Source: Roseofilum reptotaenium CS-1145
Lineage (GTDB): Bacteria > Cyanobacteriota > Cyanobacteriia > Cyanobacteriales > Desertifilaceae
Direction of reading: 5' to 3'
Length of the DNA stretch: 64,000 bases
Assembly: GCF_028330985.1 (NCBI RefSeq)
Contig: NZ_JAQMUE010000068.1
Coordinates: forward strand, 1-64,000
A program made the translations under genes and the position numbers. Each line of letters begins with the position of its first letter. The first letter of the stretch is position 1. The notes beneath the pieces are model-generated. The model saw nothing but the letters and a program-made list of their open reading frames with translations, did not search any database and was not told where the DNA came from. Positions 1 to 64,000 of this stretch are shown here, piece by piece.

Positions 1-96
1 TCTCAGGGATTTTTTGGGCAAGTAACCCTCTAATCTGATGCTATGGTTATGCGATCGCGACCATTGAGTTGATGTTTTCAGCAAAATACCACCGAA

Positions 97-118
97 AAAG
101 GTCGCTATAGCGACCTTT
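97..118. repeat. Perfect 22-bp palindrome near IS remnant
   Basis: A loopless 22-bp palindrome centred on GCTATAGC with AAAGG/CCTTT ends. It lies just downstream of the transposase remnant read on the minus strand, so it could be a leftover of an insertion-sequence end or a hairpin terminator. Which of the two cannot be decided here. Confidence 0.5.
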
Positions 119-161
119 GAGCTGCCTTGTCACCCCTTGAGGGCTCAAAGAAAAAGCGGCA

Positions 162-359
162 TCATAGGTCAAAACCATAGCGAAATAAGCTATAGGCACG
201 GCGACCATGAGCTTCAATGATACGAATCGGCTTTTGAGCGGCCATACCAGCCTTCATCGCCCAGACAAAGGACAGAGCTAACAGAGCCAGTAGCTTAGAC
301 AGACGAGAGCCATCAGTAAAATGAGTCGATTCCAGACAAAATCCCTGGGTCTTGAGTGC
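162..359 (-). pseudogene. IS4-family transposase, C-terminal fragment
   Basis: Reading the minus strand gives about 65 residues containing GFCLESTHFTDGSRLSK, then a hydrophobic LLALLALSFVWAMKAG stretch and a basic end before a TGA stop. This is the C-terminal region of IS4-type DDE transposases, where a Tyr/Arg/Glu-rich block normally precedes 'LESTHFTD'. Upstream of base 360 the reading frame degenerates into unrelated sequence (a run of eight A on the coding strand), so the N-terminal and catalytic parts are missing. It is a dead remnant. The family call rests on the recognisable motif. Confidence 0.7.
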
Positions 360-600
360 CTTTTTTTTCCTGTACTGAGTCTATACATACCGGATTTGGT
401 ATTACAATTGAAGCCGTTTTATTTGCAGTTGCAGATAATCCTGGCTCGAGGCCTCTTACAGCGCTTTGCGATGTTATGGAGTACAGTTTTTAATCTTCAA
501 ATGCATGTACCACAACCTTATTCCCTATCCCTCTTTTGTCACTCTAGGCAGAGGAAAATAAGAAATTAGGGTCAAGAGAGAGGAAAGAGGTCAAGACAAA
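360..600. other. Non-coding stretch beside IS remnant
   Basis: No convincing reading frame, RNA gene or repeat is seen. The 82-codon plus-strand frame here has no ribosome binding site and no protein-like composition. It is probably degenerated sequence next to the transposase fragment. Confidence 0.5.
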
Positions 601-627
601 CACGATTAATCAAGGAAATTAATCGTG
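601..627 (-). terminator. Candidate hairpin terminator of ftsH
   Basis: Perfect 10-bp arms (CACGATTAAT and its complement) surround a 7-base loop about 85 bp downstream of the ftsH stop. The U-run after it on the minus strand is weak, so intrinsic termination is only plausible. Confidence 0.35.
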
Positions 628-711
628 GGAACCCCAAAGATCAGTGAGGAATAGAAAAGACCTCTAACCAATAGAGAATTAAGTTAAAGCAAACTAATTG
701 ACTATATCTCA

Positions 712-2613
712 TTAAGCGCTGCCAGCTTTCACCAAATCAACCGGCGAGCTGGGTTGATTTTTCTGGTAGTCGGTGACAATTTGTCGGAAGCGATCGCCCT
801 CAATGGTTTCCTGCTCTAATAAAATATCAACCAATTGATCCATTAGGGGGCGATGTTCCCGTAGGAGTTTGCGAGCCTGTTGATGGCAGCGCACGGCAAT
901 TTCCCGAATTTGATGGTCAATTTGGGTGGCCACTGCCTCAGAATATTCAGAACGAGTCATTAAATCTCGGCCTAAGAATACTTCATTGCCTTCACTTTCT
1001 AGGGCTAGAGGCCCCAAATCTGACATTCCTAACCGGGTGACCATTTCTCTGGCGAGTCGAGCAACTTGTTTAATATCTCCAGTAGCTCCTTTGGTCACTT
1101 CTGCATAACCAAAAACTTCTTCTTCAGCAGCCCTTCCCCCAAGAAGAACAGTAATCATATCAAGCATCCACGCACGAGAGCGCAAGCCACTATCTAAGTC
1201 TTCTTCATTCAAGACCCCTTGAGCAAATCCGCCAATTCCTCCAGATCTAGGAATAATCGTGACTTTGTTCAGAGGATCAGCATTTTTGAGCAGGGTCATT
1301 AATAAAGCATGGCCAATTTCATGATAGGCAATGATGCGCTTTTTCTTGCTATCAAGTAGGGGTTTAAGGCTCATACCAATACTGATGCGATCGATCGCAT
1401 CCTCCACTTCCAGAGGAGTTATGGCTTCCTTGCGTCGTCTGGCGGTGAGGATAGCAGCTTCATTAAGAACGTTGGCTAGATCAGCACCGGAAAATCCAGG
1501 GGTACGTCGGGCGATAAGCTCTAAAGAGACATCAGCCGAAACTTTCTTATCGCGAGCATGAACCTCTAAAATCCCTAACCGGCCTTTATACGTCGGCAAA
1601 TCGACCATTACTTGACGGTCAAACCTGCCAGGACGCAAGAGAGCCTGATCCAGCACATCCGGGCGGTTCGTAGCGGCAATGATGATAATGCCACTGTTGC
1701 CTTCAAACCCATCCATTTCTGTCAACAATTGGTTGAGGGTTTGTTCCCGTTCATCATTACCTCCGCCAATACCTGTACCCCGTTGACGACCAACGGCATC
1801 AATTTCATCGATAAAGACTAAACAGGGAGCATTTTCCTTGGCTTTCTTAAACAAATCTCGTACCCGCGAAGCGCCCACACCGACAAACATCTCTACGAAC
1901 TCGGAACCGGAAATGCTGAAAAAGGGAACTCCTGCTTCACCGGCGATCGCCTTAGCCATCAGGGTTTTCCCGGTTCCGGGAGGCCCGACTAATAACACTC
2001 CTCTAGGGATTTTCGCGCCAATGGCTGTAAACCGCTCCGGTTGTTTTAAGAAGGTGACGACTTCTTGTAACTCTTCCTTGGCTTCTTCCACTCCAGCGAC
2101 ATCATTAAACACCACTCCAGTTTTGGCTTCCATCTGGAATTTGGCCTTAGATTTGCCGAAGCTTAATGCATTGCCCGCCGACTGAGAAGAGCGCTTAATG
2201 ATCATCATTAATCCAATGACCACCAACAGGATTAACAACAAATTGGCTACACTACTGACCACCATGCGATTATCCGCGCTGGCTTGTTCCCCAAACTTCA
2301 CCTTATTGGCCTTGAGTTCTTCAATCAATTCAGGATTACGCTCAAAAATGATGACCTCTTGTTTGGTTTGCGATCCGTCTAAGGTCACTTGAGCGCGGTT
2401 CTTCGTGGGGTCAATTTCTACAAACTCTACCTCTCCCGCTTCAATTTTTTCCAACAATTGGGTATAACTAAGCTGCTGGGACTGAGCCTGGACTGGACGA
2501 TTTAAGAAACTCCAGGTGAACAGTAAGGAACTGCTCAGGGCCAAAGTCGCGCCCAGGGACATTCCTTTGCGTTTGAAGGTTTGAGCCATAGTTTTGAATT
2601 GAGAACTGTTCAT
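712..2613 (-). CDS. ftsH: FtsH ATP-dependent zinc metalloprotease
   Basis: A membrane-anchored AAA+ protease. In cyanobacteria these hexamers sit in the thylakoid or plasma membrane and degrade damaged photosystem II D1 and misassembled membrane proteins. Two membrane segments are visible (about residues 19-38 and 118-139), bracketing a lumenal domain. The AAA+ module follows, with Walker A GPPGTGKT (about 210-217), Walker [13 protein letters not shown] and the second region of homology. The M41 zinc motif is HEIGH. The length of 633 residues is normal for the family. A second Met (residue 9, MAQTFKRKG) is an alternative start. It is transcribed alone, divergent from nothing nearby. The paralogue class (FtsH1-4) cannot be assigned with certainty. 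Confidence 0.97.
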
Positions 2614-2679
2614 AGCGTCAGATCAGGTGGTGCGATCGCCCAAAAATAGATTAGTGGATAATTTTAGTGTAACTGGGGA

Positions 2680-2752
2680 ATGGGGAATGGGGGAAAGGTA
2701 ATAGGCAATAGGCAACAAGCGATCTCCGTGTCCCCGTGTCCCCGTGTTCCCC
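2680..2752. repeat. STRR-like G/C-skewed tandem repeats
   Basis: Short units such as GGGAATG, ATAGGCA and GTGTCCCC repeat head to tail between ftsH and the next gene. This is typical of the short tandemly repeated repetitive sequences in filamentous cyanobacteria. Confidence 0.6.
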
Positions 2753-3418
2753 CTATCCCCCTATCCTCCTATCTCCCCATCCTCGGATGACTCCTTGACC
2801 GCGCAGTAAGCCGGTATTCGCTCCGGGGCAGATATATTCTAGGGGTTTATCTTTGAATATATCTAACAACCGTTCGACGCTAGTTAATTGTCGCTTCCAG
2901 TGGAAAGTTTTGCTCGTGCGTAGAGGGGTGGGATGGCCTTGGGCATTGGGGAGTAGATGGCGACCGGTAAATAAGATTCCCCCTAGGGCCCGATCGTAGA
3001 GACACGATGATCCGGGAGAATGGCCCGGAGTCCATAAGGCTTGGATTTGTTCGTCAGAAAACGTTAATTCGTGCTGGAATGGGGTTACACTCAAATTGGG
3101 TAAAAGATAAGCCTCCTGTTCTTGGATGATAACTTCACAGTTAAACATTTGTTGAATTTCACGAACTTTGGCGATCGCTCCCCGATGGGTCAAAAACAGG
3201 AACTTTACTCCTCCTTGGTTTTGTAAGAAGTCTTGGTTTGTCTGATTCCAAGCGGGACAGTCAATGAGGATATTCGCTGAGTTACCTACAATAAAATAGG
3301 AGGTTGCGCCCAAGGTCTCTCGATTAGGGGGAAAGGCAAATCGGTTTTCTAAAATAACTTTAGGTTGTTTTGGAGGCTGGCTCTGCTCCTTGGGATTTGC
3401 ATGATTTAAAGATGCCAT
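2753..3418 (-). CDS. Degenerate metallo-beta-lactamase-fold protein
   Basis: About 221 residues with the order of motifs expected for the metallo-beta-lactamase fold: ILIDCPAW, FLFLTHRGAIA, a TPGHSPGS turn and an ILFTGRHLL strand. The usual metal ligands are largely gone: the HxHxDH loop reads THRGAIA and the FTGD aspartate is Arg. Only the His of TPGHSPG remains. A redox or hydrolytic activity is therefore doubtful and the protein may be structural or bind another ligand. I chose ATG at 3418 (MASLNHANP). An upstream ATG at 3454 would extend it further into the divergent gene. Its start codon overlaps that of the neighbouring protease gene. Confidence 0.75.
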   Translation of the reverse strand: MASLNHANPKEQSQPPKQPKVILENRFAFPPNRETLGATSYFIVGNSANILIDCPAWNQTNQDFLQNQGGVKFLFLTHRGAIAKVREIQQMFNCEVIIQEQEAYLLPNLSVTPFQHELTFSDEQIQALWTPGHSPGSSCLYDRALGGILFTGRHLLPNAQGHPTPLRTSKTFHWKRQLTSVERLLDIFKDKPLEYICPGANTGLLRGQGVIRGWGDRRIGG

Positions 3419-4886
3419 GACTTTGTTATTTCTATTGTTGCTTGGACTGATCACTTATTTTATTGTGCAGCGTGGTGTGGCCAGCAGCACAAGCACTCCG
3501 GTGTGGATCTTGTGGTTGGTGATGATGACTCCGGCCTTGGCCTGGACAGTGTGGATATGGGTTCAAGGGGAAGATCAACCGCCGCCTTTGGGGGTGATGA
3601 TTGCCTTGTTTGTTTTCTCTTCTCTGTTGTATTTGTATCTGATTCAGGTCGGCCGGTCTTCGCCACCGAATCGGGATACTGCTGAGTCAGAGCAGGAGTC
3701 CAAGGTTGCCCCTCCCCCTGCCTTGACCGTGGAAGAACAGCGCCAATTGCAACAGTGTTTTCCGTGGTCTGCCTATGCTCTCCATGAGACGGAATGTAAG
3801 GGCCAGGTGGTGGTTTGTCGCGGTCAGTTGCGTACCTCTTCAGACGTAGCCTATCAGACAGTGCGGGAGAAAATCGAGGCTCACTTTGGCGATCGCTTTT
3901 TGATTGTGTTTCAAGAAGGGTTTGAAGATAAGCCATTTTTTGTCTTGATTCCCAATCCCCAGTTTCAGGCAAAATCTGCCCAACCTCGTCTGACTCGACC
4001 GATGATGGCTTTAGGATTGTTGGCTCTAACGGTCTTAACCACTACACTTATGGGAACTCTGGCTTTTTCCGATCTGGTATCCCCAGAAGTCGAAGATAAT
4101 CCCAATTTGTTGCTAGAAAATCCCAGTCTTTTGGCTCCCGGCTTGCCTTATGCGATCGCCCTCATGACCATTTTGGGTATCCATGAGTTGGGCCATTATC
4201 TCATGGCTCGTCGATACAAAATTAAGGCGACTCTGCCCTATTTTATCCCCATTCCTTTTTTCCTAGGAACCTTTGGAGCCTTTATCCAAATTCGCTCCCC
4301 CATACCCCATCGTAAAGCTCTGTTCGATGTGGGAATTGCTGGCCCCTTGGCAGGTTTGATGGTTACGATTCCCATTTTTATGTGGGGGTTGTCCCTCTCC
4401 GATGTGATTACCGCTTCGGAAAATACCAGCATGTTTAATTTTGATTCTCTCAATCCTAAAGCGACAGTCCTGTTAGCTATCCTCAGTAAAATTGCCCTGG
4501 GAAATCAGTTAACGACCGATATGGCTGTGAATTTGCATCCAGTAGCCGTGGCTGGCTTTTTGGGTTTGGTGATTACAGCCTTGAATTTAGTTCCCGTGGG
4601 TCAGTTGGATGGCGGCCATGTGGTTCATGCCATGTTTGGTCAACGAACAGCCGTCGCTATTGGTCAGATCTCTCGGTTATTGGTGCTGATTTTAGCATTT
4701 TTGCATCAGGAGTTCCTCTGGTGGGCGATCTTTTTATTGTTAATGCCGATCGCCGATGAACCGGCGTTAAATGATGTGACAGAATTGGATAATGTGCGGG
4801 ATTTCTTGGGATTATTGGCTTTGGTGATTTTAGTGATGATTGTGTTACCGGCTCCCCCCACGTTAATTGAATGGTTCTATGGCTGA
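3417..4886 (+). CDS. M50-family site-2 protease
   Basis: An integral-membrane zinc protease of the site-2 type, which cleaves substrates inside the bilayer (anti-sigma factors or membrane regulators in related systems). The 489-residue protein has two N-terminal membrane helices, a charged cytosolic linker (about 80-190) and a C-terminal multi-helix core. The core contains the catalytic GIHELGHYL (His256, Glu257, His260) and the downstream LNLVPVGQLDGGH, whose Asp is the third ligand. There is no PDZ domain, as expected for the cyanobacterial/plant EGY-like group. Its substrate is unknown. The ATG at 3417 overlaps the divergent start at 3418. The next gene starts inside its last codons, suggesting co-translation. 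Confidence 0.93.
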   Translation: MTLLFLLLLGLITYFIVQRGVASSTSTPVWILWLVMMTPALAWTVWIWVQGEDQPPPLGVMIALFVFSSLLYLYLIQVGRSSPPNRDTAESEQESKVAPPPALTVEEQRQLQQCFPWSAYALHETECKGQVVVCRGQLRTSSDVAYQTVREKIEAHFGDRFLIVFQEGFEDKPFFVLIPNPQFQAKSAQPRLTRPMMALGLLALTVLTTTLMGTLAFSDLVSPEVEDNPNLLLENPSLLAPGLPYAIALMTILGIHELGHYLMARRYKIKATLPYFIPIPFFLGTFGAFIQIRSPIPHRKALFDVGIAGPLAGLMVTIPIFMWGLSLSDVITASENTSMFNFDSLNPKATVLLAILSKIALGNQLTTDMAVNLHPVAVAGFLGLVITALNLVPVGQLDGGHVVHAMFGQRTAVAIGQISRLLVLILAFLHQEFLWWAIFLLLMPIADEPALNDVTELDNVRDFLGLLALVILVMIVLPAPPTLIEWFYG

Positions 4887-5334
4887 TGATATCCGACAGT
4901 GGTTAGAGCAAATTCGTCAATTGCAAGAGCAAATGAGGGATGTGCAACAAGAGTGCGATCGGGCCTATGCGAGTGCTGCCAATTGGCAGCGCTTGTATGA
5001 AACGGAGGCTCAACAACGCCGAAATGATACCAAACTAGCCGCACAAAAAATCAAACGGCTTAAAGGTCAGTTGCAGAGTTTGCAGCAACCCCGACCCCAG
5101 TTATCGGGGGAAGTTACCCCCGTGGAAGAGGAGGTAGAGAAGCTTGAGTCTGTGGAGGAGATGAAGGCTAAGTTAGTGGAGATCATACAAGAGCGCGATC
5201 GACTCTTGCAAACAGTCAACAGCCTATCCCAAGCTCTGCAAACGGAAAAGGAGCAACATATCCAAACTCGCCAGAATTTAACTTCTGCCTTGGGAGATGC
5301 GATCGAGCGATTAAATCAATTGAAAAATCGGTGA
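4879..5334 (+). CDS. Coiled-coil hypothetical protein
   Basis: About 151 residues, almost entirely helical and rich in Gln, Glu and Arg, with heptad-like spacing over most of its length (WLEQIRQLQEQMRDVQQ; LVEIIQERDRLLQTVNSLSQAL). It has no signal or membrane segment. I chose ATG at 4879 (MADDIRQ) over the TTG at 4867. It overlaps the end of the site-2 protease gene by 8 bp, so the two are probably translated together. The function is not known; a scaffold or adaptor for the protease is only a guess from position. Confidence 0.8.
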   Translation: MADDIRQWLEQIRQLQEQMRDVQQECDRAYASAANWQRLYETEAQQRRNDTKLAAQKIKRLKGQLQSLQQPRPQLSGEVTPVEEEVEKLESVEEMKAKLVEIIQERDRLLQTVNSLSQALQTEKEQHIQTRQNLTSALGDAIERLNQLKNR

Positions 5335-5391
5335 TGGGTAATAGTCACAAGTTAATCAATATCTAACATATGGCGTAGCCGAGTTTCATCA

Positions 5392-5703
5392 TCATGGTTT
5401 GACATATTGTAGGACCGCTTCAGCTATCACTTCTTCCCAAAAATAACGACTTAAATCGCCTGCTGTGCGTAAATCGGCTTTCCGTCCAATTACGTTAGAT
5501 AACTCAATTTCCATTCCCGCCAAACGAATCAAACCGGGAATACGATCCGGTTCAAAAGCAACTTAAAAATCTACATCACTCTCTGGGGTAAAATCATCTC
5601 TCAATACCAAACCAAACAAAGATAGTTTCTGAATATGATGGCATTGACAAAACTGGGCCATCTGCTCCTCAGAAATCTCAATGGGGAATTTTTGGGTTAC
5701 CAT
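5392..5703 (-). pseudogene. MNT-type nucleotidyltransferase, nonsense mutant
   Basis: The minus strand reads a 103-codon protein beginning MVTQKFPIEISEEQMAQF, with LSLFGLVLRDDFTPESDVDF. That is the GSxxR..SDxD signature of small MNT/HEPN-partner nucleotidyltransferases. Codon 47, directly after SDVDF, is TAA (bases 5563-5565). The frame then continues in the family pattern (VAFEPDRIPGLIRLAG ... DLRTAGDLSRYF) to a TGA at 5392. A single T-to-A change in a Leu codon explains the break. The first Gly-Ser of the active site is also FGLVLR rather than FGSVLR. The HEPN partner was not found nearby. Confidence 0.85.
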
Positions 5704-5704
5704 A

Positions 5705-6061
5705 TTATTGGATATTCAAAATTAAACTGGGCATAAACTTCTGCAAGTTCCGTAGAGATTTGCTTTGCCAGGTAAACTCTTTTGACCCTAACACCGTGAG
5801 CTGAATCTCTATCTCATTTTTTCGGAGATTAGAAACAAATTTAGACAGAACTCGAATCCCTGAACTGTTCAGAAATTCCAGGCTCTGAAAATCTAACGTT
5901 AAATCTCCTGCTTTAGAATGAACAATATCTTCTAGGAAATCACTGATATGACTGTACTCCGAAGGATCTCTCAGGCTTAATTTTCCCTCAAAGAACACCG
6001 TAGTCAATGAGGAATCATATTGAATACAGTAATCATCCTCTCGTAGTTCTGTAATCATCAT
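5705..6061 (-). CDS. STAS-domain anti-sigma-antagonist-like protein
   Basis: A 118-residue single-domain protein with the STAS pattern: strand DLTLDFQSLEFLNSSGIRVLSKFV, where the Ser66/Ser67 pair aligns with the phosphorylated Ser of SpoIIAA-type proteins. Such proteins are switched by a kinase and by a PP2C/SpoIIE phosphatase. The SpoIIE phosphatase gene lies 74 bp upstream in the same direction, which makes it the probable regulator. The final target is not visible; no sigma or anti-sigma gene is adjacent. The start at 6061 follows a CTGAAAGAGGAAC ribosome-binding-like stretch. Confidence 0.8.
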   Translation of the reverse strand: MMITELREDDYCIQYDSSLTTVFFEGKLSLRDPSEYSHISDFLEDIVHSKAGDLTLDFQSLEFLNSSGIRVLSKFVSNLRKNEIEIQLTVLGSKEFTWQSKSLRNLQKFMPSLILNIQ

Positions 6062-6135
6062 TGTTCCTCTTTCAGTGTGATATCGGAATTCTCTCTAACC
6101 CTTAATTATAGCACAAAAAAAATAATGAGCAACTT

Positions 6136-7845
6136 CTATTCATTAGAAGTTGCTTTTCTCTTAATGACTAAAACCGTAATATCATCCACCAGACTTTGTT
6201 CCCCAATAAATCCATAAAAATCATTCAATATTGCTTGTTTAATTTCTTCAACCCTTAGATCCCAGTGCTGACGAATCACATCGCATAACTTATCCATTCC
6301 ATAGGGCTGTTGCCGATCATTTTCGGTTTCCGTAATCCCATCAGTATAAAGAACAATGCCATCTCCAGGATTTAACTCTACAGATACCTGATCTAAAAAC
6401 GGAATGATTTCCTCATCAAAAGCAATGGGAATCCCTAAATCCATAGTACTCACCTGCTCAATCTCTCCATTTTCTCGAACAACAATCACATCCTCATGTT
6501 GCCCTATAATTTGCAGATTTCCTTGATTGTAATTCAAAATCGATAAGGTTAAATCCCGATCTGCTTCCATTCTCTGTACATTGCGGTAGAGGGTGCGATT
6601 CAGGATATCAAAAAACTTTACAGTATCCTCTTGCTGACTTTCTTTCAGAGTCCGAATAGCCGTCTGCGTCATCACCATTAAAATCCCACTTTCCAAACCA
6701 TGGCCCGTGACATCTCCAATACCAATAGTCACGACTCCATCCGTTTCTAAAACATCATAATAATCTCCTCCAATTTCTTCAGCAGGCTGCATAAATCCAG
6801 AGATATCTAAATCTTGGATTTGCTCTAGCTCGACTGGTTTAGGTAAAATCATGGCTTGCATCTGTTGGAGGATTTCTAACTCTGAACTCATGCGAGTGTT
6901 TTCAACCCGTAACTTCTTATTAAGGGTTTTAATTTTGGCATTGGCTTGCGTTAACTGGGCGGTTCGTTCTCGTACCTGATCTTCAAGTTGAGTATAGAGA
7001 AGATAGAGAGATTCAGCCATTCGGTTAAATGACCGCGCCATGAGACCAATTTCATCTGTACTGCGGTCATGAAGGGTTAACTTAGAAGTGGGGTTAGCAG
7101 CCGTTTCACTCATGACTCCACAAATGCGGATTAAACGATAGGCAACCAATTGACCAAAACCAAAATAAATCACTAGGGTAGCCACGAAAGTTAAGACTCC
7201 TAAAGCAATCCATAGATCGTGTAATGTAGATGCAAAATTAGCCCGTAAATCAGCAATAGGAACATAAATCATCAATGCCCCCACAATATCGCCCACTTGC
7301 CATCCAAACCCATTAATAGAACCATACCGTTGAATCATGCTTTTAGGTGCAACTTTCGGGTCTCCATGGCATCGCAGACAACTGGCGAAAACCTGGACTG
7401 GACTGGCTGAATAGAAGCGTTCTTCGTGATCTAACGTTGTGTAACCGGTCAATTTGTCGAGTGTAGAATTTTGACGAAATTTTTCAATAATACTCACTTC
7501 AAATTCATTCGCTGTATCAATAGGATTGGTGGGATTAATGGTTGCGGCTTTGTAAATATATTCCGGCAGAGCTAAGTTAAACTCTTCGACGACTTCACGG
7601 GTAGCAAAATTGGCAGATAAGACTTCAATGGGCACATGGTCTGTGATTTGCTCTACAGCAGGTCGCAAGGAGTAAGTCATATAGTCTTGGGTTGCTTGGG
7701 TGAAATGTAGCACTAATTCAGTGCGATTTTGAGCTTCTTTTTCCAAAACCTGAGCTTGAAGTTGGTTAATATACCAAGCGCCAGTAGCCATGACGACTAT
7801 CAAACACACTAGGGTAACCAGAATGAATTTAAAACGGATAGACAT
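6136..7845 (-). CDS. DUF3365-HAMP-SpoIIE serine phosphatase
   Basis: A 569-residue membrane receptor phosphatase. Residues 1-20 form the first membrane helix. The periplasmic region to about 205 resembles the DUF3365/Tll0287 fold and carries CLRCH (Cys156, Cys159, His160), a c-type haem-binding motif. A second helix (about 211-230) leads to a HAMP segment (RLIRICGVMSETA ... STDEIGLMARSFNRMAESL), a coiled coil (about 285-325) and a C-terminal SpoIIE/PP2C domain with EEIGGDYYDV and GIGDVTGHG metal-binding motifs. The haem motif suggests redox or gas sensing (inference). It sits 3 bp from the PhnD-like lipoprotein gene upstream and precedes the STAS gene, giving a sensor-phosphatase-switch chain. 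Confidence 0.9.
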   Translation of the reverse strand: MSIRFKFILVTLVCLIVVMATGAWYINQLQAQVLEKEAQNRTELVLHFTQATQDYMTYSLRPAVEQITDHVPIEVLSANFATREVVEEFNLALPEYIYKAATINPTNPIDTANEFEVSIIEKFRQNSTLDKLTGYTTLDHEERFYSASPVQVFASCLRCHGDPKVAPKSMIQRYGSINGFGWQVGDIVGALMIYVPIADLRANFASTLHDLWIALGVLTFVATLVIYFGFGQLVAYRLIRICGVMSETAANPTSKLTLHDRSTDEIGLMARSFNRMAESLYLLYTQLEDQVRERTAQLTQANAKIKTLNKKLRVENTRMSSELEILQQMQAMILPKPVELEQIQDLDISGFMQPAEEIGGDYYDVLETDGVVTIGIGDVTGHGLESGILMVMTQTAIRTLKESQQEDTVKFFDILNRTLYRNVQRMEADRDLTLSILNYNQGNLQIIGQHEDVIVVRENGEIEQVSTMDLGIPIAFDEEIIPFLDQVSVELNPGDGIVLYTDGITETENDRQQPYGMDKLCDVIRQHWDLRVEEIKQAILNDFYGFIGEQSLVDDITVLVIKRKATSNE

Positions 7846-7848
7846 TGC

Positions 7849-8903
7849 TTACTGAAATTCTTTAAGCTGTTGCTGCAATGCTTCTAGTTTAGTCGCTTTT
7901 TCAGCTTCGCTCAGGGTATCATCTTGTTTAAGACGTTGGATTTGTTTAGCAACTTCGAGTTCTCGAATGACATTCCAGGTGCGATCGCTCGCTGGATCAA
8001 ATCCAGACCAAACTAAAGGTTCTAAGATCTCTCGGTCAGTAAATCGATAGAAAAAGTTTTGAATTGCTGTTTTCAGACAATCGGGTAAATCTTGACGATA
8101 GGCTAAGGGATCTCCGGGAATAATGGGAGAAGTCCAAATCACGCGAATGTTTTCATAGGCTTCTGGATTAGATTGTTTTAAGCGCTGTAGCGCTTCACTA
8201 TTATTCGTCGCCACATCTATTTCTTGATTGGCAACCGCTAAAGCGGTATTTTCATGGGAGCCTAAAAATGATACCGATTTGAATATCGCTTGAGGTTCGA
8301 GATTATTTTGAATAAATAGATAGTAAGTCGGAACGAGGAAACCCGATGTAGATTGGCTGTCATTAAAGGCAAAGGTCAGATCCTGGGCATGTTGGAAAAC
8401 CACCTTATCCCCATTCCCCTGTTCTAGATCAATTTGCGCCAGCAAGGGATGATCTTTATGCATCATCAAATGGCCATAATACCCTAAATAGCCTTGAGTG
8501 CTTACGGTTTGAGCAAAAGCTTCGGCTTGGGATTTTTCTGCGGCTTCGATATAAGATTTCCCTCCATACCAAGCGATTTGAATGTTTTTTTCTCCCATGC
8601 TAGTAATAAGCCTACCATAGTCTCCGTAGAAAGGCAGAACTGGCCTAGCGATCGCCTCTCCCATTTTCTCTAATAAGGGAGTCCAAACTTCCTCTAAAGT
8701 CTCTTCTGATTCAGTCGCTAAAATCCCAAATGTTAATTCAGTTACCTCTGGGGTACAGTTCTCTGCTCGTTCACTGCTCGCGTTTTTTCTTTCTGTGACA
8801 ATTCTTTCTGAGTTAGAAGCTGAAGTACAACTGATTAAAAGAGGAGTGGAAATCAGGGATACTAAAATCCATGAAAAAACGGATTTTTTTTTAGGGAAAT
8901 CAT
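7849..8903 (-). CDS. PhnD-like substrate-binding lipoprotein (apparent frameshift)
   Basis: The open frame from 8664 encodes 271 residues of a phosphate/phosphonate-type periplasmic binding protein (QVDVATNNSEALQR-like loop, ITSMGEKNIQIAWYGGKSYIEA). Upstream the same frame continues without a stop through VTELTFGILATESEETLEEVWTPLLEKM, the expected first strand and helix. Before that comes a lipoprotein signal (FSWILVSLISTPLLISC). No in-frame ATG precedes this signal. An ATG at 8903 would give a good start (MISLKK...) if the run of nine A at 8884-8892 had ten. So either there is a frameshift/sequencing error in this homopolymer, or a non-ATG start. The ligand is unknown; the pairing with a sensor phosphatase suggests a ligand-input role rather than transport. 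Confidence 0.7.
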
Positions 8904-9020
8904 AATCAGTATTTTTTTTGCGAATATCTTGTATAGTGTGGCACGGGCAAAATAGATTGTCAAGATAACTCCAGTACTCTTAAAATGAAGATTACCAAAA
9001 CTTAATTCTATATTCAATCT

Positions 9021-9653
9021 ATGACTGCTGATTTACGACAATATGCTCCCGCAACTCAACGGAACCGAGAACCAATCTTAGAGGTTTTACAACGAGTCTT
9101 ACCCCCGACAGGAACAGTTTTAGAAGTGGCGAGTGGAACCGGCGAACATGCGGTGTTTTTTGCCCCTCATTTACAACCGAGATCTTGGTTGCCTTCAGAA
9201 TTTAATCCGCAGTTACTAGAGAGTATCAAGGCTTGGCAGAAGGTTTATCCTTGTGATTTTTTGTATTCTCCGATTCGTTTAGATTCCCAAAATATACCTT
9301 GGAATTTAGATAGCCATGAAGCAGAAATTACGGCCATAGTTTGTATTAATATGATTCATATTTCTCCTTGGGAAGTGTGCTTAGGATTGATGGCTGGCGC
9401 TGAACAGGTTTTGCCTTCCCAAGGTATTTTATATTTATATGGCCCTTACAAACAAAAGGGAGAACATACGGCTCCCAGTAACGCCAGTTTCGATCAATCT
9501 TTGCGCTTCTCTAATCCTCTTTGGGGGGTGCGAAATTTAGAGGATGTGATTGAGGTTGCCCAAGCTCACGATTTGCACCATTTAGAAACGATAGAAATGC
9601 CAGCGAATAATCTCTCGGTTGTTTTTGAAAAGGGAATAGGGAATAGGGAATAG
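9021..9653 (+). CDS. DUF938 class I methyltransferase
   Basis: A 210-residue soluble protein with the DUF938 pattern: RQYAPATQRNREPILEVL at the N-terminus, the SAM-binding VLEVASGTGEHAVFFAPHL (about 32-50), and the family block ICINMIHISPWEVCLGLMAGA followed by LYLYGPYKQKGEHTAPSNASFD. These proteins are predicted SAM-dependent methyltransferases of unknown substrate. The last residues (KGIGNRE) are encoded by the start of a GGGAATA tandem repeat, so the natural C-terminus may have been altered by repeat expansion. Confidence 0.9.
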   Translation: MTADLRQYAPATQRNREPILEVLQRVLPPTGTVLEVASGTGEHAVFFAPHLQPRSWLPSEFNPQLLESIKAWQKVYPCDFLYSPIRLDSQNIPWNLDSHEAEITAIVCINMIHISPWEVCLGLMAGAEQVLPSQGILYLYGPYKQKGEHTAPSNASFDQSLRFSNPLWGVRNLEDVIEVAQAHDLHHLETIEMPANNLSVVFEKGIGNRE

Positions 9654-9662
9654 GGAATAGGG
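9632..9662. repeat. STRR heptamer GGGAATA, four copies
   Basis: Four head-to-tail GGGAATA units that run into the end of the preceding methyltransferase gene. This is a short tandemly repeated repetitive sequence of the filamentous cyanobacterial type. Confidence 0.85.
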
Positions 9663-9733
9663 TGGGCAGGGGATAGAGTTGTCGAAGTTAAATCAATAGC
9701 TTAAGCTTATTCTCCTGCCCACCCTACGGGTTC

Positions 9734-9782
9734 GTTGTTGCGCTTTAGCGCTAAAATATTCAGAGCGCTAAAGCGCAACAAC
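9734..9782. repeat. Perfect 19-bp inverted repeat (dispersed hairpin family)
   Basis: GTTGTTGCGCTTTAGCGCT, an 11-base loop AAAATATTCAG, then the exact complement. Related hairpins with the same TTGCGCTTTAG / CTAAAGCGCAA arms occur at 23847-23905 and 62118-62169. The latter has nearly the same loop. It lies between convergent genes, so it could also stop transcription from both sides. Confidence 0.85.
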
Positions 9783-9827
9783 AATGGGACTACTGCGGTT
9801 TGGTTGGGTTTCCTTCGTCAACCCAAC

Positions 9828-11378
9828 CTACAAGAAGAGAGCGATCGGAGTGAATCCTAGGGTGAGAAAACAGAGCAGGGGTGCAATCCAATCGCCCCAT
9901 TGGATGTATAGGGTTGTTGTGTTTCTGCGCTCAATGATATCGGTGTGAATTTGATAGGTGTTGCGATTAGAAACCCAGCGAGTTTTACCGTCATTTTCAA
10001 CAATGGCAGAATAGCCGGTATTGGTGGCACGAATGGTGATGCGATCGCTCTCTATGGCTCGCAGAACGTCTTGGGCATGATGTTGCCATTGCATCGCAGC
10101 AGTATAATGGGCATCGTTAGACGCAGTGATGATAAATTCTCCTCCTTGTGCTGCTTGTTGGCGGAAAACCTGGGAAAATGCTGAATCATAACAAATGCCA
10201 ACAATGGCTTGTCCTACGGGGGTTTGCACGACTTGATCGCGGGAACCTCTGACTAAGGTGGCTTCTAGGGGTGAGAGGCGATTAATCAGTTTGCCAAGAA
10301 GGGATTCAAAGGGGATATATTCACCTAAAGGAACGAGTTTAATTTTATCGTATTGACTGATGATTTCACCGGTTCCATCCAGGGTAAAGAGGCTGTTGGT
10401 GAGGCGATCGCCGTTTTTGCCAAATGCACCCACCCACACCGGGGTTCTCCAGTCCTGGATGGCTTTGATTAGAGGAGGATAACCCCGGTTCTGATTTGTC
10501 CACAGAAAGGGTAAGGCGGTTTCAGGAGTGAGAACAATATCAACCCCTTGGGCGGCTAATTTTTGGTATCCTTGGGTATAGCCCGCTAAGGCGTTTTGCC
10601 ATCCCTGGGAATAGAGTTTGATGTCATTGGGAATATTGCCTTGAATGATGCCAACTTTGAAGGTTTCTCCGGGTTGTATAGCTAAGGATTTCTGAGAGAG
10701 AAAATAGCCGGTTGCATGGGTGGAAAACAGCAGGATTAATGCCAAAATTAGGGTTGACTTTTTCTGATTTTTATGATAGATTATACTAAAAATAAATTCT
10801 GCCACTAAGCCATTGACAGCGACTAAAGCGGCTGTAATGGTATTTGGCCCGGACAGTTGCCCTAGGTGCAAAATAGCTACATTAAATGGACTTTGAGTAT
10901 AGGAGAGGGAACTCCACCACAGGTCAGAATAGCTCCAAATGCCTTCTAGAAGACACCACAAAGTCGTTCCCAATAAAACCGTATACGCGCTGCTTTTTTC
11001 GTGGGTAAAATGAGCGAAAAGTATTGCCCACAGGGTCACTAGAGTGCTTCCCCAGAGGGTAATGAAGATCCAGACACTGAGGGCGATCGCCAAACTCGCT
11101 AACCAGGGAACCCCTAACCACGTCATGGGGTGAATTCCCGTAATCCAAAATAGGGCTACCCCATGAAATCCAATTCCCCAAACCAGAGCATAGCTCAGGG
11201 TACGTTTCCAGGAATCAGAGCGCCGAACTGATACCCAGAGCGGGATCAGGGCAATCCAAGCTAAAGGCCAAGCGTTAATTGGAGCAGTCGTTATTCCCAT
11301 GAGCAACCCTCCCAGTAGGGAGAGTGCCAAACTGCCTAAGTTCTCACGGATACCAAAATGTTGTTTAGATTGAAGCAT
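9828..11378 (-). CDS. lnt: Apolipoprotein N-acyltransferase
   Basis: Transfers an acyl chain from phospholipid to the N-terminal Cys of lipoproteins, the last step of lipoprotein maturation in the inner membrane. The 516-residue protein has about six N-terminal membrane helices (residues 12-220), a periplasmic nitrilase-fold domain and a C-terminal helix. The catalytic triad is visible: Glu286 in LTPETALP, Lys345 in YDKIKLVPLGEY and Cys396 in GICYDSAF. The spacing Lys-Cys (51) matches the E. coli enzyme (52). It is monocistronic. This window encodes at least two lipoproteins that would be substrates (the PhnD-like protein and the agmatine deiminase). Confidence 0.95.
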   Translation of the reverse strand: MLQSKQHFGIRENLGSLALSLLGGLLMGITTAPINAWPLAWIALIPLWVSVRRSDSWKRTLSYALVWGIGFHGVALFWITGIHPMTWLGVPWLASLAIALSVWIFITLWGSTLVTLWAILFAHFTHEKSSAYTVLLGTTLWCLLEGIWSYSDLWWSSLSYTQSPFNVAILHLGQLSGPNTITAALVAVNGLVAEFIFSIIYHKNQKKSTLILALILLFSTHATGYFLSQKSLAIQPGETFKVGIIQGNIPNDIKLYSQGWQNALAGYTQGYQKLAAQGVDIVLTPETALPFLWTNQNRGYPPLIKAIQDWRTPVWVGAFGKNGDRLTNSLFTLDGTGEIISQYDKIKLVPLGEYIPFESLLGKLINRLSPLEATLVRGSRDQVVQTPVGQAIVGICYDSAFSQVFRQQAAQGGEFIITASNDAHYTAAMQWQHHAQDVLRAIESDRITIRATNTGYSAIVENDGKTRWVSNRNTYQIHTDIIERRNTTTLYIQWGDWIAPLLCFLTLGFTPIALFL

Positions 11379-11490
11379 TGGGTGGGCAAAGCGTTATCCT
11401 CATTCTATAGCAAGTAAGTTAGAGAACAGATTGGCGATCGCCTAAAATAGATGAGTCTCTAGCCAATTTCCATGATATCAAGAGGTCAAT

Positions 11491-12105
11491 ATGGTACAGA
11501 CACCAGCCGTACCGGAAACGGAAACCCTATTACTGGAGTTACCCAAAACTCTTAAGCTTTATGTTACCCAAGAACAGTTTGAAATCCTAGCAGCCAGTAA
11601 CCGAGAATTACACCTAGAAAGAACAGCAACAGGAGAGTTAATCGTGAATCCACCAACCGGTTGGGAAACTGGAGAACAAAATAGCAGTATTTCTGGCGAG
11701 TTGTATGTATGGTGGCGTAATGCAGGCGAACCCGGGAAAGTCTTTGACTCCTCTACTGGATTTATTTTACCCAATAGTGCAAATCTCTCTCCTGATGCAT
11801 CTTGGGTAAGTCAAGAGCGTTGGGATGCACTGAATGAGGAACAAAAGAGAATGTTTGCTAATATTTGTCCTGATTTTGTGGTGGAATTAAGATCGCACTC
11901 GGATACAATGAAGTCTCTGCGAGAGAAAATGCAAGAGTATATGGACAATGGAGCCAGATTAGGTTGGCTAATCAATCCAAAAACCAGAAAAGTGGAAGTG
12001 TATCGAGTGGGTTTAGATGTAGAAATATTGTCAAACCCAACTGAATTATCGGGTGAGACAGTTTTACCGGGTTTCGTTTTAGAGTTGCGTCGGGTTTGGG
12101 GTTAG
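11491..12105 (+). CDS. Uma2-family putative endonuclease
   Basis: 204 residues of the Uma2 (DUF820) family, a PD-(D/E)XK nuclease fold amplified in cyanobacterial genomes. The core elements are NLSPDASWVSQERWD, FVVELRSHSD and LREKMQEYMDNGARLGWLINPKTRKVEVYR, which supply the acidic and Lys positions. The biological role is unknown. It is a close cousin of the copies at 35793 and 47326 (same LGWLINP segment). A HicB remnant follows immediately. Confidence 0.88.
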   Translation: MVQTPAVPETETLLLELPKTLKLYVTQEQFEILAASNRELHLERTATGELIVNPPTGWETGEQNSSISGELYVWWRNAGEPGKVFDSSTGFILPNSANLSPDASWVSQERWDALNEEQKRMFANICPDFVVELRSHSDTMKSLREKMQEYMDNGARLGWLINPKTRKVEVYRVGLDVEILSNPTELSGETVLPGFVLELRRVWG

Positions 12106-12108
12106 GGC

Positions 12109-12252
12109 GATCGCAAATATGCTCTAACCCATGGCAAAACTTATGAAGAAGCCCTGCAAAAGGCGAAGGAAATGTTAGAAGACTTAATTAATAGTTACCA
12201 TCAGGAGGATAAACCTCTACCCCCTCGACAAGTTCTCAAACTTGCCAGTTAG
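12109..12252 (+). pseudogene. HicB-type antitoxin remnant
   Basis: The frame reads DRKYALTHGKTYEEALQKAKEM and continues through a DLINSY segment to LKLAS and a TAG stop. This is the C-terminal half of a HicB-like antitoxin (the 'G.T.EEAL.NA.EAI' helix). The N-terminal strand region is missing and there is no start codon; the stop codon of the preceding Uma2 gene lies only 3 bp away. No HicA toxin is adjacent. It looks like a decayed module into which, or next to which, the Uma2 gene was placed. Confidence 0.7.
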
Positions 12253-12369
12253 AGTGGGTTATAAAAATCTCTCAAAAATTTTGACTATTCTAAAAGTTGT
12301 ACTTGGGTTGTCAAAGTCAGAAAAAAAAGCTGCAATATGTAGTATCCGTTCGTTAATTGAATTTGAATC

Positions 12370-12768
12370 ATGCATGACTTTCCTTCCTTCAAAGATCAGC
12401 CTAATGTAAACTATAATTCTATGTTAGAAGAGATGAGAAAATCTGGTGAAGAGCGAGCTGGCTATGCTAATGTAATGTTCAAATATCTTCTTGAAGAAAT
12501 TCAGGAATTTGAGTCTGATTTGCAAGCTGATGAAGAGATAGCTGTTTATTTAGCTTCGTTTGCTGGTGGTATGCCTATTCGTATTGAATCGATCAATTAT
12601 CGAGACCCCTATTACATAGTTTTATCAGGAACTACTGAAGAAGGTCAAAAGGTACGGCTAGTACAGCACGTAACGCAGATTAGTATATTGTTTATGCCAA
12701 TAAAAGTGTCATCAGAGGACAACAGAAAACCAAGACGAATTGGATTTATGGCAGGTGCAGATATGTAG
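12370..12768 (+). CDS. Hypothetical protein, possibly DUF6173-like
   Basis: 132 residues with an acidic helical N-half (MLEEMRKSGEERAGYANVMF) and a C-half of strands (VYLASFAGGMPIRIESINY, YYIVLSGTTEEGQKVRLVQH, TQISILFMPIK) ending in PRRIGFMAGA. The pattern 'gene..QL.QHV.QIS.L........RRIGF' recalls DUF6173 proteins as I remember them, but I cannot confirm it. There is no signal peptide or membrane helix. It stands alone, with no strong ribosome binding site. Confidence 0.65.
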   Translation: MHDFPSFKDQPNVNYNSMLEEMRKSGEERAGYANVMFKYLLEEIQEFESDLQADEEIAVYLASFAGGMPIRIESINYRDPYYIVLSGTTEEGQKVRLVQHVTQISILFMPIKVSSEDNRKPRRIGFMAGADM

Positions 12769-12800
12769 AAGAATAACGCATTCTAAAATTACATCTGTAC

Positions 12801-13178
12801 CTACCAACCGATTACATTCAAAGGGTTCACTTTAGTAAACTCTCGATCCGCAGTCACTAAGCTTGCTGAATGATGTATTGCCATAGCTGCGATCGCCGCA
12901 TCCGGTAATTTCAGTCGGTAGAGTTGGCGAATTTTGACAATTTCTGCGATTAATCCAGTATCCTTGCTACTCAAACCCACAATATTGACTCGCTGTAGAA
13001 ACTGATGAAAAAGCTGGCGATCGCGTTCCGTTAACCCAGAAAAAACCAGGAATTTAATCTGGCTAACGATCGAGATCCCAATCCAGCTTGCATTTTGGAG
13101 TAATTGAATCAGTTGAGGATTTCCCTGTAACAGAGTAATAATGGCATTCGTATCCAACAGATAGCGATTACCATTCAT
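12801..13178 (-). CDS. PIN-domain toxin (VapC type)
   Basis: A 125-residue PIN ribonuclease. The motif YLLDTNAIITLLQG supplies the first Asp, and LKLPDAAIAAMAIHHSASLVTADREF supplies the later acidic residues (PDA, TADREF). VapC proteins cleave RNA when freed from their antitoxin. The start overlaps the end of the upstream antitoxin gene by 11 bp, the usual operon layout of such pairs. Confidence 0.9.
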   Translation of the reverse strand: MNGNRYLLDTNAIITLLQGNPQLIQLLQNASWIGISIVSQIKFLVFSGLTERDRQLFHQFLQRVNIVGLSSKDTGLIAEIVKIRQLYRLKLPDAAIAAMAIHHSASLVTADREFTKVNPLNVIGW

Positions 13179-13374
13179 CTCGTAACATCCGTTGTATGGC
13201 TACTGCATCTCCTTGCCAAGTCAACTGTCCTGCTAGATCGGAAAAATCATAAGTTTGGCCAGTTAATGGGGGCAAGTTTTGCTGTTGATTGAGAGTTTTA
13301 AAGGTGTCTATCATTAGGGAAATTTGTTGGATTTGTTGGGGGGTGAGTCCAGTCAGATCGAGGGTTTGAGTCAT
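13168..13374 (-). CDS. Antitoxin of the PIN pair
   Basis: A 68-residue protein beginning MTQTLDLTGLTPQQIQQISLMI, with a helix resembling a cyanobacterial VapB-type antitoxin and a C-terminal toxin-binding tail. It is clearly paralogous to the antitoxin at 26335-26541 (MTQTIDITGLTPGQIEQ), although their partner toxins differ more. It lies upstream of and overlaps its toxin gene. Confidence 0.8.
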   Translation of the reverse strand: MTQTLDLTGLTPQQIQQISLMIDTFKTLNQQQNLPPLTGQTYDFSDLAGQLTWQGDAVAIQRMLRDEW

Positions 13375-13455
13375 AATTTAGGATACGGACTAGAGAGTTT
13401 GCTGATATTTTACCTCAAAGCGAATTTTCAGTAATGGTATGAATGAACTTAACCC

Positions 13456-13506
13456 AGAAACCGGGTTTCTTGTTTCTCCTCAACTTTGGTAGGAAACCCG
13501 GTTTCT
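13456..13506 (-). terminator. Inverted AGAAACCGGGTTTCT repeat after gyrA
   Basis: Two near-identical arms, AGAAACCGGGTTTCT at 13456-13470 and its complement at 13493-13506, form a long hairpin about 10 bp beyond the gyrA stop and between gyrA and the antitoxin gene. A likely transcription terminator; the motif is a common cyanobacterial repeat. Confidence 0.6.
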
Positions 13507-13516
13507 TTGCATCCCA

Positions 13517-16135
13517 TTATTCGGCTAAGGGTTCGGGGGTCTCTGTTTCAGTGGTTAACTCTACCTCTGGCTCCCCGTCCGTCGTTTCTTCCCCTTGGGT
13601 AGGAACTAGGGCAACTGCGGCAATGGTATCGTCCTTATCTAACCGTTGCACTAATACGCCAGTTGCACCACGGGATTGTACGGAAATGGCGTTAGTAGAT
13701 TGGCGAATAATAATGCCACGGGAGGTGACCATCATTAACTCGTCGTCAGGGTGAACGATGCGCAGAGCGGCTAACTCATCGTTAGCTTTATGGGATTTAA
13801 ACTTAGTGGCAATGATTCCTTTTCCAGAGCGGTTTTGCAGTCGGAATTGGTTGACGGGAACTCGCTTGCCATAACCTCTAGTGGTGACGACTAATACCCA
13901 AGGGCCGAGGGTGGATGTGGTCTCGATGTCTTCAGTTTCTGGCGTATCATTAACCTCTTCTTCTTCCGCCTGATCGACCATTAGCTCGCTAAGTACGTTA
14001 CCCGGAAGGATATCCATGCTAATCAAACTATCGCCGTCAACGAGTTTCATTGCTCTTACCCCGCGTGCGCTTCGACCGAGGGGACGAACTTGATCGGTGT
14101 TGGTTCTAAAATGAATGGCTTTCCCCTGGGATGAGGCAATAATAATACTGTCTTCTTCCGTCGCTCGTCTCACCCAACGCAACTGATCGCCTTCTGCTAG
14201 GGAAATGGCAATTAACCCATTGGTGCGAATATTACTGAAGGCATCAAGGGCTGTGCGTTTAATGTAGCCTTTCTGGGTGAGCATGACCAAGTATTCATGG
14301 TCGCTAAATTCCGACACGGGGATAATGGAGGTGATTTTCTCATCCATGGGAATGGGCAACATTTGCACCATGGGTGTGCCTTTGGCGTTGCGGGAGCTGC
14401 TGGGAATTTGATAGGCGAGGAGACGATAGACAACACCGCGATCGCTGAAAAACAGCAGACTATCATGATCGCAGCAGGTCAAGAAATGGTCAATGCCATC
14501 ATCTTCTTTCATTTTCGCGCCCGACTTACCGCGTGTTGCCCGACTTTGGGCATCAAAGGTATCGACAGGCATCCGCTTAATATAGCCCTGTTCCGTAATT
14601 AAGATCACTGCTTTTTCATTGGCGATCAAGTCCATATCGACGAGATCCCCTTCGGCTTTTTCGATCTCGGTGCGGCGCGGGGTGGCAAATTTTTGCTTGA
14701 GTTCAGCACATTCTGCCTTAATCATCTCTAGGATGCGATTGCGGTTGGCGAGAATGTCTTTTAAGTCGGCAATGCGCCGTTGCAGTTCTTCATGTTCTTG
14801 ACGGATTTTTTCGGCTTCTAGGGCAGTTAGGCGGCGCAGTTGCATTTGCAGAATGGCATCGGCTTGCAGTTCGGAGAGGGAATAGCGCTCTATTAATTCT
14901 GCTTTAGCGGTTGGAGTATCGGCAGCATGGCGAATGAGTTCGATAATTTCATCCAGGTATTGCATGGCAATCAGCAGGCCCTGCAACAGGTGGTCTCGCT
15001 CTTCGGCTTTGCGGAGTTCGTATTGGGTGCGCCGGGTGATGGTTTCGACTCTAAATTCTAGGAAGACGCTGAGGAAGTGTTTAATCGAGAGCAGTTGGGG
15101 GTCATTGTTGACGAGTGCCAACATATTGGCCCCAAAGTTGGTTTGCAGGGGAGTTTGTTTGTAGAGGTTGTTGAGAACAACTCTAGGATAGGCATCGCGA
15201 CGCAGTTCGACGACGATCCGCATTCCATCGCGATCGCTCTCATCGCGAATATCAGCAATGCCTTCAATCCGTTTATCATTCACCAGTTCGGCGATCCGCT
15301 CAATGAGGGCAGCCTTATTCACCTGGTAGGGCAATTGGGTAACAATAATCGCATCCCGTGAAGGGCGACCCCGATGTTCAATGGTTTCAATGTCAGCGAT
15401 GCCCCGCATGGTAATCGATCCGCGACCGAGGGTATAGGCTTCCTGAATACCAGAGGTTCCCAGAATTTTGCCCCCCGTGGGGAAGTCGGGGCCGGGAATA
15501 TACCGCATGAGCGCAGTATCGGTTAAATCCGGATCGTCGATCAGGGCAACTAAGCCATCAATCAGTTCTCCCAGGTTATGGGGAGGAATATTCGTCGCCA
15601 TGCCGACTGCAATACCGGCTGAACCATTGAGGAGCAGTTGGGGAACCCGTGCGGGGAGGACGATGGGTTCTTGTTGCGAGCCATCGAAGTTATCGATAAA
15701 GTCAACGGTTTCTGATTCAATGTCTTGCAGCATGGCTTCTGTAGAAATCGCCTGCAAGCGACATTCCGTATACCGCATGGCTGCTGGGGGATCGTTGTCT
15801 ACGGAGCCGAAGTTACCATGACCGTTAATGAGGGGCGATCGCATGGAAAAGTCTTGCGCCATCCGCACCAGAGCATCATAAACCGCCGTATCGCCATGGG
15901 GATGATATTTACCGAGGACTTCGCCGACGACACGGGCGCATTTCCGGAAGGGGCGATCGGGGGTTAAACCCAGTTCGTGCATGGCGTATAAAATGCGGCG
16001 GTGAACGGGTTTGAGTCCATCTCTGGCATCGGGAAGCGCTCGACCTACAATCACGCTCATGGCGTATTCTAGGTATGACCGGGACATCTCATTTCTCAAG
16101 TCCGTGGGCACGATCCGATCTAGGGGGATACTCAT
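13517..16135 (-). CDS. gyrA: DNA gyrase subunit A
   Basis: The breakage-reunion subunit of gyrase, which introduces negative supercoils together with GyrB. The 872-residue protein starts at [17 protein letters not shown] (ATG 16135). A longer frame to 16219 adds 28 residues with no family resemblance. The catalytic Tyr122 lies in [10 protein letters not shown]. The quinolone region reads [17 protein letters not shown], with Thr where E. coli has Ser83. The C-terminal half carries the beta-pinwheel repeats ([53 protein letters not shown]). The C-terminus is an acidic Glu/Thr tail. The gene is monocistronic, divergent from rplU. Confidence 0.96.
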
Positions 16136-16423
16136 ACGGGGCAAAGCTCCATGCAGAAAACAATTCAGAAACCACGACACTTGGTATCCCCCCCCAAGTA
16201 TTGGGTTTGAGCCTACCAAGTTGTGAGTGTTTACTTATCAAATTTTAACATATTTTCAGATTCAAGCCCTACTCTAGGAAGACCACTAAAATTGACAAAA
16301 CAGAAATTGAAGTGCAACAATAGTGGATTGTCTGCTTAATCCCTGCTCGGATCAGGTAAGACCATATCTAAATGCTGGCGATCGCCAGCTACCTGTACGG
16401 CAACCCCAAGGAACCAATATCCT

Positions 16424-16792
16424 ATGAGTTATGCAATTATTGAAACGGGTGGTAAACAACTGAGAGTTGAACCCGGTCGCTTTTATGACATTGAACTGCT
16501 GGCGGTAGAACCGGAACAAACGGTTTCCATTGACAAAGTGTTTTATATCCAGCATGGCGACGATATGCATGTTGGTCAGCCTCTGGTGAGTGGCGCGACG
16601 GTGGAAGGAACGGTAATGCGGCATTTTCGCGATCGCAAGGTTTTAGTCTATAAAATGAAACCGAAAAAGAAAACGCGCAAAAAACGCGGACATCGCCAAG
16701 AACGCACTCGGTTGATGATCAATTCCATTAACGTTAATGGAGAAGTGTTAGCCTCAACTCCAGCCCCTGCTGAAGCCTCTGACGAAGCTTAA
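16424..16792 (+). CDS. rplU: 50S ribosomal protein L21
   Basis: 122 residues starting [18 protein letters not shown], the canonical L21 opening, with [17 protein letters not shown], the rRNA-binding basic stretch, near residue 90. A short Ala/Glu-rich extension ([13 protein letters not shown]) lengthens it beyond the approximately 103 residues of E. coli L21, as is usual in cyanobacteria. It is followed 55 bp later by rpmA, the standard operon partner. Confidence 0.97.
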
Positions 16793-16847
16793 TTGCAGTA
16801 AAGTTTGTAAACTAGATATACAGTAGATAATCGATCTCAAAACTCCT

Positions 16848-17114
16848 ATGGCACATAAGAAAGGAACCGGAAGTACGCGCAACGGCCGCGACTCGAACGC
16901 CCAGCGCTTGGGTGTAAAACGTTATGGTGGAGAAAATGTCCTCGCAGGTAATATTCTCGTCCGTCAAAGAGGAACTACTTTCCATGCGGGTAAAAATGTT
17001 GGTGTAGGTCGCGATTACACTTTGTTTTCTCTGATTGATGGTATCGTTACGTTTGAGCGTAATGGTAGATATCGTAAAAAAGTGAGTGTTTATCCCGCTG
17101 AAGCGACTTCGTAA
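16848..17114 (+). CDS. rpmA: 50S ribosomal protein L27
   Basis: 88 residues, beginning [20 protein letters not shown], the conserved N-terminus that reaches the peptidyl-transferase centre, followed by [20 protein letters not shown] and [20 protein letters not shown]. No Firmicutes-type cleavable prefix is present. It is in an operon with rplU. Confidence 0.97.
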
Positions 17115-17159
17115 ATATAGCGCTACACCCTGGTAATGGGTAATGGCAACAGCAGTTTA

Positions 17160-17203
17160 GACCAGACAAGGGGCTTAAGCCCCTTGTTACAGTAGCTGGT
17201 CGG
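17160..17203. repeat. Palindromic hairpin ACAAGGGGCTTAAGCCCCTTGT
   Basis: A nearly uninterrupted palindrome inside a GACCAG...CTGGTC outer pair, between convergent genes. A variant (CAAGGGTCTTAAGCCCCTTG) is found at 21344-21366. Dispersed repeat and possible bidirectional terminator after rpmA. Confidence 0.65.
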
Positions 17204-17258
17204 GTGAGCAGGAGAAAGGGGCGATACGATGGAACTTCTAGTGCGAAACCCTGCCCAC

Positions 17259-18170
17259 CTACAGGTTAAACAATGTATAAGATATTACTTTAAGAATTAC
17301 CATGTTAGTTCCCACGACAGAATTGCGGGCTAATAAATGACCGTCGAGATCGAGGATTTCTAAACGGCTAAAATCGAGTTTTCGCGATCGCCGCAACATA
17401 TCGTTAGCCAGCCGTTTTTGTTGCTCTAAGGGTAGATCGTACCAGCGCCGATCGACTTTTAGCACTAAGAGACTATTCAAGAAATCGGCTTGCAGAGAAT
17501 CAATTAAGCCCTCTTCATATTTTTCGGTTAAGCGATTGACTTGCTCTTGAATGGTGACAATTAACCGTTGTTCGGGTGTGAGAACGGGAGGTGGGGGTGG
17601 CGTAATTTCGACGGGAACGGGTTCGCTCATGTCTTCCTCTTCCTCTTCTTCTTGCTCAACGGGTTCTTCTATTTCTGTAATTTCAGGGAGTTCCGGTTCT
17701 TGAGTGACTTCTTCTATCGGTTCTGGAATCTCTTCTTCTGGGATCTCTTCAGGGATAGGTTCAGGTAAGATCTCCTCTGGAGGTGCTTCGGGTTCTGATT
17801 CGATCTCTGGGACTTCAACAGTTTCTGTCGGTTTAGGGGTTTCGGGGAGTTGCGCGACTTCTGGGGGACGACTGGGAATAAGGGAAACGGAGATCGCCAG
17901 AGAGAGGGCAAGAATTGCACCCAAAGCTAAACTGAGGTCAAAATCATTGATATTCCGATTCCAGGGAGTAGGTAGCCATCCGCGCACCCAGGTTAAAAAC
18001 TGATTCCACACGCGAAAAATAGGGCGCTGGCGAGCGGAAAGGGGAGAGGTTTCTAGGCGATCGGCGATCGCCTGTAAACGGATAATCAGCGATCGTAATA
18101 TCTTCAGCGTTTGCCGTTTCACCCAAGAGGGACTCTCTGCTGGTGGACGCTTAGAAGGTTGCCGTGCCAT
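17259..18170 (-). CDS. Single-pass protein with Pro/Glu-rich linker
   Basis: 303 residues. Residues 1-75 are basic and helical, a membrane helix (LSLALGAILALSLAISVSLI) lies at about 79-98, and a strongly acidic Pro/Glu linker (PEPIPEEIPEEE type) spans about 100-200. A globular end begins at about 205 (TPEQRLIVTIQEQVNRLTEKYEEGL, DRRWYDLPLEQQKRLANDML). The linker resembles TonB-type periplasm-spanning rods, but no TonB C-terminal domain is seen. The C-half may be a small periplasmic or cytosolic domain known only in cyanobacteria. Function not recognised. Confidence 0.8.
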   Translation of the reverse strand: MARQPSKRPPAESPSWVKRQTLKILRSLIIRLQAIADRLETSPLSARQRPIFRVWNQFLTWVRGWLPTPWNRNINDFDLSLALGAILALSLAISVSLIPSRPPEVAQLPETPKPTETVEVPEIESEPEAPPEEILPEPIPEEIPEEEIPEPIEEVTQEPELPEITEIEEPVEQEEEEEEDMSEPVPVEITPPPPPVLTPEQRLIVTIQEQVNRLTEKYEEGLIDSLQADFLNSLLVLKVDRRWYDLPLEQQKRLANDMLRRSRKLDFSRLEILDLDGHLLARNSVVGTNMVILKVISYTLFNL

Positions 18171-18278
18171 AATTCCCCTGCATGAAGACCAATGCCTTAA
18201 TTTAGCATTGTGCGAACAATTAAAAAATAAAAAAACGCTATAATACGAAACAAATTAAATTTCACCTCCCTTATCAGA

Positions 18279-19202
18279 ATGATTATTAGCGCCAGTAGAC
18301 GAACTGATATTCCTGCCTTTTATCATAAATGGTTTATCAATCGTATTCAAGCCGGTTACTGTGTTGTACCCAATCCTTTTAACTCCCAGCAACTTTCCCG
18401 CATTGATTTGACTCCACAAAATGTTGACGCGATTGTTTTCTGGACTCGCAACCCGCAACCTTTATTGTCATCTTTAGATCTATTAAACGAACTGGGATAT
18501 AAATACTATTTTCAGTTCACAGTAATGAACAATCCCAGTTTTATAGACCAGCATCAAACTCCTTTATCTTTTGCTATTAAAATATTTCAAAAGTTAGCCA
18601 ATTTAATCGGCAGTCAAAGAGTAATCTGGCGATACGATCCCATTGTTTTCAGTCAAGATACTGATGTAGATTTTCATCTTCAGCAATATACTTACATTGC
18701 CAGTCAACTCTCTGGCTATACCAACCGATGTGTCATTAGTTTTATGGATCGGTATAGCAAAAATAATCATCGTCTCCAAAAGATTGAAACAGAAAAAGCT
18801 ATTACTTTTTATCCCTTTGAAAAAACTCCACAAGTTTTTGAAAAATTTTTACCCTCAATAGAAAAAATTGCTCAAAAACATAAGATCCAGCTTTTTAGTT
18901 GTGCCGAACCCTATGACTTAGAGTCATATAGCATTCACCATGGTAAATGCATAGATGATGATTATCTCCAGGAAATCTTTGACATAGAAGTCAGTCATAA
19001 GAAAGATACTGGTCAGCGAGAAGCTTGCGGTTGTGTGAAAAGCCGCGATATTGGCATGTATAATAGCTGCTTATTTGGGTGTCAATACTGTTATGCAACT
19101 ACCAGCATTGATAAAGCCAGAGAAAATTACCGAGAACATAATCCTAATTCCCCTTCTTTAGTCGGATGGCACGATCTCGAACCTAAATCAAAGGTGAAAT
19201 AG
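18279..19202 (+). CDS. DUF1848 radical-SAM-like protein
   Basis: 307 residues starting MIISASRRTDIPAFYHKWF, with YCVVPNPFNSQQL and DAIVFWTRNPQPLL, the conserved DUF1848 opening. Near the C-terminus REACGCVKSRDIGMYNSCLFGCQYCYAT offers Cys residues in CxC and CxxxCxxC arrangement, suggesting an iron-sulfur cluster. The family is thought to be related to radical SAM / spore-photoproduct-lyase-like enzymes with the cluster site at the C-terminal end. The substrate is unknown. No operon partner is present. Confidence 0.88.
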   Translation: MIISASRRTDIPAFYHKWFINRIQAGYCVVPNPFNSQQLSRIDLTPQNVDAIVFWTRNPQPLLSSLDLLNELGYKYYFQFTVMNNPSFIDQHQTPLSFAIKIFQKLANLIGSQRVIWRYDPIVFSQDTDVDFHLQQYTYIASQLSGYTNRCVISFMDRYSKNNHRLQKIETEKAITFYPFEKTPQVFEKFLPSIEKIAQKHKIQLFSCAEPYDLESYSIHHGKCIDDDYLQEIFDIEVSHKKDTGQREACGCVKSRDIGMYNSCLFGCQYCYATTSIDKARENYREHNPNSPSLVGWHDLEPKSKVK

Positions 19203-19250
19203 TTAGAAATTTTCACCCGATAGAATGAAGAATGATCAATTCTCTATTTA

Positions 19251-20483
19251 TTAGAATTTGCCAATAACTAAAAACATAAATTTAATGTGGGAGCGAGGAA
19301 CTAAACCACCTACGCTCGTTAGTAAGTTTTCTGTCACCATTTGAGGGATTCTTAGTGAAGACGGTATGTCTAATTCATCTAGCATTATGATTTGATAATC
19401 ATTCGTTCTTTGCACAAATTCAGCAATATCTTCTAATATATAACGGTTTTGGGCATAGCGAAGATCTCCAATCACAATAAAACTGTTTAAAGGGGCACAT
19501 TCCAGCAAAAATTTAATATTCTCTTTAGTCGTTGATATATTCCATATTTCATTCAGACAATTTTGAAAGACAAAAAGATGACTATTCTCGATCGCTTCTG
19601 AAACTGACTCAAAGCTATTAGCCGAGCATAAATCTAAATGGTGAGCATTCCCAGAAAATTGACCTTTCCATAAATTGGGAAGTACGAAATCTTTGGTGAT
19701 GGCTCGACTCAGTGCCCATTGGTCAGAAGCAATATCATAAACATGGACAAAAATCTCTTTTGTTTGGGGATAATACTTGGTTAAAAACTGAGCTAAACCA
19801 GCCACTTCGGGACAAGGCCCTGCTCCAAAAAAGCAAGCATTTATTTTTTTCCCAAAAGCGAAAGTTTTTGAACACTGTTGTAAAATTTCATAAGTCATTT
19901 GTACATAATGGGGATAATAACGTATTAAGTAAGCTGCTTGAGTTGATGGATCGGAGTAATTCACTTTAACCCGATCCGATCTATAAGATTCCCACAACTG
20001 CTCTGCTGGTTTTTGTAGAGATTGCAAATATTTTTCAAATGTTTCATGATTTTGGGGATTATAAAAATTGATGTTTTTTTCCAACCCCTCTAAAATGTAT
20101 TTGTATAGTCCTATTTTTTTGATCGGTTTTCCTTGAACTTTTTTGTGGATTTCGGTAGTGATTTTTTTCTCTTCGCTTTCAGGAATCAACAGCGCATTTT
20201 GTAGCCCTTCCACCTGGGCTTGTAATTTTTTTTCTTCCTCTTGAAGTCTCGCGATTTGTTTAACCAGATCTAAGTTTTTATTTCTGAGGCTGAAAACCTT
20301 ATTTTCAAGTTTTTTTAATTTGGCAGTATTGCTGTGTATATTTTTGAATTCTTGATCGTATTTTTTACTTAAAAGCAAAAAAACAATAAGGGTGGCTGTT
20401 GCTCCTATAATTCCACCGATAAAAGCACTGAAGGCTAAATTGAGAGTTCCTGCTAAATTAGCTAAAAAAAAGTATTCGATCAT
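19251..20483 (-). CDS. Membrane-anchored coiled coil with methyltransferase-like domain
   Basis: 410 residues. An N-terminal hydrophobic segment (about 12-38, GGIIGATATLIVFLLL) is followed by a coiled coil (about 45-105, LENKVFSLRNKNLDLVKQIA) and a globular domain from about 125. Inside it, INACFFGAGPCPEVAGLAQFL has the glycine-rich SAM-binding look, followed by HVYDIASDQWALSRAI (acidic residue after strand 2), VFQNCLNEIW and FIVIGDLRYAQNRYIL. I infer a class I methyltransferase fold tethered to a membrane, substrate unknown. The gene is convergent with the DUF1848 gene. Confidence 0.75.
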   Translation of the reverse strand: MIEYFFLANLAGTLNLAFSAFIGGIIGATATLIVFLLLSKKYDQEFKNIHSNTAKLKKLENKVFSLRNKNLDLVKQIARLQEEEKKLQAQVEGLQNALLIPESEEKKITTEIHKKVQGKPIKKIGLYKYILEGLEKNINFYNPQNHETFEKYLQSLQKPAEQLWESYRSDRVKVNYSDPSTQAAYLIRYYPHYVQMTYEILQQCSKTFAFGKKINACFFGAGPCPEVAGLAQFLTKYYPQTKEIFVHVYDIASDQWALSRAITKDFVLPNLWKGQFSGNAHHLDLCSANSFESVSEAIENSHLFVFQNCLNEIWNISTTKENIKFLLECAPLNSFIVIGDLRYAQNRYILEDIAEFVQRTNDYQIIMLDELDIPSSLRIPQMVTENLLTSVGGLVPRSHIKFMFLVIGKF

Positions 20484-20590
20484 CTGACTTGTCCTATTTT
20501 AGGAAATCATTGTAGGGTAGGTAGGAGGAGAAGCGGCATCATTCAAATTCTAAAAGCATACTCTACCCACCCTACCCGATAAGGTATATT

Positions 20591-20639
20591 GTAGGGGCGA
20601 ACAGCCGTTTTCGGCTGTTGCCGACATGAACGCCCCTAC
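20591..20639. repeat. Nested inverted repeat GTAGGGGCG...CGCCCCTAC
   Basis: The outer arms GTAGGGGCG / CGCCCCTAC enclose AACAGCCG / CGGCTGTT. The internal TTCGGCTGTTGCCGACATGAA recurs at 33796-33816 with one change. A dispersed cyanobacterial hairpin element lying just upstream of the next gene. Confidence 0.75.
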
Positions 20640-20668
20640 CGCATCTTTGGTACTTTGGAGAATCTGCC

Positions 20669-21262
20669 ATGGCCTATAGCAAATTCGATCTGCTGCGAGT
20701 TCAAAATGAGTTGGGTTTAACCCTTCACGAAACCCTTCATTTCTTACCTCCTGTCCCCTCAATTGAAGCCGATACACTTCTGAAAGAAACCTTAGCTGAT
20801 AGTCTTCCTCTGGCTCTAGCACAGGGAAATGAAAAAGCTCGCAGTGAATGGATTATCAATCCCATTTTAACGGCTGTTCGTCGCTTATCTTCGCATGAAA
20901 TTAGCGTCTTTTCTGGCCGAGAATTTAATATTGATGAAACACGGCAATTAGTCGGCTATGTGGATTTTTTGATTGCCCGATCGCCCCGTCTCTTAGTCCT
21001 AGAAAATCCAGTCGTCATGTTAGTAGAAGCCAAGCCAGAAAACCTCAATGCTGGATTAGGGCAATGCGGGGCAGAAATGGTGGCGGCTCAACTGTTTAAT
21101 CAACGGACAGATCAGACCATTTATGGTTGCGTTACCAATGGAGAACTGTGGAAGTTTTTGAAATTAGAAGAAGCTCATTTAACCATTGATTTAGAAGCCT
21201 ACGCGATCGATCCCATCGAGCGATTACTGGGCATTCTCATTCATCTTGCTTGTCAGGGATAA
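20669..21262 (+). CDS. Putative PD-(D/E)XK nuclease-fold protein
   Basis: 197 residues, soluble. The arrangement ETRQLVGYVDFLIARSPRLL (Asp), VVMLVEAKPENL (ExK), and the following helix GLGQCGAEMVAAQLFN fits the restriction-endonuclease-like core D-(E/D)xK-Q/helix. It continues with TIYGCVTNGELWKFLKLE, typical of cyanobacterial proteins of this kind that lack methyltransferase partners. Its function is unknown and none of its neighbours is informative. Confidence 0.8.
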   Translation: MAYSKFDLLRVQNELGLTLHETLHFLPPVPSIEADTLLKETLADSLPLALAQGNEKARSEWIINPILTAVRRLSSHEISVFSGREFNIDETRQLVGYVDFLIARSPRLLVLENPVVMLVEAKPENLNAGLGQCGAEMVAAQLFNQRTDQTIYGCVTNGELWKFLKLEEAHLTIDLEAYAIDPIERLLGILIHLACQG

Positions 21263-21439
21263 AGCTATATAGGGCTTCGCGCTAGGCAATAGGCAATAGC
21301 TTATATCAAATCCTTAAAATGTTTGCATCAATTGATGGCTGAGAGGCAAGGGTCTTAAGCCCCTTGTCTCCCAAGGATCGATTAATGGGAATGTTAAAGA
21401 GAAATGGTATTACTAATTCCCCATTATCCATGACTAGCG

Positions 21440-23578
21440 CTATCCTTGTTGACAAGGGATGTGAATGATAAATTCGGTTCCTTCCCCTGGAATTGAATGG
21501 CAATCCATTTTACCCCCATGATTTTTGACCACAATTTGGTAACTAATTGACAAACCTAAACCTGTGCCTTTCCCTACCGGCTTCGTTGTAAAAAATGGAT
21601 CAAATAAGCGTTGTTTGACCCGTTCCGGGATTCCCATGCCATTATCTTGAATGCGAATTGCTACCCAGTTTGAATCCAGCAATTGGGTAGCAATCCGAAT
21701 TTGTCCCTCACGAGGCTCTTGTAAATGTCCTTGTTTCGAGCAAAGGGATTCATCGATCGCATCTATGGCATTACTGAGGATATTCATCACTACCTGATTC
21801 AGTTGTCCGGCATAACACTCTATTTTAGGTAATTCTCCGTACTCTTTAATGACCTCAATTCCGGGATAATCGGGTTTCACTTTCATCCGATTGTGCAGAA
21901 TCAGTAAGGTGCTATCAATCCCCTCATGAATATCAACCGACTTCACTGCTGATTCATCTAAGCGGGAAAAAGTACGCATGGATTTGACAATTTCTCTGAT
22001 CCGCTCCGTACCGACAGTCATGGAATGGAGCAGTTCCGGCAAATCTTCGAGGAGAAAATCCAGGTCTTTGACTTCTGTGGCTTCGGCGATCTCCGGATGG
22101 GGTTGGGGATAATGGTCTTGATACAATTGTAGAATATCTACCAAATCCTGCATGTAATTTTCGGCATGTAACAAGTTCCCATAGATAAAGTTCACTGGAT
22201 TATTAATTTCATGGGCTACTCCCGCCACCATTTGTCCTAGGGATGACATTTTTTCCGCTTGAATTAAATGGGATTGGGTTCGTTTTAAGTCACATAACGT
22301 TTCCTGAAGTTGTTGATTTTTTTCTTTTAACAAAGATTCAGAATGGCGCAAGGCATGTTCAGCCTGTTTGCGAGCAGTCATATCAATGCAGATCATGCCC
22401 ACACCTTTAGATTGACCTTGCTCGGTGGTGAGGGGAAAGTAGTTTTCTAACCAATGACGCACAACACCGGATAACCGTGGTGTTTCATGGGAAACTTCAA
22501 TATTGAGTAGGGGTTTACCACTGGTTAAGACTTCCCTCAGATGGGGTTCGAGGGTTTTAGCTCGATAGGGATTAATTTCACTAATGGTTTTTGTCAGATG
22601 ATCGCCGATCGTACTATCATTGGTACTGGCAAGGGTTTCGTTAACTTGCACGAATCTCATTTTTTTGTCCAGAATTGCCATACCAATGGGAGCAGCTTTG
22701 AAGAAGGCATTCCAGAGTTGATCTCGCCAGACGAGTTCCTTTTGCAAGGCTTGGCGATCGCTAATATCTCGTCCTTCTGCAATCAGCATTACCACTTTCC
22801 CACAGGAGTCCATCACCGGTTTGAGGGAAAAGTCTACCGTGATACTTTGCTGATTTATGCCCAAAAAATCAACTGTACAGCGCAGGGTTTTACCCTTAGC
22901 TGCTTGCTTAATTTTAGCTTTGAGTTGTTCCTGATTGGCGTAATCTTGGGGCCACCATGGCGCATTCCATATATCTTGATCGATAACATCAGAAAGTTGA
23001 ACCCCTGCAAACTCTAGGAGGGTGTGATTCGCTTCTAAAATTTCTCCTTCTGGAGATAATAGCGTCATAAATCCAAACGCAGAGTTGAATATTGCTCGAA
23101 AGCGACGTTCACTTTCCTTGAGTGCTTGTTGTGCCTTGCGGCGATCGCGTAAGACGGCTTGGTGTTCACTGGTATCAGTCACCACTCCCAGAAAGGTCGG
23201 AGGAGTAGAGGGGCTAGTATACAGCAAGGAAACTGCTAAGTTCACCCAAGTCATGGAGCCATCTTGATGCAGATAGCGTTTTTCTTGCATGAAGGTTTGC
23301 AACTCGCCCTCTAGAAGTTGATCGATCAAGGGGCGATCGCCCTCAATATCATCGGGATGAATAATTTCCATCAACGAATGACCTTGCAACTCTTGAGGGG
23401 GATAGCCGATCAAATGACCAAACCGAGGATTAATTCTGAGAATTTTTCCCTCTAGAGACCATTCAATCATACCCGTGGGGGCTTGATTGAAGAGGGTATT
23501 TTCTCGATTAGTATCCATGGGAGTCACTTGAGTTTTTAAGGGCGTTTTATAAGAGTTGTCAGATTTCAAAAGGTACAT
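21440..23578 (-). CDS. Multi-PAS sensor histidine kinase
   Basis: 712 residues, no membrane helix. PAS/PAC 1 spans about 30-145 (FNQAPTGMIEWSLEGKILRINP...HQDGSMTWVNL), PAS 2 about 155-275, and PAS 3 about 285-410 with its PAC piece. A coiled coil precedes the phosphoacceptor HAEKM-type segment MVAGVAHEINNPVNFIYGNLL (H-box about residue 455). The ATPase end has N-box QVVMNILSNAIDAID, DNGMGIPERVKQRLFDPFF and GKGTGLGLSISYQIV. The H-box with 'NPVNFI' is the common cyanobacterial/proteobacterial HPK4 class. No response regulator is adjacent, so it is an orphan. An alternative start is ATG at 23518 (MDTNRENTL). Confidence 0.93.
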   Translation of the reverse strand: MYLLKSDNSYKTPLKTQVTPMDTNRENTLFNQAPTGMIEWSLEGKILRINPRFGHLIGYPPQELQGHSLMEIIHPDDIEGDRPLIDQLLEGELQTFMQEKRYLHQDGSMTWVNLAVSLLYTSPSTPPTFLGVVTDTSEHQAVLRDRRKAQQALKESERRFRAIFNSAFGFMTLLSPEGEILEANHTLLEFAGVQLSDVIDQDIWNAPWWPQDYANQEQLKAKIKQAAKGKTLRCTVDFLGINQQSITVDFSLKPVMDSCGKVVMLIAEGRDISDRQALQKELVWRDQLWNAFFKAAPIGMAILDKKMRFVQVNETLASTNDSTIGDHLTKTISEINPYRAKTLEPHLREVLTSGKPLLNIEVSHETPRLSGVVRHWLENYFPLTTEQGQSKGVGMICIDMTARKQAEHALRHSESLLKEKNQQLQETLCDLKRTQSHLIQAEKMSSLGQMVAGVAHEINNPVNFIYGNLLHAENYMQDLVDILQLYQDHYPQPHPEIAEATEVKDLDFLLEDLPELLHSMTVGTERIREIVKSMRTFSRLDESAVKSVDIHEGIDSTLLILHNRMKVKPDYPGIEVIKEYGELPKIECYAGQLNQVVMNILSNAIDAIDESLCSKQGHLQEPREGQIRIATQLLDSNWVAIRIQDNGMGIPERVKQRLFDPFFTTKPVGKGTGLGLSISYQIVVKNHGGKMDCHSIPGEGTEFIIHIPCQQG

Positions 23579-23918
23579 ATTAGGTTTGATTTATGATTTT
23601 GGGGTTTGTGAATACTTTGAGTATAAGGTAGAGGTCTGAAGATGATCTTAATATTGTTTACAAAACGTTATCAAAATAACGTCAGCTTAATGTGTTGGAG
23701 TTCAGCATGCTTTCTTTGTATCCATTAATACAAAGGTCTTTCAAAAAAACATGGGGTCAGGATTGATAGATTGAAGCCTGTTTGATTCCTGTGCTATCCA
23801 ATAGTCGTGGCGTGGAACAGCTAATTTGAGGAATGAGACAGCTAGGTTTGTTGTTGCGCTTTAGTGTTATGGAAGCTCTGGCAGCTAAAGCGCAATAAAA
23901 ATCAACAATTGTTAATGA
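23579..23918. other. Intergenic region with one dispersed hairpin
   Basis: 340 bp without a gene between the kinase promoter side and the mnmG 3' end. Apart from the hairpin at 23847-23905, I see AT-rich sequence with no tRNA-like or ORF signal. Confidence 0.6.
23847..23905. repeat. Dispersed hairpin, TTGCGCTTTAG / CTAAAGCGCAA arms
   Basis: TTTGTTGTTGCGCTTTAG, a longer diverged loop, then CTAAAGCGCAATAAAAATCAAC. It belongs to the same family as the hairpins at 9734-9782 and 62118-62169 but with a rearranged centre. Confidence 0.7.
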
Positions 23919-25823
23919 TTAATGGTTAATGGTTAATTGTTTCCGGTTTTGTACCTCCAAATAAATTAACAAAGCATTCATATCGGCTGGATTTACTCCA
24001 CCAATTCTAGAGGCTTGACCCACGGTCAACGGACGCACGCGATCTAATTTTTCCCGTGCTTCCATGGACAAAGTTTCAATTTGGAAATAATCCAAACTTT
24101 CCGGTAGCTTATGATTGGCATAACGGTTAATTTGGTCAATTTGATTTTGTTGCCGTTGGATATAGCCAGAATATTTAATTTCAATCTCTGCCCCTTGTTT
24201 TTCTTCAGATGCTAACTCAGTATTTCCCAAGCCATAGCGATCTAAATCCCCATAATGGAATCGGGGACGGCGCAACAGATCGGCCAGAGTAATCGATCCC
24301 TTAATCTTTTGTTCAGTATCGGCTACAATCTTCTGACCCACAGGCTCGTGTTCTTTTACACGGGTTTCATACAGTCGTTCTTTTTCCCCAGCAATCTTCT
24401 CTTGCTTCTCGGTAAAAAGAGTCCAGCGTCGGTCATCAATCAAGCCAATTTCTCGACCCAAAGGCGTTAACCGGCGATCGGCATTATCAGAGCGTAGCAC
24501 CAGACGATATTCTGAACGGGAGGTTAACATCCGATAGGGTTCGCGCAGTTCTTTCGTACACAGATCGTCAATCAGTGTACCGACATAACTCTGTTCGCGG
24601 GCAAAAATAATTGGCTCTTGTCCGCGTACCAAACGGACCGCATTCACGCCAGCGACTAAGCCTTGAGCAGCCGCTTCTTCATAACCGGTTGTACCATTAA
24701 TTTGTCCGGCACAAAACAACCCTTCTACCTTCTTAGTCATCAGTGTGGGATAACACTGGGTTGCTGGTAGATAGTCATACTCAACTGCATAAGCCGGGCG
24801 CAACATTACACACTTTTCCAATCCGGGTAAAGAGCGCAACATCTTCAATTGCAATGTTTCTGGTAAACCCGTAGAAAACCCTTGGATATACAATTCCGGA
24901 ATAGTGCGTCCTTCCGGTTCAATAAAGATTTGATGGGACTCTTTGTCGGCAAAGCGAACAATTTTATCCTCAATACTGGGACAATAGCGCGGCCCTTTGG
25001 CATCCACCCACCCGCCATACACGGGAGAAAGATGCAAATTATCCCGAATGAGTTGATGGGTTTCAGCAGTTGTACGGGTAATGTAACAGTCCATCTGTTC
25101 CCGTCGAACCCAAACCTCTGGGTCAAAACTAAACCAACCGGCTTCATCTTCTCCCGGTTGCCGCTCCATTTTGCTATAGTCCGCAGAGCGCTTATCCACT
25201 CGTGCAGGGGTTCCAGTTTTCAGTCGTCCGGTTTCAAACCCCAAGCGGTTTAGGGTTTCCGTGAGTCCCACGGCGGCAAATTCACCCGCACGTCCCGCAT
25301 CCATGGATTTTTTGCCCACCCAGATTTTTCCGCCCAGGAAGGTTCCGGTGGTGAGAATGACGGCGCGACATCCGAAGGCGACTCCAAAGTAGGTTTCTAC
25401 GCCGATAATTTCATCATTGTTGCCCAATACCAAGTCGGTAACCATACCTTCGCGCAAGACGAGGTTTTCTTGGGTTTCGACGATGCTTTTCATTACCGCA
25501 GCGTATTCGCGCTTATCGGTTTGAGCGCGTAGGGCCCAAACTGCGGGGCCTCGTGAGGCATTGAGGACGCGCTTCTGGAGATAGGTGCGATCGCTCATTT
25601 TCCCAATTTCCCCCCCCAAAGCATCCACCTCATGGGTTAATTGGGACTTCGCAGGCCCGCCCACAGCAGGGTTACAGGGTTGCCAGGCAATTTTATCCAA
25701 ATTCAGCGTCAGCAGAAGGGTGCGACATCCAAGGCGGGCAGAGGCAAGGGCTGCTTCGCACCCGGAATGGCCTGCACCGACAACAACAATATCAAATTCA
25801 TCTTGGAAGTCTACGAGAGTCAT
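23919..25823 (-). CDS. mnmG: tRNA uridine 5-carboxymethylaminomethyl modification enzyme
   Basis: MnmG (GidA) uses FAD, methylene-tetrahydrofolate and, with MnmE, modifies the wobble uridine U34 of certain tRNAs. The 634-residue protein starts at [25 protein letters not shown], where [10 protein letters not shown] is the FAD dinucleotide motif. An upstream frame of 17 residues is not conserved. [60 protein letters not shown] and [20 protein letters not shown] are family blocks. The C-terminal [18 protein letters not shown] fits the MnmE-binding end. Its first 11 codons and upstream leader are repeated at 26665-26769. Confidence 0.97.
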
Positions 25824-25895
25824 GGCGTTGCGGTTGAACGGAAAACATAGATTCTTATTGTAGCAATCTGACAACCTGAAGAAACTTGATTTTCG
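25791..25895. repeat. 105-bp direct repeat, copy 1 (mnmG start side)
   Basis: Covers the first 11 mnmG codons plus its leader. Copy 2 at 26665-26769 matches 99 of 105 positions. The leader part still encodes [12 protein letters not shown]-stop on the minus strand, exactly the C-terminus of the upstream 1116-residue protein, with a synonymous difference. The two copies bracket the PIN/antitoxin module. Confidence 0.9.
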
Positions 25896-26351
25896 TTATG
25901 ATCTCAACTTGCTCGGATCGATAGCCTCAATTTGAGAACACCAAGCAAAATCCTTGGTATTAAAAGTATAGATTGTGCTAATTTGATGGGCTAACATAAT
26001 GGCAATATGAAGTAAATCAAAGACTCCTCCATTGGTGACAGGACGCTCTTCCAATAAAGCGATCCAACTCTCAAAGAGATCCACCGGAGTTGACAGCAAG
26101 CAGATATGGGGCATCTGACAAATCCGTTTAATGCGGATAATTGCTTCTGTTGGCTGTAAAGGTGTGGCTAAAATAGCCGGATTAGTAATATAAGAGTAAA
26201 ATTCTGCTAAAACCTGAGATGAAACACACAAAATTTCCCTGTCGGTAGGTCTAAATATTTCTAAGGCAGCTTGATGTTGAGGAGCTTTGATATTAGCAAC
26301 ATAAGCGAGGATATTCGTGTCCAGATAAATTCGTTTAGCTTCTGTTGCCAT
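25896..26351 (-). CDS. PIN-domain toxin, repeat-bracketed module
   Basis: About 151 residues from ATG 26351 (MATEAKRIYLDTNILAYVAN). The first Asp lies in YLDTNILAYV, an acidic Glu in LAEFYSYITNPAIL, and the distal acidic residues in GGVFDLLHIAIMLAHQI and TFNTKDFAWC. This places it in the VapC/PIN ribonuclease group. A longer frame to 26393 overlaps the antitoxin and is unlikely. It overlaps the antitoxin gene by 17 bp. Its stop codon abuts the direct repeat. Confidence 0.88.
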   Translation of the reverse strand: MATEAKRIYLDTNILAYVANIKAPQHQAALEIFRPTDREILCVSSQVLAEFYSYITNPAILATPLQPTEAIIRIKRICQMPHICLLSTPVDLFESWIALLEERPVTNGGVFDLLHIAIMLAHQISTIYTFNTKDFAWCSQIEAIDPSKLRS

Positions 26352-26541
26352 AAAGCATCGTCCGATTAAAGGGCTGGAGAATTTCGCTGGCAAAAAACAA
26401 GGAATTTAGGTCAGATTCTGAGGGATTTTCTGGGGTTAATTGCTTCTGCTGTTGATTTCGCGTTTTAAAGGTTTCTATCATCAGAGAAATTTGCTCAATT
26501 TGTCCTGGAGTGAGTCCAGTGATATCAATAGTTTGAGTCAT
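26335..26541 (-). CDS. Antitoxin of the repeat-bracketed module
   Basis: 68 residues starting MTQTIDITGLTPGQIEQISLMI, the same family as the antitoxin at 13168-13374 (identical in 16 of the first 22 positions by eye), with a diverged C-terminal part that would fit its own toxin. It is upstream of and overlaps the PIN gene. Confidence 0.8.
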   Translation of the reverse strand: MTQTIDITGLTPGQIEQISLMIETFKTRNQQQKQLTPENPSESDLNSLFFASEILQPFNRTMLYGNRS

Positions 26542-26664
26542 TTTTGAGTTGGGGTCTAGGGGTTGTTGACATTTTAGCTAATTTTGGGGCTAAGGGTCAG
26601 AAAGTGGGTTTTTTGGGTGCTTAAATCTCCTCTAATGCTAGAGAGGTTATGTTTCTGATTCATC

Positions 26665-26769
26665 ATCAAATTCATCTTGGAAGTCTACGGAAGTCATGGC
26701 GTTGCGGTTGAACGGAAAACATAGACTTTTATTGTAGCAATCGTACAACCTGAAGAAACTTGATTTTCG
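26665..26769. repeat. 105-bp direct repeat, copy 2 (end of GHKL gene)
   Basis: Contains the true last 12 codons of the 1116-residue gene (stop at 26729) and a headless copy of the mnmG start, [11 protein letters not shown], which runs into DESET and a stop. Six mismatches to copy 1 occur as three adjacent pairs. Confidence 0.9.
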
Positions 26770-29700
26770 GATTGGATGCGCGAATACCAAAGATACGAGC
26801 CAAATAATAGTAATCGCACTGCTCGGAAAACGTCCATTCTGCTTGACTGACGTAAAACGGGACGCGATCGCACTGAGATTCATCTGTCACAGTGGTTTTC
26901 GCATCAATATACAAATATTCTGCACCCTGTTCATCAAGAATCACAAAATCATAGGGCTGGCGCTGTTCAGTCTCTTGGTTAAGCCAAATGACGCGACTCT
27001 CACCAAAATTTTCAACCAACTGATGATACAAAAAATCTTCTCCCTCTCGGCCAATAGCAGCAATATCTTGTTTATAAGAATTAACATTACTAACTGGTAA
27101 ATATGGAATAGTAAGAACACTTAATTTTTTTGAAGATCGAACTGATTTGGGTTTAATAAACAGATGCATGACTGCTTCATAAACTCCCAATTCATGCAAG
27201 GCAAATATCAAGCTGGAATACTCTCCAAGTTCCACCGCATCTTGTAAAAGATTGACTGCCGATATTTTTTCTTTATTTTCGATTAACTCAGTTACTTCAT
27301 CTAACGTGACTTCATCTAAAGATATTTCTTTCACTAAAAGATTAAAACTCTCAAACTCCCGATCGGTCATTTCCTGTCTCACAACTTGAAATGCTTTGAA
27401 TTGCTGTGAATTTTGGGCAAAATCTTCTAGATCTTGCTCAGACACATCTGGGTTTTCTGCCAAACGACTTAATGCCGATAGTTTGTCCTGGTGATTGAGA
27501 ATTTTGAAGATGTCGGTACTGACTTCCGTATCACTCAATGTCTTCAGAAATAGACTAGCTCTATTACTATAAAAGTAAGGGAATATCCGATCGAGCAAAT
27601 CATCGGATTGATAATTAGACCATTCAATTAATGTAGTGATTACCCTGGTAAATTGAGAATCTCCAGTTTTATCTTCTCTCTCCCAAGTTTTTAGCGCTCC
27701 ATCAATATCTATGGCAATATCTTTAATCGTTTTGATCTCTTCTTCCTTATGAAATAGAGTTTCAGCATTAGGAAATCGCTTATCTAATAGAAAATCATTC
27801 CAATAGTCAGAAGTCAGCATTTCCAGTGCTTCTTTTAACTCTTCCGGAATATCCTCATCTTTCTTCAGCTCTTCCTTAAGCATAAATTTCCCACATTGAT
27901 TGGGAAGAAGAGAATAGTCTTGAAAGATTTTTTTATCTTGTTGATGAAGAAAACAAACAAACCGATCTAGCCATGAAATTACTCTATCTTGCTCCCAGTC
28001 AAAATATTTCACTAAGCTGTCCAAATTTTCCTGGTTTTCAATATCAACAGCAATAGAGCTAAAAATCCATTCATGAACTAGAGTCCATGAAAAACCTACC
28101 AAATTTTGTAAATAGGTTTTATCGGGAATTTCTCCAGGATAAAAATCACGGGAAAATTCCCAAATCTGATGTTTTGTAGAGGTTTCATTTTCTGAGGTAA
28201 GAAAATAGCTGATTAGATGATATATTGGGCGACTTAAGTTCCAATAATCTGAAGTGTCTTCTTTATTACTTGCCGCTTTAATACATGCATTAATTTCATC
28301 AGAAATATTTTTGACATCCTTGCGATCGATCTGATTTTCAAACCCTGTGATTCTGCGATCTAAGAGAATTTCTCGACAGGGTAAACTCAGCATTTCCATC
28401 ACATCTTTCAGTTCTTCTGGAATGCGATTGTCAATGTAGCATCCTTCCTTATTGATTAATCTACCCTTTTGATTGGGGAGAAGGCAATATTTTCTCAGCA
28501 ACTTTTCATGATGGTCTCTAACAAATTGAAGTACAGAGTTAAGCCATTCCAGAGTTCGATCGATATTCCAATCGAGATGTTCTGCCAGTGCCTCAACCGT
28601 TTTGAGTCTATGAATATCTTCTAGAAAATCTTCAAAAGTGTATTTAATATCCTCTGACAATTTCTGACCTAAAGCTGATTTTAGGATGTCGTGCCAATCT
28701 AGAATATATTCGGGTTGAGGTAAGTATTCGGGATAAAAATCAGAGGCTAACTGGGCAAAGTGTTGAACTTTTGCTCTACTTTTGTAGCTAGGTATTAGAG
28801 CCTCTTTGAGGATGATTCTGATTCCTGAAACCGTATCTACTAAGGTGGTATTACTGAGTAGAGTGACCAAATCATCTAAAATTTTAGAGTTATACCAAGG
28901 TTCGTCAATATTGTCGGGAATTTTAGCCGTATTTTTCAATTTTGCCAATAAGTGAACCTGATGCCAATTGGAACTGACTAAATGGAGTAACTCAGCATAA
29001 AGTAAGTTGGCTTGTTCTAAAAGCTCTTTATTTTGAGGGGTTTTGATGGGATTATCGGGATTGAGTAAGATACCGTCTCTGGGTTCGGTGGGATTGAATA
29101 AGGGACTATTGATGACGACGGGATAGGGAAAAGTTTCGGAACCAATTAGAGGAAATTCACAGAAAAGGGTTGGGATTTCATCGGGAATTTCTTGAATCGA
29201 ATAAACCTGATTGTCTCGTGGTTTGACTTCAACCGCAAGGGTAAGGGTTTGCTGGGAATTGGATAAGCAAGCGATGGTTTGTTGCTGTTGTGCGGAATTA
29301 GTCTTTTGTTGTACAATTGTCACAAGCAACAGGGTATCAATTTGATGACGCTCAAGAGTTTGATAGTGATAGGTTACATCTTGAGTTCGATCGGATACCG
29401 TGACAGAGGTAATGGTAGGGATAAAAGCGAGTGCATAGGCGATCGCGTGATGCAAGTCCTGAATACCTGCTTGAGCGACTTTAAAACCAGCTTCATCTAA
29501 TACATAACGAAAGCAAGTATCACAGGTTTGGTTGGGTTGATAGTTGTCTATGGGGGGATAAGAGCGATCGCTATCAATAGCTTCAAAGATCGAAAACGCA
29601 GCATCAACATTTTCAATCATTTCGTCTAAGTCAGTTGGACTTCTATCGAGAAGAATATTAAATGGCTTGTAAACACAGATTTGATCCTCCTGATTTTTCA

Positions 29701-30079
29701 GAACTCCACTGATTTTAACCTTCCGGGAAAGCAAATGAGTCGTCATGAAGCCTGTGCCAAATTTTCCTGTAGTTTTAGGCGTTTGGTTGTCTTCCCGTTT
29801 GCGCTCTTTACTGGAAACTTGTTCAATTAAGTAGGTAATATTTTCAATCGAGAAGGGATTGCCATTGTGCTTAAACTCCACATAGTCTTGAGTCAAGATA
29901 ATTTCAATCTTAACTTCCTCATGCGCTACATCTTTAGCATTTTGCAGTAATTCCCAAATCCATCGCCGTTTAGAAGATGCTCGATTAAAAAGCTGATCGA
30001 TTCCATCCAGAAGTTTGGTGGCGATAACTTTCTGATAGGCTTTTTTTCTAGCCTCTTCTGCCTGCTGTCGAATGCCCAT
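26729..30079 (-). CDS. GHKL (sacsin/Hsp90-like) ATPase fused to DUF3883 nuclease
   Basis: 1116 residues. The N-terminal ATPase has N-box RRWIWELLQNAKD (Glu43, Asn47, Asp50), the G1-like HNGNPFS (71-77) and lid GKFGTGFMTTHLL (105-117), the pattern of sacsin-type and defence-associated GHKL proteins. The middle (about 430-950) contains at least two divergent copies of a helical unit: DFYPxxxP...LLPNQxGxxxxKE...IPEELKxxxEML...LLDxR. The C-terminal about 130 residues fit DUF3883: GREGEDFLYHQLVENFGE, RQPYDFVIL and LYIDAKTT give a PD-(D/E)XK core. Proteins of this architecture are predicted effectors in phage defence or restriction (established association for DUF3883 and GHKL, inference here). No helicase or methylase partner is adjacent. 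It is not a Hsp90 chaperone. Confidence 0.85.
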   Translation of the reverse strand: MGIRQQAEEARKKAYQKVIATKLLDGIDQLFNRASSKRRWIWELLQNAKDVAHEEVKIEIILTQDYVEFKHNGNPFSIENITYLIEQVSSKERKREDNQTPKTTGKFGTGFMTTHLLSRKVKISGVLKNQEDQICVYKPFNILLDRSPTDLDEMIENVDAAFSIFEAIDSDRSYPPIDNYQPNQTCDTCFRYVLDEAGFKVAQAGIQDLHHAIAYALAFIPTITSVTVSDRTQDVTYHYQTLERHQIDTLLLVTIVQQKTNSAQQQQTIACLSNSQQTLTLAVEVKPRDNQVYSIQEIPDEIPTLFCEFPLIGSETFPYPVVINSPLFNPTEPRDGILLNPDNPIKTPQNKELLEQANLLYAELLHLVSSNWHQVHLLAKLKNTAKIPDNIDEPWYNSKILDDLVTLLSNTTLVDTVSGIRIILKEALIPSYKSRAKVQHFAQLASDFYPEYLPQPEYILDWHDILKSALGQKLSEDIKYTFEDFLEDIHRLKTVEALAEHLDWNIDRTLEWLNSVLQFVRDHHEKLLRKYCLLPNQKGRLINKEGCYIDNRIPEELKDVMEMLSLPCREILLDRRITGFENQIDRKDVKNISDEINACIKAASNKEDTSDYWNLSRPIYHLISYFLTSENETSTKHQIWEFSRDFYPGEIPDKTYLQNLVGFSWTLVHEWIFSSIAVDIENQENLDSLVKYFDWEQDRVISWLDRFVCFLHQQDKKIFQDYSLLPNQCGKFMLKEELKKDEDIPEELKEALEMLTSDYWNDFLLDKRFPNAETLFHKEEEIKTIKDIAIDIDGALKTWEREDKTGDSQFTRVITTLIEWSNYQSDDLLDRIFPYFYSNRASLFLKTLSDTEVSTDIFKILNHQDKLSALSRLAENPDVSEQDLEDFAQNSQQFKAFQVVRQEMTDREFESFNLLVKEISLDEVTLDEVTELIENKEKISAVNLLQDAVELGEYSSLIFALHELGVYEAVMHLFIKPKSVRSSKKLSVLTIPYLPVSNVNSYKQDIAAIGREGEDFLYHQLVENFGESRVIWLNQETEQRQPYDFVILDEQGAEYLYIDAKTTVTDESQCDRVPFYVSQAEWTFSEQCDYYYLARIFGIRASNPKIKFLQVVRLLQ

Positions 30080-30323
30080 GTTTTCCCTGATATGTGAGTT
30101 GTTTTTATTGTATCATACTCTAGCTTGACGGCGATCGCCCCCACCATCCCTCACCCATACTATTTCACCTTGAGTTTAGGATATAACTAGATTAAGTCAG
30201 TCATAGTGTAGGTTGGGTTGAGGAACGTTTCGGCCCAGTTCCAGATGAGGTTATAGTGAGTTAAACTGCTTCTAGGCTATAATTAATTACACAAAACAAT
30301 CACTCATTCAGCCTAAAAAAACT
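30080..30323. other. Intergenic region, no gene seen
   Basis: Contains a HIP1 octamer and the phrase TGTAGGTTGGGTTGAGGAACG, a dispersed cyanobacterial repeat also partly present near 9800. No coding or RNA signal is recognised. Confidence 0.5.
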
Positions 30324-30572
30324 ATGAGTTCAACGCCTGAATTACTGAACCGAATTACGCAAAATACCGGTCAATGTGGCGGTCGTCCCTGTATTCGAGG
30401 GATGTGAATTCGCGTCACCGATATTTTAGGAATGTTAGCAGAAAATGTTAGCGTTACTGAAATTTTAGAGGACTTTCCCGATCTAGAACGAGCCGATATT
30501 CAAGCTTGTTTGATCTTTGCTGCACGACGTACTGATTTTCCGAGACTAACCGCAACTTGCGAGAATTGTTGA
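30324..30572 (+). pseudogene. DUF433 antitoxin, nonsense mutant
   Basis: The frame reads MSSTPELLNRITQNTGQCGG, then RPCIRGM, then a TGA at codon 28 (30405-30407). It continues as IRVTDILGMLAENVSVTEIL and DIQACLIFAARRTDFPRL. DUF433 proteins usually read '..GKPCIRGMRIRVYDIL', so the TGA most likely replaces an Arg codon (CGA to TGA). The 3' end is joined by deletion to a DUF5615 toxin remnant. Confidence 0.85.
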
Positions 30573-30646
30573 CGGCGACTTTACCTGATGCGTTAGAGCA
30601 ATTGTGCCAAGGAGAAATAATTGTGGAAATTATGAATATTGCTTAA
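30548..30646 (+). pseudogene. DUF5615 toxin C-terminal remnant
   Basis: Starting inside the DUF433 remnant and in another frame, NRNLRELLTATLPDALEQL leads to CQGEIIVEIMNIA and a TAA. This is the C-terminal 30 residues of DUF5615 PIN-like toxins ('..GNTSN..L..IL..TL..ALE.L..GE.LVEI'), the usual partner of DUF433. The catalytic part is deleted, so the whole module is dead. Confidence 0.75.
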
Positions 30647-30761
30647 AATGACCGATCGACAAAAATTGATGAAATTTTTGCAGATGTTCGCGATCGCACT
30701 ACTACACCCGAAAAACCTTGCTGGTTATGAGCATAAAATTCCTCTACTCCTGTCTAAGATC

Positions 30762-32006
30762 TTAATCACAAGGATGCAATCGACTCACTCCTCTCCTAAT
30801 GCGTAGCCATTCATTTGCTAATCTGGTTTCCCCTGGTTGAATTTGGCGATCGCCAAATTCTGGATTCCGAAGATAAAATATCGCATCAGCAACCCGATCT
30901 AAATCCTTGCTTGATAAGTTAACTCCATTACGAGATACACTATCATAATTGGCAAGGCCTGCTGAATTAGCCAGTGCTGAATTAGCCAGTCCACTCTCAC
31001 AGTTATGATTGTGAGGGATTAGAAGCGCTTGCATCACACTTTGAATGGCATTCCATTCTCTGACATACTCTGTTTCATCCGGCCGAATTTTGCGCTCTGA
31101 CAGTTGGGGATTGACACTATAGAAAAAACGATCTGTCCACAAATCGATCGCTTCTGGCGAGATCGGGTTTCGAGCATCACTGATATATCCAGTTTCTCGT
31201 AGAAATATACGTAAATCCACAAAAAATGAACTGCGATCGTCATGGAGATAAACTTGCTGTATCCGTTGCCAGCCATCTTCTGCTTCTTCGAGTAAATGTT
31301 TTGTTGCTAAATAGGCAGCCAAAATTCCCCGAACATTAGATGGCTCATCTCCATATGTTTCCTTTCGGGTTTGATAAGATTCCCAGAGTTGAGTGACAGA
31401 GCTATCAATCTCTTCAGGAAAACGAGTTGTTACCTCTCTCAAACTGTCTTGATGATATTGCCAAATCCGTGGAGGAAAAGCAGAATCAGCATAAGAGGTA
31501 AATGCATAAGCAAAACGAGAATCACGGCTGTAAAATTCTATGATGCCATCATCATCTAAATCTTTAAGGCTAGGTATAGCGACTCCATCTCCCCAGTCAT
31601 GGGTCATGTAAGTATAGTTTTGAGATGCTCGATCGTAGCGGTAGATGAAGGAATAGAAACAACAGTGAGCGCCACCGGTAAAGAAAGTCAGGACTATTTC
31701 AGGTTCTGAATCTCCATCCAAATCTTGAACCCAAGAGGAAGGATCGTTTTCTCTAAAGTAGGGGCGATCGAATTCTTTACTTCGGGTAGGGATAGGCTGA
31801 TTTAAGATGATTTTACCGTCTCGAATAAGTTTTAAGCGTAAATTTAAAACTCGAAAATCATCTTCCTTTTGGTCATAGGAAACTTCGGCTTGCACATGAC
31901 GAAATTCCGCCCTCTCAATCACAGCATGTACTTTCTCTGGAGTTAACACGAATAAAGAACTCATTACAGCAGAAATTCCACAGGTTAATAAGGAGGGTAT
32001 TTTCAT
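30762..32006 (-). CDS. Secreted hypothetical protein with VCBS-like loop
   Basis: 414 residues with a Sec signal peptide (MKIPSLLTCGISAVMSSLFVLTP, cleavage near residue 28). A strand-rich N-half contains WVQDLDGDSEPEIVLTFFTG, DLDDDGIIEFY and GAHCC, which resemble FG-GAP/VCBS calcium loops. The C-half (about 240-410) has NPEFGDRQIQPGETRLANEW, repeated earlier as NPQLSERKIRPDETEYVREW, so it contains two copies of a small helical unit separated by a 12-bp tandem (GAATTAGCCAGT). Similar proteins are known from cyanobacteria without function. Likely periplasmic. Confidence 0.8.
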   Translation of the reverse strand: MKIPSLLTCGISAVMSSLFVLTPEKVHAVIERAEFRHVQAEVSYDQKEDDFRVLNLRLKLIRDGKIILNQPIPTRSKEFDRPYFRENDPSSWVQDLDGDSEPEIVLTFFTGGAHCCFYSFIYRYDRASQNYTYMTHDWGDGVAIPSLKDLDDDGIIEFYSRDSRFAYAFTSYADSAFPPRIWQYHQDSLREVTTRFPEEIDSSVTQLWESYQTRKETYGDEPSNVRGILAAYLATKHLLEEAEDGWQRIQQVYLHDDRSSFFVDLRIFLRETGYISDARNPISPEAIDLWTDRFFYSVNPQLSERKIRPDETEYVREWNAIQSVMQALLIPHNHNCESGLANSALANSAGLANYDSVSRNGVNLSSKDLDRVADAIFYLRNPEFGDRQIQPGETRLANEWLRIRRGVSRLHPCD

Positions 32007-32149
32007 CTTAGGTTTAAATTATCATTACAAGCTTAATTATTACAAGCTTACTCTAGCTCATGGTAGAGTGTGTCAATTATATCATTGAGCAGACAGAGCT
32101 GCAAGCAGCGATCGCCATGACCAGTCTTAAAACGGACTAAATCTAAACG

Positions 32150-32812
32150 TTATGTAGACTGGCTCTCCAAAATTACTCTAATTCTCTCCCGAAACAACCG
32201 CACCGCAGACCGTTGTCCAACCACTTTACTCTGCTCGATAAAACCGGGGATTTCATCCAAAGGTAAAAATGGGAAAGCCAGACTTTTATCCGACCGTTGA
32301 TATTCTCCCTCAACCAGTTGATAAACTTGCACAGTTTCCTTCGTGTATCTCCACAGTTCCGGAACCCCCAATGCTGCATAAATCGTAAATTTCTTCAGGG
32401 ATGAGCGAGTGTAATCTGACTCAATTGCTAAATCTGGAGGCGGATCGTTAGGCAGTTTAATGATTTTATCTCTAACTACAGCTTCATTCTGAATATAAAA
32501 GCAAGTATCTGGCTCAATAGCACGGCTTAAATCTTCTCGTTCTAAGAGCAATGCACCGACATCCATCACCTCAATTTCTAATTCATCGGCGATAGTATCA
32601 ATAAAACGTGCGATTAGTCGATTAGGGACTTCATGCTGTTGTAATGGCATCCTCAGTTCTAACACTCCTTTATCATAAGCAATTCTCCACGCCCGATCCT
32701 CGCCAACATCTGCTATGATTGCCTGATATGTTGACCAGCTTACATTGCGCAAAATGATGCAATTTTCTGGGGGAACTTGCTGTGGTTTAGGAGCTAATGT
32801 TGGGATTTGCAT
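32150..32812 (-). CDS. Uma2-family putative endonuclease
   Basis: 220 residues. Family blocks include NCIILRNVSWSTYQAIIADV, LELRMPLQQHE, IEPDTCFYIQNEA and PPPDLAIESDYTRSSLKKFTIY, then ALGVPELWRYTKETVQVYQL. The PD...E/D..xK positions fall in EPDTCF, LAIESD and LWRYTKE. Role unknown. It is the tandem paralogue of the next gene, sharing about two thirds of its residues by eye. Confidence 0.88.
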   Translation of the reverse strand: MQIPTLAPKPQQVPPENCIILRNVSWSTYQAIIADVGEDRAWRIAYDKGVLELRMPLQQHEVPNRLIARFIDTIADELEIEVMDVGALLLEREDLSRAIEPDTCFYIQNEAVVRDKIIKLPNDPPPDLAIESDYTRSSLKKFTIYAALGVPELWRYTKETVQVYQLVEGEYQRSDKSLAFPFLPLDEIPGFIEQSKVVGQRSAVRLFRERIRVILESQST

Positions 32813-32885
32813 CCGCAGTATCCTTGGGCATTTGATTCAGTGTAACTTTTTTGAAGCATAAGAGCAATAGAGGTCTTGCGATTGC

Positions 32886-33533
32886 TTAATCGAGAATTTC
32901 TCTAATTCTTTCCCGAAACAACCGCACCGCAGATCGTTGTCCAACCGCTTTACTCTGCTTGATAAAACCGGGTATTTCATCCACCGGTAAAAACGGGAAA
33001 GCTAGACTTTTATCCGACTTTTGATATTCTCCATCAACCCGTTGATAAACTTCCAGAGTTTCCTTCGTATATCTCCATAGTTCCGGCACTCCCAGCGCTG
33101 CATAAATGGATGCTTTATCGATCGAGGAATGGGTATAGTCAGACTCGACTGCTAAATCTGGGGGTGGAACTTCAGTTAGATTAATACTTCTGCCTCTGAC
33201 TAGAGCTTCATTCTGAATATAGAAACAAGTATCGGGTTCAATAAAACGACTTAAATCTTCTCGCTTCAAACTTAAAGATCCCAAGCTTCTCAATTCAATT
33301 CCTAACTCATCGACTAACGCTTCTACAAAGCTCTCAATCAGTCTTTTGGGTTCTTCATTTTCTTCTAAAGGCATCCTGATTTCTAACACTCCTTGATCAT
33401 AAGCAAATCGACAAGCACGATTTTCTCCGACTTCCGCCAGCAAGGTGGTAAATGTTAACCAGCTTACTCCAGTTAAAATGATTCTTCCTCCTGGGATGAC
33501 TGGCTGTTGTGTGGGAGCAGATTTTGTAGTCAC
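32886..33533 (-). CDS. Uma2-family putative endonuclease (tandem paralogue)
   Basis: 215 residues with the same architecture as the preceding entry: GVSWLTFTTLLAEVGENRAC, LEIRMPLEENEEPKR, FIEPDTCFYIQNEALVRGR, PPPDLAVESDYTHSSIDKAS and LGVPELWRYTKETLEVYQ. The shared C-termini (SAVRLFRERIR.IL) show a recent tandem duplication. The intergenic gap is 73 bp; they may be cotranscribed. Confidence 0.88.
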   Translation of the reverse strand: MTTKSAPTQQPVIPGGRIILTGVSWLTFTTLLAEVGENRACRFAYDQGVLEIRMPLEENEEPKRLIESFVEALVDELGIELRSLGSLSLKREDLSRFIEPDTCFYIQNEALVRGRSINLTEVPPPDLAVESDYTHSSIDKASIYAALGVPELWRYTKETLEVYQRVDGEYQKSDKSLAFPFLPVDEIPGFIKQSKAVGQRSAVRLFRERIREILD

Positions 33534-33908
33534 TATCTTATACTGCCTCAGTATAGGAATAAATATTATAACATTTCTTCAGTGAATAAAGTGGAGACCG
33601 ATCCCCTTAAATCTCCCTTTTCAAGGGGGACTTTTACTGGGCTTAACTTTTGCATAATCGATTAGCAATTGTTGCCTTCAACCCAACCGACGGGAAAGGG
33701 GTGAAGGTAGCTCTGTAGCTCCTGTATAACCTTTCTCTATTGCATGAGGTATAGCCCTCACCCCCAACCCCCTATCCCATTTAATTTTTAATTTTTTCGG
33801 CTGTCGCCGACATGAAAATTTTTAATTTTTAATTGATTATGGGGTATTCTAAGTGACGATCGCCATAACCGATCGCGGCAACACTAATCACTGAATGAGA
33901 GGAAATTC
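33534..33908. other. Repeat-rich intergenic region before malic enzyme
   Basis: Holds CCCCTTAAATCTCCCTTTTCAAGGGGG-type inverted arms near 33602-33631 and TTTTTAATTTTT blocks flanking TTCGGCTGTCGCCGACATGAA at 33796-33816, the same element as at 20611-20630. No gene is seen. Confidence 0.6.
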
Positions 33909-35318
33909 ATGACTGAGCCATCTCACACCACTAAATTGAATCCTAGCTCTAGTTTTAGCGTCAAAATTCGGGTTAAACTCCGAAATCGTGCCGGAGCTTT
34001 AGCTAAGGTAACTGGGGCGATCGCATCTATTGGAGGGAGTTTAGGGGAAATTAATCTTTTGGAACGCACCCTTGATTTTACGCTGCGGGAAATTACGGTT
34101 GATGCTGGCTCTACGGAACAAGCAGAGGAGATTGTCCAAGGGATTAAAGCCATACCGAATGTTGAAGTCCTGGATGTGTCGGATAAAACGTTCGATCTGC
34201 ATAAAGGTGGGAAGATTACCATTGATAGCAAAATAGCCATTAAAGGTCAGTCTGACTTGGCTATGGCTTATACTCCTGGAGTCGGTCGGATCTGTAAGGC
34301 GATCGCCGAAAATCCAGAAAAAGCCTTTGATTTAACCATTAAAAGTAATACGGTTGCCATTGTCACTGATGGTAGTGCTGTCCTAGGATTGGGAAATCTG
34401 GGCCCCTTAGGTGCGCTGCCGGTGATGGAAGGAAAAGCCATGCTGTTTAAGGATTTTGGTGGACTCGATGCCTTTCCGGTTTGTCTGGATACCCAAGATA
34501 CCCAAGAGATTATTGAAACGGTAAAACGGATGGCTCCTGTATTTGGTGGAGTGAATTTGGAAGATATTAGCGCTCCCCGATGCTTTGAAATTGAGCGTCG
34601 TTTGAAAGAAGAGTTGGATATTCCCATTTTCCACGATGACCAACATGGAACGGCAATCGTCACTCAAGCGGCGCTCTATAATGCCCTGAAATGGGTGAAA
34701 AAGAGCCTGGGAGAGGTGCGAATTGCGATCAATGGGGCCGGAGCGGCTGGGGTGGCGATCGCCCATCTATTGCAAGAAGCAGGAGCCAAAACCATCATCA
34801 TGTGTGACTCGAAGGGCATTGTGTCTACCGAACGGTCAGATTTGAACGCGGCTAAACAGGAGTTTGCCGTGGCGGAGTCGGGATCTTTAGCCGATGCCAT
34901 GAAAAATACCGATGTGTTTATTGGGGTGAGTGTACCAGGGGTGCTGACCCCAGGAATGGTAAGTACGATGGCTAAAGATGCGATCGTGTTTGCCATGGCT
35001 AACCCCATTCCGGAAATTCAACCAGAGTTAGTCACAGATCGCGTAGCAGTTATGGCTACCGGACGCAGTGACTATCCGAATCAAATCAATAATGTCTTAG
35101 CCTTCCCTGGGGTCTTCCGAGGTGCTTTAGATTGCCGCGCCCGCAGTATTACTCGCAAAATGTGCATTGAAGCAGCAGGGGCGATCGCCTCTTTAGTCAG
35201 TCCCATTGAGCTGAGTCCCCATCATATCATTCCTTCTGTATTCGATTCTCGCGTTGCTACTGCCGTATCTGCTGCGGTGCAACAAGCAGCCCGGGCCGAA
35301 GGTATTGCCCAGTGTTAA
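33909..35318 (+). CDS. NAD(P)-dependent malic enzyme with N-terminal ACT domain
   Basis: Oxidatively decarboxylates malate to pyruvate in the cytosol. An ACT regulatory domain is at about residues 18-95 (KIRVKLRNRAGALAKVTGAI). The catalytic part has AMAYTPGVGRICKAI (Tyr of the active site), LGNLGPLGALPVMEGKAMLFKDFGG (Lys), IFHDDQHGTAIV (metal-binding Asp pair), the dinucleotide motif AINGAGAAGVAIAHLL, and FAMANPIPEIQPEL. Its 469 residues are standard for the ACT-fused bacterial class; an amino-acid effector is likely but cannot be named. Start ATG follows AGAGGAAATTC, a good ribosome binding site. Confidence 0.94.
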   Translation: MTEPSHTTKLNPSSSFSVKIRVKLRNRAGALAKVTGAIASIGGSLGEINLLERTLDFTLREITVDAGSTEQAEEIVQGIKAIPNVEVLDVSDKTFDLHKGGKITIDSKIAIKGQSDLAMAYTPGVGRICKAIAENPEKAFDLTIKSNTVAIVTDGSAVLGLGNLGPLGALPVMEGKAMLFKDFGGLDAFPVCLDTQDTQEIIETVKRMAPVFGGVNLEDISAPRCFEIERRLKEELDIPIFHDDQHGTAIVTQAALYNALKWVKKSLGEVRIAINGAGAAGVAIAHLLQEAGAKTIIMCDSKGIVSTERSDLNAAKQEFAVAESGSLADAMKNTDVFIGVSVPGVLTPGMVSTMAKDAIVFAMANPIPEIQPELVTDRVAVMATGRSDYPNQINNVLAFPGVFRGALDCRARSITRKMCIEAAGAIASLVSPIELSPHHIIPSVFDSRVATAVSAAVQQAARAEGIAQC

Positions 35319-35323
35319 AACAG

Positions 35324-35363
35324 GATGGGGGATAGGGGGATAGGGGGATAGGGGGATGGGGGA
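35324..35363. repeat. STRR octamer GGGGGATA array
   Basis: Three head-to-tail GGGGGATA units with flanking GGGGGAT partial units directly after the malic enzyme stop. Confidence 0.8.
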
Positions 35364-35446
35364 ATATACAACGATCTCCCCTTCTCCTGCTAACCCTACC
35401 TATCCCTTGAATGAATTACCCGAACTTGATGTAACCCCCAATAACT

Positions 35447-35821
35447 ATGAAAACTGTTTCCTATTGGATCGGTGCTAGTGTTAGCACTCTTATTCTTGGA
35501 TCTCCCTTCGTCGCTTGGGCAGGGCCAACGCTATACTACGAAAAATTATGGTTAGATCTGTCAGTTTCGGCTTGTTTGCAGAGAGCAGAAGAGGCGATCG
35601 CCTCTACCGAGGTTCCGGTGTTAAATGTCAATGACACTCGCGTGTTAGCCGTCAGTCCTACTGTCTCGGTGGCGATCGACTGCGAGGCGATCGACACTAA
35701 AACCCGCAGTATCATTATGGTCAGTAGCGATGGCAATGAACCCATGACAGCCATTAATTTAACCCAAACCTTGAAAGAAGCCATGAGCGACATCAATCAT
35801 AAAAATCCAGATGTAAACTAA
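35447..35821 (+). CDS. Small secreted hypothetical protein
   Basis: 124 residues with a Sec signal (MKTVSYWIGASVSTLILGSPFVAWA, cleavage after AWA) and a mature part with LWLDLSVSACLQRAEEAIAS and VSPTVSVAIDCEAID, two cysteines that could pair. Similar small periplasmic proteins occur across cyanobacteria without assigned function. The 3' end overlaps the convergent Uma2 gene by 29 bp. Confidence 0.75.
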   Translation: MKTVSYWIGASVSTLILGSPFVAWAGPTLYYEKLWLDLSVSACLQRAEEAIASTEVPVLNVNDTRVLAVSPTVSVAIDCEAIDTKTRSIIMVSSDGNEPMTAINLTQTLKEAMSDINHKNPDVN

Positions 35822-36377
35822 ATCCAGGTAATATGGATTCGCCAGATAACTCTGTAGGCAAACTTCGCACTTCTACCTCTTTTTGTGGCCGATAAATTTC
35901 CACTTGTTGCTGTTGGGGATTAATCAACCATGCCAATTGTACCCCCGCATCCATATATTCCCTCATTTTGGCACGCAACTGGTCTAAACTATCCGTTGCC
36001 GACCTTAATTCGATCGCAAAATCGGGCGCAATGGGTGGAAATTTGCGTCGTTGTTCGGGAGTTAAAGCTAAATAGCGTTCCCGGCGAATCCAAGCAGCAT
36101 CTGGAGAACGATCCGCACCATTGGGTAGCTTAAATATAGTCGAGGAACTGAAGGTATAACCCAGGTCAGTTTGTCCATTCCAAATTCCCAAATCAGTGAT
36201 TAAATCTGCTTCTCGTTTTCCACTATCGCCTCCTACGAGTGGCATAATCAATAATTCTCCTTGTGCCGTTCGTTCAAAGCTCAATTCGCGGTTATCTTGG
36301 CATAAGTGATAAAATTGCTCATCACTGAGATTAACAGTATCTAAATTTAATGTCAAAAGATTTTCAGTTAACTGCAT
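35793..36377 (-). CDS. Uma2-family putative endonuclease, third gene of Xis operon
   Basis: 194 residues with the Uma2 pattern: RSPDAAWIRRERYLAL (Asp), DFAIELRSATDSLDQLRAKM (ExR), and AKMREYMDAGVQLAWLINPQQQQVEIYRP. Its start lies inside the last codons of xisI (14-bp overlap), so it is translated from the xisH-xisI transcript. Function is unknown; the association with the XisH nuclease fold is worth noting. Confidence 0.88.
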   Translation of the reverse strand: MQLTENLLTLNLDTVNLSDEQFYHLCQDNRELSFERTAQGELLIMPLVGGDSGKREADLITDLGIWNGQTDLGYTFSSSTIFKLPNGADRSPDAAWIRRERYLALTPEQRRKFPPIAPDFAIELRSATDSLDQLRAKMREYMDAGVQLAWLINPQQQQVEIYRPQKEVEVRSLPTELSGESILPGFSLHLDFYD

Positions 36378-36711
36378 AATCGGTCATTTCTCGCATAATA
36401 GGAGGGAAAAAACCGAAAACGATATCCTGTTTAGGTATACCCAAGTCAACTAAATCTGCTGCCATATCATGCTCGGTTGAGTTAGCAAAAATCCAGATTT
36501 TTTCATTGCGGATATCCATATGCATGACACAATGATGTACCCAGCGCTCATTAAGCCAACCGAGATGGACAATTTGATAGTGATTTCGCTCGGTGTCAAA
36601 AATAGTTAAAACTTCAATCTCACCATAAGCTGGCTTAACTTTTGCGTAATCGATGAGCAGTTGCTGCACAATTTGTTGATAGTGGGTTAATTTATCGCTC
36701 AGTTCTTCCAT
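36364..36711 (-). CDS. xisI: XisI-family protein
   Basis: 115 residues: LTHYQQIVQQLLIDYAKVKP, IFDTERNHYQIVHLGWLNERWVHHCVMHMDI, and LVDLGIPKQDIVFGFFPPIMR are the XisI hallmarks. XisI was named as a factor controlling excision of the Anabaena fdxN element; its many paralogues in non-heterocystous cyanobacteria are of unknown role. It overlaps xisH by 13 bp. Confidence 0.92.
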   Translation of the reverse strand: MEELSDKLTHYQQIVQQLLIDYAKVKPAYGEIEVLTIFDTERNHYQIVHLGWLNERWVHHCVMHMDIRNEKIWIFANSTEHDMAADLVDLGIPKQDIVFGFFPPIMREMTDYAVN

Positions 36712-37133
36712 AGTAAAATCGCCTCTAATTCAACATTATAAACAATAAGTTTGACAGAATTTTCTTGTAGCCTTGAAGCGGGGAAATCAAGTTGAAAGAA
36801 TCGGTTATAGATGCGATCGGGTACAGCTAGATACAAAATACGATCGGGTTCTTGAATATGTAATGCCGCCCGATAGTTAATAAACTGACCCAGGGCTGTA
36901 TGAAACTCTGAAATTGTAGATGTAGTAACCAAAAAACTTTTGACTTCAACTGCAATTTTCTCATTTCCTCGCTCTGCTGCGATTAATCGTTCTGCTCCCA
37001 AGTCAATTTCCATCTCTACACCGCCCACTTTCATCTGAAGTGGATCGTGGGTCACATTCCACCCATCTTTAACAAGCGCTGTCTTAACCCCTTGATGAAA
37101 CCGATCCTTGGCCACAACTTTTGGGTGAATCAC
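36699..37133 (-). CDS. xisH: XisH-family protein
   Basis: 144 residues: VKTALVKDGWNVTHDPLQM, EIDLGAERLIAAERGNEKIA and VEVKSFLVTTSTISEFHTALG form the XisH fold, a PD-(D/E)XK-like core with Asp in DLGAE and VEVK supplying ExK. Together with xisI it forms a two-gene module that recurs in many cyanobacteria, possibly as a toxin-antitoxin-like or excision-control pair. No fdxN-type element or recombinase XisF is present in this window. Confidence 0.92.
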   Translation of the reverse strand: MIHPKVVAKDRFHQGVKTALVKDGWNVTHDPLQMKVGGVEMEIDLGAERLIAAERGNEKIAVEVKSFLVTTSTISEFHTALGQFINYRAALHIQEPDRILYLAVPDRIYNRFFQLDFPASRLQENSVKLIVYNVELEAILLWKN

Positions 37134-37226
37134 TAAACTAATAATATTGTATCATGGAATCCATAATCTGAGTTTGTGCTATTTTAATTCCAACCCATTC
37201 GCGTCCCTAGATAGACAACCTTATCT

Positions 37227-38213
37227 ATGAATACTGTAGATTACCTCCGCATCAGCCTAATTGACCGATGTAATTTTCGGTGCGAGTATTGTATGCCTGC
37301 GGGTGAAGAACTCAACTATATCTTAAGTCAAAATCTCCTCACATCTGACGAGATTCTTACCCTCTTAAAAGAGATTTTTATTCCCCTTGGTTTTACCCGC
37401 TTTCGCTTAACCGGAGGTGAACCCTTACTGCGTCCGGGAGTGGTGGATTTGGTGCGACAAATTGCCCAACTGCCCCAAACCCAAGATTTAGCCATGACTA
37501 CGAATGGATTTTTACTCGATACCTTGGCGCAAGACCTGTATGATGCCGGTTTGAGGCGGATTAATATTAGTCTTGATTCCCTAGAACCAGAGACATTTGA
37601 CAAAATTATCGGAAATCGGGGTAAAAGTCGCTGGGAACGAACATGGGCAGGGATTCAGAAGGCATATGAAGTAGGGTTCAACCCCTTAAAATTGAATGTG
37701 GTAGTGATTCCTGGGGTGAATGACCATGAGGTATTAAATTTAGCGGCATTAACTCTAGATCGCCAATGGCATGTCAGATTTATCGAGTTTATGCCTATTG
37801 GCAATGGTCATTTATTTACCAAGCGAGCCTGGATACCTTCGGAGGAATTACGCCAAAGAATTCGGGAGTGTTGGGGACTTACAGAGGGTGAGGTGCGTGG
37901 AAATGGGCCGGCAGATGTGTTCCAAATTCCTGGCGCTCAGGGGACATTGGGGTTTATTAGTCAGATGTCCGAGTGTTTTTGCGATCGCTGTAATCGAATG
38001 CGGTTATCGGCTGATGGTTGGTTGCGTCCCTGTCTGCTCAATGAAACTGGACAGATCGATCTCAAAAGCGAGTTGCGATCGCAGGTTCCTTTAACCGAAT
38101 TACGCCAACAAGTCGCCGATCTCTTACAGATTAAACCAGAGATTAATTTCAAACAACGGGAATCGGGTACAGAAGGCGTTTACACCCGCACCATGTCCCA
38201 GATTGGAGGATGA
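37227..38213 (+). CDS. moaA: GTP 3',8-cyclase
   Basis: First step of molybdenum-cofactor synthesis: radical SAM cyclisation of GTP to 3',8-cyclo-7,8-dihydro-GTP. The 328-residue protein has the N-terminal cluster motif [11 protein letters not shown] (Cys15, Cys19, Cys22), the [13 protein letters not shown] block and the second cluster in [21 protein letters not shown]. It ends with the RTMSQIGG tail, which is essential for activity in the family. The other moa genes are not nearby. Confidence 0.95.
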
Positions 38214-38233
38214 GAGCGCTAGGGGGAAATCAC

Positions 38234-38812
38234 TCAAGCTTCTGGCGTTAAATTCAGGCCGCGATACACTTGTTCAATGGGAAAACGGAGGTTAATACTT
38301 GTGAGTTCTATGGTGTCCCCTTCTTGATAGTTGATAATGATCCATTCTCCGGCATCATTTTTATGATACAAATCCATGGCTATGTGAGTCGAACTAACCA
38401 GTAAATAGTCGATTAAGGCGGGATTCTGGCGATACATCCTAAACTTCCCACCGCGATCGTAGGCTTCCGTACTTTGAGATAAAACTTCCACAATTAAGCA
38501 GGGATAAGTGAAAGAGTTAGGGGTGTTTTTGTCGCGATCGTCGCAGGTAACACTAGCATCGGGATAAGTGTAGTTCTGGGTTTCAAGCATATTAATCTTG
38601 ATATCGGAATTGCCTGTAATACAACCACTTCCTTCTAAATGAGCCTCAAACATGGCCGTAAATCGGATACCAATGCGCCCATGATTGACGCTGCCGCCTC
38701 CCATGGCATAAACTTGACCTTCTATATATTCATACTTTTCTAGTTGTGCTTCTTCCCAAGTGAAATACTCTTCAGGAGTGAGATGGGGATAATTATCTTT
38801 AGCTGCAATCAT
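38234..38812 (-). CDS. Uma2-family putative endonuclease
   Basis: 192 residues of a more distant Uma2 subgroup: LTPEEYFTWEEAQLEKYEYI, GQVYAMGGGSVNHGRIG, TYPDASVTCDDRDKN (Asp), and FTYPCLIVEVLSQSTEAYDR (EVLS). The YDRGGKFRMYRQNPALIDYLLVS segment confirms the family. It stands alone, convergent with moaA. Confidence 0.88.
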   Translation of the reverse strand: MIAAKDNYPHLTPEEYFTWEEAQLEKYEYIEGQVYAMGGGSVNHGRIGIRFTAMFEAHLEGSGCITGNSDIKINMLETQNYTYPDASVTCDDRDKNTPNSFTYPCLIVEVLSQSTEAYDRGGKFRMYRQNPALIDYLLVSSTHIAMDLYHKNDAGEWIIINYQEGDTIELTSINLRFPIEQVYRGLNLTPEA

Positions 38813-38917
38813 AGTTATCAGGAATGGAAAATAGAGTCTTTACCCATCATAACATTGACCACTATGATAATATGAAAGATATCTTAAATTATAAATTATC
38901 TATATCTTTAATCATTC

Positions 38918-39943
38918 ATGAAACTCAAAAAATATAGGCTACTATTGATCGGTGTCTTCTTGTTTACGCTACTGGGTTGTCTGTCCAGTGGAGGAAAAGA
39001 AATGCACGAGTTTAACCCAACAATTCGAGTCCCTGCGGAGTGGGAAACCCATGCAGGTACATGGATGCAATGGCCAAGTGCTTATGAGTCAGAGATGCGC
39101 CCAGAATTTGCCCAGATTATTGATATTATTCAAGATTACGAACCGGTTCACCTGTTGACCAGTAGTGAGGCTGAAAAAAGGAGAGCCAAACAATTTTTGT
39201 TAAAAAAAGGAGTTCCCAATACCCAAATCACTTGGCATATTGTGCCCGTAGATAATGCTTGGTTGCGGGATAATGGGCCCATTTATGTGACGGATGGAAT
39301 CGATCTGTGGATTCAAAATTGGAGATTTGATGCCTGGGGAGGGAACTTTGGCCCAGATATTGAGTACAAAAATGATAATCAAGTTCCCATTTATATTGGA
39401 GAATACTTGGGTTTGCCCATTGAAGATTATCAAGATTATGTGTTAGAAAAAGGCAATTTAGAATTCAATGGCGCAGGGACATTAGTGCTAAATTGGGATT
39501 GTCAGGACGATCGCAATCCTGGAATGACTCAAAGGGAACATGAAACTATTCTCAAGCAAGCTTTTGGGGTTCACACCATTATCTGGGCTTATGGACATCA
39601 CCGAGATGATGGAACCACAGGTCACATTGATGGGATTGCACGGTTTGTTGACCGCAATACCTTGATGGTTGCAGATTACGATCGCTCAAAGACGGAACGG
39701 AATTTAGCAAGAGCAGCTAAAGAAGCAGGATTAGAGGTGGTTCGCTATCCCGGTAATCCGAACTGGTTGGTCGGTAACGGATTTGTCTTAGCAATGGGGG
39801 AAGGAGAGGAGAGGATTGACGCTGCATTAAAATCTGAACTGGAATTTCTCTTTCCCGATCGCCAAATTCACTTGATTCATGCAGAAGCGATCTTCGATTC
39901 AGGAGGCGGTATCCATTGTGTCACCAACGATCAGCCTGCATAA
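38918..39943 (+). CDS. Lipoprotein agmatine deiminase / peptidylarginine-deiminase family
   Basis: 341 residues of the PF04371 family, which hydrolyses agmatine to N-carbamoylputrescine. The N-terminus has a lipobox (FLFTLLGC, Cys21), so the enzyme would be a membrane-anchored lipoprotein, unusual for this normally cytosolic family. Visible active-site blocks are DNAWLRDNGPIYV, GHHRDDGTTGHIDGIARF and the nucleophilic Cys in GGGIHCVTNDQPA near the C-terminus. The WGGNFGPDIEYKND block is the substrate lid region. It is convergent with the cyanobactin protease and not obviously part of that pathway. Extracellular agmatine use is an inference. Confidence 0.88.
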   Translation: MKLKKYRLLLIGVFLFTLLGCLSSGGKEMHEFNPTIRVPAEWETHAGTWMQWPSAYESEMRPEFAQIIDIIQDYEPVHLLTSSEAEKRRAKQFLLKKGVPNTQITWHIVPVDNAWLRDNGPIYVTDGIDLWIQNWRFDAWGGNFGPDIEYKNDNQVPIYIGEYLGLPIEDYQDYVLEKGNLEFNGAGTLVLNWDCQDDRNPGMTQREHETILKQAFGVHTIIWAYGHHRDDGTTGHIDGIARFVDRNTLMVADYDRSKTERNLARAAKEAGLEVVRYPGNPNWLVGNGFVLAMGEGEERIDAALKSELEFLFPDRQIHLIHAEAIFDSGGGIHCVTNDQPA

Positions 39944-39967
39944 TCTTTAGATTCAAGCGATTCCATA

Positions 39968-42025
39968 TTATTTGGAAACAGCCCACGATCGCACTTCTCC
40001 TAAAGTTACCGGAGTGCGATCGCTCACATCAATGGTAAACCGAAACACCCGTTTGGCGCGGCGAGCGTTTTCCGGATCGAAGAACTTTAATTTTACATCC
40101 CAACATTCGCTCCCGTAGCGACAGAAGGGGCTTTTTTCCACATCAATGCTGTGCAGCTCCATGCCGATGGCAACGGCTTCCGAGAAGGTTTGCACCGCTT
40201 GGAAAGCATTGGTAGCAGCGAAATTCAACGCCCTATCTTTTGCCATTTGTCCCAAGTTGCGCAAGTCGTAGTACACTCGATTGAGGAAGCTAGATAAAGT
40301 GCGACGCATAGCTGCTTCATCGGCTGCTTCTTGTTCTGCACTCACGGCTTGCAAGGCAGATTCGACTAATGTATTCACTTTCCAGCCATACATTCCCCTG
40401 GGACTATTCACCTTCAGCACTGGGATAACTTGCCCGGAAAAGAGTCTGACGGTTTCATCGGTTAATGTACCGGGAATACTCACCCGTTCGATATAATCTT
40501 CATCATCTTCGGCTAAAACTTGACCCGCTAGCATATATTGCATCGTTTCATAGATGTCGGCACCAAATGCGCCTACGGGTTTAATCGCATAAATTGGCGT
40601 GAGTTCTATATTTAACGTCCAAATAAGAGATTTACTTTCCGAAAGATTGGTTTCCAGATAATCGACCATTTGCCGGGCATCGTAGGGATTTGCCGGAACT
40701 TGCGTATTTCCAACGACTGCCGCAGGCATAAATTGTTTGAACGTATCCCGGCGTGCTTCTGTACCGAAATCATAGCCCAAGGTTCCCAAAGCATACACTA
40801 GGTTGGAACGTTGACTGGGGGTGACGCTGCTGGGAGAAACTGGGTGGGTTAATCCATTTCCGGTTAAAACAACAGTATTCTCTGGTAAGTTTGGTGTTTC
40901 GTCGTTGGTTTCTGGAGTGGAAAGAGGGGTTTGGGGTAAACTTTCGCTGGGGGTTTCGTTGCTCGGTGCGATCGCATTTTCCGTAGTAGAGATAGTTTCA
41001 CTTTCGGAATTTGCCACTATTGCTTTTTCCGCTAATGGCTCTCCAGTCAACAGTTCGTAAGCCCCAGCAATATTAATTTTTCCCAACAAACAGCGTTCTG
41101 GTTCTTCCACTTCTTCAGGATCGCAGGGAATGGCACTATTGGTTAAAGCAGCTCGTACTGCTTCGGCATCTGGTGCAGCTCCTTTTTCCAGTTGCAAACT
41201 CATTAATAGGGCTGCGGTTCCCGTGACAATAGGAGCGGCACAACTGGTTCCCTTTTTACGAATAGGTTCGTCCGTTCGCGGTTGCGCTCCTAAGATATTT
41301 TCTCCTGGGGCGAGGATGCCTTGACTGGCATATTTCCCGCCAAAGTTACTGAATTTAAACGGTTCTCCCGTGTCTTTCATTGCTCCTACAGTGAGGACAT
41401 TGTCTAAGACTGCTGGCACGCACCAACATTCGCCTTTATCGTTCCCTCCTGGAGCGATGACGAGAATATTATTATCCTGGGCTTGACGAATGGCTTTGTC
41501 GATAAATTCGTGAGCGAGTCCGCTTTGGGTGGGGTGACAAACGGCGCAGTGGATGATGTTGGCTCCCTGCTCGATGGCAGTGCTAATGGCGCGGGACAGG
41601 TTGAGAGGATTAATAAAATCGTCGTTGCTATAAGCGATGGGAATATTAATTACGGTTGCATTTGGGGCAATCCCTTCCACGGGAGAATCCGGTTGTCCGC
41701 AAATGGTACTAATAATATGGTTGGCGTGAAACTGTAAATGCAGGCTGGCGCGGATATTTTTATCGGGGATAGCGGCTACCATCATTTCCCCTTTTTCGTC
41801 CTCGCTTTTGCCGCTACTTTCGATTTCGAGAAAGGATTGAAAATGCTGCGCTTCGATCGCAAATTCTTCTGTCCAATAGGGTTCAAACCGGGTGAGATTT
41901 GCCCCTTGGAAACAGGCGCGTTCTAGGTCTACTTTACCATCGAGAACGGCAATTTTAATGCGACGATCGCCTTGGGTTTGGGAGCGGAGGGCAGAGAGTC
42001 CGGCGATATCGGTTAAATCGGGCAT
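39968..42025 (-). CDS. patG: Cyanobactin macrocyclase, PatG type
   Basis: 685 residues of the PatA/PatG family: an S8 (subtilisin-like) domain (residues 1-330), a linker and a C-terminal cyanobactin-specific domain from about 400 (YALGTLGYDFGTEARRDTF). I call it the macrocyclase because Asp29 and His100 are 71 residues apart and His100 to Ser261 (GTSCAAP) is 161. This is close to the D548/H618/S783 spacing of PatG. The extra, acidic insertion (residues 50-90) would be the capping helices that favour macrocyclisation over hydrolysis. It lacks the PatG N-terminal oxidase domain, as in pathways without heterocycles. Last gene of the cluster; stop 25 bp from the convergent lipoprotein gene. Confidence 0.88.
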   Translation of the reverse strand: MPDLTDIAGLSALRSQTQGDRRIKIAVLDGKVDLERACFQGANLTRFEPYWTEEFAIEAQHFQSFLEIESSGKSEDEKGEMMVAAIPDKNIRASLHLQFHANHIISTICGQPDSPVEGIAPNATVINIPIAYSNDDFINPLNLSRAISTAIEQGANIIHCAVCHPTQSGLAHEFIDKAIRQAQDNNILVIAPGGNDKGECWCVPAVLDNVLTVGAMKDTGEPFKFSNFGGKYASQGILAPGENILGAQPRTDEPIRKKGTSCAAPIVTGTAALLMSLQLEKGAAPDAEAVRAALTNSAIPCDPEEVEEPERCLLGKINIAGAYELLTGEPLAEKAIVANSESETISTTENAIAPSNETPSESLPQTPLSTPETNDETPNLPENTVVLTGNGLTHPVSPSSVTPSQRSNLVYALGTLGYDFGTEARRDTFKQFMPAAVVGNTQVPANPYDARQMVDYLETNLSESKSLIWTLNIELTPIYAIKPVGAFGADIYETMQYMLAGQVLAEDDEDYIERVSIPGTLTDETVRLFSGQVIPVLKVNSPRGMYGWKVNTLVESALQAVSAEQEAADEAAMRRTLSSFLNRVYYDLRNLGQMAKDRALNFAATNAFQAVQTFSEAVAIGMELHSIDVEKSPFCRYGSECWDVKLKFFDPENARRAKRVFRFTIDVSDRTPVTLGEVRSWAVSK

Positions 42026-42077
42026 AGTTTAATGTCTCAATCCTTATCTGGGTTCTGCAACATCTGCATGGTTCTGT

Positions 42078-42293
42078 TTAACACCAAATGCGACCGCGAC
42101 GAAATGGCTTTTCGTTTTTGTCCCGCTTATGGTCTTTAAACATACTTTTCCAGCGACCGTAGTCTTCTAATCCAGTGGCCAGAATATAAGATTGTTCGGG
42201 TTCGCTCGATGGGCTTTGGCTTGCGGTTTCTTCCTTTGTGGTTTTAGCCGCTTTCGCGTTTGCTTTTTTGCGATTTCCTTTGGCTTCTGCCAT
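42078..42293 (-). CDS. patC: Cyanobactin PatC-like small protein
   Basis: 71 residues: a Lys/Ala-rich N-terminus (AEAKGNRKKANAKAAKTTKE), a Ser/Glu linker and a conserved-looking end SYILATGLEDYGRWKSMFKD followed by EKPFRRGRIWC. The size and position between PatB-like and PatG suggest the PatC/TenC/TruC family, whose function in patellamide synthesis is unknown and dispensable. A good AAGGAG ribosome binding site precedes the ATG. The family assignment is by recollection and context. Confidence 0.65.
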   Translation of the reverse strand: MAEAKGNRKKANAKAAKTTKEETASQSPSSEPEQSYILATGLEDYGRWKSMFKDHKRDKNEKPFRRGRIWC

Positions 42294-42352
42294 GATTCAA
42301 CTGCTCCTTAATTATGAGAGAATGCGAGATTGGCGATCGTCTAACGTCCCCA

Positions 42353-42541
42353 TCAAGACATTTTCAGAGTGCTGTAGGGAGGATATTGAAATTGTGCCGG
42401 ATCGTTGTAATTTGCGCCGTGCATTAAGTCCATGCGGATGTGGAGTAAGTCATCACCCCGTCCGTGAATGACATCGACGCATTCATAGATTTTGACAAAG
42501 TGGGGACGTTTGATAGGGGGAGATTGTTTGGGAAGTTTCAT
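42353..42541 (-). CDS. patB: Cyanobactin PatB-like small protein
   Basis: 62 residues: MKLPKQSPPIKRPHFVKIYE, then ECVDVIHGRGDDLLHIRMDL, and a YPPYSTL end. It resembles the PatB/AcyB/McaB family of cyanobactin clusters in length, Pro-rich start and 'IRMDLMHG' helix. The role is unknown. It lies between precursor E1 and the PatC-like gene, with only weak ribosome-binding sequence. Confidence 0.62.
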   Translation of the reverse strand: MKLPKQSPPIKRPHFVKIYECVDVIHGRGDDLLHIRMDLMHGANYNDPAQFQYPPYSTLKMS

Positions 42542-42715
42542 AGTGCCGTTAGGATACTAGTAATTTGTGGTAATGTTCCTTAGATGGTTCTAGCAACTTC
42601 AGGTTCTAGATAGGGGAAATCGTTGGTGCTTTCCCCTGTTCCCTGCCTCTTCTCTCATGGCTGGTGGAAAAAAGAGTTTTAACCTTTTTTGAGGTGAGTG
42701 ATAGGCTTAAGAGAA

Positions 42716-42880
42716 CTACTCAGCATCATCACCTGCAAAAGTCAGGTAAAAACCATCCTCTCTCTCCTGAGGACCAAAAACGAGGGGTGCTACGATCGCA
42801 TTTCCATCACGAGAAACCGTAGCAGCATTTTCGCGCTTCACCGGAGCCACAGTTACCGGAGTCATCTTTTTAGTTTTCAT
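42716..42880 (-). CDS. patE1: Cyanobactin precursor peptide E1
   Basis: A 54-residue ORF, shorter than common ORF cut-offs. The leader MKTKKMTPVTVAPVKREN resembles anacyclamide-type leaders ('..VAPV.RE'). The peptide ends exactly in FAGDDAE, the canonical C-terminal macrocyclase recognition follower of anacyclamide/piricyclamide-type cyanobactins. The core lies between SRDGNAI (residues 23-29) and residue 47: VAPLVFGPQEREDGFYLT. It holds one Tyr (45) for PatF, no Cys, and Thr rather than Pro at the position just before the follower. The start codon was chosen from the shared leader with E2 and the upstream promoter. Confidence 0.9.
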   Translation of the reverse strand: MKTKKMTPVTVAPVKRENAATVSRDGNAIVAPLVFGPQEREDGFYLTFAGDDAE

Positions 42881-42942
42881 AATTCTTTGCCCTTGATATC
42901 AGCAATTTTTCCTGAGACTTAAAACTCAGAGTTATGACTATC

Positions 42943-42971
42943 AAGATATAATCTTCTCTGCATCATGTCAA
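42943..42971 (-). promoter_or_regulatory. Predicted sigma70-type promoter of precursor E1
   Basis: A perfect TTGACA (-35, at 42966-42971) followed after 17 bp by TATCTT (or after 15 bp by TATATC). It is homologous to the promoter of E2 at 47102-47130, and both upstream regions also share AACTAAGTC/ATTAAGTCTT blocks further out. A conserved, duplicated promoter supports E1 as an expressed gene. Confidence 0.6.
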
Positions 42972-43090
42972 CAATATCGCGTTACATTTAATTAAGTCTT
43001 TGGACTGAAATTGTGAAGGGAGCGATCGCACTCTAGAAAAATTGGGAATAGTGCGATCGCATTTTCCATTCTTTCTATCAATATACAAGG

Positions 43091-43561
43091 TTAATCGAGA
43101 TCTTCCTGTAGAGCGTTATCTTCCGGAAAATAATCCATATCTAAAACTTGCTCTTGCGTAAAAGGACAATCAGTCGGAAATGTTTGTTTCGGCAAATTAG
43201 TTTCATTAACCGCAGCGCGCACTGCTTTTGGATAGCATTCTGAGAAAATCTCGGTAAAATAAGGGTTTAAGCTCGGACTATCCTTTAACAGAAGCTCTAA
43301 TTGCTCTCGTTGCTCGTCAATTGTATTTAGCCAGCTATTTGTCCGTTTTTCCGATTGATATTTCCACTTCAGCAAATGCATCAATAGAACTTTTAAGCGA
43401 CTGAACATCTCCCGTTTATTGTTCCGTCCCATATCGGTAACTTCTTCGATTAGGTTTTCTATGTCCAGGCCGTCTAAATCTCCTTTTCTTAAATACGTTA
43501 CAGTTTGCTCGATCCACAAATTAAAATCGGTTTCATAAAGCTGAGAGAGTTTCGCGCTCAT
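43091..43561 (-). CDS. DUF29 family protein inside the cyanobactin cluster
   Basis: 156 residues from ATG 43561, preceded by a strong AAGGAGGAGTCAGA ribosome binding site. The longer frame to 43642 is not credible because it runs into patA. DUF29 marks are LYETDFNLWIEQTVTYLRKG, LDGLDIENLIEEVTDMGRNNKRE, LKVLLMHLLKWKYQSEKRTN and the Leu/Glu-rich C-terminus. DUF29 proteins are abundant in cyanobacteria and uncharacterised. Its insertion between patA and E1 splits the usual A-B-C order. Confidence 0.9.
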   Translation of the reverse strand: MSAKLSQLYETDFNLWIEQTVTYLRKGDLDGLDIENLIEEVTDMGRNNKREMFSRLKVLLMHLLKWKYQSEKRTNSWLNTIDEQREQLELLLKDSPSLNPYFTEIFSECYPKAVRAAVNETNLPKQTFPTDCPFTQEQVLDMDYFPEDNALQEDLD

Positions 43562-43623
43562 TCTGACTCCTCCTTGCTGAGGTTGTGTTAGCCTTGAGGC
43601 TAACACGGGATAGATGGATATCT

Positions 43624-45591
43624 CTAATACGGAGAAGACCAAGAACGAACTTCGCCCAAGGTCACCGGAATTAAATCGCTCACATCAATCGTAAACCGGA
43701 ACACTTTTTTCGCGCGGCGGCTATTTTCTGGGTCGAAGAACTTAAGCTGCACATCCCAACAGTCGCTATCCATGCGACAGAAGGGACTCTTGCTGACATT
43801 AATGCTATCGAGTTCCATGCCCACACCCACGGCTTCCGAGAAGGTTTGCGCCGCTTGAAACGCATTAGTCGCGGCAAAGTTGAGGGCGCGGTCTTGGGAG
43901 GTTTGCCCCAGGTTGCGCAAATCGTAGTAAATGCGGTTGAGGAAGCTGCTCAGGGTGCGGCGCATTTGTCCTTCATCGGCTCCACTTTGTTCGACTCCAA
44001 CTGCTTCTAAGGCAGCACCCACTAAGCTGTTGACGTGCCAACCGTACATTCCGCGAGGACTTTGGGGTTCGATAACCGGAACCACTTGACCGGAGAACAG
44101 GCGCACGGTACGGCCGGTAATGCGTCCGGGGATACTAACGCGCTCGATGTACTCGGCGCTATCTTCCGCTTGCACTTGTCCGGAGAGAAATTCTTGCAGG
44201 ACGCTGTAAACCTCGCGAGAAAAAGAACCGACGGGTTCGATGGCGTAAACTGGGGTTAATTCTAGGTTGAGCGTCCAGATTAAGGATTTTGTTTCCGAGA
44301 GGTTATCGCCCAGGTAATCCACCATTTGCCGAGCATCGTAAGGATTGGCCGGAATCTGAGTATTTTCAATGGTGACAGCGGGCATCAGTTGCTTGAATGT
44401 ATCCCGACGGGCTTCGCTGCCGAAGTCATAGCCGAGGATGCCGATGGCGTAAACGATAGTGTTTGCCGGGGTGGCCGACTGGCTAGGGGTGATGGGGTTG
44501 CTTGGTTCTGGCATAGATTCTCCTGTAATGGTTGTTGATGAAATAGGGTTGGAAGGAGCGACTTCCGCCGCAAGCACTTCGGGAAATTCAGTTTGTTTTT
44601 GAGCTTGAATAGGAGCTTCCTCTGGTTCTGGCGTACCGCCACAGCTACAACCGGAGGCTTCCACCAGTTCTTGAGGTTCTATGGCTTGGGCTTCTAGAGT
44701 TTCAGATGGTTCGGACATCGTTTCTCCTGTTAGGTGTTTGATTGCACCGGGAATGTTTAACAGGCCTGCTAAACATTTCCGGCCATTTTCATCTCCCGCC
44801 AACTCGCAGGGAAGAGCGCTGGCGAGCAGTGCTTCTCGCACAGCTTGGGGGTTAGGGTCTTCTCCCCGTTGCACTTGCAGGCTGAGGAGCAAGGCGGCGA
44901 TTCCGGTAATAATGGGAGCGGCAAAACTGGTACCGCTGAGGGAGAGTGTACCACCGCCTGGTTTGGCTCCTTGAATGCTTTCACCAGGAGCGAGGATGCC
45001 TTGGGTTTGGTAGGTTTCTCCCCAGTTGCTGAAGTCGAGGGGATGGCCTCTAGCATCGGTGGCTCCGACGGCGAGGACGGCGGGGAGAGCGGCAGGGACG
45101 TGGAGGCAGTCGCAGCCGTCGTTTCCAGCAGCAGCAACGATGAGAATGTTCCTGTCGCGGCACATACTGACGGCTCTCTCTAGCCAGTCTTCGGCTTCTC
45201 CGATGTCAGTGAGGGAGCCACCACTAATATTAATCACTTGTGCACCGTTTTCGGCTGCTTGTTCGATGGCGCGGGAAAGGTCAAGTTGGGAGAGTTTGCG
45301 GTTGTCGTCGGCAAAGACGGGAGCGAGGAGTCCGCGACAGTTGGGAGCAATGCCGGGGATGTCGGTGTTAGGTTGGCCGAAAATCAGGCTGGCGATGTGC
45401 GTGCCGTGAGTGGACATTTGTCCGGCAGTGGCTTGGTGCTGGACGAGTGTGGGGAGGCGGCTGAGGGTTGCGCCGTTAAAGCAGGGATGGTTTGTATCGA
45501 TGACTCCATCGAGGATAGCGACGGTAATGTCTGAGTCGCCCTGGGTGCGTTTTTGTAAGTCTGAGAGTCCGGGAATTGTCAGTTGAGACAT
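43624..45591 (-). CDS. patA: Cyanobactin leader protease, PatA type
   Basis: 655 residues; ATG at 45591 preferred over TTG 45597. The S8 domain gives TVAILDGVID (Asp28), STHGTHIASLIFGQP (His62), AAAGNDGC (oxyanion Asn) and SGTSFAAP (Ser222). Asp-His spacing of 34 residues is that of a normal subtilisin, unlike the 71 in the PatG-type gene. The linker SGCSCGG is a Cys-rich segment also present in PatA. The C-terminal domain (YAIGILGYDFGSEARRDTFK) is homologous to that of the PatG-type gene here. PatA removes the leader N-terminal to the core. It follows patF in the same direction. Confidence 0.88.
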   Translation of the reverse strand: MSQLTIPGLSDLQKRTQGDSDITVAILDGVIDTNHPCFNGATLSRLPTLVQHQATAGQMSTHGTHIASLIFGQPNTDIPGIAPNCRGLLAPVFADDNRKLSQLDLSRAIEQAAENGAQVINISGGSLTDIGEAEDWLERAVSMCRDRNILIVAAAGNDGCDCLHVPAALPAVLAVGATDARGHPLDFSNWGETYQTQGILAPGESIQGAKPGGGTLSLSGTSFAAPIITGIAALLLSLQVQRGEDPNPQAVREALLASALPCELAGDENGRKCLAGLLNIPGAIKHLTGETMSEPSETLEAQAIEPQELVEASGCSCGGTPEPEEAPIQAQKQTEFPEVLAAEVAPSNPISSTTITGESMPEPSNPITPSQSATPANTIVYAIGILGYDFGSEARRDTFKQLMPAVTIENTQIPANPYDARQMVDYLGDNLSETKSLIWTLNLELTPVYAIEPVGSFSREVYSVLQEFLSGQVQAEDSAEYIERVSIPGRITGRTVRLFSGQVVPVIEPQSPRGMYGWHVNSLVGAALEAVGVEQSGADEGQMRRTLSSFLNRIYYDLRNLGQTSQDRALNFAATNAFQAAQTFSEAVGVGMELDSINVSKSPFCRMDSDCWDVQLKFFDPENSRRAKKVFRFTIDVSDLIPVTLGEVRSWSSPY

Positions 45592-45807
45592 TATCAATAA
45601 GGGTAAGTTATGCTTATTCGCTTACATTTTTTATGGGACGAGTTAATGATTACGTAGGCACTTTCTGTGAGATTTCATTAAGCATGGGGGGCAGAAGTTT
45701 GGAGTGTTATCTCGATGACAAAACGAAGAAGGCGATCGGTTTTCTTCCCTTTCCCCCGTGCCAGGTAAGGGGAAACCGAGAACTCACAACGGTTGTAATC
45801 TTATGGT

Positions 45808-46685
45808 CTAACTGTATGTTGTCTCACTGATGAAAGCTTGGCTGTAATAGAGGTTGATGTTTTGAATTCGTCCAGCTATTAGTTCAGATTCGGATAATGC
45901 GACCCACATTTTTTCGATCCCTCTTGTTGCAGACAAAAATCATGGACTCGATGGGCTGTATCGTTGACGGGGAAGTAACTGAGAAAATCTCGAATATCTT
46001 CTATGTGGTAGTACAGAACGTTGGCTTCGTTAGCCCGACTGAAACCGATTCCCATCAGGTTAGGGATAGCTAAGGGTTTGAGAGCGGTTGGGTAAAGGAT
46101 TTCTTCTAGGGTTTGACGAGTTTTAGGCTGATTAAATTCCTCTTTTGTCACTTCAGGATAAAGTTCAATGGCACTGCGACCATCTACATTAAAATCGAAT
46201 CCGATGTGCAAAGTATCGGAACGGAGCAGTTTTTGCAGTTCCGGACTCTCTCCACACAGTTGTTGGGCGAGGGAATTTTTTTCGGGATAGTCGCCAATGC
46301 GAATAAAGACTTTTAAACGGGACTCGGGGAGTTCGTGGCGCAAATCGACTCCGGCTAAAATCGTTTGGACTTTGCTAACATCAAAGTCGTTGCCCAAAAA
46401 TTGGTGCAGCAGTTCGTAGTTGAGGTTGACATTAACTCTAGCTTCCACTGTTTTGAAGAAATTGAGGGCAGCGTTGAGATTCTCGATAGGTTTGTGGTCT
46501 GAGAATTGTAGGTCGAAACGAGCCGGATAGAGTTGGTCTTGTTTCATTTTTCCCGAACATTCGATGAGACAGTTCCCAGTTGTTGTAACGAACTGCTCGA
46601 AAAGCTCTAGGGGATAAAGGTTATCTATATCAAATGCATTTTTGTGTGTGCCAATGTAGTAAAGTCTGTCATCAACTGGAGTCAT
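45808..46685 (-). pseudogene. patF: Cyanobactin prenyltransferase PatF type, frameshifted at A6 run
   Basis: The first frame (ATG 46685) gives 268 residues with TLHIGFDFNVDGRSAIELYP and LYYHIEDIRDFLSYFPVND, the PatF/LynF/TruF pattern of an ABBA-like dimethylallyl transferase that prenylates Tyr, Trp or Ser/Thr of cyanobactins. It stops at 45879 after GSKKCGSHYP. The family C-terminus appears instead in the next frame: MWVALSESELIAGRIQNINL, YYSQAF and a stop at 45808-45810, matching the 'ESELE..RLEN..FYY' end of PatF. One extra A in the A6 run (45909-45914 as T) would restore a 292-residue protein. It could be a real frameshift, a sequencing error or transcriptional slippage. Confidence 0.85.
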
Positions 46686-46855
46686 TAACTTTCACTTTTC
46701 TTTTACGATTTCAGTAACTACGGCAGTTATGAACGGTTAACTCAGGAGGCTCCCTTTTTCCCCCACCTCCCCCGTTTTTGTCCTTTCTCCTTGGGGGGGG
46801 TGAGGGTTCCCACCCAGGTTAGGATTTAGGGTTGTGTAAACCTGCAAACGCTGGG

Positions 46856-47026
46856 TTATGCAAATCTCCCGTATGGCCGATTCCAATCATCGTATCCAAA
46901 TCTACTTGTACTTCCGATTCCCATAGGTCCCAGGGGTGCGATCGCGTTCCCATCACGAGAAACAGTAGCCACATTTTCACGCTTCACAGGAGCCACAGTT
47001 ACTGGAGTCAGTTTTTTCGTCTTCAT
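46856..47026 (-). CDS. patE2: Cyanobactin precursor peptide E2
   Basis: 56 residues from ATG 47026. The leader MKTKKLTPVTVAPVKRENVA differs from E1 at only two of the first 29 residues (Leu6, Val19). The core region after GNAI is unlike E1: PLGPMGIGSTSRFGYDDWNR with PYGR after it. It ends in FA and a TAA stop, as if the FAGDDAE follower were cut to its first two residues. It contains Tyr45, Trp48 and Tyr52 as prenyl acceptors. It is the first gene of the cluster; a longer frame to 47041 uses a TTG with no support. It may be inactive, or processed differently. Confidence 0.8.
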   Translation of the reverse strand: MKTKKLTPVTVAPVKRENVATVSRDGNAIAPLGPMGIGSTSRFGYDDWNRPYGRFA

Positions 47027-47101
47027 GATGCATGACCTCATTAAATTGATTGACAGTTTTTCGGAGACTTTGACTTAGTTCTCCGGTTTCTTGATTTGTG
47101 A

Positions 47102-47130
47102 ATGGTAATCTTCTCCTCTGCCCATGTCAA
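47102..47130 (-). promoter_or_regulatory. Predicted sigma70-type promoter of precursor E2
   Basis: TTGACA at 47125-47130, 17-bp spacer, TACCAT at 47102-47107. The spacer sequence GGGCAGAGGAGAAGAT parallels GATGCAGAGAAGAT in the E1 promoter, so the two control regions arose by duplication. Confidence 0.6.
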
Positions 47131-47325
47131 TAGCTTTAGGTAACGTTTGATTAAGTCTTGGCATCGAAAGAGTTGGGGGCGATCTCACTGGGGAAATGAG
47201 GGAGGGGTGCGATCGCACCTGGCGATCCTTCCCCTCTGCTCCCTCCCTCCTTGCACCCTTGCCTCAACGGGGCGATCGCTCAAAATTATCTGTTAAAATT
47301 TTGATAGGTTTAGGGAGATAAAACC

Positions 47326-47901
47326 ATGACAGCATTAGTCTTAAATAACGCAGAAACCTGTCCGATTGCTGATGAACAATTTTATCAGCTTTGCGCTGCT
47401 AACCGTAATTTAAGATTAGAACGAACCGCTAAAGGAGACTTAATCATTATGCCACCCACAGGAGGGGAAACCAGTAAGCGTAATTCTGACCTTAACCTAG
47501 AGTTAGCCCTATGGAATCGACAAACTCAATTAGGAATCGTCTTTGATTCATCGGGTGGGTTTACCCTTCCTAATGGGGGAGATTACTCCCCAGATGCTTC
47601 TTGGATACCCTTAGCGAAATGGGAAGCGTTAACCGCAGAACAAAAGACTAAATTTTTACCCTTATCTCCCGATTTTGCGATCGAACTGCGATCGCCTAGC
47701 GATTCCTTAAAACTTCTACAAGGAAAAATGCAAGAATATATGGATAATGGTTGTCGGTTAGGTTGGCTCATTAACCCTAAAAACCGTCAAGTTGAAATTT
47801 ATCGTCAAGGACAAGAAAAACAAATTTTAGACGATCCTCTCACCTTATCCGGAGAAGATATTTTACCCGGATTTGTTTTAAATCTTCAATTGATTTGGTA
47901 A
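47326..47901 (+). CDS. Uma2-family putative endonuclease
   Basis: 191 residues: CPIADEQFYQLCAANRNLRL, GGDYSPDASWIPLAKWEAL (Asp), DFAIELRSPSDSLKLLQGKM (ExR) and GCRLGWLINPKNRQVEIYRQ. It is very close to the copy at 35793 (both begin with SDEQFYHLC / ADEQFYQLC). It borders the cyanobactin cluster and is divergent from precursor E2. Biological role unknown. Confidence 0.9.
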   Translation: MTALVLNNAETCPIADEQFYQLCAANRNLRLERTAKGDLIIMPPTGGETSKRNSDLNLELALWNRQTQLGIVFDSSGGFTLPNGGDYSPDASWIPLAKWEALTAEQKTKFLPLSPDFAIELRSPSDSLKLLQGKMQEYMDNGCRLGWLINPKNRQVEIYRQGQEKQILDDPLTLSGEDILPGFVLNLQLIW

Positions 47902-48093
47902 TGGAACTCTCTAGCAAAGAAAACCCTATCAGCGTTTATATTTATCAATTAACAATCCTTGATAACACCTTTTAGATTCATGGAATAGGGGTGGGAAATA
48001 CCTATCTGAAACACCGTAAATTCCGAATATCTGGCATATCCAGTCTTTTCTACAATGGTCTCAAAGCATTAAAATGAAGTATCTGAAGAGACT
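47902..48093. other. Intergenic region before clpB
   Basis: 192 bp without a gene. A near-palindromic ATTATCAA...TTGATAA neighbourhood at about 47940-47965 is seen, but no CIRCE element or clear heat-shock operator. Confidence 0.45.
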
Positions 48094-50712
48094 ATGCAAC
48101 CCAATAATCCCAATCAATTTACAGAAAAAGCGTGGCAGGCGATCGCCCAAACTCCCGATATTGCCAAAAGCTATCAACATCAGCAACTCGAAAGCGAACA
48201 CTTAATGAAAGCGCTCCTCGAACAGAATGGGTTAGCCACCAATATCTTATCCAAAACCCAGGTGAATCTACCCGCCTTTCGCGAGCAAACGGAAGCCTTT
48301 CTCCAACGACAAGCCAAAGTCCAGGGAGGGGGAGGATCGGTTTATCTTGGTCGTTCCTTAGATACCTTGCTCGATCGCGCCCAAACCTATCAGAATCAGT
48401 ATGAGGATAGTTATATTTCCATTGAACACCTCTTACTAGCCTTTCTCCAGGATGACCGCTTTGGTAAAAGCTTGTGCAAAGATTTTAAACTGGATGAAGC
48501 CAAACTCCAGCAAACCATTCGCGACATTCGAGGAACCCACAAAGTGACCGATCAAAATCCTGAAGGCAAATATGAAGCCCTAGAAAAATATGGCCGAGAC
48601 TTGACCGATGCCGCGCGGCAAGGTAAGCTAGACCCCGTGATTGGCCGGGATGACGAGATTCGCCGCACCATTCAAATCCTCTCGCGACGCACCAAAAACA
48701 ACCCCGTGTTAATTGGGGAACCTGGAGTCGGAAAAACGGCGATCGCCGAAGGATTGGCACAGCGCATCGTTGCTGGAGATGTGCCCCAGTCCCTCAAAGA
48801 CCGTGCCTTAATTGCTCTAGACTTAGGCGCACTCATTGCTGGAGCCAAATATCGGGGCGAATTTGAAGAACGACTCAAAGCCGTACTCAAAGAAGTTACG
48901 GATTATCAAGGTAATGTTATTCTCTTTATTGATGAAATTCATACCGTCGTCGGTGCAGGGGCAACCCAGGGAGCCATGGATGCCGGTAACCTGCTCAAAC
49001 CCATGTTAGCACGGGGAGAATTGCGCTGTATTGGTGCAACTACGCTTGATGAATACCGCAAGTATGTTGAAAAAGATGCCGCCTTAGAGCGCCGCTTTCA
49101 ACAGGTGTATGTCGATCAACCCAGTGTTGAAGATACGGTATCCATTTTACGCGGACTCAAGGAACGCTATGAAGTGCATCATGGGGTGAAGATTTCCGAT
49201 AGTTCCCTAGTGGCAGCCGCTACCTTATCGACTCGGTATATTAGCGATCGCTTCCTTCCCGATAAGGCGATCGATTTAGTCGATGAAGCTGCCGCCCGGT
49301 TAAAAATGGAAATCACCTCCAAACCCGAAGAACTTGATGAAATTGACCGCAAAATTTTGCAGCTAGAAATGGAGCGTCTTTCCTTACAAAAAGAAAATGA
49401 TCTCATTTCCTTAGAACGATTAGAGCGCTTAGAAAAAGATCTCGCTAACCTGAAAGAACAGCAACATGCCCTCAATTCCCAATGGCAATTAGAAAAAGAC
49501 AGGATTGACAATCTTCAGAACATAAAAGAAGAAATCGATCGCGTCAACGTTGAAATTCAGCAAGCTGAACGTAATTACGACCTCAACCGCGCCGCAGAAT
49601 TAAAATATGGCAAACTAACGACCCTGCAAAAACAACTCACTGAAGCCGAAACCCATCTTGCTGAATCGCAAACTACGGGCAAATCCCTACTCCGTGAAGA
49701 AGTAACTGACTCAGATATTGCTGAAGTCATCTCCAAATGGACCGGCATACCCATTAGTAAACTCGTAGAATCGGAAATGCAAAAACTCCTCAATTTAGAG
49801 GATGAACTACACCAACGTGTCGTAGGACAACATGAAGCCGTAACTGCCGTTTCTGATGCTATTCAACGGTCTCGTGCAGGTCTATCTGACCCCAATCGAC
49901 CGGTTGCCAGTTTTATTTTTCTCGGCCCCACAGGAGTCGGAAAAACTGAACTGGCAAAAGCCCTCGCGGCCTATCTATTCGACACCGAAGAAGCCCTCGT
50001 TCGGATTGATATGTCCGAATATATGGAAAAACATGCCGTTTCCCGATTAATTGGCGCACCTCCCGGTTATGTTGGCTATGATGAAGGTGGACAATTAACG
50101 GAAGCCATTCGCCGCCGTCCTTACTCCGTCATTCTCTTTGATGAAATTGAAAAAGCCCATGCCGATGTCTTCAACATCATGCTCCAAATCCTTGATGATG
50201 GAAGGGTTACAGACTCGCAAGGGCATACCGTAGATTTCAAAAATACGATTATTATCATGACCTCTAATATCGGCTCCCAATACATCTTAGATCTGGCGGG
50301 AAATGACGATAATTATGAGGAAATGCAAACTACAGTGATGGAAGCTTTGCGTTCCACATTCCGCCCAGAATTTCTCAATCGCATTGACGAAACGATTATT
50401 TTCCACTCGTTGAAAAAAGAGCAACTACGAGAAATTGTGCAACTGCAAACAGTACACTTAGAATCTCGGTTAGCAGAGCGGAAAATCGCCCTAAAATTAT
50501 CAGATACTGCCCTGGATTTCCTGGCAGCCGTTGGTTACGATCCGGTTTATGGAGCCAGACCCTTAAAACGAGCGATTCAACGGGAGTTAGAAACCAAGAT
50601 AGCTAAGGGGATTTTACGAGGTGAATTTACCGAAGGTGATACGATCTTTGTGAATGAAGAAAATGAGCGCTTAACGTTGCAAAGCTTGAGTGCAAGTTTA
50701 GTCAAAACTTAA
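48094..50712 (+). CDS. clpB: ATP-dependent disaggregase ClpB
   Basis: 872 residues. The hexameric Hsp100 chaperone works with DnaK to resolubilise aggregates. The N-domain spans residues 1-150. NBD1 has GEPGVGKT (208-215) and [15 protein letters not shown], the coiled-coil middle domain is at about 410-520 ([20 protein letters not shown]), and NBD2 has [15 protein letters not shown] (about 610) and [13 protein letters not shown]. No ClpP-binding tripeptide loop is visible, as expected for ClpB rather than ClpC. Cyanobacteria often have two clpB genes; this is not evidently the heat-induced one. Confidence 0.95.
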
Positions 50713-50729
50713 ATCTAGTCTGGAGATCT

Positions 50730-50761
50730 AGAAACCCGCTTTTCCCAAAAAACGGGTTTCT
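50730..50761 (+). terminator. Intrinsic terminator after clpB
   Basis: Stem AGAAACCCG / CGGGTTTCT with a 14-base loop that includes a run of A. It lies 18 bp beyond the clpB stop and 8 bp before the convergent gene. It belongs to the same repeat type as 13456-13506. Confidence 0.6.
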
Positions 50762-50768
50762 GGCGTAT

Positions 50769-51140
50769 CTAAGAACATTGGGCAACGGTTTGATTTTCTT
50801 TTAGAGCTATCAAATATTGCTCGAGTAAAAATTCTGGAATTTTAGTCAGAATTTCAGGATCTTGATGTTGAATAACCCGATCGGATTGACAGGAAATTTG
50901 GAGCTTATCCGGTGTATCTAAAGATTGGGGTACATATTCAAAGGAACAGGAAATTTGTCGTTGTTGACAACTATCCAAAACTGCCGCAATAATCATGCCA
51001 TGACTACCGGGATAATCAGCAACAGAGTACCAATCTCCTTGATAGATCACTTCAAAACTGCGGCTATTGCGCTGGCGACAACGTTGGGGTTCGAGTTTCG
51101 CCCATTGAGATAGGTATTGACAAAGGGGGGATTGAGTCAT
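50769..51140 (-). CDS. Cyanobacterial hypothetical protein
   Basis: 123 residues, soluble: LSQWAKLEPQRCRQRNSRSF, VADYPGSHGMIIAAVLDSCQ, then QISCSFEYVPQSL. The C-terminus is helical (EILTKIPEFLLEQYLIAL). A compact alpha/beta protein known only, as far as I recognise, from cyanobacteria. No function is suggested by its neighbours. Confidence 0.7.
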   Translation of the reverse strand: MTQSPLCQYLSQWAKLEPQRCRQRNSRSFEVIYQGDWYSVADYPGSHGMIIAAVLDSCQQRQISCSFEYVPQSLDTPDKLQISCQSDRVIQHQDPEILTKIPEFLLEQYLIALKENQTVAQCS

Positions 51141-51199
51141 TATCCCTTAAAGATTGACAGGACAAGGTTAGATCGGAGCAATACCTGTATTGTATCAAT

Positions 51200-51553
51200 C
51201 TACAGAGAAGTTGAGCGTTCAATTTGTTCGATTAGATTCCAGAATTTGAGAATGCCGAGGCTAAACAGCACTAAGGAGGTAATACCGGAGGTAAAAAATT
51301 CTAGGCTATTGCCTTCTAGGAGGCTGATTAAACTACTGCATCCTATCCAAGCGGCAATGCCCGTGAATACTGAGGCTGAGGTTCCTTCCTCTCCTCTGGT
51401 GATTAACAAGAGGGCAATTCCCGATCCCAAAACACTGACTAATCCGGAAATGGTTCCAGTACAGGTAATGGCGATCGCCACTACACCATAGCGCAAAATT
51501 AAACCCCAGGTTCGCACACGAGGGGATCGCGATCGATAGTTTACTCTTATCAT
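51200..51553 (-). CDS. Small membrane protein, three helices
   Basis: 117 residues with hydrophobic segments at about 19-44 (LILRYGVVAIAITCTGTISGL), 48-72 (TGIAAWIGCSSLISLL) and 80-103, and a basic N-terminus (NYRSRSPRVR) that marks the cytosolic side. No known family is recognised. The gap to the preceding minus-strand gene is short, but no functional link is visible. Confidence 0.65.
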   Translation of the reverse strand: MIRVNYRSRSPRVRTWGLILRYGVVAIAITCTGTISGLVSVLGSGIALLLITRGEEGTSASVFTGIAAWIGCSSLISLLEGNSLEFFTSGITSLVLFSLGILKFWNLIEQIERSTSL

Positions 51554-51690
51554 CCCATTGACTCCCGAAATCCTTCCCTCTCTTATCAGCCTAAACCTTG
51601 ACCCTACGGCAATCTGTTACATTTATTTAATCTGAGTAACGATTGAATGTGTCGAATACACATGACTTTAAATCATCATCGGAACCAATC

Positions 51691-52605
51691 ATGAAACACG
51701 CAAGCCTTTCAGAGACTCAATATTATACCTGGAAAACCTATCGCTGTGCCTATGAAGTCAGTTCTTCACCGCAATTCGATCCCCAAACTACTCCTCTGCT
51801 CCTTATCCATCCGATTGGCGTGGGATTATCCCGTAGGTTTTGGGATCGCTTTATTACTCAGTGGCGAGATCAAGGCTATAGCCAACCGATTTATAATCCA
51901 GATTTGCTCGGATGCGGTGAAGGTGATATGCCGCGAGTTGCCTATACTCCCGAAGATTGGGCGGAGCAACTTAACTATTTTATCGAAACGGTGATTCAAC
52001 AACCGGTAATTTTGGTGGTTCAGGGGGCCTTATTTCCTGTGGCAATTGCTTTAACACAACAGCAAAATAGTCACTCCTGGCTTAAAGCACTTGTCTTATC
52101 TACTCCACCGGCTTGGCCAGTCATAACACAAACGAGTCCTGATTGGCAAAATCGTCTCCTCTGGAATGGCTTTGATTCCCCCCTGGGTAGAGCGTTTTAT
52201 CGTTATGCTCGTCGTCGTCAGTTTTTAGAATCCTTTTCCATACGTCAACTCTTTGGCGAACCTAAGCACGTGGATGATGAATGGTTAGATACCCTCCAAG
52301 TTGGCGCTCAAAACCCCGCTAGTCGCCATGCTGTGTTTTCCTTTCTGGCTGGATTTTGGCGCAGAGATTATCAAGAAGCCATTAGGAAAATTTCCCAACC
52401 CACTCTCGTAGCCGTGGGTGAAAAAGCCTCCAGCATTAGCAAAGAAGGAAAGCAAGAAAAAGCCGATCAATGGCTGACTAAATATCTCGCCCATCTGCCC
52501 AATGGAGAAGGGAAAAAAATCCCAGGACGCAATGTTTTACCCTACGAATCTACAGAGATTTTTGTTTCTTTGGTTGCCCAACAGTTGAGTCAATGGGAAT
52601 TATAA
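51691..52605 (+). CDS. Alpha/beta hydrolase-fold protein
   Basis: 304 residues from ATG 51691 (MKHASLSETQYYTW); a TTG at 51643 gives a 16-residue longer form. Visible elements: LLLIHPIGVGLSRRFWDRFI (oxyanion HPIG), NPDLLGCGEGDMPRVAY and VILVVQGALFPVAIAL where the nucleophile elbow GxSxG reads VQGALF. The usual Ser is replaced by Gly-Ala, so a normal serine hydrolase is unlikely. The C-terminal part has PTLVAVGEKASSI. The pattern is seen in cyanobacterial hydrolase homologues of unknown substrate. No His base is obvious. Confidence 0.8.
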   Translation: MKHASLSETQYYTWKTYRCAYEVSSSPQFDPQTTPLLLIHPIGVGLSRRFWDRFITQWRDQGYSQPIYNPDLLGCGEGDMPRVAYTPEDWAEQLNYFIETVIQQPVILVVQGALFPVAIALTQQQNSHSWLKALVLSTPPAWPVITQTSPDWQNRLLWNGFDSPLGRAFYRYARRRQFLESFSIRQLFGEPKHVDDEWLDTLQVGAQNPASRHAVFSFLAGFWRRDYQEAIRKISQPTLVAVGEKASSISKEGKQEKADQWLTKYLAHLPNGEGKKIPGRNVLPYESTEIFVSLVAQQLSQWEL

Positions 52606-52899
52606 GGTAACAGAGAATCGGGGAATACTGTTTAACTGGACATGCTATAGCAGTGAAAGAGTTGATTAGGACAGTGAGGTTATGGTTTGAGGCACTCTAG
52701 CAATAGGCTTGCTTTGCAATAGCTTGTATGGCTTAGGTTCTAAGGCTTCAAGCTATTCCCTATTCCCTATTCCCTAGCGCGAAGCGCTATAGAGTTTTCA
52801 TCGCTTTAACTAACTCCTGGAATTACGATGTTATTTCAAACCATAAGCTTGCCCTCTCCCTATATGTCTTTCCCGTGGGAGAGGGAATTTTCCCCATTT
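52606..52899. other. Repeat-containing intergenic region
   Basis: Contains three head-to-tail ATTCCCT units (52753-52776, an inverted GGGAATA STRR) followed by GCGCGAAGCGC, and TAATTTTTAATTGAT blocks near 52895. No gene seen. Confidence 0.6.
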
Positions 52900-53802
52900 T
52901 TAATTTTTAATTGATAAGGGAAAGCCTAACTTCTCCCGTTGCTCCAGATACAGATGGGCTATCTTGCGGGCTAAACTACGGATTCTGCCAATATAGCGCG
53001 TTCGTTCCGTTACAGCGATTACGCCCCTGGCATCGAGTAAATTAAAGCTATGGGAGCATTTAAGTACATAGTCTAAACCGGGAGTAACTAAGCCTTTGTC
53101 AATCAGTTGAGTGGCTTCTTGTTCATAGAGTTCAAATAACTTAAAGAGTAATTCTGGATTAGAGGCTTCAAAATTGTAGGTGCATTGCTCGATCTCCCCT
53201 TGCAGGTGAACATCGCCATAGGTGAGGCGATCGCTCCATTGAATTTCGGTGAGCGCTTCCACATTTTGCAGATACATAGCCAAACGCTCTAAACCATAGG
53301 TGATTTCAATGGCAACGGGATGACAATCAATGCCTCCACATTGCTGAAAATAGGTAAATTGGGTGACTTCCATGCCATCGAGCCAAACTTCCCAACCGAC
53401 TCCCCAAGCGCCTAGGGTGGGAGATTCCCAATTATCTTCGACAAAGCGAATATCGTGATCTTCAGGCTGAATACCGAGAACCCGTAAGGAGTCCAGATAA
53501 AGATCCTGAATGTTATCGGGAGAAGGTTTCATCAGCACTTGATACTGATAATAGTGCTGGTAACGGTTAGGATTTTCTCCATAGCGTCCGTCGGTGGGAC
53601 GACGACAGGGTTCGACATAAGCGACAGACCAAGGTTCTGGCCCGATCGCCCTCAGAAACGTATGGGGACTCATCGTACCTGCCCCTTTCTCCGTATCATA
53701 GGGCTGGACAACCAAACACCCGCGATCGGCCCAAAACTGATTTAAGGTAGCGATGACTGACTGAAAATTCACCCGGAAATTGTCCTCAATCGAATACAAC
53801 AA
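52900..53802 (-). CDS. glyQ: Glycyl-tRNA synthetase alpha subunit
   Basis: 300 residues. The catalytic subunit of the bacterial alpha2beta2 GlyRS. It has [43 protein letters not shown], the class II motif 2 [20 protein letters not shown], and [20 protein letters not shown] (motif 3). The N-terminus [10 protein letters not shown] is 10 residues longer than the usual start; GTG (Val11) is the alternative. The beta subunit gene glyS is not adjacent, the usual situation in cyanobacteria. Confidence 0.96.
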
Positions 53803-53892
53803 TTTCTATTTTCCCTTAAAAGTGTGAGGGGGCGTAACGAGTAATGAACAATGATATACTCCGGATGAAGTTGTCAATGGAGCATACTACCC

Positions 53893-54393
53893 ATGTATGA
53901 AACCTACGGACCAGCCCCTTGGATTAAAACCGATCGCTACGGAATTACCAAAACTCTTCCCCCTGAGACTTCTGTAATTTGGTACAAAGCACTGCTACTG
54001 TGTGCCAATGGAGATGGAGAACTCTCACAACCCGAACGGGATTGGGTCATTGGTCATGCCACAACCTACCACCCTGAGATGAGTGAGAGCCAAATTGATG
54101 AACTGAGAAATTTCAACGGAACTGGCACAACGGATGATATCGAAAAACTCGTATTCAGCGATCCCTTAGCCAAAAAGGGACGTTATGTTCTCGTTTATGA
54201 GGCAATTCAGGCTTCGGCTGCAGATGGGGACTACAGTGACGGAGAAAAAGCGACGATTCGTAAAATGGCGGGCAAGCTCGGAATTGGTGAAGCCAAAGTA
54301 GCAGAACTTGAGAGTTTGTTTGAAGAAGAGAAGGCGTTAAAAGAGAAGCGGATTCGGATCTGGCATCCTGAAGGGATTCCGGGAGAAGACTAG
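53893..54393 (+). CDS. TerB-family protein
   Basis: 166 residues, soluble. Two acidic helical repeats, LLLCANGDGELSQPERDWVI and IQASAADGDYSDGEKATIRK, have the TerB metal-binding pattern (D-G-x-x-x-x-E). The C-terminus is charged (EEEKALKEKRIRIWHPEGIP). TerB domains occur in stress/tellurite systems, but here the protein is alone. Its stop overlaps the O-methyltransferase stop (convergent). Confidence 0.8.
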   Translation: MYETYGPAPWIKTDRYGITKTLPPETSVIWYKALLLCANGDGELSQPERDWVIGHATTYHPEMSESQIDELRNFNGTGTTDDIEKLVFSDPLAKKGRYVLVYEAIQASAADGDYSDGEKATIRKMAGKLGIGEAKVAELESLFEEEKALKEKRIRIWHPEGIPGED

Positions 54394-55412
54394 GGATACA
54401 CCGCTACAATTGCGTCGATCGATGACAAGGGTTGAATGTTAACCAGTTCAAAGCCTGCGCTCTCGAGTAAAGAGGCAAACTCGAATTGAGTCCGTTCTCC
54501 GGGGCCCCCACTTGCTCCTGGTGCGCCATGTACCAACAACATCTGCAAGTTTTTGATGCCAATATAGGGGTTGCGGACTTGGTCATCTTCAATTAGTTCA
54601 AAAATGTATAGCTTGTTGCCAGCGTGCATGGCTTGCCTGACATGGGTGAGAATCGTGAGTGCCTGTTCATCAGAATAGGAATGCAAAATGCGTTTTAGGA
54701 TGCCATCCCCCGGAATATCGGGCAATGTAACCTGCATATCAACTCCGATCGCCTGCAAGCGCGGTCGAACAGAGACACGAGCGATCGTGTCGGGAACATC
54801 AAACAGTTGCCCCTGAATACCTTCGTACTTTTCTAAAATTCCGGTAATGAGCGCCCCATTTCCCCCGGCAATTTCAGCAATCTGTTGGGATTGAGAAAAG
54901 TCAAACCCTTGCAAAATATCCCGAATTTCGACCCGCGACATCGATTCCATCGCGCGATCGAAAGCGGCGGCTAAATCCTGATGTTCTCGTAGGTAATCGT
55001 AGAAGAGGCGATCGCGCCCAAGCTGATAAATACTTTTGCCCGTTTGTAATAGTTCTTTCCACAGAGTACGTCGTTGTTCATGTTTTCTGGACTGGGCTAA
55101 CTGACAGAAGTGATGCCAGGGTCTAAGGGAAAATTCTGAGTTCAGGACTAAATGTTGTGAAACGTCGGTCAGAGAAACCATAGACCGAGAAGGATTAGCA
55201 TCCGGTTCGAGCGCGAATAAGTCAAAATGAGCGAGTCCCCGCAAACAACGATGGAGCGATCGCTGATGAGTGCCGCTTCGCTCCGCTAACTCTGATACAG
55301 ATAAAGAATGGGTGGCAAGATGATCGAATACCCCAAGGCTAATACAGGCCTCCGTAAAGTGGGAGACAATGCGATAGTCTAAAAGGCAAAACATTTGTTG
55401 ATAAGGAATCAT
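54390..55412 (-). CDS. O-methyltransferase, plant-COMT-like family
   Basis: 340 residues. A SAM-dependent enzyme with an N-terminal winged-helix dimerisation part (YRIVSHFTEACISLGVFDHL, LSVSELAERSGTHQRSLHRC) and a Rossmann part with the motif QIAEIAGGNGALITGILEKY, a strand QGQLFDVPDT and KRILHSYSDEQALTIL, where His is the catalytic base of COMT-like enzymes. It is the last gene of the DpgA operon, so it probably methylates phenolic hydroxyls of the polyketide product. The acceptor is inferred from context only. Confidence 0.9.
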   Translation of the reverse strand: MIPYQQMFCLLDYRIVSHFTEACISLGVFDHLATHSLSVSELAERSGTHQRSLHRCLRGLAHFDLFALEPDANPSRSMVSLTDVSQHLVLNSEFSLRPWHHFCQLAQSRKHEQRRTLWKELLQTGKSIYQLGRDRLFYDYLREHQDLAAAFDRAMESMSRVEIRDILQGFDFSQSQQIAEIAGGNGALITGILEKYEGIQGQLFDVPDTIARVSVRPRLQAIGVDMQVTLPDIPGDGILKRILHSYSDEQALTILTHVRQAMHAGNKLYIFELIEDDQVRNPYIGIKNLQMLLVHGAPGASGGPGERTQFEFASLLESAGFELVNIQPLSSIDAIVAVYP

Positions 55413-55430
55413 AAATTATAGCGCTGCGCG

Positions 55431-55456
55431 CTAGGGAATAGGGAATGGGGAATAGG
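55431..55456. repeat. STRR GGGAATA-type array within operon
   Basis: TAGGGAATAGGGAATGGGGAATAGG between dpgB and the O-methyltransferase gene; a short tandem repeat expanding the intergenic gap of an otherwise tightly packed operon. Confidence 0.75.
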
Positions 55457-56158
55457 TTATGTTCTGTCTGACAATTGAGACAGGCATAGATCCTGTACAG
55501 CTAAATAATGTCCGATCGCATCTTCATAAGACGTGGCAAAAGATTCATTGAGGAGTCTACGGGTATTTTGTAATACTTGAGGGTGAATGGGCATCAACGC
55601 CTGCTGAACCTCTTCAATGGTCTGTTCCAATGCAGTCGTTTCACAGGCGAGATCGACAATTCCCAGTGCGATCGCCTCTTCAACAGAAAATTGAGCGCCA
55701 GTAAACAACAAGCGACGAGCAACGCCAATTCCAGTATATTTTGCCAATCGGAACACTCCCATTCCCGGTAAATACCCTTCTTTAACTTCTGGCATTTGAA
55801 AGAGCGATCGCGCCGTCGAGACTCGATAATCGCAAGCAAGAGCAAGTTGAAAGTAAAACCGGGTACAATAGCCATCGATCGCCGCGATGGATGCCCCCGC
55901 AAATCCTTCTAGTCGCCGGAGAACTTTTTCCCATTTGCTACAATCGTCAAATGCAGGTGGTATTGCGATCTGAGATTGCTGAGTATTCAATCCCCAAAAT
56001 ATGATGAGTTGACAAGTCTCGTCATCTTCGAGATCGTTCATTAATACGATCAATTCTGACAAGCAGACTGCATTCAATTGACTTGGATCTGACCATTGCA
56101 AGTTTATATGGGCGATCGTTTCCAGTTTAGTGAGTTTTAATGTGGTGTATTGTGTCAT
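55457..56158 (-). CDS. dpgB: Crotonase-fold DpgB-type protein
   Basis: 233 residues. FDDCSKWEKVLRRLEGFAGA and SIAAIDGYCTRFYFQLALAC, then DYRVSTARSLFQMPEVKEGY match DpgB, the dehydratase-associated partner that raises DpgA output in vancomycin-type dihydroxyphenylglycine synthesis. The crotonase oxyanion segment is degenerate (YCTRFYFQLAL), as in DpgB. The start ATG is 3 bp after the dpgA stop (TAAGGAATG), so the two are translationally coupled. It may be a helper rather than a full hydratase. Confidence 0.82.
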   Translation of the reverse strand: MTQYTTLKLTKLETIAHINLQWSDPSQLNAVCLSELIVLMNDLEDDETCQLIIFWGLNTQQSQIAIPPAFDDCSKWEKVLRRLEGFAGASIAAIDGYCTRFYFQLALACDYRVSTARSLFQMPEVKEGYLPGMGVFRLAKYTGIGVARRLLFTGAQFSVEEAIALGIVDLACETTALEQTIEEVQQALMPIHPQVLQNTRRLLNESFATSYEDAIGHYLAVQDLCLSQLSDRT

Positions 56159-56161
56159 TCC

Positions 56162-57232
56162 TTAGAATTCCCCCAAGCAGCATTCAATGGTCGAACCCGG
56201 TCCCATCGTCATCATGATGACAGACTCTCCCTTTCGAGCAACTCCTTCCTGCAATAGTCGTTCGTGAGAGAAGAGAAAAGAAGCTGACGATAAATTACCA
56301 TAATTTTCCAGGATATGGGTGGTATGGCGCACATCATGCTCGGTAATATTTAAAGCATATTTGATCGAATCGATCACCTTGCGACCCCCGGAATGAATCA
56401 CCCAATGCTGAATATCTCGACGTTTGCGATCGAAGCGATCGAGCAAGCGATCTACGGGGATTTTAACATTGCGTCCCAAAAGATAAGGAATTTGTCGATC
56501 CAAATATAAGGCATAGTGAGTTGCTTGCCAATCAAGCCGTATTGCATCGATCGCCTCAGTAATCAGGTGAGAACTGAAGCCGAGAATTTTGGGCCCAGTG
56601 GATAACTCCAGAAAAGCTCGGCCAGAAACGATCGCCGCACCTGCACCATCTCCAAATAACGAATTGACCACTGCTGCATTTAATGTATCATCGATTGCAT
56701 ACATAGCAGAACACACTTCAACACAAAGGAGGAGACCGATTGCCTCTGGATTGAGGGCACAAAAATTGACGACTGGTTGAAGACCATTTAATCCTGCGTT
56801 GCAACCCATGCCAACAATATCAATCCGTTGAACATTCCGACGCATCCCCATCTCTTTAATGTAAAGTGCGCTCAGGCTTGGACAGAGCAAACCTGTAGTT
56901 GATACGACACTAATATAGTCAATATCTTCAGGATTGAGTCCCGCTTTTTCTAAGGCTTTTTTGATAGCTGACTGTCCGATCTCGAGCGCAATCTGTTTGT
57001 GTTTCTCTAATAAATCACCTTGGCTTTCTTGCAGCCTCTGACCCTCTGGGTTGGGTTTGGGTAAACAAAGGTGACGGGATTTAATATGAGAATTACTGAA
57101 AATTTTGCGAGTTTTTGGATTAGTGATGTTGAAAATTTTTAAGATCTCAGTCTGGGTGTATTTTTGTGGAGGAGTTGCAGTCCCGATCGCAATAAGTCTG
57201 GGGGATCTGGAAGGAATTACGGCAGATTGCAT
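56162..57232 (-). CDS. dpgA: Type III polyketide synthase, DpgA type
   Basis: 356 residues. A homodimeric chalcone-synthase-fold enzyme; DpgA condenses four malonyl-CoA to 3,5-dihydroxyphenylacetyl-CoA. The catalytic triad is Cys144 (GMGCNAGLNGL), His280 (WVIHSGGRKVI) and Asn313 (ENYGNLSSASFL). The block GMGCNAGLNGLQ and the flanking dpgB and dpgD genes favour DpgA over a chalcone/alkylresorcinol synthase, for which the cluster contains no partners. FGDGAGAA and MGPGSTIE are the fold's conserved ends. The product assignment is inference from context. Confidence 0.85.
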   Translation of the reverse strand: MQSAVIPSRSPRLIAIGTATPPQKYTQTEILKIFNITNPKTRKIFSNSHIKSRHLCLPKPNPEGQRLQESQGDLLEKHKQIALEIGQSAIKKALEKAGLNPEDIDYISVVSTTGLLCPSLSALYIKEMGMRRNVQRIDIVGMGCNAGLNGLQPVVNFCALNPEAIGLLLCVEVCSAMYAIDDTLNAAVVNSLFGDGAGAAIVSGRAFLELSTGPKILGFSSHLITEAIDAIRLDWQATHYALYLDRQIPYLLGRNVKIPVDRLLDRFDRKRRDIQHWVIHSGGRKVIDSIKYALNITEHDVRHTTHILENYGNLSSASFLFSHERLLQEGVARKGESVIMMTMGPGSTIECCLGEF

Positions 57233-57261
57233 GAGGGGTTGTGAACTTTATGATGATATCT

Positions 57262-57993
57262 CTATTGTGCCTCTCTTTTTCGCTGGTAGAGCAGTGCTTG
57301 AGCAACGGCTTCGACAGTTTTATCTCCCAAACTACCATGAACGGATTGTATTGCCAGTTTAGCGAGGTGCATTGCCAGGGGGTCTCGCCGAGCCACAGTT
57401 TCGGCAAGGTCAAGGGTGTCCTCCCACACGCGATCGCTAATTTGAGAAACCAGTCCCCATTGTAGGGCGGTGGCACTATCGACTTTTTGCCCAAAGAGAA
57501 CGATCGCTTTTGCCCTCGCTTCGTTCACCAATTTGGTCAGCCGACGAACTCCCCCAGCAGCCGGAATTAAGCCTAAATCAACTTCAGGGAGCGAGAACCA
57601 ACTCGAAGGGCTACAGATGCGAAAATCACAAGCCAGAGCCAATTCTAACCCCCCAGCAATGGCAGGCCCTTGAATCGCTGCGATCGTTGGCCAGGGCGCA
57701 TTAGCCCAATTATCAAAAAGCTGCCGGCTCTGTAAGTTTAATCCATCGGCATAGGAGCGATCGCCTAAACTGGAAATATCGGCACCAGCACAAAACACTT
57801 TCTCTCCGGCTCCCGTCACAATAGCCGCGCGAATGGTGCGATCGCTCGCCGCCTCAGCGTACTGTTCTGCGAACTGGCAAATCATGCCATCATGATAAGC
57901 ATTCGCTTTTTCTGGGCGATCGAGGACGAAGAGAGCGATGTTGTTTCCTTCTCCCACTCGTTTCATTTGCACCGTACCGGAAAGCGTTGTCAT
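57262..57993 (-). CDS. dpgD: Enoyl-CoA hydratase, DpgD type
   Basis: 243 residues from ATG 57993 (MTTLSGTVQMKRVG); a longer frame to 58080 overlaps the aldehyde dehydrogenase and is rejected. Crotonase motifs are CAGADISSLGDRS, the oxyanion QGPAIAGGLELALACDFRI and PEVDLGLIPAAGGVRRLTKL, carrying the catalytic acid position. In Dpg pathways DpgD works with DpgB to dehydrate and aromatise the DpgA product. The gene starts 4 bp after the dehydrogenase stop and 29 bp before dpgA. Confidence 0.85.
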   Translation of the reverse strand: MTTLSGTVQMKRVGEGNNIALFVLDRPEKANAYHDGMICQFAEQYAEAASDRTIRAAIVTGAGEKVFCAGADISSLGDRSYADGLNLQSRQLFDNWANAPWPTIAAIQGPAIAGGLELALACDFRICSPSSWFSLPEVDLGLIPAAGGVRRLTKLVNEARAKAIVLFGQKVDSATALQWGLVSQISDRVWEDTLDLAETVARRDPLAMHLAKLAIQSVHGSLGDKTVEAVAQALLYQRKREAQ

Positions 57994-57997
57994 GAGT

Positions 57998-59581
57998 TTA
58001 AGCCTCTCGGGAAGATGCCCGCGCGATCGCCTCTGCCATATCTGGTAGAGAAACAGTCGAGTCTGCGGGATAAGCTGCACGAGACCACTGTATTAGGTAT
58101 TGAGGGCCGATATTATCATCCACTGAACTGCCTCCGAAAAATCCCGTACCAATCACTGGTCCTCTGGTCAAGTTTGTGGACACGCCACTGGAGCCTTGAA
58201 CCCCTTGGGTATTCACTGAAATCCGGCAGACGGGTAACGCCGCCGCATAACGAGCAACGATCGCCGGATCTTGACTGTGAATCACCGCAGAGTGACCTTT
58301 ACCGATCGTCTCCAACATGGCCACAGCTCTCTCAATTGCCCCCTCTATGCCATCTACCTGAATGTACCCCATCACGGGAAACATTTTCTCTTGGCTGAGG
58401 GGTTCGCGATCGCCCACTGCATCAATTTCGACGAGCAAACTTTTAGTATCCTTCGGGACAGAAAACCCAATTTGTTGAGCAATCCAAAGGGCACTTTTCC
58501 CAATCGCTTCAGGATTTAATCCGGTCTCCAAAAACAGATAGTTGCTTAGTTTTTGGGCGGCCTTATCGGTCACAAAATACCCTCCCGATCGCCCTAAAGC
58601 CTCTTTGAGTTGGGAGTCAATAGTGCGATCGGCCAACACCACCGATTCACAAACACAGGGGAGTGCGTGGTCGAAACTGTTACTGGCAATAATTTGTGCA
58701 GCAGCCCTCTCAATATCAGCCGACTCATGTACAAAACAGGGCACATTCCCCGGTCCCATACCCATGGCAGGATTCCCTGAACTATAAGCCGCACGGACTC
58801 GTTTAGGGCCCCCTGTTGCCAGAATTGTGCTAATTTGGGGGGATTCCATTAAAGAATTGAGTGCTAGAAGGCTCGGTTGACGAATGGTCTGAATTGCACC
58901 AGAGGGTGCCCCTGCTCGTTCAGCAACTTCTGCCATCCAATCTACAACGTGAATCGAGCAATGTTGTGCCGCAGGATGGGGAGAAAAAATAATCGCATTG
59001 CGGGTCATCATACTGATAATGGCCTTGTAATAGACTGTCATCACGGGATTGGTACTGGGGATTAAGCCAGCTATGACTCCTGCGGGTTTTGGAAAACTAA
59101 TGATTTTCTTGTCTTCATCGATCTTAGGCTCGATGAAATCAGCAATGCGATATCGGTTCAGCAATCCGACTGAACAATCTAGATTTTTTTTTACATTATC
59201 CTCAACGTTACCGTAGCCTGTTTCGCTAACCAACCATTGAGCATAAAATTCAGCCTTTTCCTTGCCGGCTTGAACCATTGCCTCAACAATTTGTTGGACT
59301 TGCTCTGTCGTATAACAACTAAAAATATGCGCTGCCCTTTCTGCCCTATCTAATAACCGATTAACTTCCCGTTGAACTCGATCTAATTCTGGCTGATAAT
59401 TCGTACTGCTCACTCCCTTATCTCCGGTCTTACCTGAGTGTTCTCCCTCAATTTTTTTCTTTTGTACCTCAGTAGGGTAACACGATCTCCGGTTTAAGCT
59501 ATTAACTTCAACAACTCTGACCCTGCCTACCCAACAATGATTGGCTGCTGAATTATAGACCCTTAAAAATTGTTTGCACAA
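57998..59581 (-). CDS. Acylating (CoA-dependent) aldehyde dehydrogenase
   Basis: 527 residues in the longest frame; the first about 55 residues (Cys/Arg/Lys-rich) look untranslated or non-homologous, so the true start is probably a later codon such as the GTG before SSTNYQPELDRV. The body fits the AdhE-N/EutE class that converts acyl-CoA to aldehyde with NAD(P)H: NIxSETGYGNVEDNVKKN, ISFPKPAGVIAGLIPSTNPV, TILATGGPKRVRAAYSSGNP, GPGNVPCFV and the catalytic segment FDHALPCVCESVV (Cys309 or Cys311). First gene of the Dpg operon. It would reduce 3,5-dihydroxyphenylacetyl-CoA to the aldehyde (inference) in place of DpgC. Confidence 0.88.
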   Translation of the reverse strand: MCKQFLRVYNSAANHCWVGRVRVVEVNSLNRRSCYPTEVQKKKIEGEHSGKTGDKGVSSTNYQPELDRVQREVNRLLDRAERAAHIFSCYTTEQVQQIVEAMVQAGKEKAEFYAQWLVSETGYGNVEDNVKKNLDCSVGLLNRYRIADFIEPKIDEDKKIISFPKPAGVIAGLIPSTNPVMTVYYKAIISMMTRNAIIFSPHPAAQHCSIHVVDWMAEVAERAGAPSGAIQTIRQPSLLALNSLMESPQISTILATGGPKRVRAAYSSGNPAMGMGPGNVPCFVHESADIERAAAQIIASNSFDHALPCVCESVVLADRTIDSQLKEALGRSGGYFVTDKAAQKLSNYLFLETGLNPEAIGKSALWIAQQIGFSVPKDTKSLLVEIDAVGDREPLSQEKMFPVMGYIQVDGIEGAIERAVAMLETIGKGHSAVIHSQDPAIVARYAAALPVCRISVNTQGVQGSSGVSTNLTRGPVIGTGFFGGSSVDDNIGPQYLIQWSRAAYPADSTVSLPDMAEAIARASSREA

Positions 59582-59638
59582 TGCTAAATTAAGACATTGG
59601 TTTTAATGTAAGGGAGATGACAGGGCAACCTTTTACTT

Positions 59639-60172
59639 ATGCGTATTTATGGTAATCGTGTAATTAAAACCCTTCCCGGTTCTCTGACTCGCCCAACAGT
59701 GGGACGGGTACGGGAGGCGGTATTTAATATTTGGCAAGGTTCGATCGCCGGCTGTCGCTGGTTAGATTTGTGTGCTGGCAGTGGTTCGATGGGAGCCGAA
59801 GCGCTCTGTCGGGGAGCGAGTTGGGTTGTGGGGATTGAGCAGTCTTCTCGCGCTTGTGGGGTGATTCGCCAAAATTGGCAACAGATGGCATCGGCAGACC
59901 AATTTCAGGTGCTTTGTGGGGATGTGCTGAAGCGGGTGCAGCGCTTAGAGGCAGAGAGCTTCGATCGCATTTATTTCGATCCACCTTACCAAAGTTCATT
60001 GTATCAGCCTGTGTTGGAGGCGATCGCCGATCTGCATCTGCTCTGTGATACGGGAGAACTTGCCGTCGAACATTCCCCCCAACTCCCTCCTCCAGATAAG
60101 CTGGATGGCTTAGAAATTCTTCGCCAAAAGATTTATGGCAATAGTGCGGTGACCTTTTATCAAGTCCATTAA
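59639..60172 (+). CDS. rsmD: 16S rRNA (guanine966-N2)-methyltransferase
   Basis: 177 residues. MRIYGNRVIKTLPGSLTRPT and VGRVREAVFNIW are the RsmD opening, WLDLCAGSGSMGAEALCRGA the SAM site and RIYFDPPYQSSLY the DPPY catalytic motif for exocyclic amine methylation. It is divergent from the Dpg operon with a 57-bp gap. The start follows GGGAGATGACAGGGC, a plausible ribosome binding region. Confidence 0.95.
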   Translation: MRIYGNRVIKTLPGSLTRPTVGRVREAVFNIWQGSIAGCRWLDLCAGSGSMGAEALCRGASWVVGIEQSSRACGVIRQNWQQMASADQFQVLCGDVLKRVQRLEAESFDRIYFDPPYQSSLYQPVLEAIADLHLLCDTGELAVEHSPQLPPPDKLDGLEILRQKIYGNSAVTFYQVH

Positions 60173-60213
60173 TCCGGTTAAGGAGCCAAAAACGGGTAAA
60201 TAGGACATAATGT

Positions 60214-60245
60214 GAATGAGGGGTTTCACCCCTCATTCTAGTTTT
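60214..60245 (+). terminator. Intrinsic terminator after rsmD
   Basis: GAATGAGGGG and its exact complement surround a 5-base TTTCA loop, followed by TAGTTTTT. A strong rho-independent terminator 42 bp after the rsmD stop. Confidence 0.85.
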
Positions 60246-60293
60246 TGCGGAAAATCAAGTATTCTAGGTGACAGTTTGTCGGGACAGAGAGTT

Positions 60294-61004
60294 ATGACAC
60301 CAGCACAGCAGATGGCGACCTCAAAACTGAATCGACAGGGTAAATCTCAGCGTCATCTTCGCCTATCTGATAGAGTATCAACAACTCCGGTTGTCGAATC
60401 TGTGGTTTCTATTGGAGAATCTAATCGGCATCTGTACGTGAGCCGCTCTCAGACTTCGTCCGAGAGGATTATCTATCCCTTTGATCGCTTAAGTGAACAA
60501 CCAACGGCCGTGTCTAATCCTGCGGATATCACAGAATCTGGGTTACCGTCCTCTGCTGAGGAGGAAAAGGGAATTTATTTGGATTTAGAAACCTTGCAAG
60601 GGTTTGAAGTGGCTAACCACCAGTTTGAACACTGGGGTATCCAGTTTCGCAATGCGATCGCCCTTCAACCCTCAAATCCTGCCTATCCTCCGAAGTCAGG
60701 AAGCATGGTACTCATTGCTGGCCCCAAAAGTGGTTGGATGGAAGTTCTATTTACTCAGCCTATTCGGGCTGTAAGTTGTTATGTGACTAGCTCGCGACGG
60801 ATTACGTTGACAGGATTTAATAGAGAGAATGAGGCGATCGCCTATACCGAGTTATCAGAAGCGAATTTGGCTACCTTGAAGGGTTCAATTGCTCCTAATG
60901 CCCTGTTGACGTTAATAACAGAGACACCTGATATTTACCGGATTAATTTTTCGGCGTTTGATGGACAATTTAGTGTGGATGATTTTTATTTTTATTGGGA
61001 TTAG
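60294..61004 (+). CDS. Hypothetical protein with C-terminal beta-sandwich
   Basis: 236 residues from ATG 60294; a longer frame from 60216 begins inside the rsmD terminator and is rejected. The N-half (to about 95) is Ser/Thr/Arg-rich and unstructured. The C-half (about 100-236) is strand-rich: LDLETLQGFEVANHQFEHWG, VLIAGPKSGWMEVLFTQPIR, AVSCYVTSSRRITLTGFN and VDDFYFYWD. It resembles jelly-roll domains with an acidic, aromatic end, as in cyanobacterial surface or PEP-CTERM-associated proteins. No signal peptide is evident. Function unknown. Confidence 0.75.
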   Translation: MTPAQQMATSKLNRQGKSQRHLRLSDRVSTTPVVESVVSIGESNRHLYVSRSQTSSERIIYPFDRLSEQPTAVSNPADITESGLPSSAEEEKGIYLDLETLQGFEVANHQFEHWGIQFRNAIALQPSNPAYPPKSGSMVLIAGPKSGWMEVLFTQPIRAVSCYVTSSRRITLTGFNRENEAIAYTELSEANLATLKGSIAPNALLTLITETPDIYRINFSAFDGQFSVDDFYFYWD

Positions 61005-61049
61005 CAATCCATCTTAAGATTGTAAGGTGTTGTTGCTTATTGTTTATGG

Positions 61050-62012
61050 ATGTCTTCTAAACTTTTGAAGCAGTTTAGCGATCGCCTCTGGAGCGATCCA
61101 CCATTGCGAGATCGGTTTATCCAAGCGTTCGATCAGCCACCTCCTTTACATCCCTGTATTCTCTGGTGTGAAGACCCTCCTTCAGAGCGTCCGTTTACCG
61201 TGGAACCGCCTCAACCCTGGCAACCGGAGCGGGTGGATCGACTCAGTTTAGGAGCGCAACCGGGAAAACATTCCGCCCACGATCGTGGAGCCTATTATTG
61301 TCTGGACTTTTCTTCTGTGTTTGCAGCATCTCCTCTGTTGCAACTTTCCGATATTAAAACGGCGATCGATGTTTGTGCCGCTCCAGGAGGTAAAAGTTTA
61401 TTCACCTGGCATAATCTGCAACCGGACTTACTGCTGTGCAATGAAGTTGTCGGTAAGCGTCTGGGAACCCTCATGGCTAACTTAAGGCGGTGTCAAGTTG
61501 CTAACCTTTCAGAGCAGCAGGTGAGGACAAGCATTATCGCCACCCAACTCGACCCCCAACTGCTTGCCCAAGACTTTTCCCAAGCCTTCCAACTCGTCCT
61601 CGTCGATGCCCCCTGTAGCGGTCAATCCCTACTTTTGAAACAGAAAAAAGTCCCCGGATGTTTCCATAAAGTCACCCTGAACCGCAACGCAAACCGGCAA
61701 AAACGCATCATCGGCAATGCCGCCCAATTGGTCGCTCCTCAAGGCTATCTTCTCTACATGACTTGCACCTATTCCCTCGAAGAAAATGAGCAAATTTGTC
61801 AGTGGTTACTGAAAAAATATCCCCACTTTCAATCCGTCCCTGTTCCCCATCTTCTCGATTACCAATCCCATCTCACTCATCTTCCTTGCTATCGCCTCTG
61901 GCCTCACCAAGGGCTAGGCGCAGGTGCATTTACTGCCCTGTTTCAAAACCAGAATTTAGGGGAAATTACAGCGATTTCTAGAGAAGATTTAGCCGCCATT
62001 AATCGATTATAG
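61050..62012 (+). CDS. RsmB/NOP2-family RNA (cytosine-C5) methyltransferase
   Basis: 320 residues. ALGAQPGKHSAHDRGAYYCL, the SAM motif AIDVCAAPGGKSLFTWH, the catalytic VDAPCSGQSLLLK (Cys) and MTCTYSLEENEQIC (second Cys) are the NOP2/Sun signature. It methylates C5 of a cytosine in rRNA or tRNA. The N-terminal RNA-binding part is reduced (about 75 residues), so this is a short member rather than full-length RsmB with a NusB domain. The exact target is unknown. Alternative start ATG 61046 is out of frame. Confidence 0.9.
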   Translation: MSSKLLKQFSDRLWSDPPLRDRFIQAFDQPPPLHPCILWCEDPPSERPFTVEPPQPWQPERVDRLSLGAQPGKHSAHDRGAYYCLDFSSVFAASPLLQLSDIKTAIDVCAAPGGKSLFTWHNLQPDLLLCNEVVGKRLGTLMANLRRCQVANLSEQQVRTSIIATQLDPQLLAQDFSQAFQLVLVDAPCSGQSLLLKQKKVPGCFHKVTLNRNANRQKRIIGNAAQLVAPQGYLLYMTCTYSLEENEQICQWLLKKYPHFQSVPVPHLLDYQSHLTHLPCYRLWPHQGLGAGAFTALFQNQNLGEITAISREDLAAINRL

Positions 62013-62244
62013 TTGTGTCAATTCTTGCCCATCATAAATCAAGTTTTTGGTTCATAGGGGCGGGTTCATCCCGAAGTCTAGTGGATTGTTTCATCTAAAA
62101 TAGTGCATTAGCTGCAATTTGTTGTAGGGCTTTAGCCCTAAAATGTTCAGAGCGCTAAAGCGCAACAACGGAGGAAATATAATGAATCAAATTAGATGAA
62201 ACAGTCCACTAGAATGCGATCGCACCTCTCCACTTCAAATCCAT
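62013..62244. other. Intergenic region with dispersed hairpin
   Basis: 232 bp without a gene. Besides the hairpin at 62118-62169, two copies of the phrase AGTGGATTGTTTCATCTAA appear in opposite orientation at about 62080-62097 and 62192-62212, framing the hairpin. This gives the whole segment an inverted-repeat, MITE-like outline. Confidence 0.6.
62118..62169. repeat. Hairpin element related to 9734-9782
   Basis: TTTGTTGTAGGGCTTTAGCCCT, loop AAAATGTTCAG, AGCGCTAAAGCGCAACAAC. The right arm is the same as at 9764-9782; the left arm has GGG/CCC in place of CGC/GCG, leaving mismatches. The loop differs by one base from that at 9753-9763. Confidence 0.8.
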
Positions 62245-62643
62245 TTAATAATGTTGTTGGACTAAACTGGGATTGAGTTTAGCTAAATTAGATACGAGAT
62301 GACCGGGAATCATATGAGGGGGTGGTGGGAGAATTAAACCACACCACTGAGCTACGTCTACAGATAGGGTAATGCAATCAGGGCCTTTACCAATGCAGTA
62401 GATTAAGCCTCGGTATTTACTGGAAATCTGGTCGATCGCTTGCTCTAAGTCGGAGTCATAAATTTCAAATTTGACTAAGTGTTTGATGTAGCGAGTTCTA
62501 TTGGAGCGATCGATATACCCAGGATACAGGGGGAATTTAGGGATTTTAGGTTTAAAGGCATACCATTCCGATCTACTGTTGTACTCAAACCAACATACAG
62601 AATGAGGAAAACCGGTTTCGCTAATGATGGTGAGATATCCCAT
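62245..62643 (-). CDS. Hypothetical protein
   Basis: 132 residues from ATG 62643, supported by GAGGTCGTT just upstream; a frame to 62664 adds 7 residues. MGYLTIISETGFPHSVCWFE, FKPKIPKFPLYPGYIDRSNRT, LVKFEIYDSDLEQAIDQISS and ITLSVDVAQWCGLILPPPPH. Globular alpha/beta, no signal or membrane helix. Not recognised. It is a lone gene between repeats and toxin remnants. Confidence 0.65.
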   Translation of the reverse strand: MGYLTIISETGFPHSVCWFEYNSRSEWYAFKPKIPKFPLYPGYIDRSNRTRYIKHLVKFEIYDSDLEQAIDQISSKYRGLIYCIGKGPDCITLSVDVAQWCGLILPPPPHMIPGHLVSNLAKLNPSLVQQHY

Positions 62644-62776
62644 AACGACCTCATCGATCGCCAACCTACAAGCACGATTAGGTTGATTATAGCCTTACTG
62701 GAGGAGGAAAGGGGGCGATCGCCGATTTTTGCTAGACATGGAATATTATTGAGTTTTGTCTGTTGTCTCAATTTTA

Positions 62777-63226
62777 TCAGTTTGCCAACCAGGATTCTAA
62801 GGGTAGTGCTTTCACTGCTTGCATCCGTTGAAAATCCCTGTCTTCTGAAACAAGGGTTAATCCGTTGCGTAAGGCGATCGCCACAATCCACAAGTCATTT
62901 TCGCCAATTCCCAAGTTTTCGATCCTGATTTTTCTACGCTTATTTCTCTCTTTAGGGCCAAAATACTCTAAAATTTCTGCCTTAAACTCAGCATAAATAT
63001 TGGCAGTCACTTCATCAATGCGATAAATGCGAATATCTTCGAGAAACAGGTTTATCTGCGCCAGATTTCTAGCTTTTTGTTCCGACTTATAGGCCATGTA
63101 GAGCAATTCACCCTGAACGATGACACAGGTGGCAACTTATGATTCCCCCACCTCAATAATGCGGTTGATTACGGCCCTATCTCCCTGAATAATGCGGCTA
63201 CAATGATTGGTGTCGAGTAGATACAT
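62777..63226 (-). pseudogene. VapC-type PIN toxin, nonsense mutant
   Basis: The frame from ATG 63226 reads [20 protein letters not shown], then a TAA at codon 30 (63137-63139) after NRIIEVGES. It continues VATCVIVQGELLYMAYKSEQ, NLGIGENDLWIVAIALRNGL and TLVSEDRDF. The first Asp (LLDTN) and the later NDLWIVA and SEDRDF residues are all intact, so only the stop breaks it (likely CAA or CAG to TAA/TAG type). An internal start at 63106 would lack the first catalytic Asp. Its antitoxin is still intact. Confidence 0.88.
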
Positions 63227-63228
63227 GA

Positions 63229-63480
63229 TTAAAATTCTAGAGGGCTGCGGGTTTCGTACACGCTCTCTAAGCACTCTTCCAAGTCATTACCGGCCCAGGT
63301 TCCTGCATGTCTTAATAAGGAATGGCCGGAAGCTGGACGAAATGAGGAGGGTTTTTCTGAAGATGGGGTTTGAGGTGGATGGGAAAGTACCGTCACGTGC
63401 ACGCTACATCCAGCGAGTTGGGCTGAATGGGCCATAATTTCTTCCCAAGTTCCTTCTATTTCTATGGGTTGTTGTGTCAT
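63229..63480 (-). CDS. Antitoxin of the broken VapC pair
   Basis: 83 residues: [33 protein letters not shown] and a C-terminal [20 protein letters not shown] that resembles the toxin-wrapping tail ('..GTWAGDDLEE...V') of cyanobacterial VapB-like antitoxins. It ends 2 bp before the vapC start, the typical operon spacing. An orphan antitoxin may protect against related incoming toxins (inference). Confidence 0.82.
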
Positions 63481-63586
63481 CGATCGCTAACCTGCAAGTA
63501 CGATTAGCTTGATTATAGCTTTATTGGAGGAGGACTTCTGGAAGTTATAATATCTATGGTCTGCCAATATTGTAGGAGAGAAGGTT

Positions 63587-63895
63587 ATGACCCAAGTTTT
63601 TCAAGCACAAGATGTTGCAATCGGTCGAATTTCTGCGATCGTCGATCGCCTATTTCAAGAAAACGAGAAGTTCAGAGAGCGATTAGAAAAAGATGAAGTG
63701 ATGAGCATCTTTTCTAACCTATTGGCACAAGTGGATACCCAGGAGCTTTGTTCTGTGGATGAGTCGGAATTGACAGAGCGAGTCGAACGGATAATGGTGA
63801 CAGAGGCTGTTGCGGGAACGTTGAACGACCTAACGCCAGAACAGATGGCTATTTTTGATGCCGCAGTGGAAGGTCATTCAACAATTAATAATTAA
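63587..63895 (+). CDS. Hypothetical acidic protein upstream of PIN remnant
   Basis: 102 residues, helical and acidic: VAIGRISAIVDRLFQENEKF, LEKDEVMSIFSNLLAQVDTQ and LTERVERIMVTEAVAGTLND, ending TPEQMAIFDAAVEGHS. A strong AGGAGAGAAGG precedes the ATG. The pattern is that of antitoxin-like cyanobacterial proteins encoded just before PIN toxins, and a PIN fragment does follow. Confidence 0.7.
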   Translation: MTQVFQAQDVAIGRISAIVDRLFQENEKFRERLEKDEVMSIFSNLLAQVDTQELCSVDESELTERVERIMVTEAVAGTLNDLTPEQMAIFDAAVEGHSTINN

Positions 63896-63904
63896 TAATT
63901 TATT

Positions 63905-64000
63905 ATATCGTTGGCGATCTGGCAATTTTCGAGAGAGCCGCACAAATTCATGCCAACTTAAAACGGAAAGGAGAGCCAATGGAAGATGCAGATATTTTAA
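63905..64000 (+). pseudogene. PIN-domain toxin fragment at window edge
   Basis: In one frame the last 95 bp encode IVGDLAIFERAAQIHANLKR followed by KGEPMEDADIL, the second half of a VapC ('A.IYA.LR..G.PI.DADILIAA'). No start codon or first Asp motif precedes it. The 5' half has been lost, unless the gene is elsewhere interrupted; the 3' end lies outside the window. Confidence 0.7.

Follow-up and report, generated by a model that had tools for sequence, protein, structure and literature searches.

A 64,000-nucleotide stretch of Roseofilum reptotaenium CS-1145 (the window) carries on its minus strand, at positions 39968-47130, genes for PatG, PatC, PatB, a precursor peptide E1, a DUF29 protein, PatA, a PatF-type prenyltransferase (F) and a second precursor, E2. 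The features are as follows.

39986..39995, no strand: 10-bp repeat CGATCGCACT on the left, one breakpoint of the sequence loss in congener G076
39968..42025, minus strand: PatG-type macrocyclase protease, 685 aa, intact (TIGR03895, 862 bits, cut-off 421)
42078..42293, minus strand: PatC-type small protein, 71 aa (TIGR04447, 59 bits, cut-off 30)
42353..42541, minus strand: PatB-type small protein, 62 aa (TIGR04220, 114 bits, cut-off 55)
42716..42880, minus strand: precursor E1 with leader MKTKKMTPVTVAPVKRENAATVSRDGNAIVAP, putative core LVFGPQEREDGFYLT (predicted start), follower FAGDDAE and Thr at P1 (TIGR04446, 64 bits)
42943..42971, minus strand: promoter-like site upstream of E1, TTGACA-17-TATCTT (weak, consensus match only)
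43091..43567, minus strand: DUF29 gene, open frame longer on the upstream side (Pfam PF01724, 192 bits)
43624..45591, minus strand: PatA-type leader protease, 655 aa, intact (TIGR03895, 915 bits, cut-off 421)
45808..45909, minus strand: out-of-frame remainder of F, MWVALSESELIAGRIQNINLYYSQAFISETTYS, a stretch that LimF and locus L033 encode in frame
45879..46685, minus strand: PatF-type prenyltransferase, LimF branch (TIGR04445, 286 bits over 2-256 of 282, cut-off 140)
45909..45914, minus strand: run of six A (A6) at the F frameshift, read from the sequence
46819..46860, minus strand: out-of-frame, degenerate follower 3' of E2, its frame reading ...HNPAFAGLHNPKS
46856..47026, minus strand: precursor E2, complete leader, core stopping at ...DDWNRPYGRFA (TIGR04446, 51.5 bits, cut-off 35)
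47102..47130, minus strand: promoter-like site upstream of E2, TTGACA-17-TACCAT (weak, consensus match only)
47180..47189, no strand: right 10-bp repeat CGATCTCACT, the other breakpoint of the G076 loss

A preliminary description made from the DNA letters had placed all eight elements at these positions and on this strand and had read them as a cyanobactin pathway with PatA, PatB, PatC, PatF and PatG homologues, which the NCBIfam matches, all above cut-off, bear out. The profile searches by which that reading could have failed were run, and homology was found for the proteases (TIGR03895) and for E1 and E2 (TIGR04446); both precursors fall slightly below the cut-off of the Pfam model PF19158 (21.7 and 23.9, cut-off 25). 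PatA matches PDB 4h6w (E 2e-127), and PatG matches the PatG macrocyclase structures 4h6x/4aks (best E 9e-103), the alignment running through the macrocyclization insert between Asp and His. As also described beforehand, PatG carries no oxidase domain, its domains being S8, PatG_D and PatG_C only, and PatD is missing, with no YcaO match in the genome (draft, 113 contigs, 98.95% complete). The locus is a cyanobactin cluster of the anacyclamide/piricyclamide type with a layout ordinary for that type; neither precursor offers a core ending in Pro before a follower. The DUF29 gene also occurs in the sister cluster of a congener (tblastn, 93% identical amino acids; dS 0.12). Of 291 genomes in the order, 43 have a PatF-type gene.

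Window F aligns with the His-C-geranyltransferase LimF (PDB 7vmw, E 5e-110; 63% identity in Foldseek) and forms one clade with LimF and the L033 protein (support 100/99) in a tree from which the length filter excluded two of the 25 fetched F rows (L056 and L057, incomplete). The protein departs from the family frame at about residue 259, and its last nine residues are unrelated, reflecting a one-base frameshift at the A6 run by which about 33 C-terminal residues are lost. The ten other F proteins in alignment A1 retain this conserved C-terminal segment. In the AlphaFold2 model of window F (mean pLDDT 81.5), the only stretch below 50 is 257-268. Trp273 of LimF maps by alignment into the lost segment; PDB 8je4 is, by its title, the LimF H239G/W273T mutant, and the residue presumably has a role in the donor pocket. 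Window F thus clusters with LimF in sequence but lacks the complete frame including the Trp273 segment, and a His acceptor is missing from the E1 core and the in-frame E2 core, His being present in the core ALSHHIATMWGTP of the sister cluster and in the limE core. Because F is truncated by the frameshift, prenylation is most likely lost.

E1 ends in FAGDDAE, as claimed in the preliminary description. Among 37 distinct precursors, Pro stands at P1 before the follower in 36 and Thr in E1 alone, a count restricted to strings with both a leader motif and a FAGD-type follower, which removed those that were leaderless or cut at an edge and by construction contains neither E2 nor precursors bearing other followers; its rows are non-independent (several precursors per locus, some with a common core), and the loci were gathered via searches with F, PirE or PatA/PatG. 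A wider count of 45 strings gave 43 with Pro and two with Thr, and in the second Thr string (Snowella, L054) a stop separates the upstream part from the follower. The PatG macrocyclase domain (PatGmac) is described, in a passage of PMC10043927, as needing thiazoline or Pro at P1. Because of the Thr at P1, we expect E1 either to cyclize poorly or to be set free as a linear peptide without a prenyl group.

The E2 match to TIGR04446 spans model positions 1-36 of 51, and its frame ends before any follower. Its core contains an imperfect internal duplication of about 32 bp (local self-alignment score 15, against a maximum of 9 in 100 shuffles), for which Tandem Repeats Finder made no call, and a search for a second copy of the core DNA in the same genome matched the locus itself only. 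As the follower is lost, the E2 core would at best be cut out as a linear peptide. Directly 3' of E2 and of three precursors, RNA folds showed no clear gain in stability over shuffles (z -0.3 to -1.3). The promoter-like sites before E1 and E2 are given little weight because TTGACA promoter-like sites in the region are fewer than chance (three found, 7.9 expected). The HIP1 palindrome GCGATCGC, lying where leader and core meet, was considered as a recombination site and dropped, being exact in few precursors only. The break near the 3' end of the F frame, the lack of an in-frame follower in E2 and the lack of Pro before the E1 follower had been overlooked in the preliminary description.

In G076, the nearest of five congeners compared (clpB dS 0.12), the cluster is missing: 7,194 bp are absent between the 10-bp repeats and the last 28 nt of patG are left behind, 26 of these 28 terminal bases being retained at the junction. 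The more distant congener G093 carries a sister cluster at a different site, on another contig than clpB, without F and with two complete, intact precursors ending in Pro. Between the window and G093, dS is 0.12-0.45 for cluster genes and 1.49 for clpB, which points to horizontal exchange on the basis of a single dS marker, near saturation, together with flank identities of 68-81%; we infer its direction. Counting against exchange, parts of the cluster are no closer than the flanks, for instance the E1 region at 71% identity. In plasmid records, PatG had no more than distant relatives (best match 48% identical). The divergence values suggest that the genomes had already split when the cluster moved. 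The congeners present three states, namely an apparently productive cluster, one with broken tailoring and templates in the window and a mere 28-nt patG remnant, and the genus illustrates how the patchy distribution of cyanobactin genes may originate.

We consider it probable, at about 75%, that the locus is a recently acquired and now eroding anacyclamide/piricyclamide-type cluster with a LimF-branch prenyltransferase. In the intact pathway, the PatA-type protease would remove the leader, the PatG-type protease would exchange the FAGDDAE follower for a ring-closing peptide bond, and F, by analogy with LimF, would add geranyl to His or Tyr. The window genome probably gained the cluster by horizontal exchange and would have been losing it since: prenylation would have gone with F, E2 would yield no ring, and E1 would be cyclized poorly or remain linear. 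Loss of enzyme activity and poor cyclization are inferences, as is the exchange, whereas the gene content, the frameshift, the missing follower, the P1 Thr and the absence of the locus beside a patG remnant in G076 were observed.

Relaxed constraint on PatA and PatG was tested against the sister cluster and was not found, which counts against a long-dead cluster. Derived replacements are balanced (window versus sister, 18 versus 16 in PatA and 11 versus 13 in PatG), and pairwise dN/dS is 0.13 for PatA and 0.09 for PatG. Together with the complete leader and follower of E1, this speaks against erosion. Since the proteases still seem constrained, a residual unprenylated product is possible. A locus that is alive but unprenylated, in which PatA and PatG still turn E1 into a peptide that is linear or a ring closed at Thr and F and E2 are dispensable relics, is an unlikely alternative. 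It draws further on the sister cluster of G093, which likewise lacks F yet holds two complete precursors, and on trichamide, a published cluster without F (as outlined in PMC4663559). Set against it are the P1 requirement described for PatGmac (PMC10043927, passage cited above), the absence of P1 Thr from every other one of the 37 precursors, and the GTSCAAP and HANH motifs of window PatG, identical to those of the PatG in the sister cluster, whose precursors end in Pro; moreover, a section of the review PMC4663559 calls F essential even for non-prenylated patellamides. That the locus has changed its product, the constrained proteases maturing E1 into an unprenylated peptide that is linear and Thr-ended or cyclic and Thr-closed, seems to us rather unlikely. 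In that event, PatG would be a macrocyclase or hydrolase released from the Pro/heterocycle rule, and if E1 is still processed, the two would form a natural enzyme-substrate pair for testing this rule in PatG macrocyclases.

It is improbable that sequencing or assembly introduced the F frameshift at the A6 run and so conceals active LimF-type geranylation of E1 at Tyr, even though the shift is a one-base event inside a homopolymer followed by a well-conserved frame. In window open reading frames of at least 150 aa aligned with G076 (14,164 bases, F lying outside the comparison), there was no clean one-base shift, the one non-triplet gap falling at a poorly aligned spot with two other gaps close by; all aligned window/G076 sequence contains eight gaps. 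E1 and E2 are also abnormal independently of F, and the sister cluster is entirely without F. An error of one base in that run of A is nevertheless conceivable and counts against erosion.

The preliminary description had proposed a multi-product locus, with one macrocycle, possibly prenylated, from each of E1 and E2. Every pathway gene is present, the proteases are intact and constrained, and PatD-less clusters with several precursors exist (piricyclamides, in the part of PMC3428304 concerned with them; L033 has six precursors). Against this proposal stand the F frameshift, an E2 frame lacking the FAGD follower on which a PatG-type macrocyclase would act, Thr in E1 where Pro or thiazoline is described as needed, and the loss of the cluster in the nearest congener, and we hold it very improbable; gene content alone is an unsafe basis for predicting two prenylated macrocycles. 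Scarcely credible is slippage at A6, transcriptional or -1 ribosomal, yielding some full-length F and low rather than lost prenylation: a -1 step at AAA AAA would enter the ATG TGG frame directly, but A6 is a short run for slippage, and LimF and L033 have a single uninterrupted frame.

Among known systems, the acy (anacyclamide) clusters resemble the window in having a hypervariable core and, as far as the account in PMC4663559 extends, neither acyD nor an oxidase domain. TIGR04446, which both window precursors match, is the model for anacyclamides and piricyclamides. Anacyclamides are described with one conserved C-terminal Pro (same account), where E1 has Thr. In Limnothrix sp. CACIAM 69d, the lim cluster (L034) has the gene order F-A-B-C-G of the window, and its limE core HKYSLQGFGVMIP contains His, the residue type geranylated by LimF, and has Pro as its last residue (sections of PMC6256058 and PMC11002830). 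Identities with the window are 64% for F, 78% for A and 73% for G, and the two F proteins fall in the one clade described above. Unlike lim, the window has a frameshifted F and no in-frame His in either core, and between A and B it carries DUF29 together with an additional precursor. The pir cluster of Microcystis aeruginosa, in the portions of PMC3428304 that describe it, comprises A, B, C, E, F and G genes without PatD or an oxidase and several precursors differing chiefly in the core, with a FAGD follower, as in the window; clusters with one to four precursors and without PatD are published. The locus belongs to a known type of cluster, its several-precursor, PatD-less arrangement having already been published for piricyclamides. 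Decay is likewise described in these portions: the inactive pir copy of NIES843 has a frameshift in pirG and is broken by insertion sequences, and precursor genes are frameshifted in other pir strains. In contrast to pir, the damage in the window lies in F, in E2 and in the P1 residue of E1, with A and G intact, and the locus as a whole is missing from the nearest congener.

The preliminary description of cyanobactin genes at this locus is borne out. Curated NCBIfam cyanobactin cut-offs were passed by seven of the eight genes, the exception being the DUF29 gene (PF01724). Window PatA aligns with solved PatA-type proteases, and the alignment of window PatG to a solved PatG macrocyclase runs through the macrocyclization insert, so the family assignment is correct. 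The genes, in transcription order, are:

47026-46856, minus strand, precursor E2 (first)
46685-45879, minus strand, PatF-type prenyltransferase F (second)
45591-43624, minus strand, PatA-type protease (third)
between the PatA-type protease and E1, minus strand, DUF29 gene
42880-42716, minus strand, precursor E1
42541-42353, minus strand, PatB
42293-42078, minus strand, PatC
42025-39968, minus strand, PatG-type protease (last)

The proposed lack of a PatD heterocyclase and a PatG oxidase also held, with zero YcaO matches in the draft genome and no oxidase domain in a domain scan of PatG. A PAD_porph/agmatine deiminase-like gene with an apparent signal peptide, judged by eye, adjoins the cluster (38918-39943, plus strand); scraps of it persist in the congeneric genomes G076 and G127, and across the five other genomes of the genus every match was either distant, at about 33-35% identity, or partial.

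Both precursors depart from the expected form. The E2 leader is complete and its reading frame terminates in ...NAIAPLGPMGIGSTSRFGYDDWNRPYGRFA without a follower, a degenerate version of which is readable in the +1 frame (...HNPAFAGLHNPKS). The E2 core contains an imperfect duplication, with a local self-alignment score of 15 against a maximum of 9 in 100 dinucleotide shuffles. E1 has a leader and the follower FAGDDAE, directly preceded by Thr. Among the distinct precursors with both leader and follower in the loci fetched up to that point, this P1 residue was Pro in 36 of 37, E1 being the sole exception. Anacyclamides are reported to share a single conserved C-terminal Pro (PMC4663559), and the PatG macrocyclase is reported to need Pro or thiazoline before the follower (PMC10043927). 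As no PatD was found, the Thr of E1 should not be converted to an oxazoline.

The solved structure nearest to F is LimF, the His-C-geranyltransferase of Limnothrix sp. CACIAM 69d (7vmw, E 5e-110; identity 63% in Foldseek), and the two proteins form one clade with a Pseudanabaena protein (support 100/99). According to a review (PMC11002830), LimF attaches the geranyl group to C2 of His and can also use the phenolic oxygen of Tyr. Window F departs from the family at about residue 259 and ends in ...QQEGSKKCGSHYPNLN, while a family-like continuation, MWVALSESELIAGRIQNINLYYSQAFISETTYS, matching LimF (...EGSRRMWVALSESEMKAGRINNVNLYYSKAF) and the Pseudanabaena protein, lies in another frame; the shift falls in an A6 run at 45914-45909. 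The missing C-terminus is kept in all ten other F proteins of alignment A1. By alignment, the lost segment includes LimF Trp273, one of two residues altered in the LimF mutant structure 8je4 according to its entry title, and we infer that it lines the donor pocket. The AlphaFold2 model of window F has a mean pLDDT of 81.5, with residues 257-268 as the sole stretch below 50. A sequencing error in the A6 run is possible, but 14,164 ORF bases compared with G076 show no clean one-base shift. From the frame break, the loss of the conserved C-terminus and the weak model end, we infer that window F is inactive. The Pseudanabaena sp. UBA1465 locus (L033:7154-8811) has six tandem precursors upstream of its LimF-branch prenyltransferase, three with His in the core (HFIWEQHGVFP, LTAHRSLGQQSP and AHYGIDNRGIMIP).

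In an intact pathway, PatA would cut after the leader and remove it, PatG would close the ring at Pro-FAGD, and F would geranylate. In the window, the E1 leader is probably removed and ring closure is doubtful owing to the Thr; E2 lacks the PatG signal, and F is truncated. Compared with their G093 counterparts, PatA and PatG gave no indication of relaxed evolution (derived replacements, window versus G093: PatA 18 versus 16, PatG 11 versus 13). This leaves two readings: recent damage, or continued output of a residual unprenylated product.

The genus sample comprised six genomes including that of the window, and F was found in none of the other five. The nearest congener is G076 (clpB dS 0.12, moaA dS 0.09; clpB dS at least 0.44 for the others). 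Its homologous site matches the window up to 39995, a stretch in which 26 of the last 28 patG bases are kept, and continues across a 10-bp repeat (CGATCGCACT / CGATCTCACT) with the sequence after window 47189, so that 7,194 bp spanning the cluster are missing. These terminal patG bases imply that the common ancestor of both genomes had the cluster at this site. G076 also lacks most of the neighboring PAD_porph and Uma2 genes, with about 1 kb of unmatched sequence in the PAD region, and a few dozen bases near window 47215-47256. At this site G127 has only a PAD_porph scrap, and no cluster sequence was found at the homologous site in G034 and G057. Short repeats at window ~52640-52800 and ~55406-55461 (plus strand) occur on both strands in many copies in G076 and few in G093.

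A sister cluster in G093 (L102) is 92% (PatG), 87% (PatA), 94% (PatB), 87% (PatC) and 93% (DUF29) identical to that of the window. It has two precursors with Pro-ending cores, one with ALSHHIATMWGTP followed by FAGDEAE and the second ending in YYFNP followed by FAGDDAE. F is absent from L102, another small ORF occupying its expected place. A leader-only remnant at L102:13333-13422 (SIAPVQRENAVTVSRDGNAMLE, then stop) is another decayed precursor in the genus. The cluster sites differ between the two genomes: L102 and clpB of G093 are on separate contigs, and L102 adjoins what we take, from ORFs recognized by eye, to be ribosomal protein genes. Cluster dS values (PatA 0.45, PatG 0.41, PatB 0.42, PatC 0.30, DUF29 0.12) are below that of clpB (1.49, near saturation). 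The four main cluster blocks are 85-95% identical and the E1 region just 71%, whereas the 12 kb beyond clpB gave scattered matches only, with 68-81% identity in the six longest. The cluster thus appears to postdate the split of the two genomes, suggesting horizontal exchange; the genome dS comes from one gene only.

G057 has no PatA/PatG-family protease over cut-off. G034, G076 and G127 each have one, in a locus unrelated to the window cluster, with no second such protease over cut-off and no prenyltransferase:

G127:C120:1-12000 (L103), lone PatA-type protease locus
G076:C131:4000-18000 (L104), lone PatA-type protease locus
G034:C105:60000-76000 (L105), lone PatA-type protease locus

Here the protease adjoins a methyltransferase, which a domain scan of one copy assigned to LCM (PF04072). 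Short genes encode products of the pattern M..PKQ.APVER...GVEAS, with TVEAS in a single case, and then a mostly amphipathic tail of 22-29 residues. Further genes include a weakly PatB-like one and a short two-Cys peptide (PVVRNLN...CYKLPGLARSMCMAAY). GVEAS fits G(L/V)E(A/P)S, the consensus site for cleavage by PatA (PMC10885120). Among the 291 genomes of the order, a precursor model built from three sequences found matches in 12 at a cut-off of E 0.01, the weakest of them being doubtful (precursors in L141-L162); the flanks fetched from these 12 contained the protease in 10 and the methyltransferase in 8. One weak match, L151, has FAGSDAE at its end and resembles an ordinary cyanobactin precursor. 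In 11 of 15 hand-picked predicted products (21-42 aa), no more than 27 of 1000 shuffles reached the observed hydrophobic moment; the other 4 fell short of this mark, and taken together the 15 exceeded all 1000 shuffled sets. These loci look like a linear-peptide relative of cyanobactins, possibly a separate RiPP family. A search of open-access literature gave no paper on GVEAS in cyanobacteria, and the loci may merit separate study.

No report linkable to the window locus was found in the open-access literature searched. The literature consulted does not appear to describe stepwise loss within one genus, leftover patG bases of this kind, or a naturally occurring precursor with Thr at P1. Published piricyclamide clusters have one to four precursors, no PatD and no oxidase, and include an inactive copy with a pirG frameshift as well as frameshifted precursor genes (PMC3428304). 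The window cluster resembles them in its several precursors, its lack of PatD and oxidase, and its frameshift damage. Since such layouts and frameshifted copies are published, it is a degrading cyanobactin cluster of an already described type.
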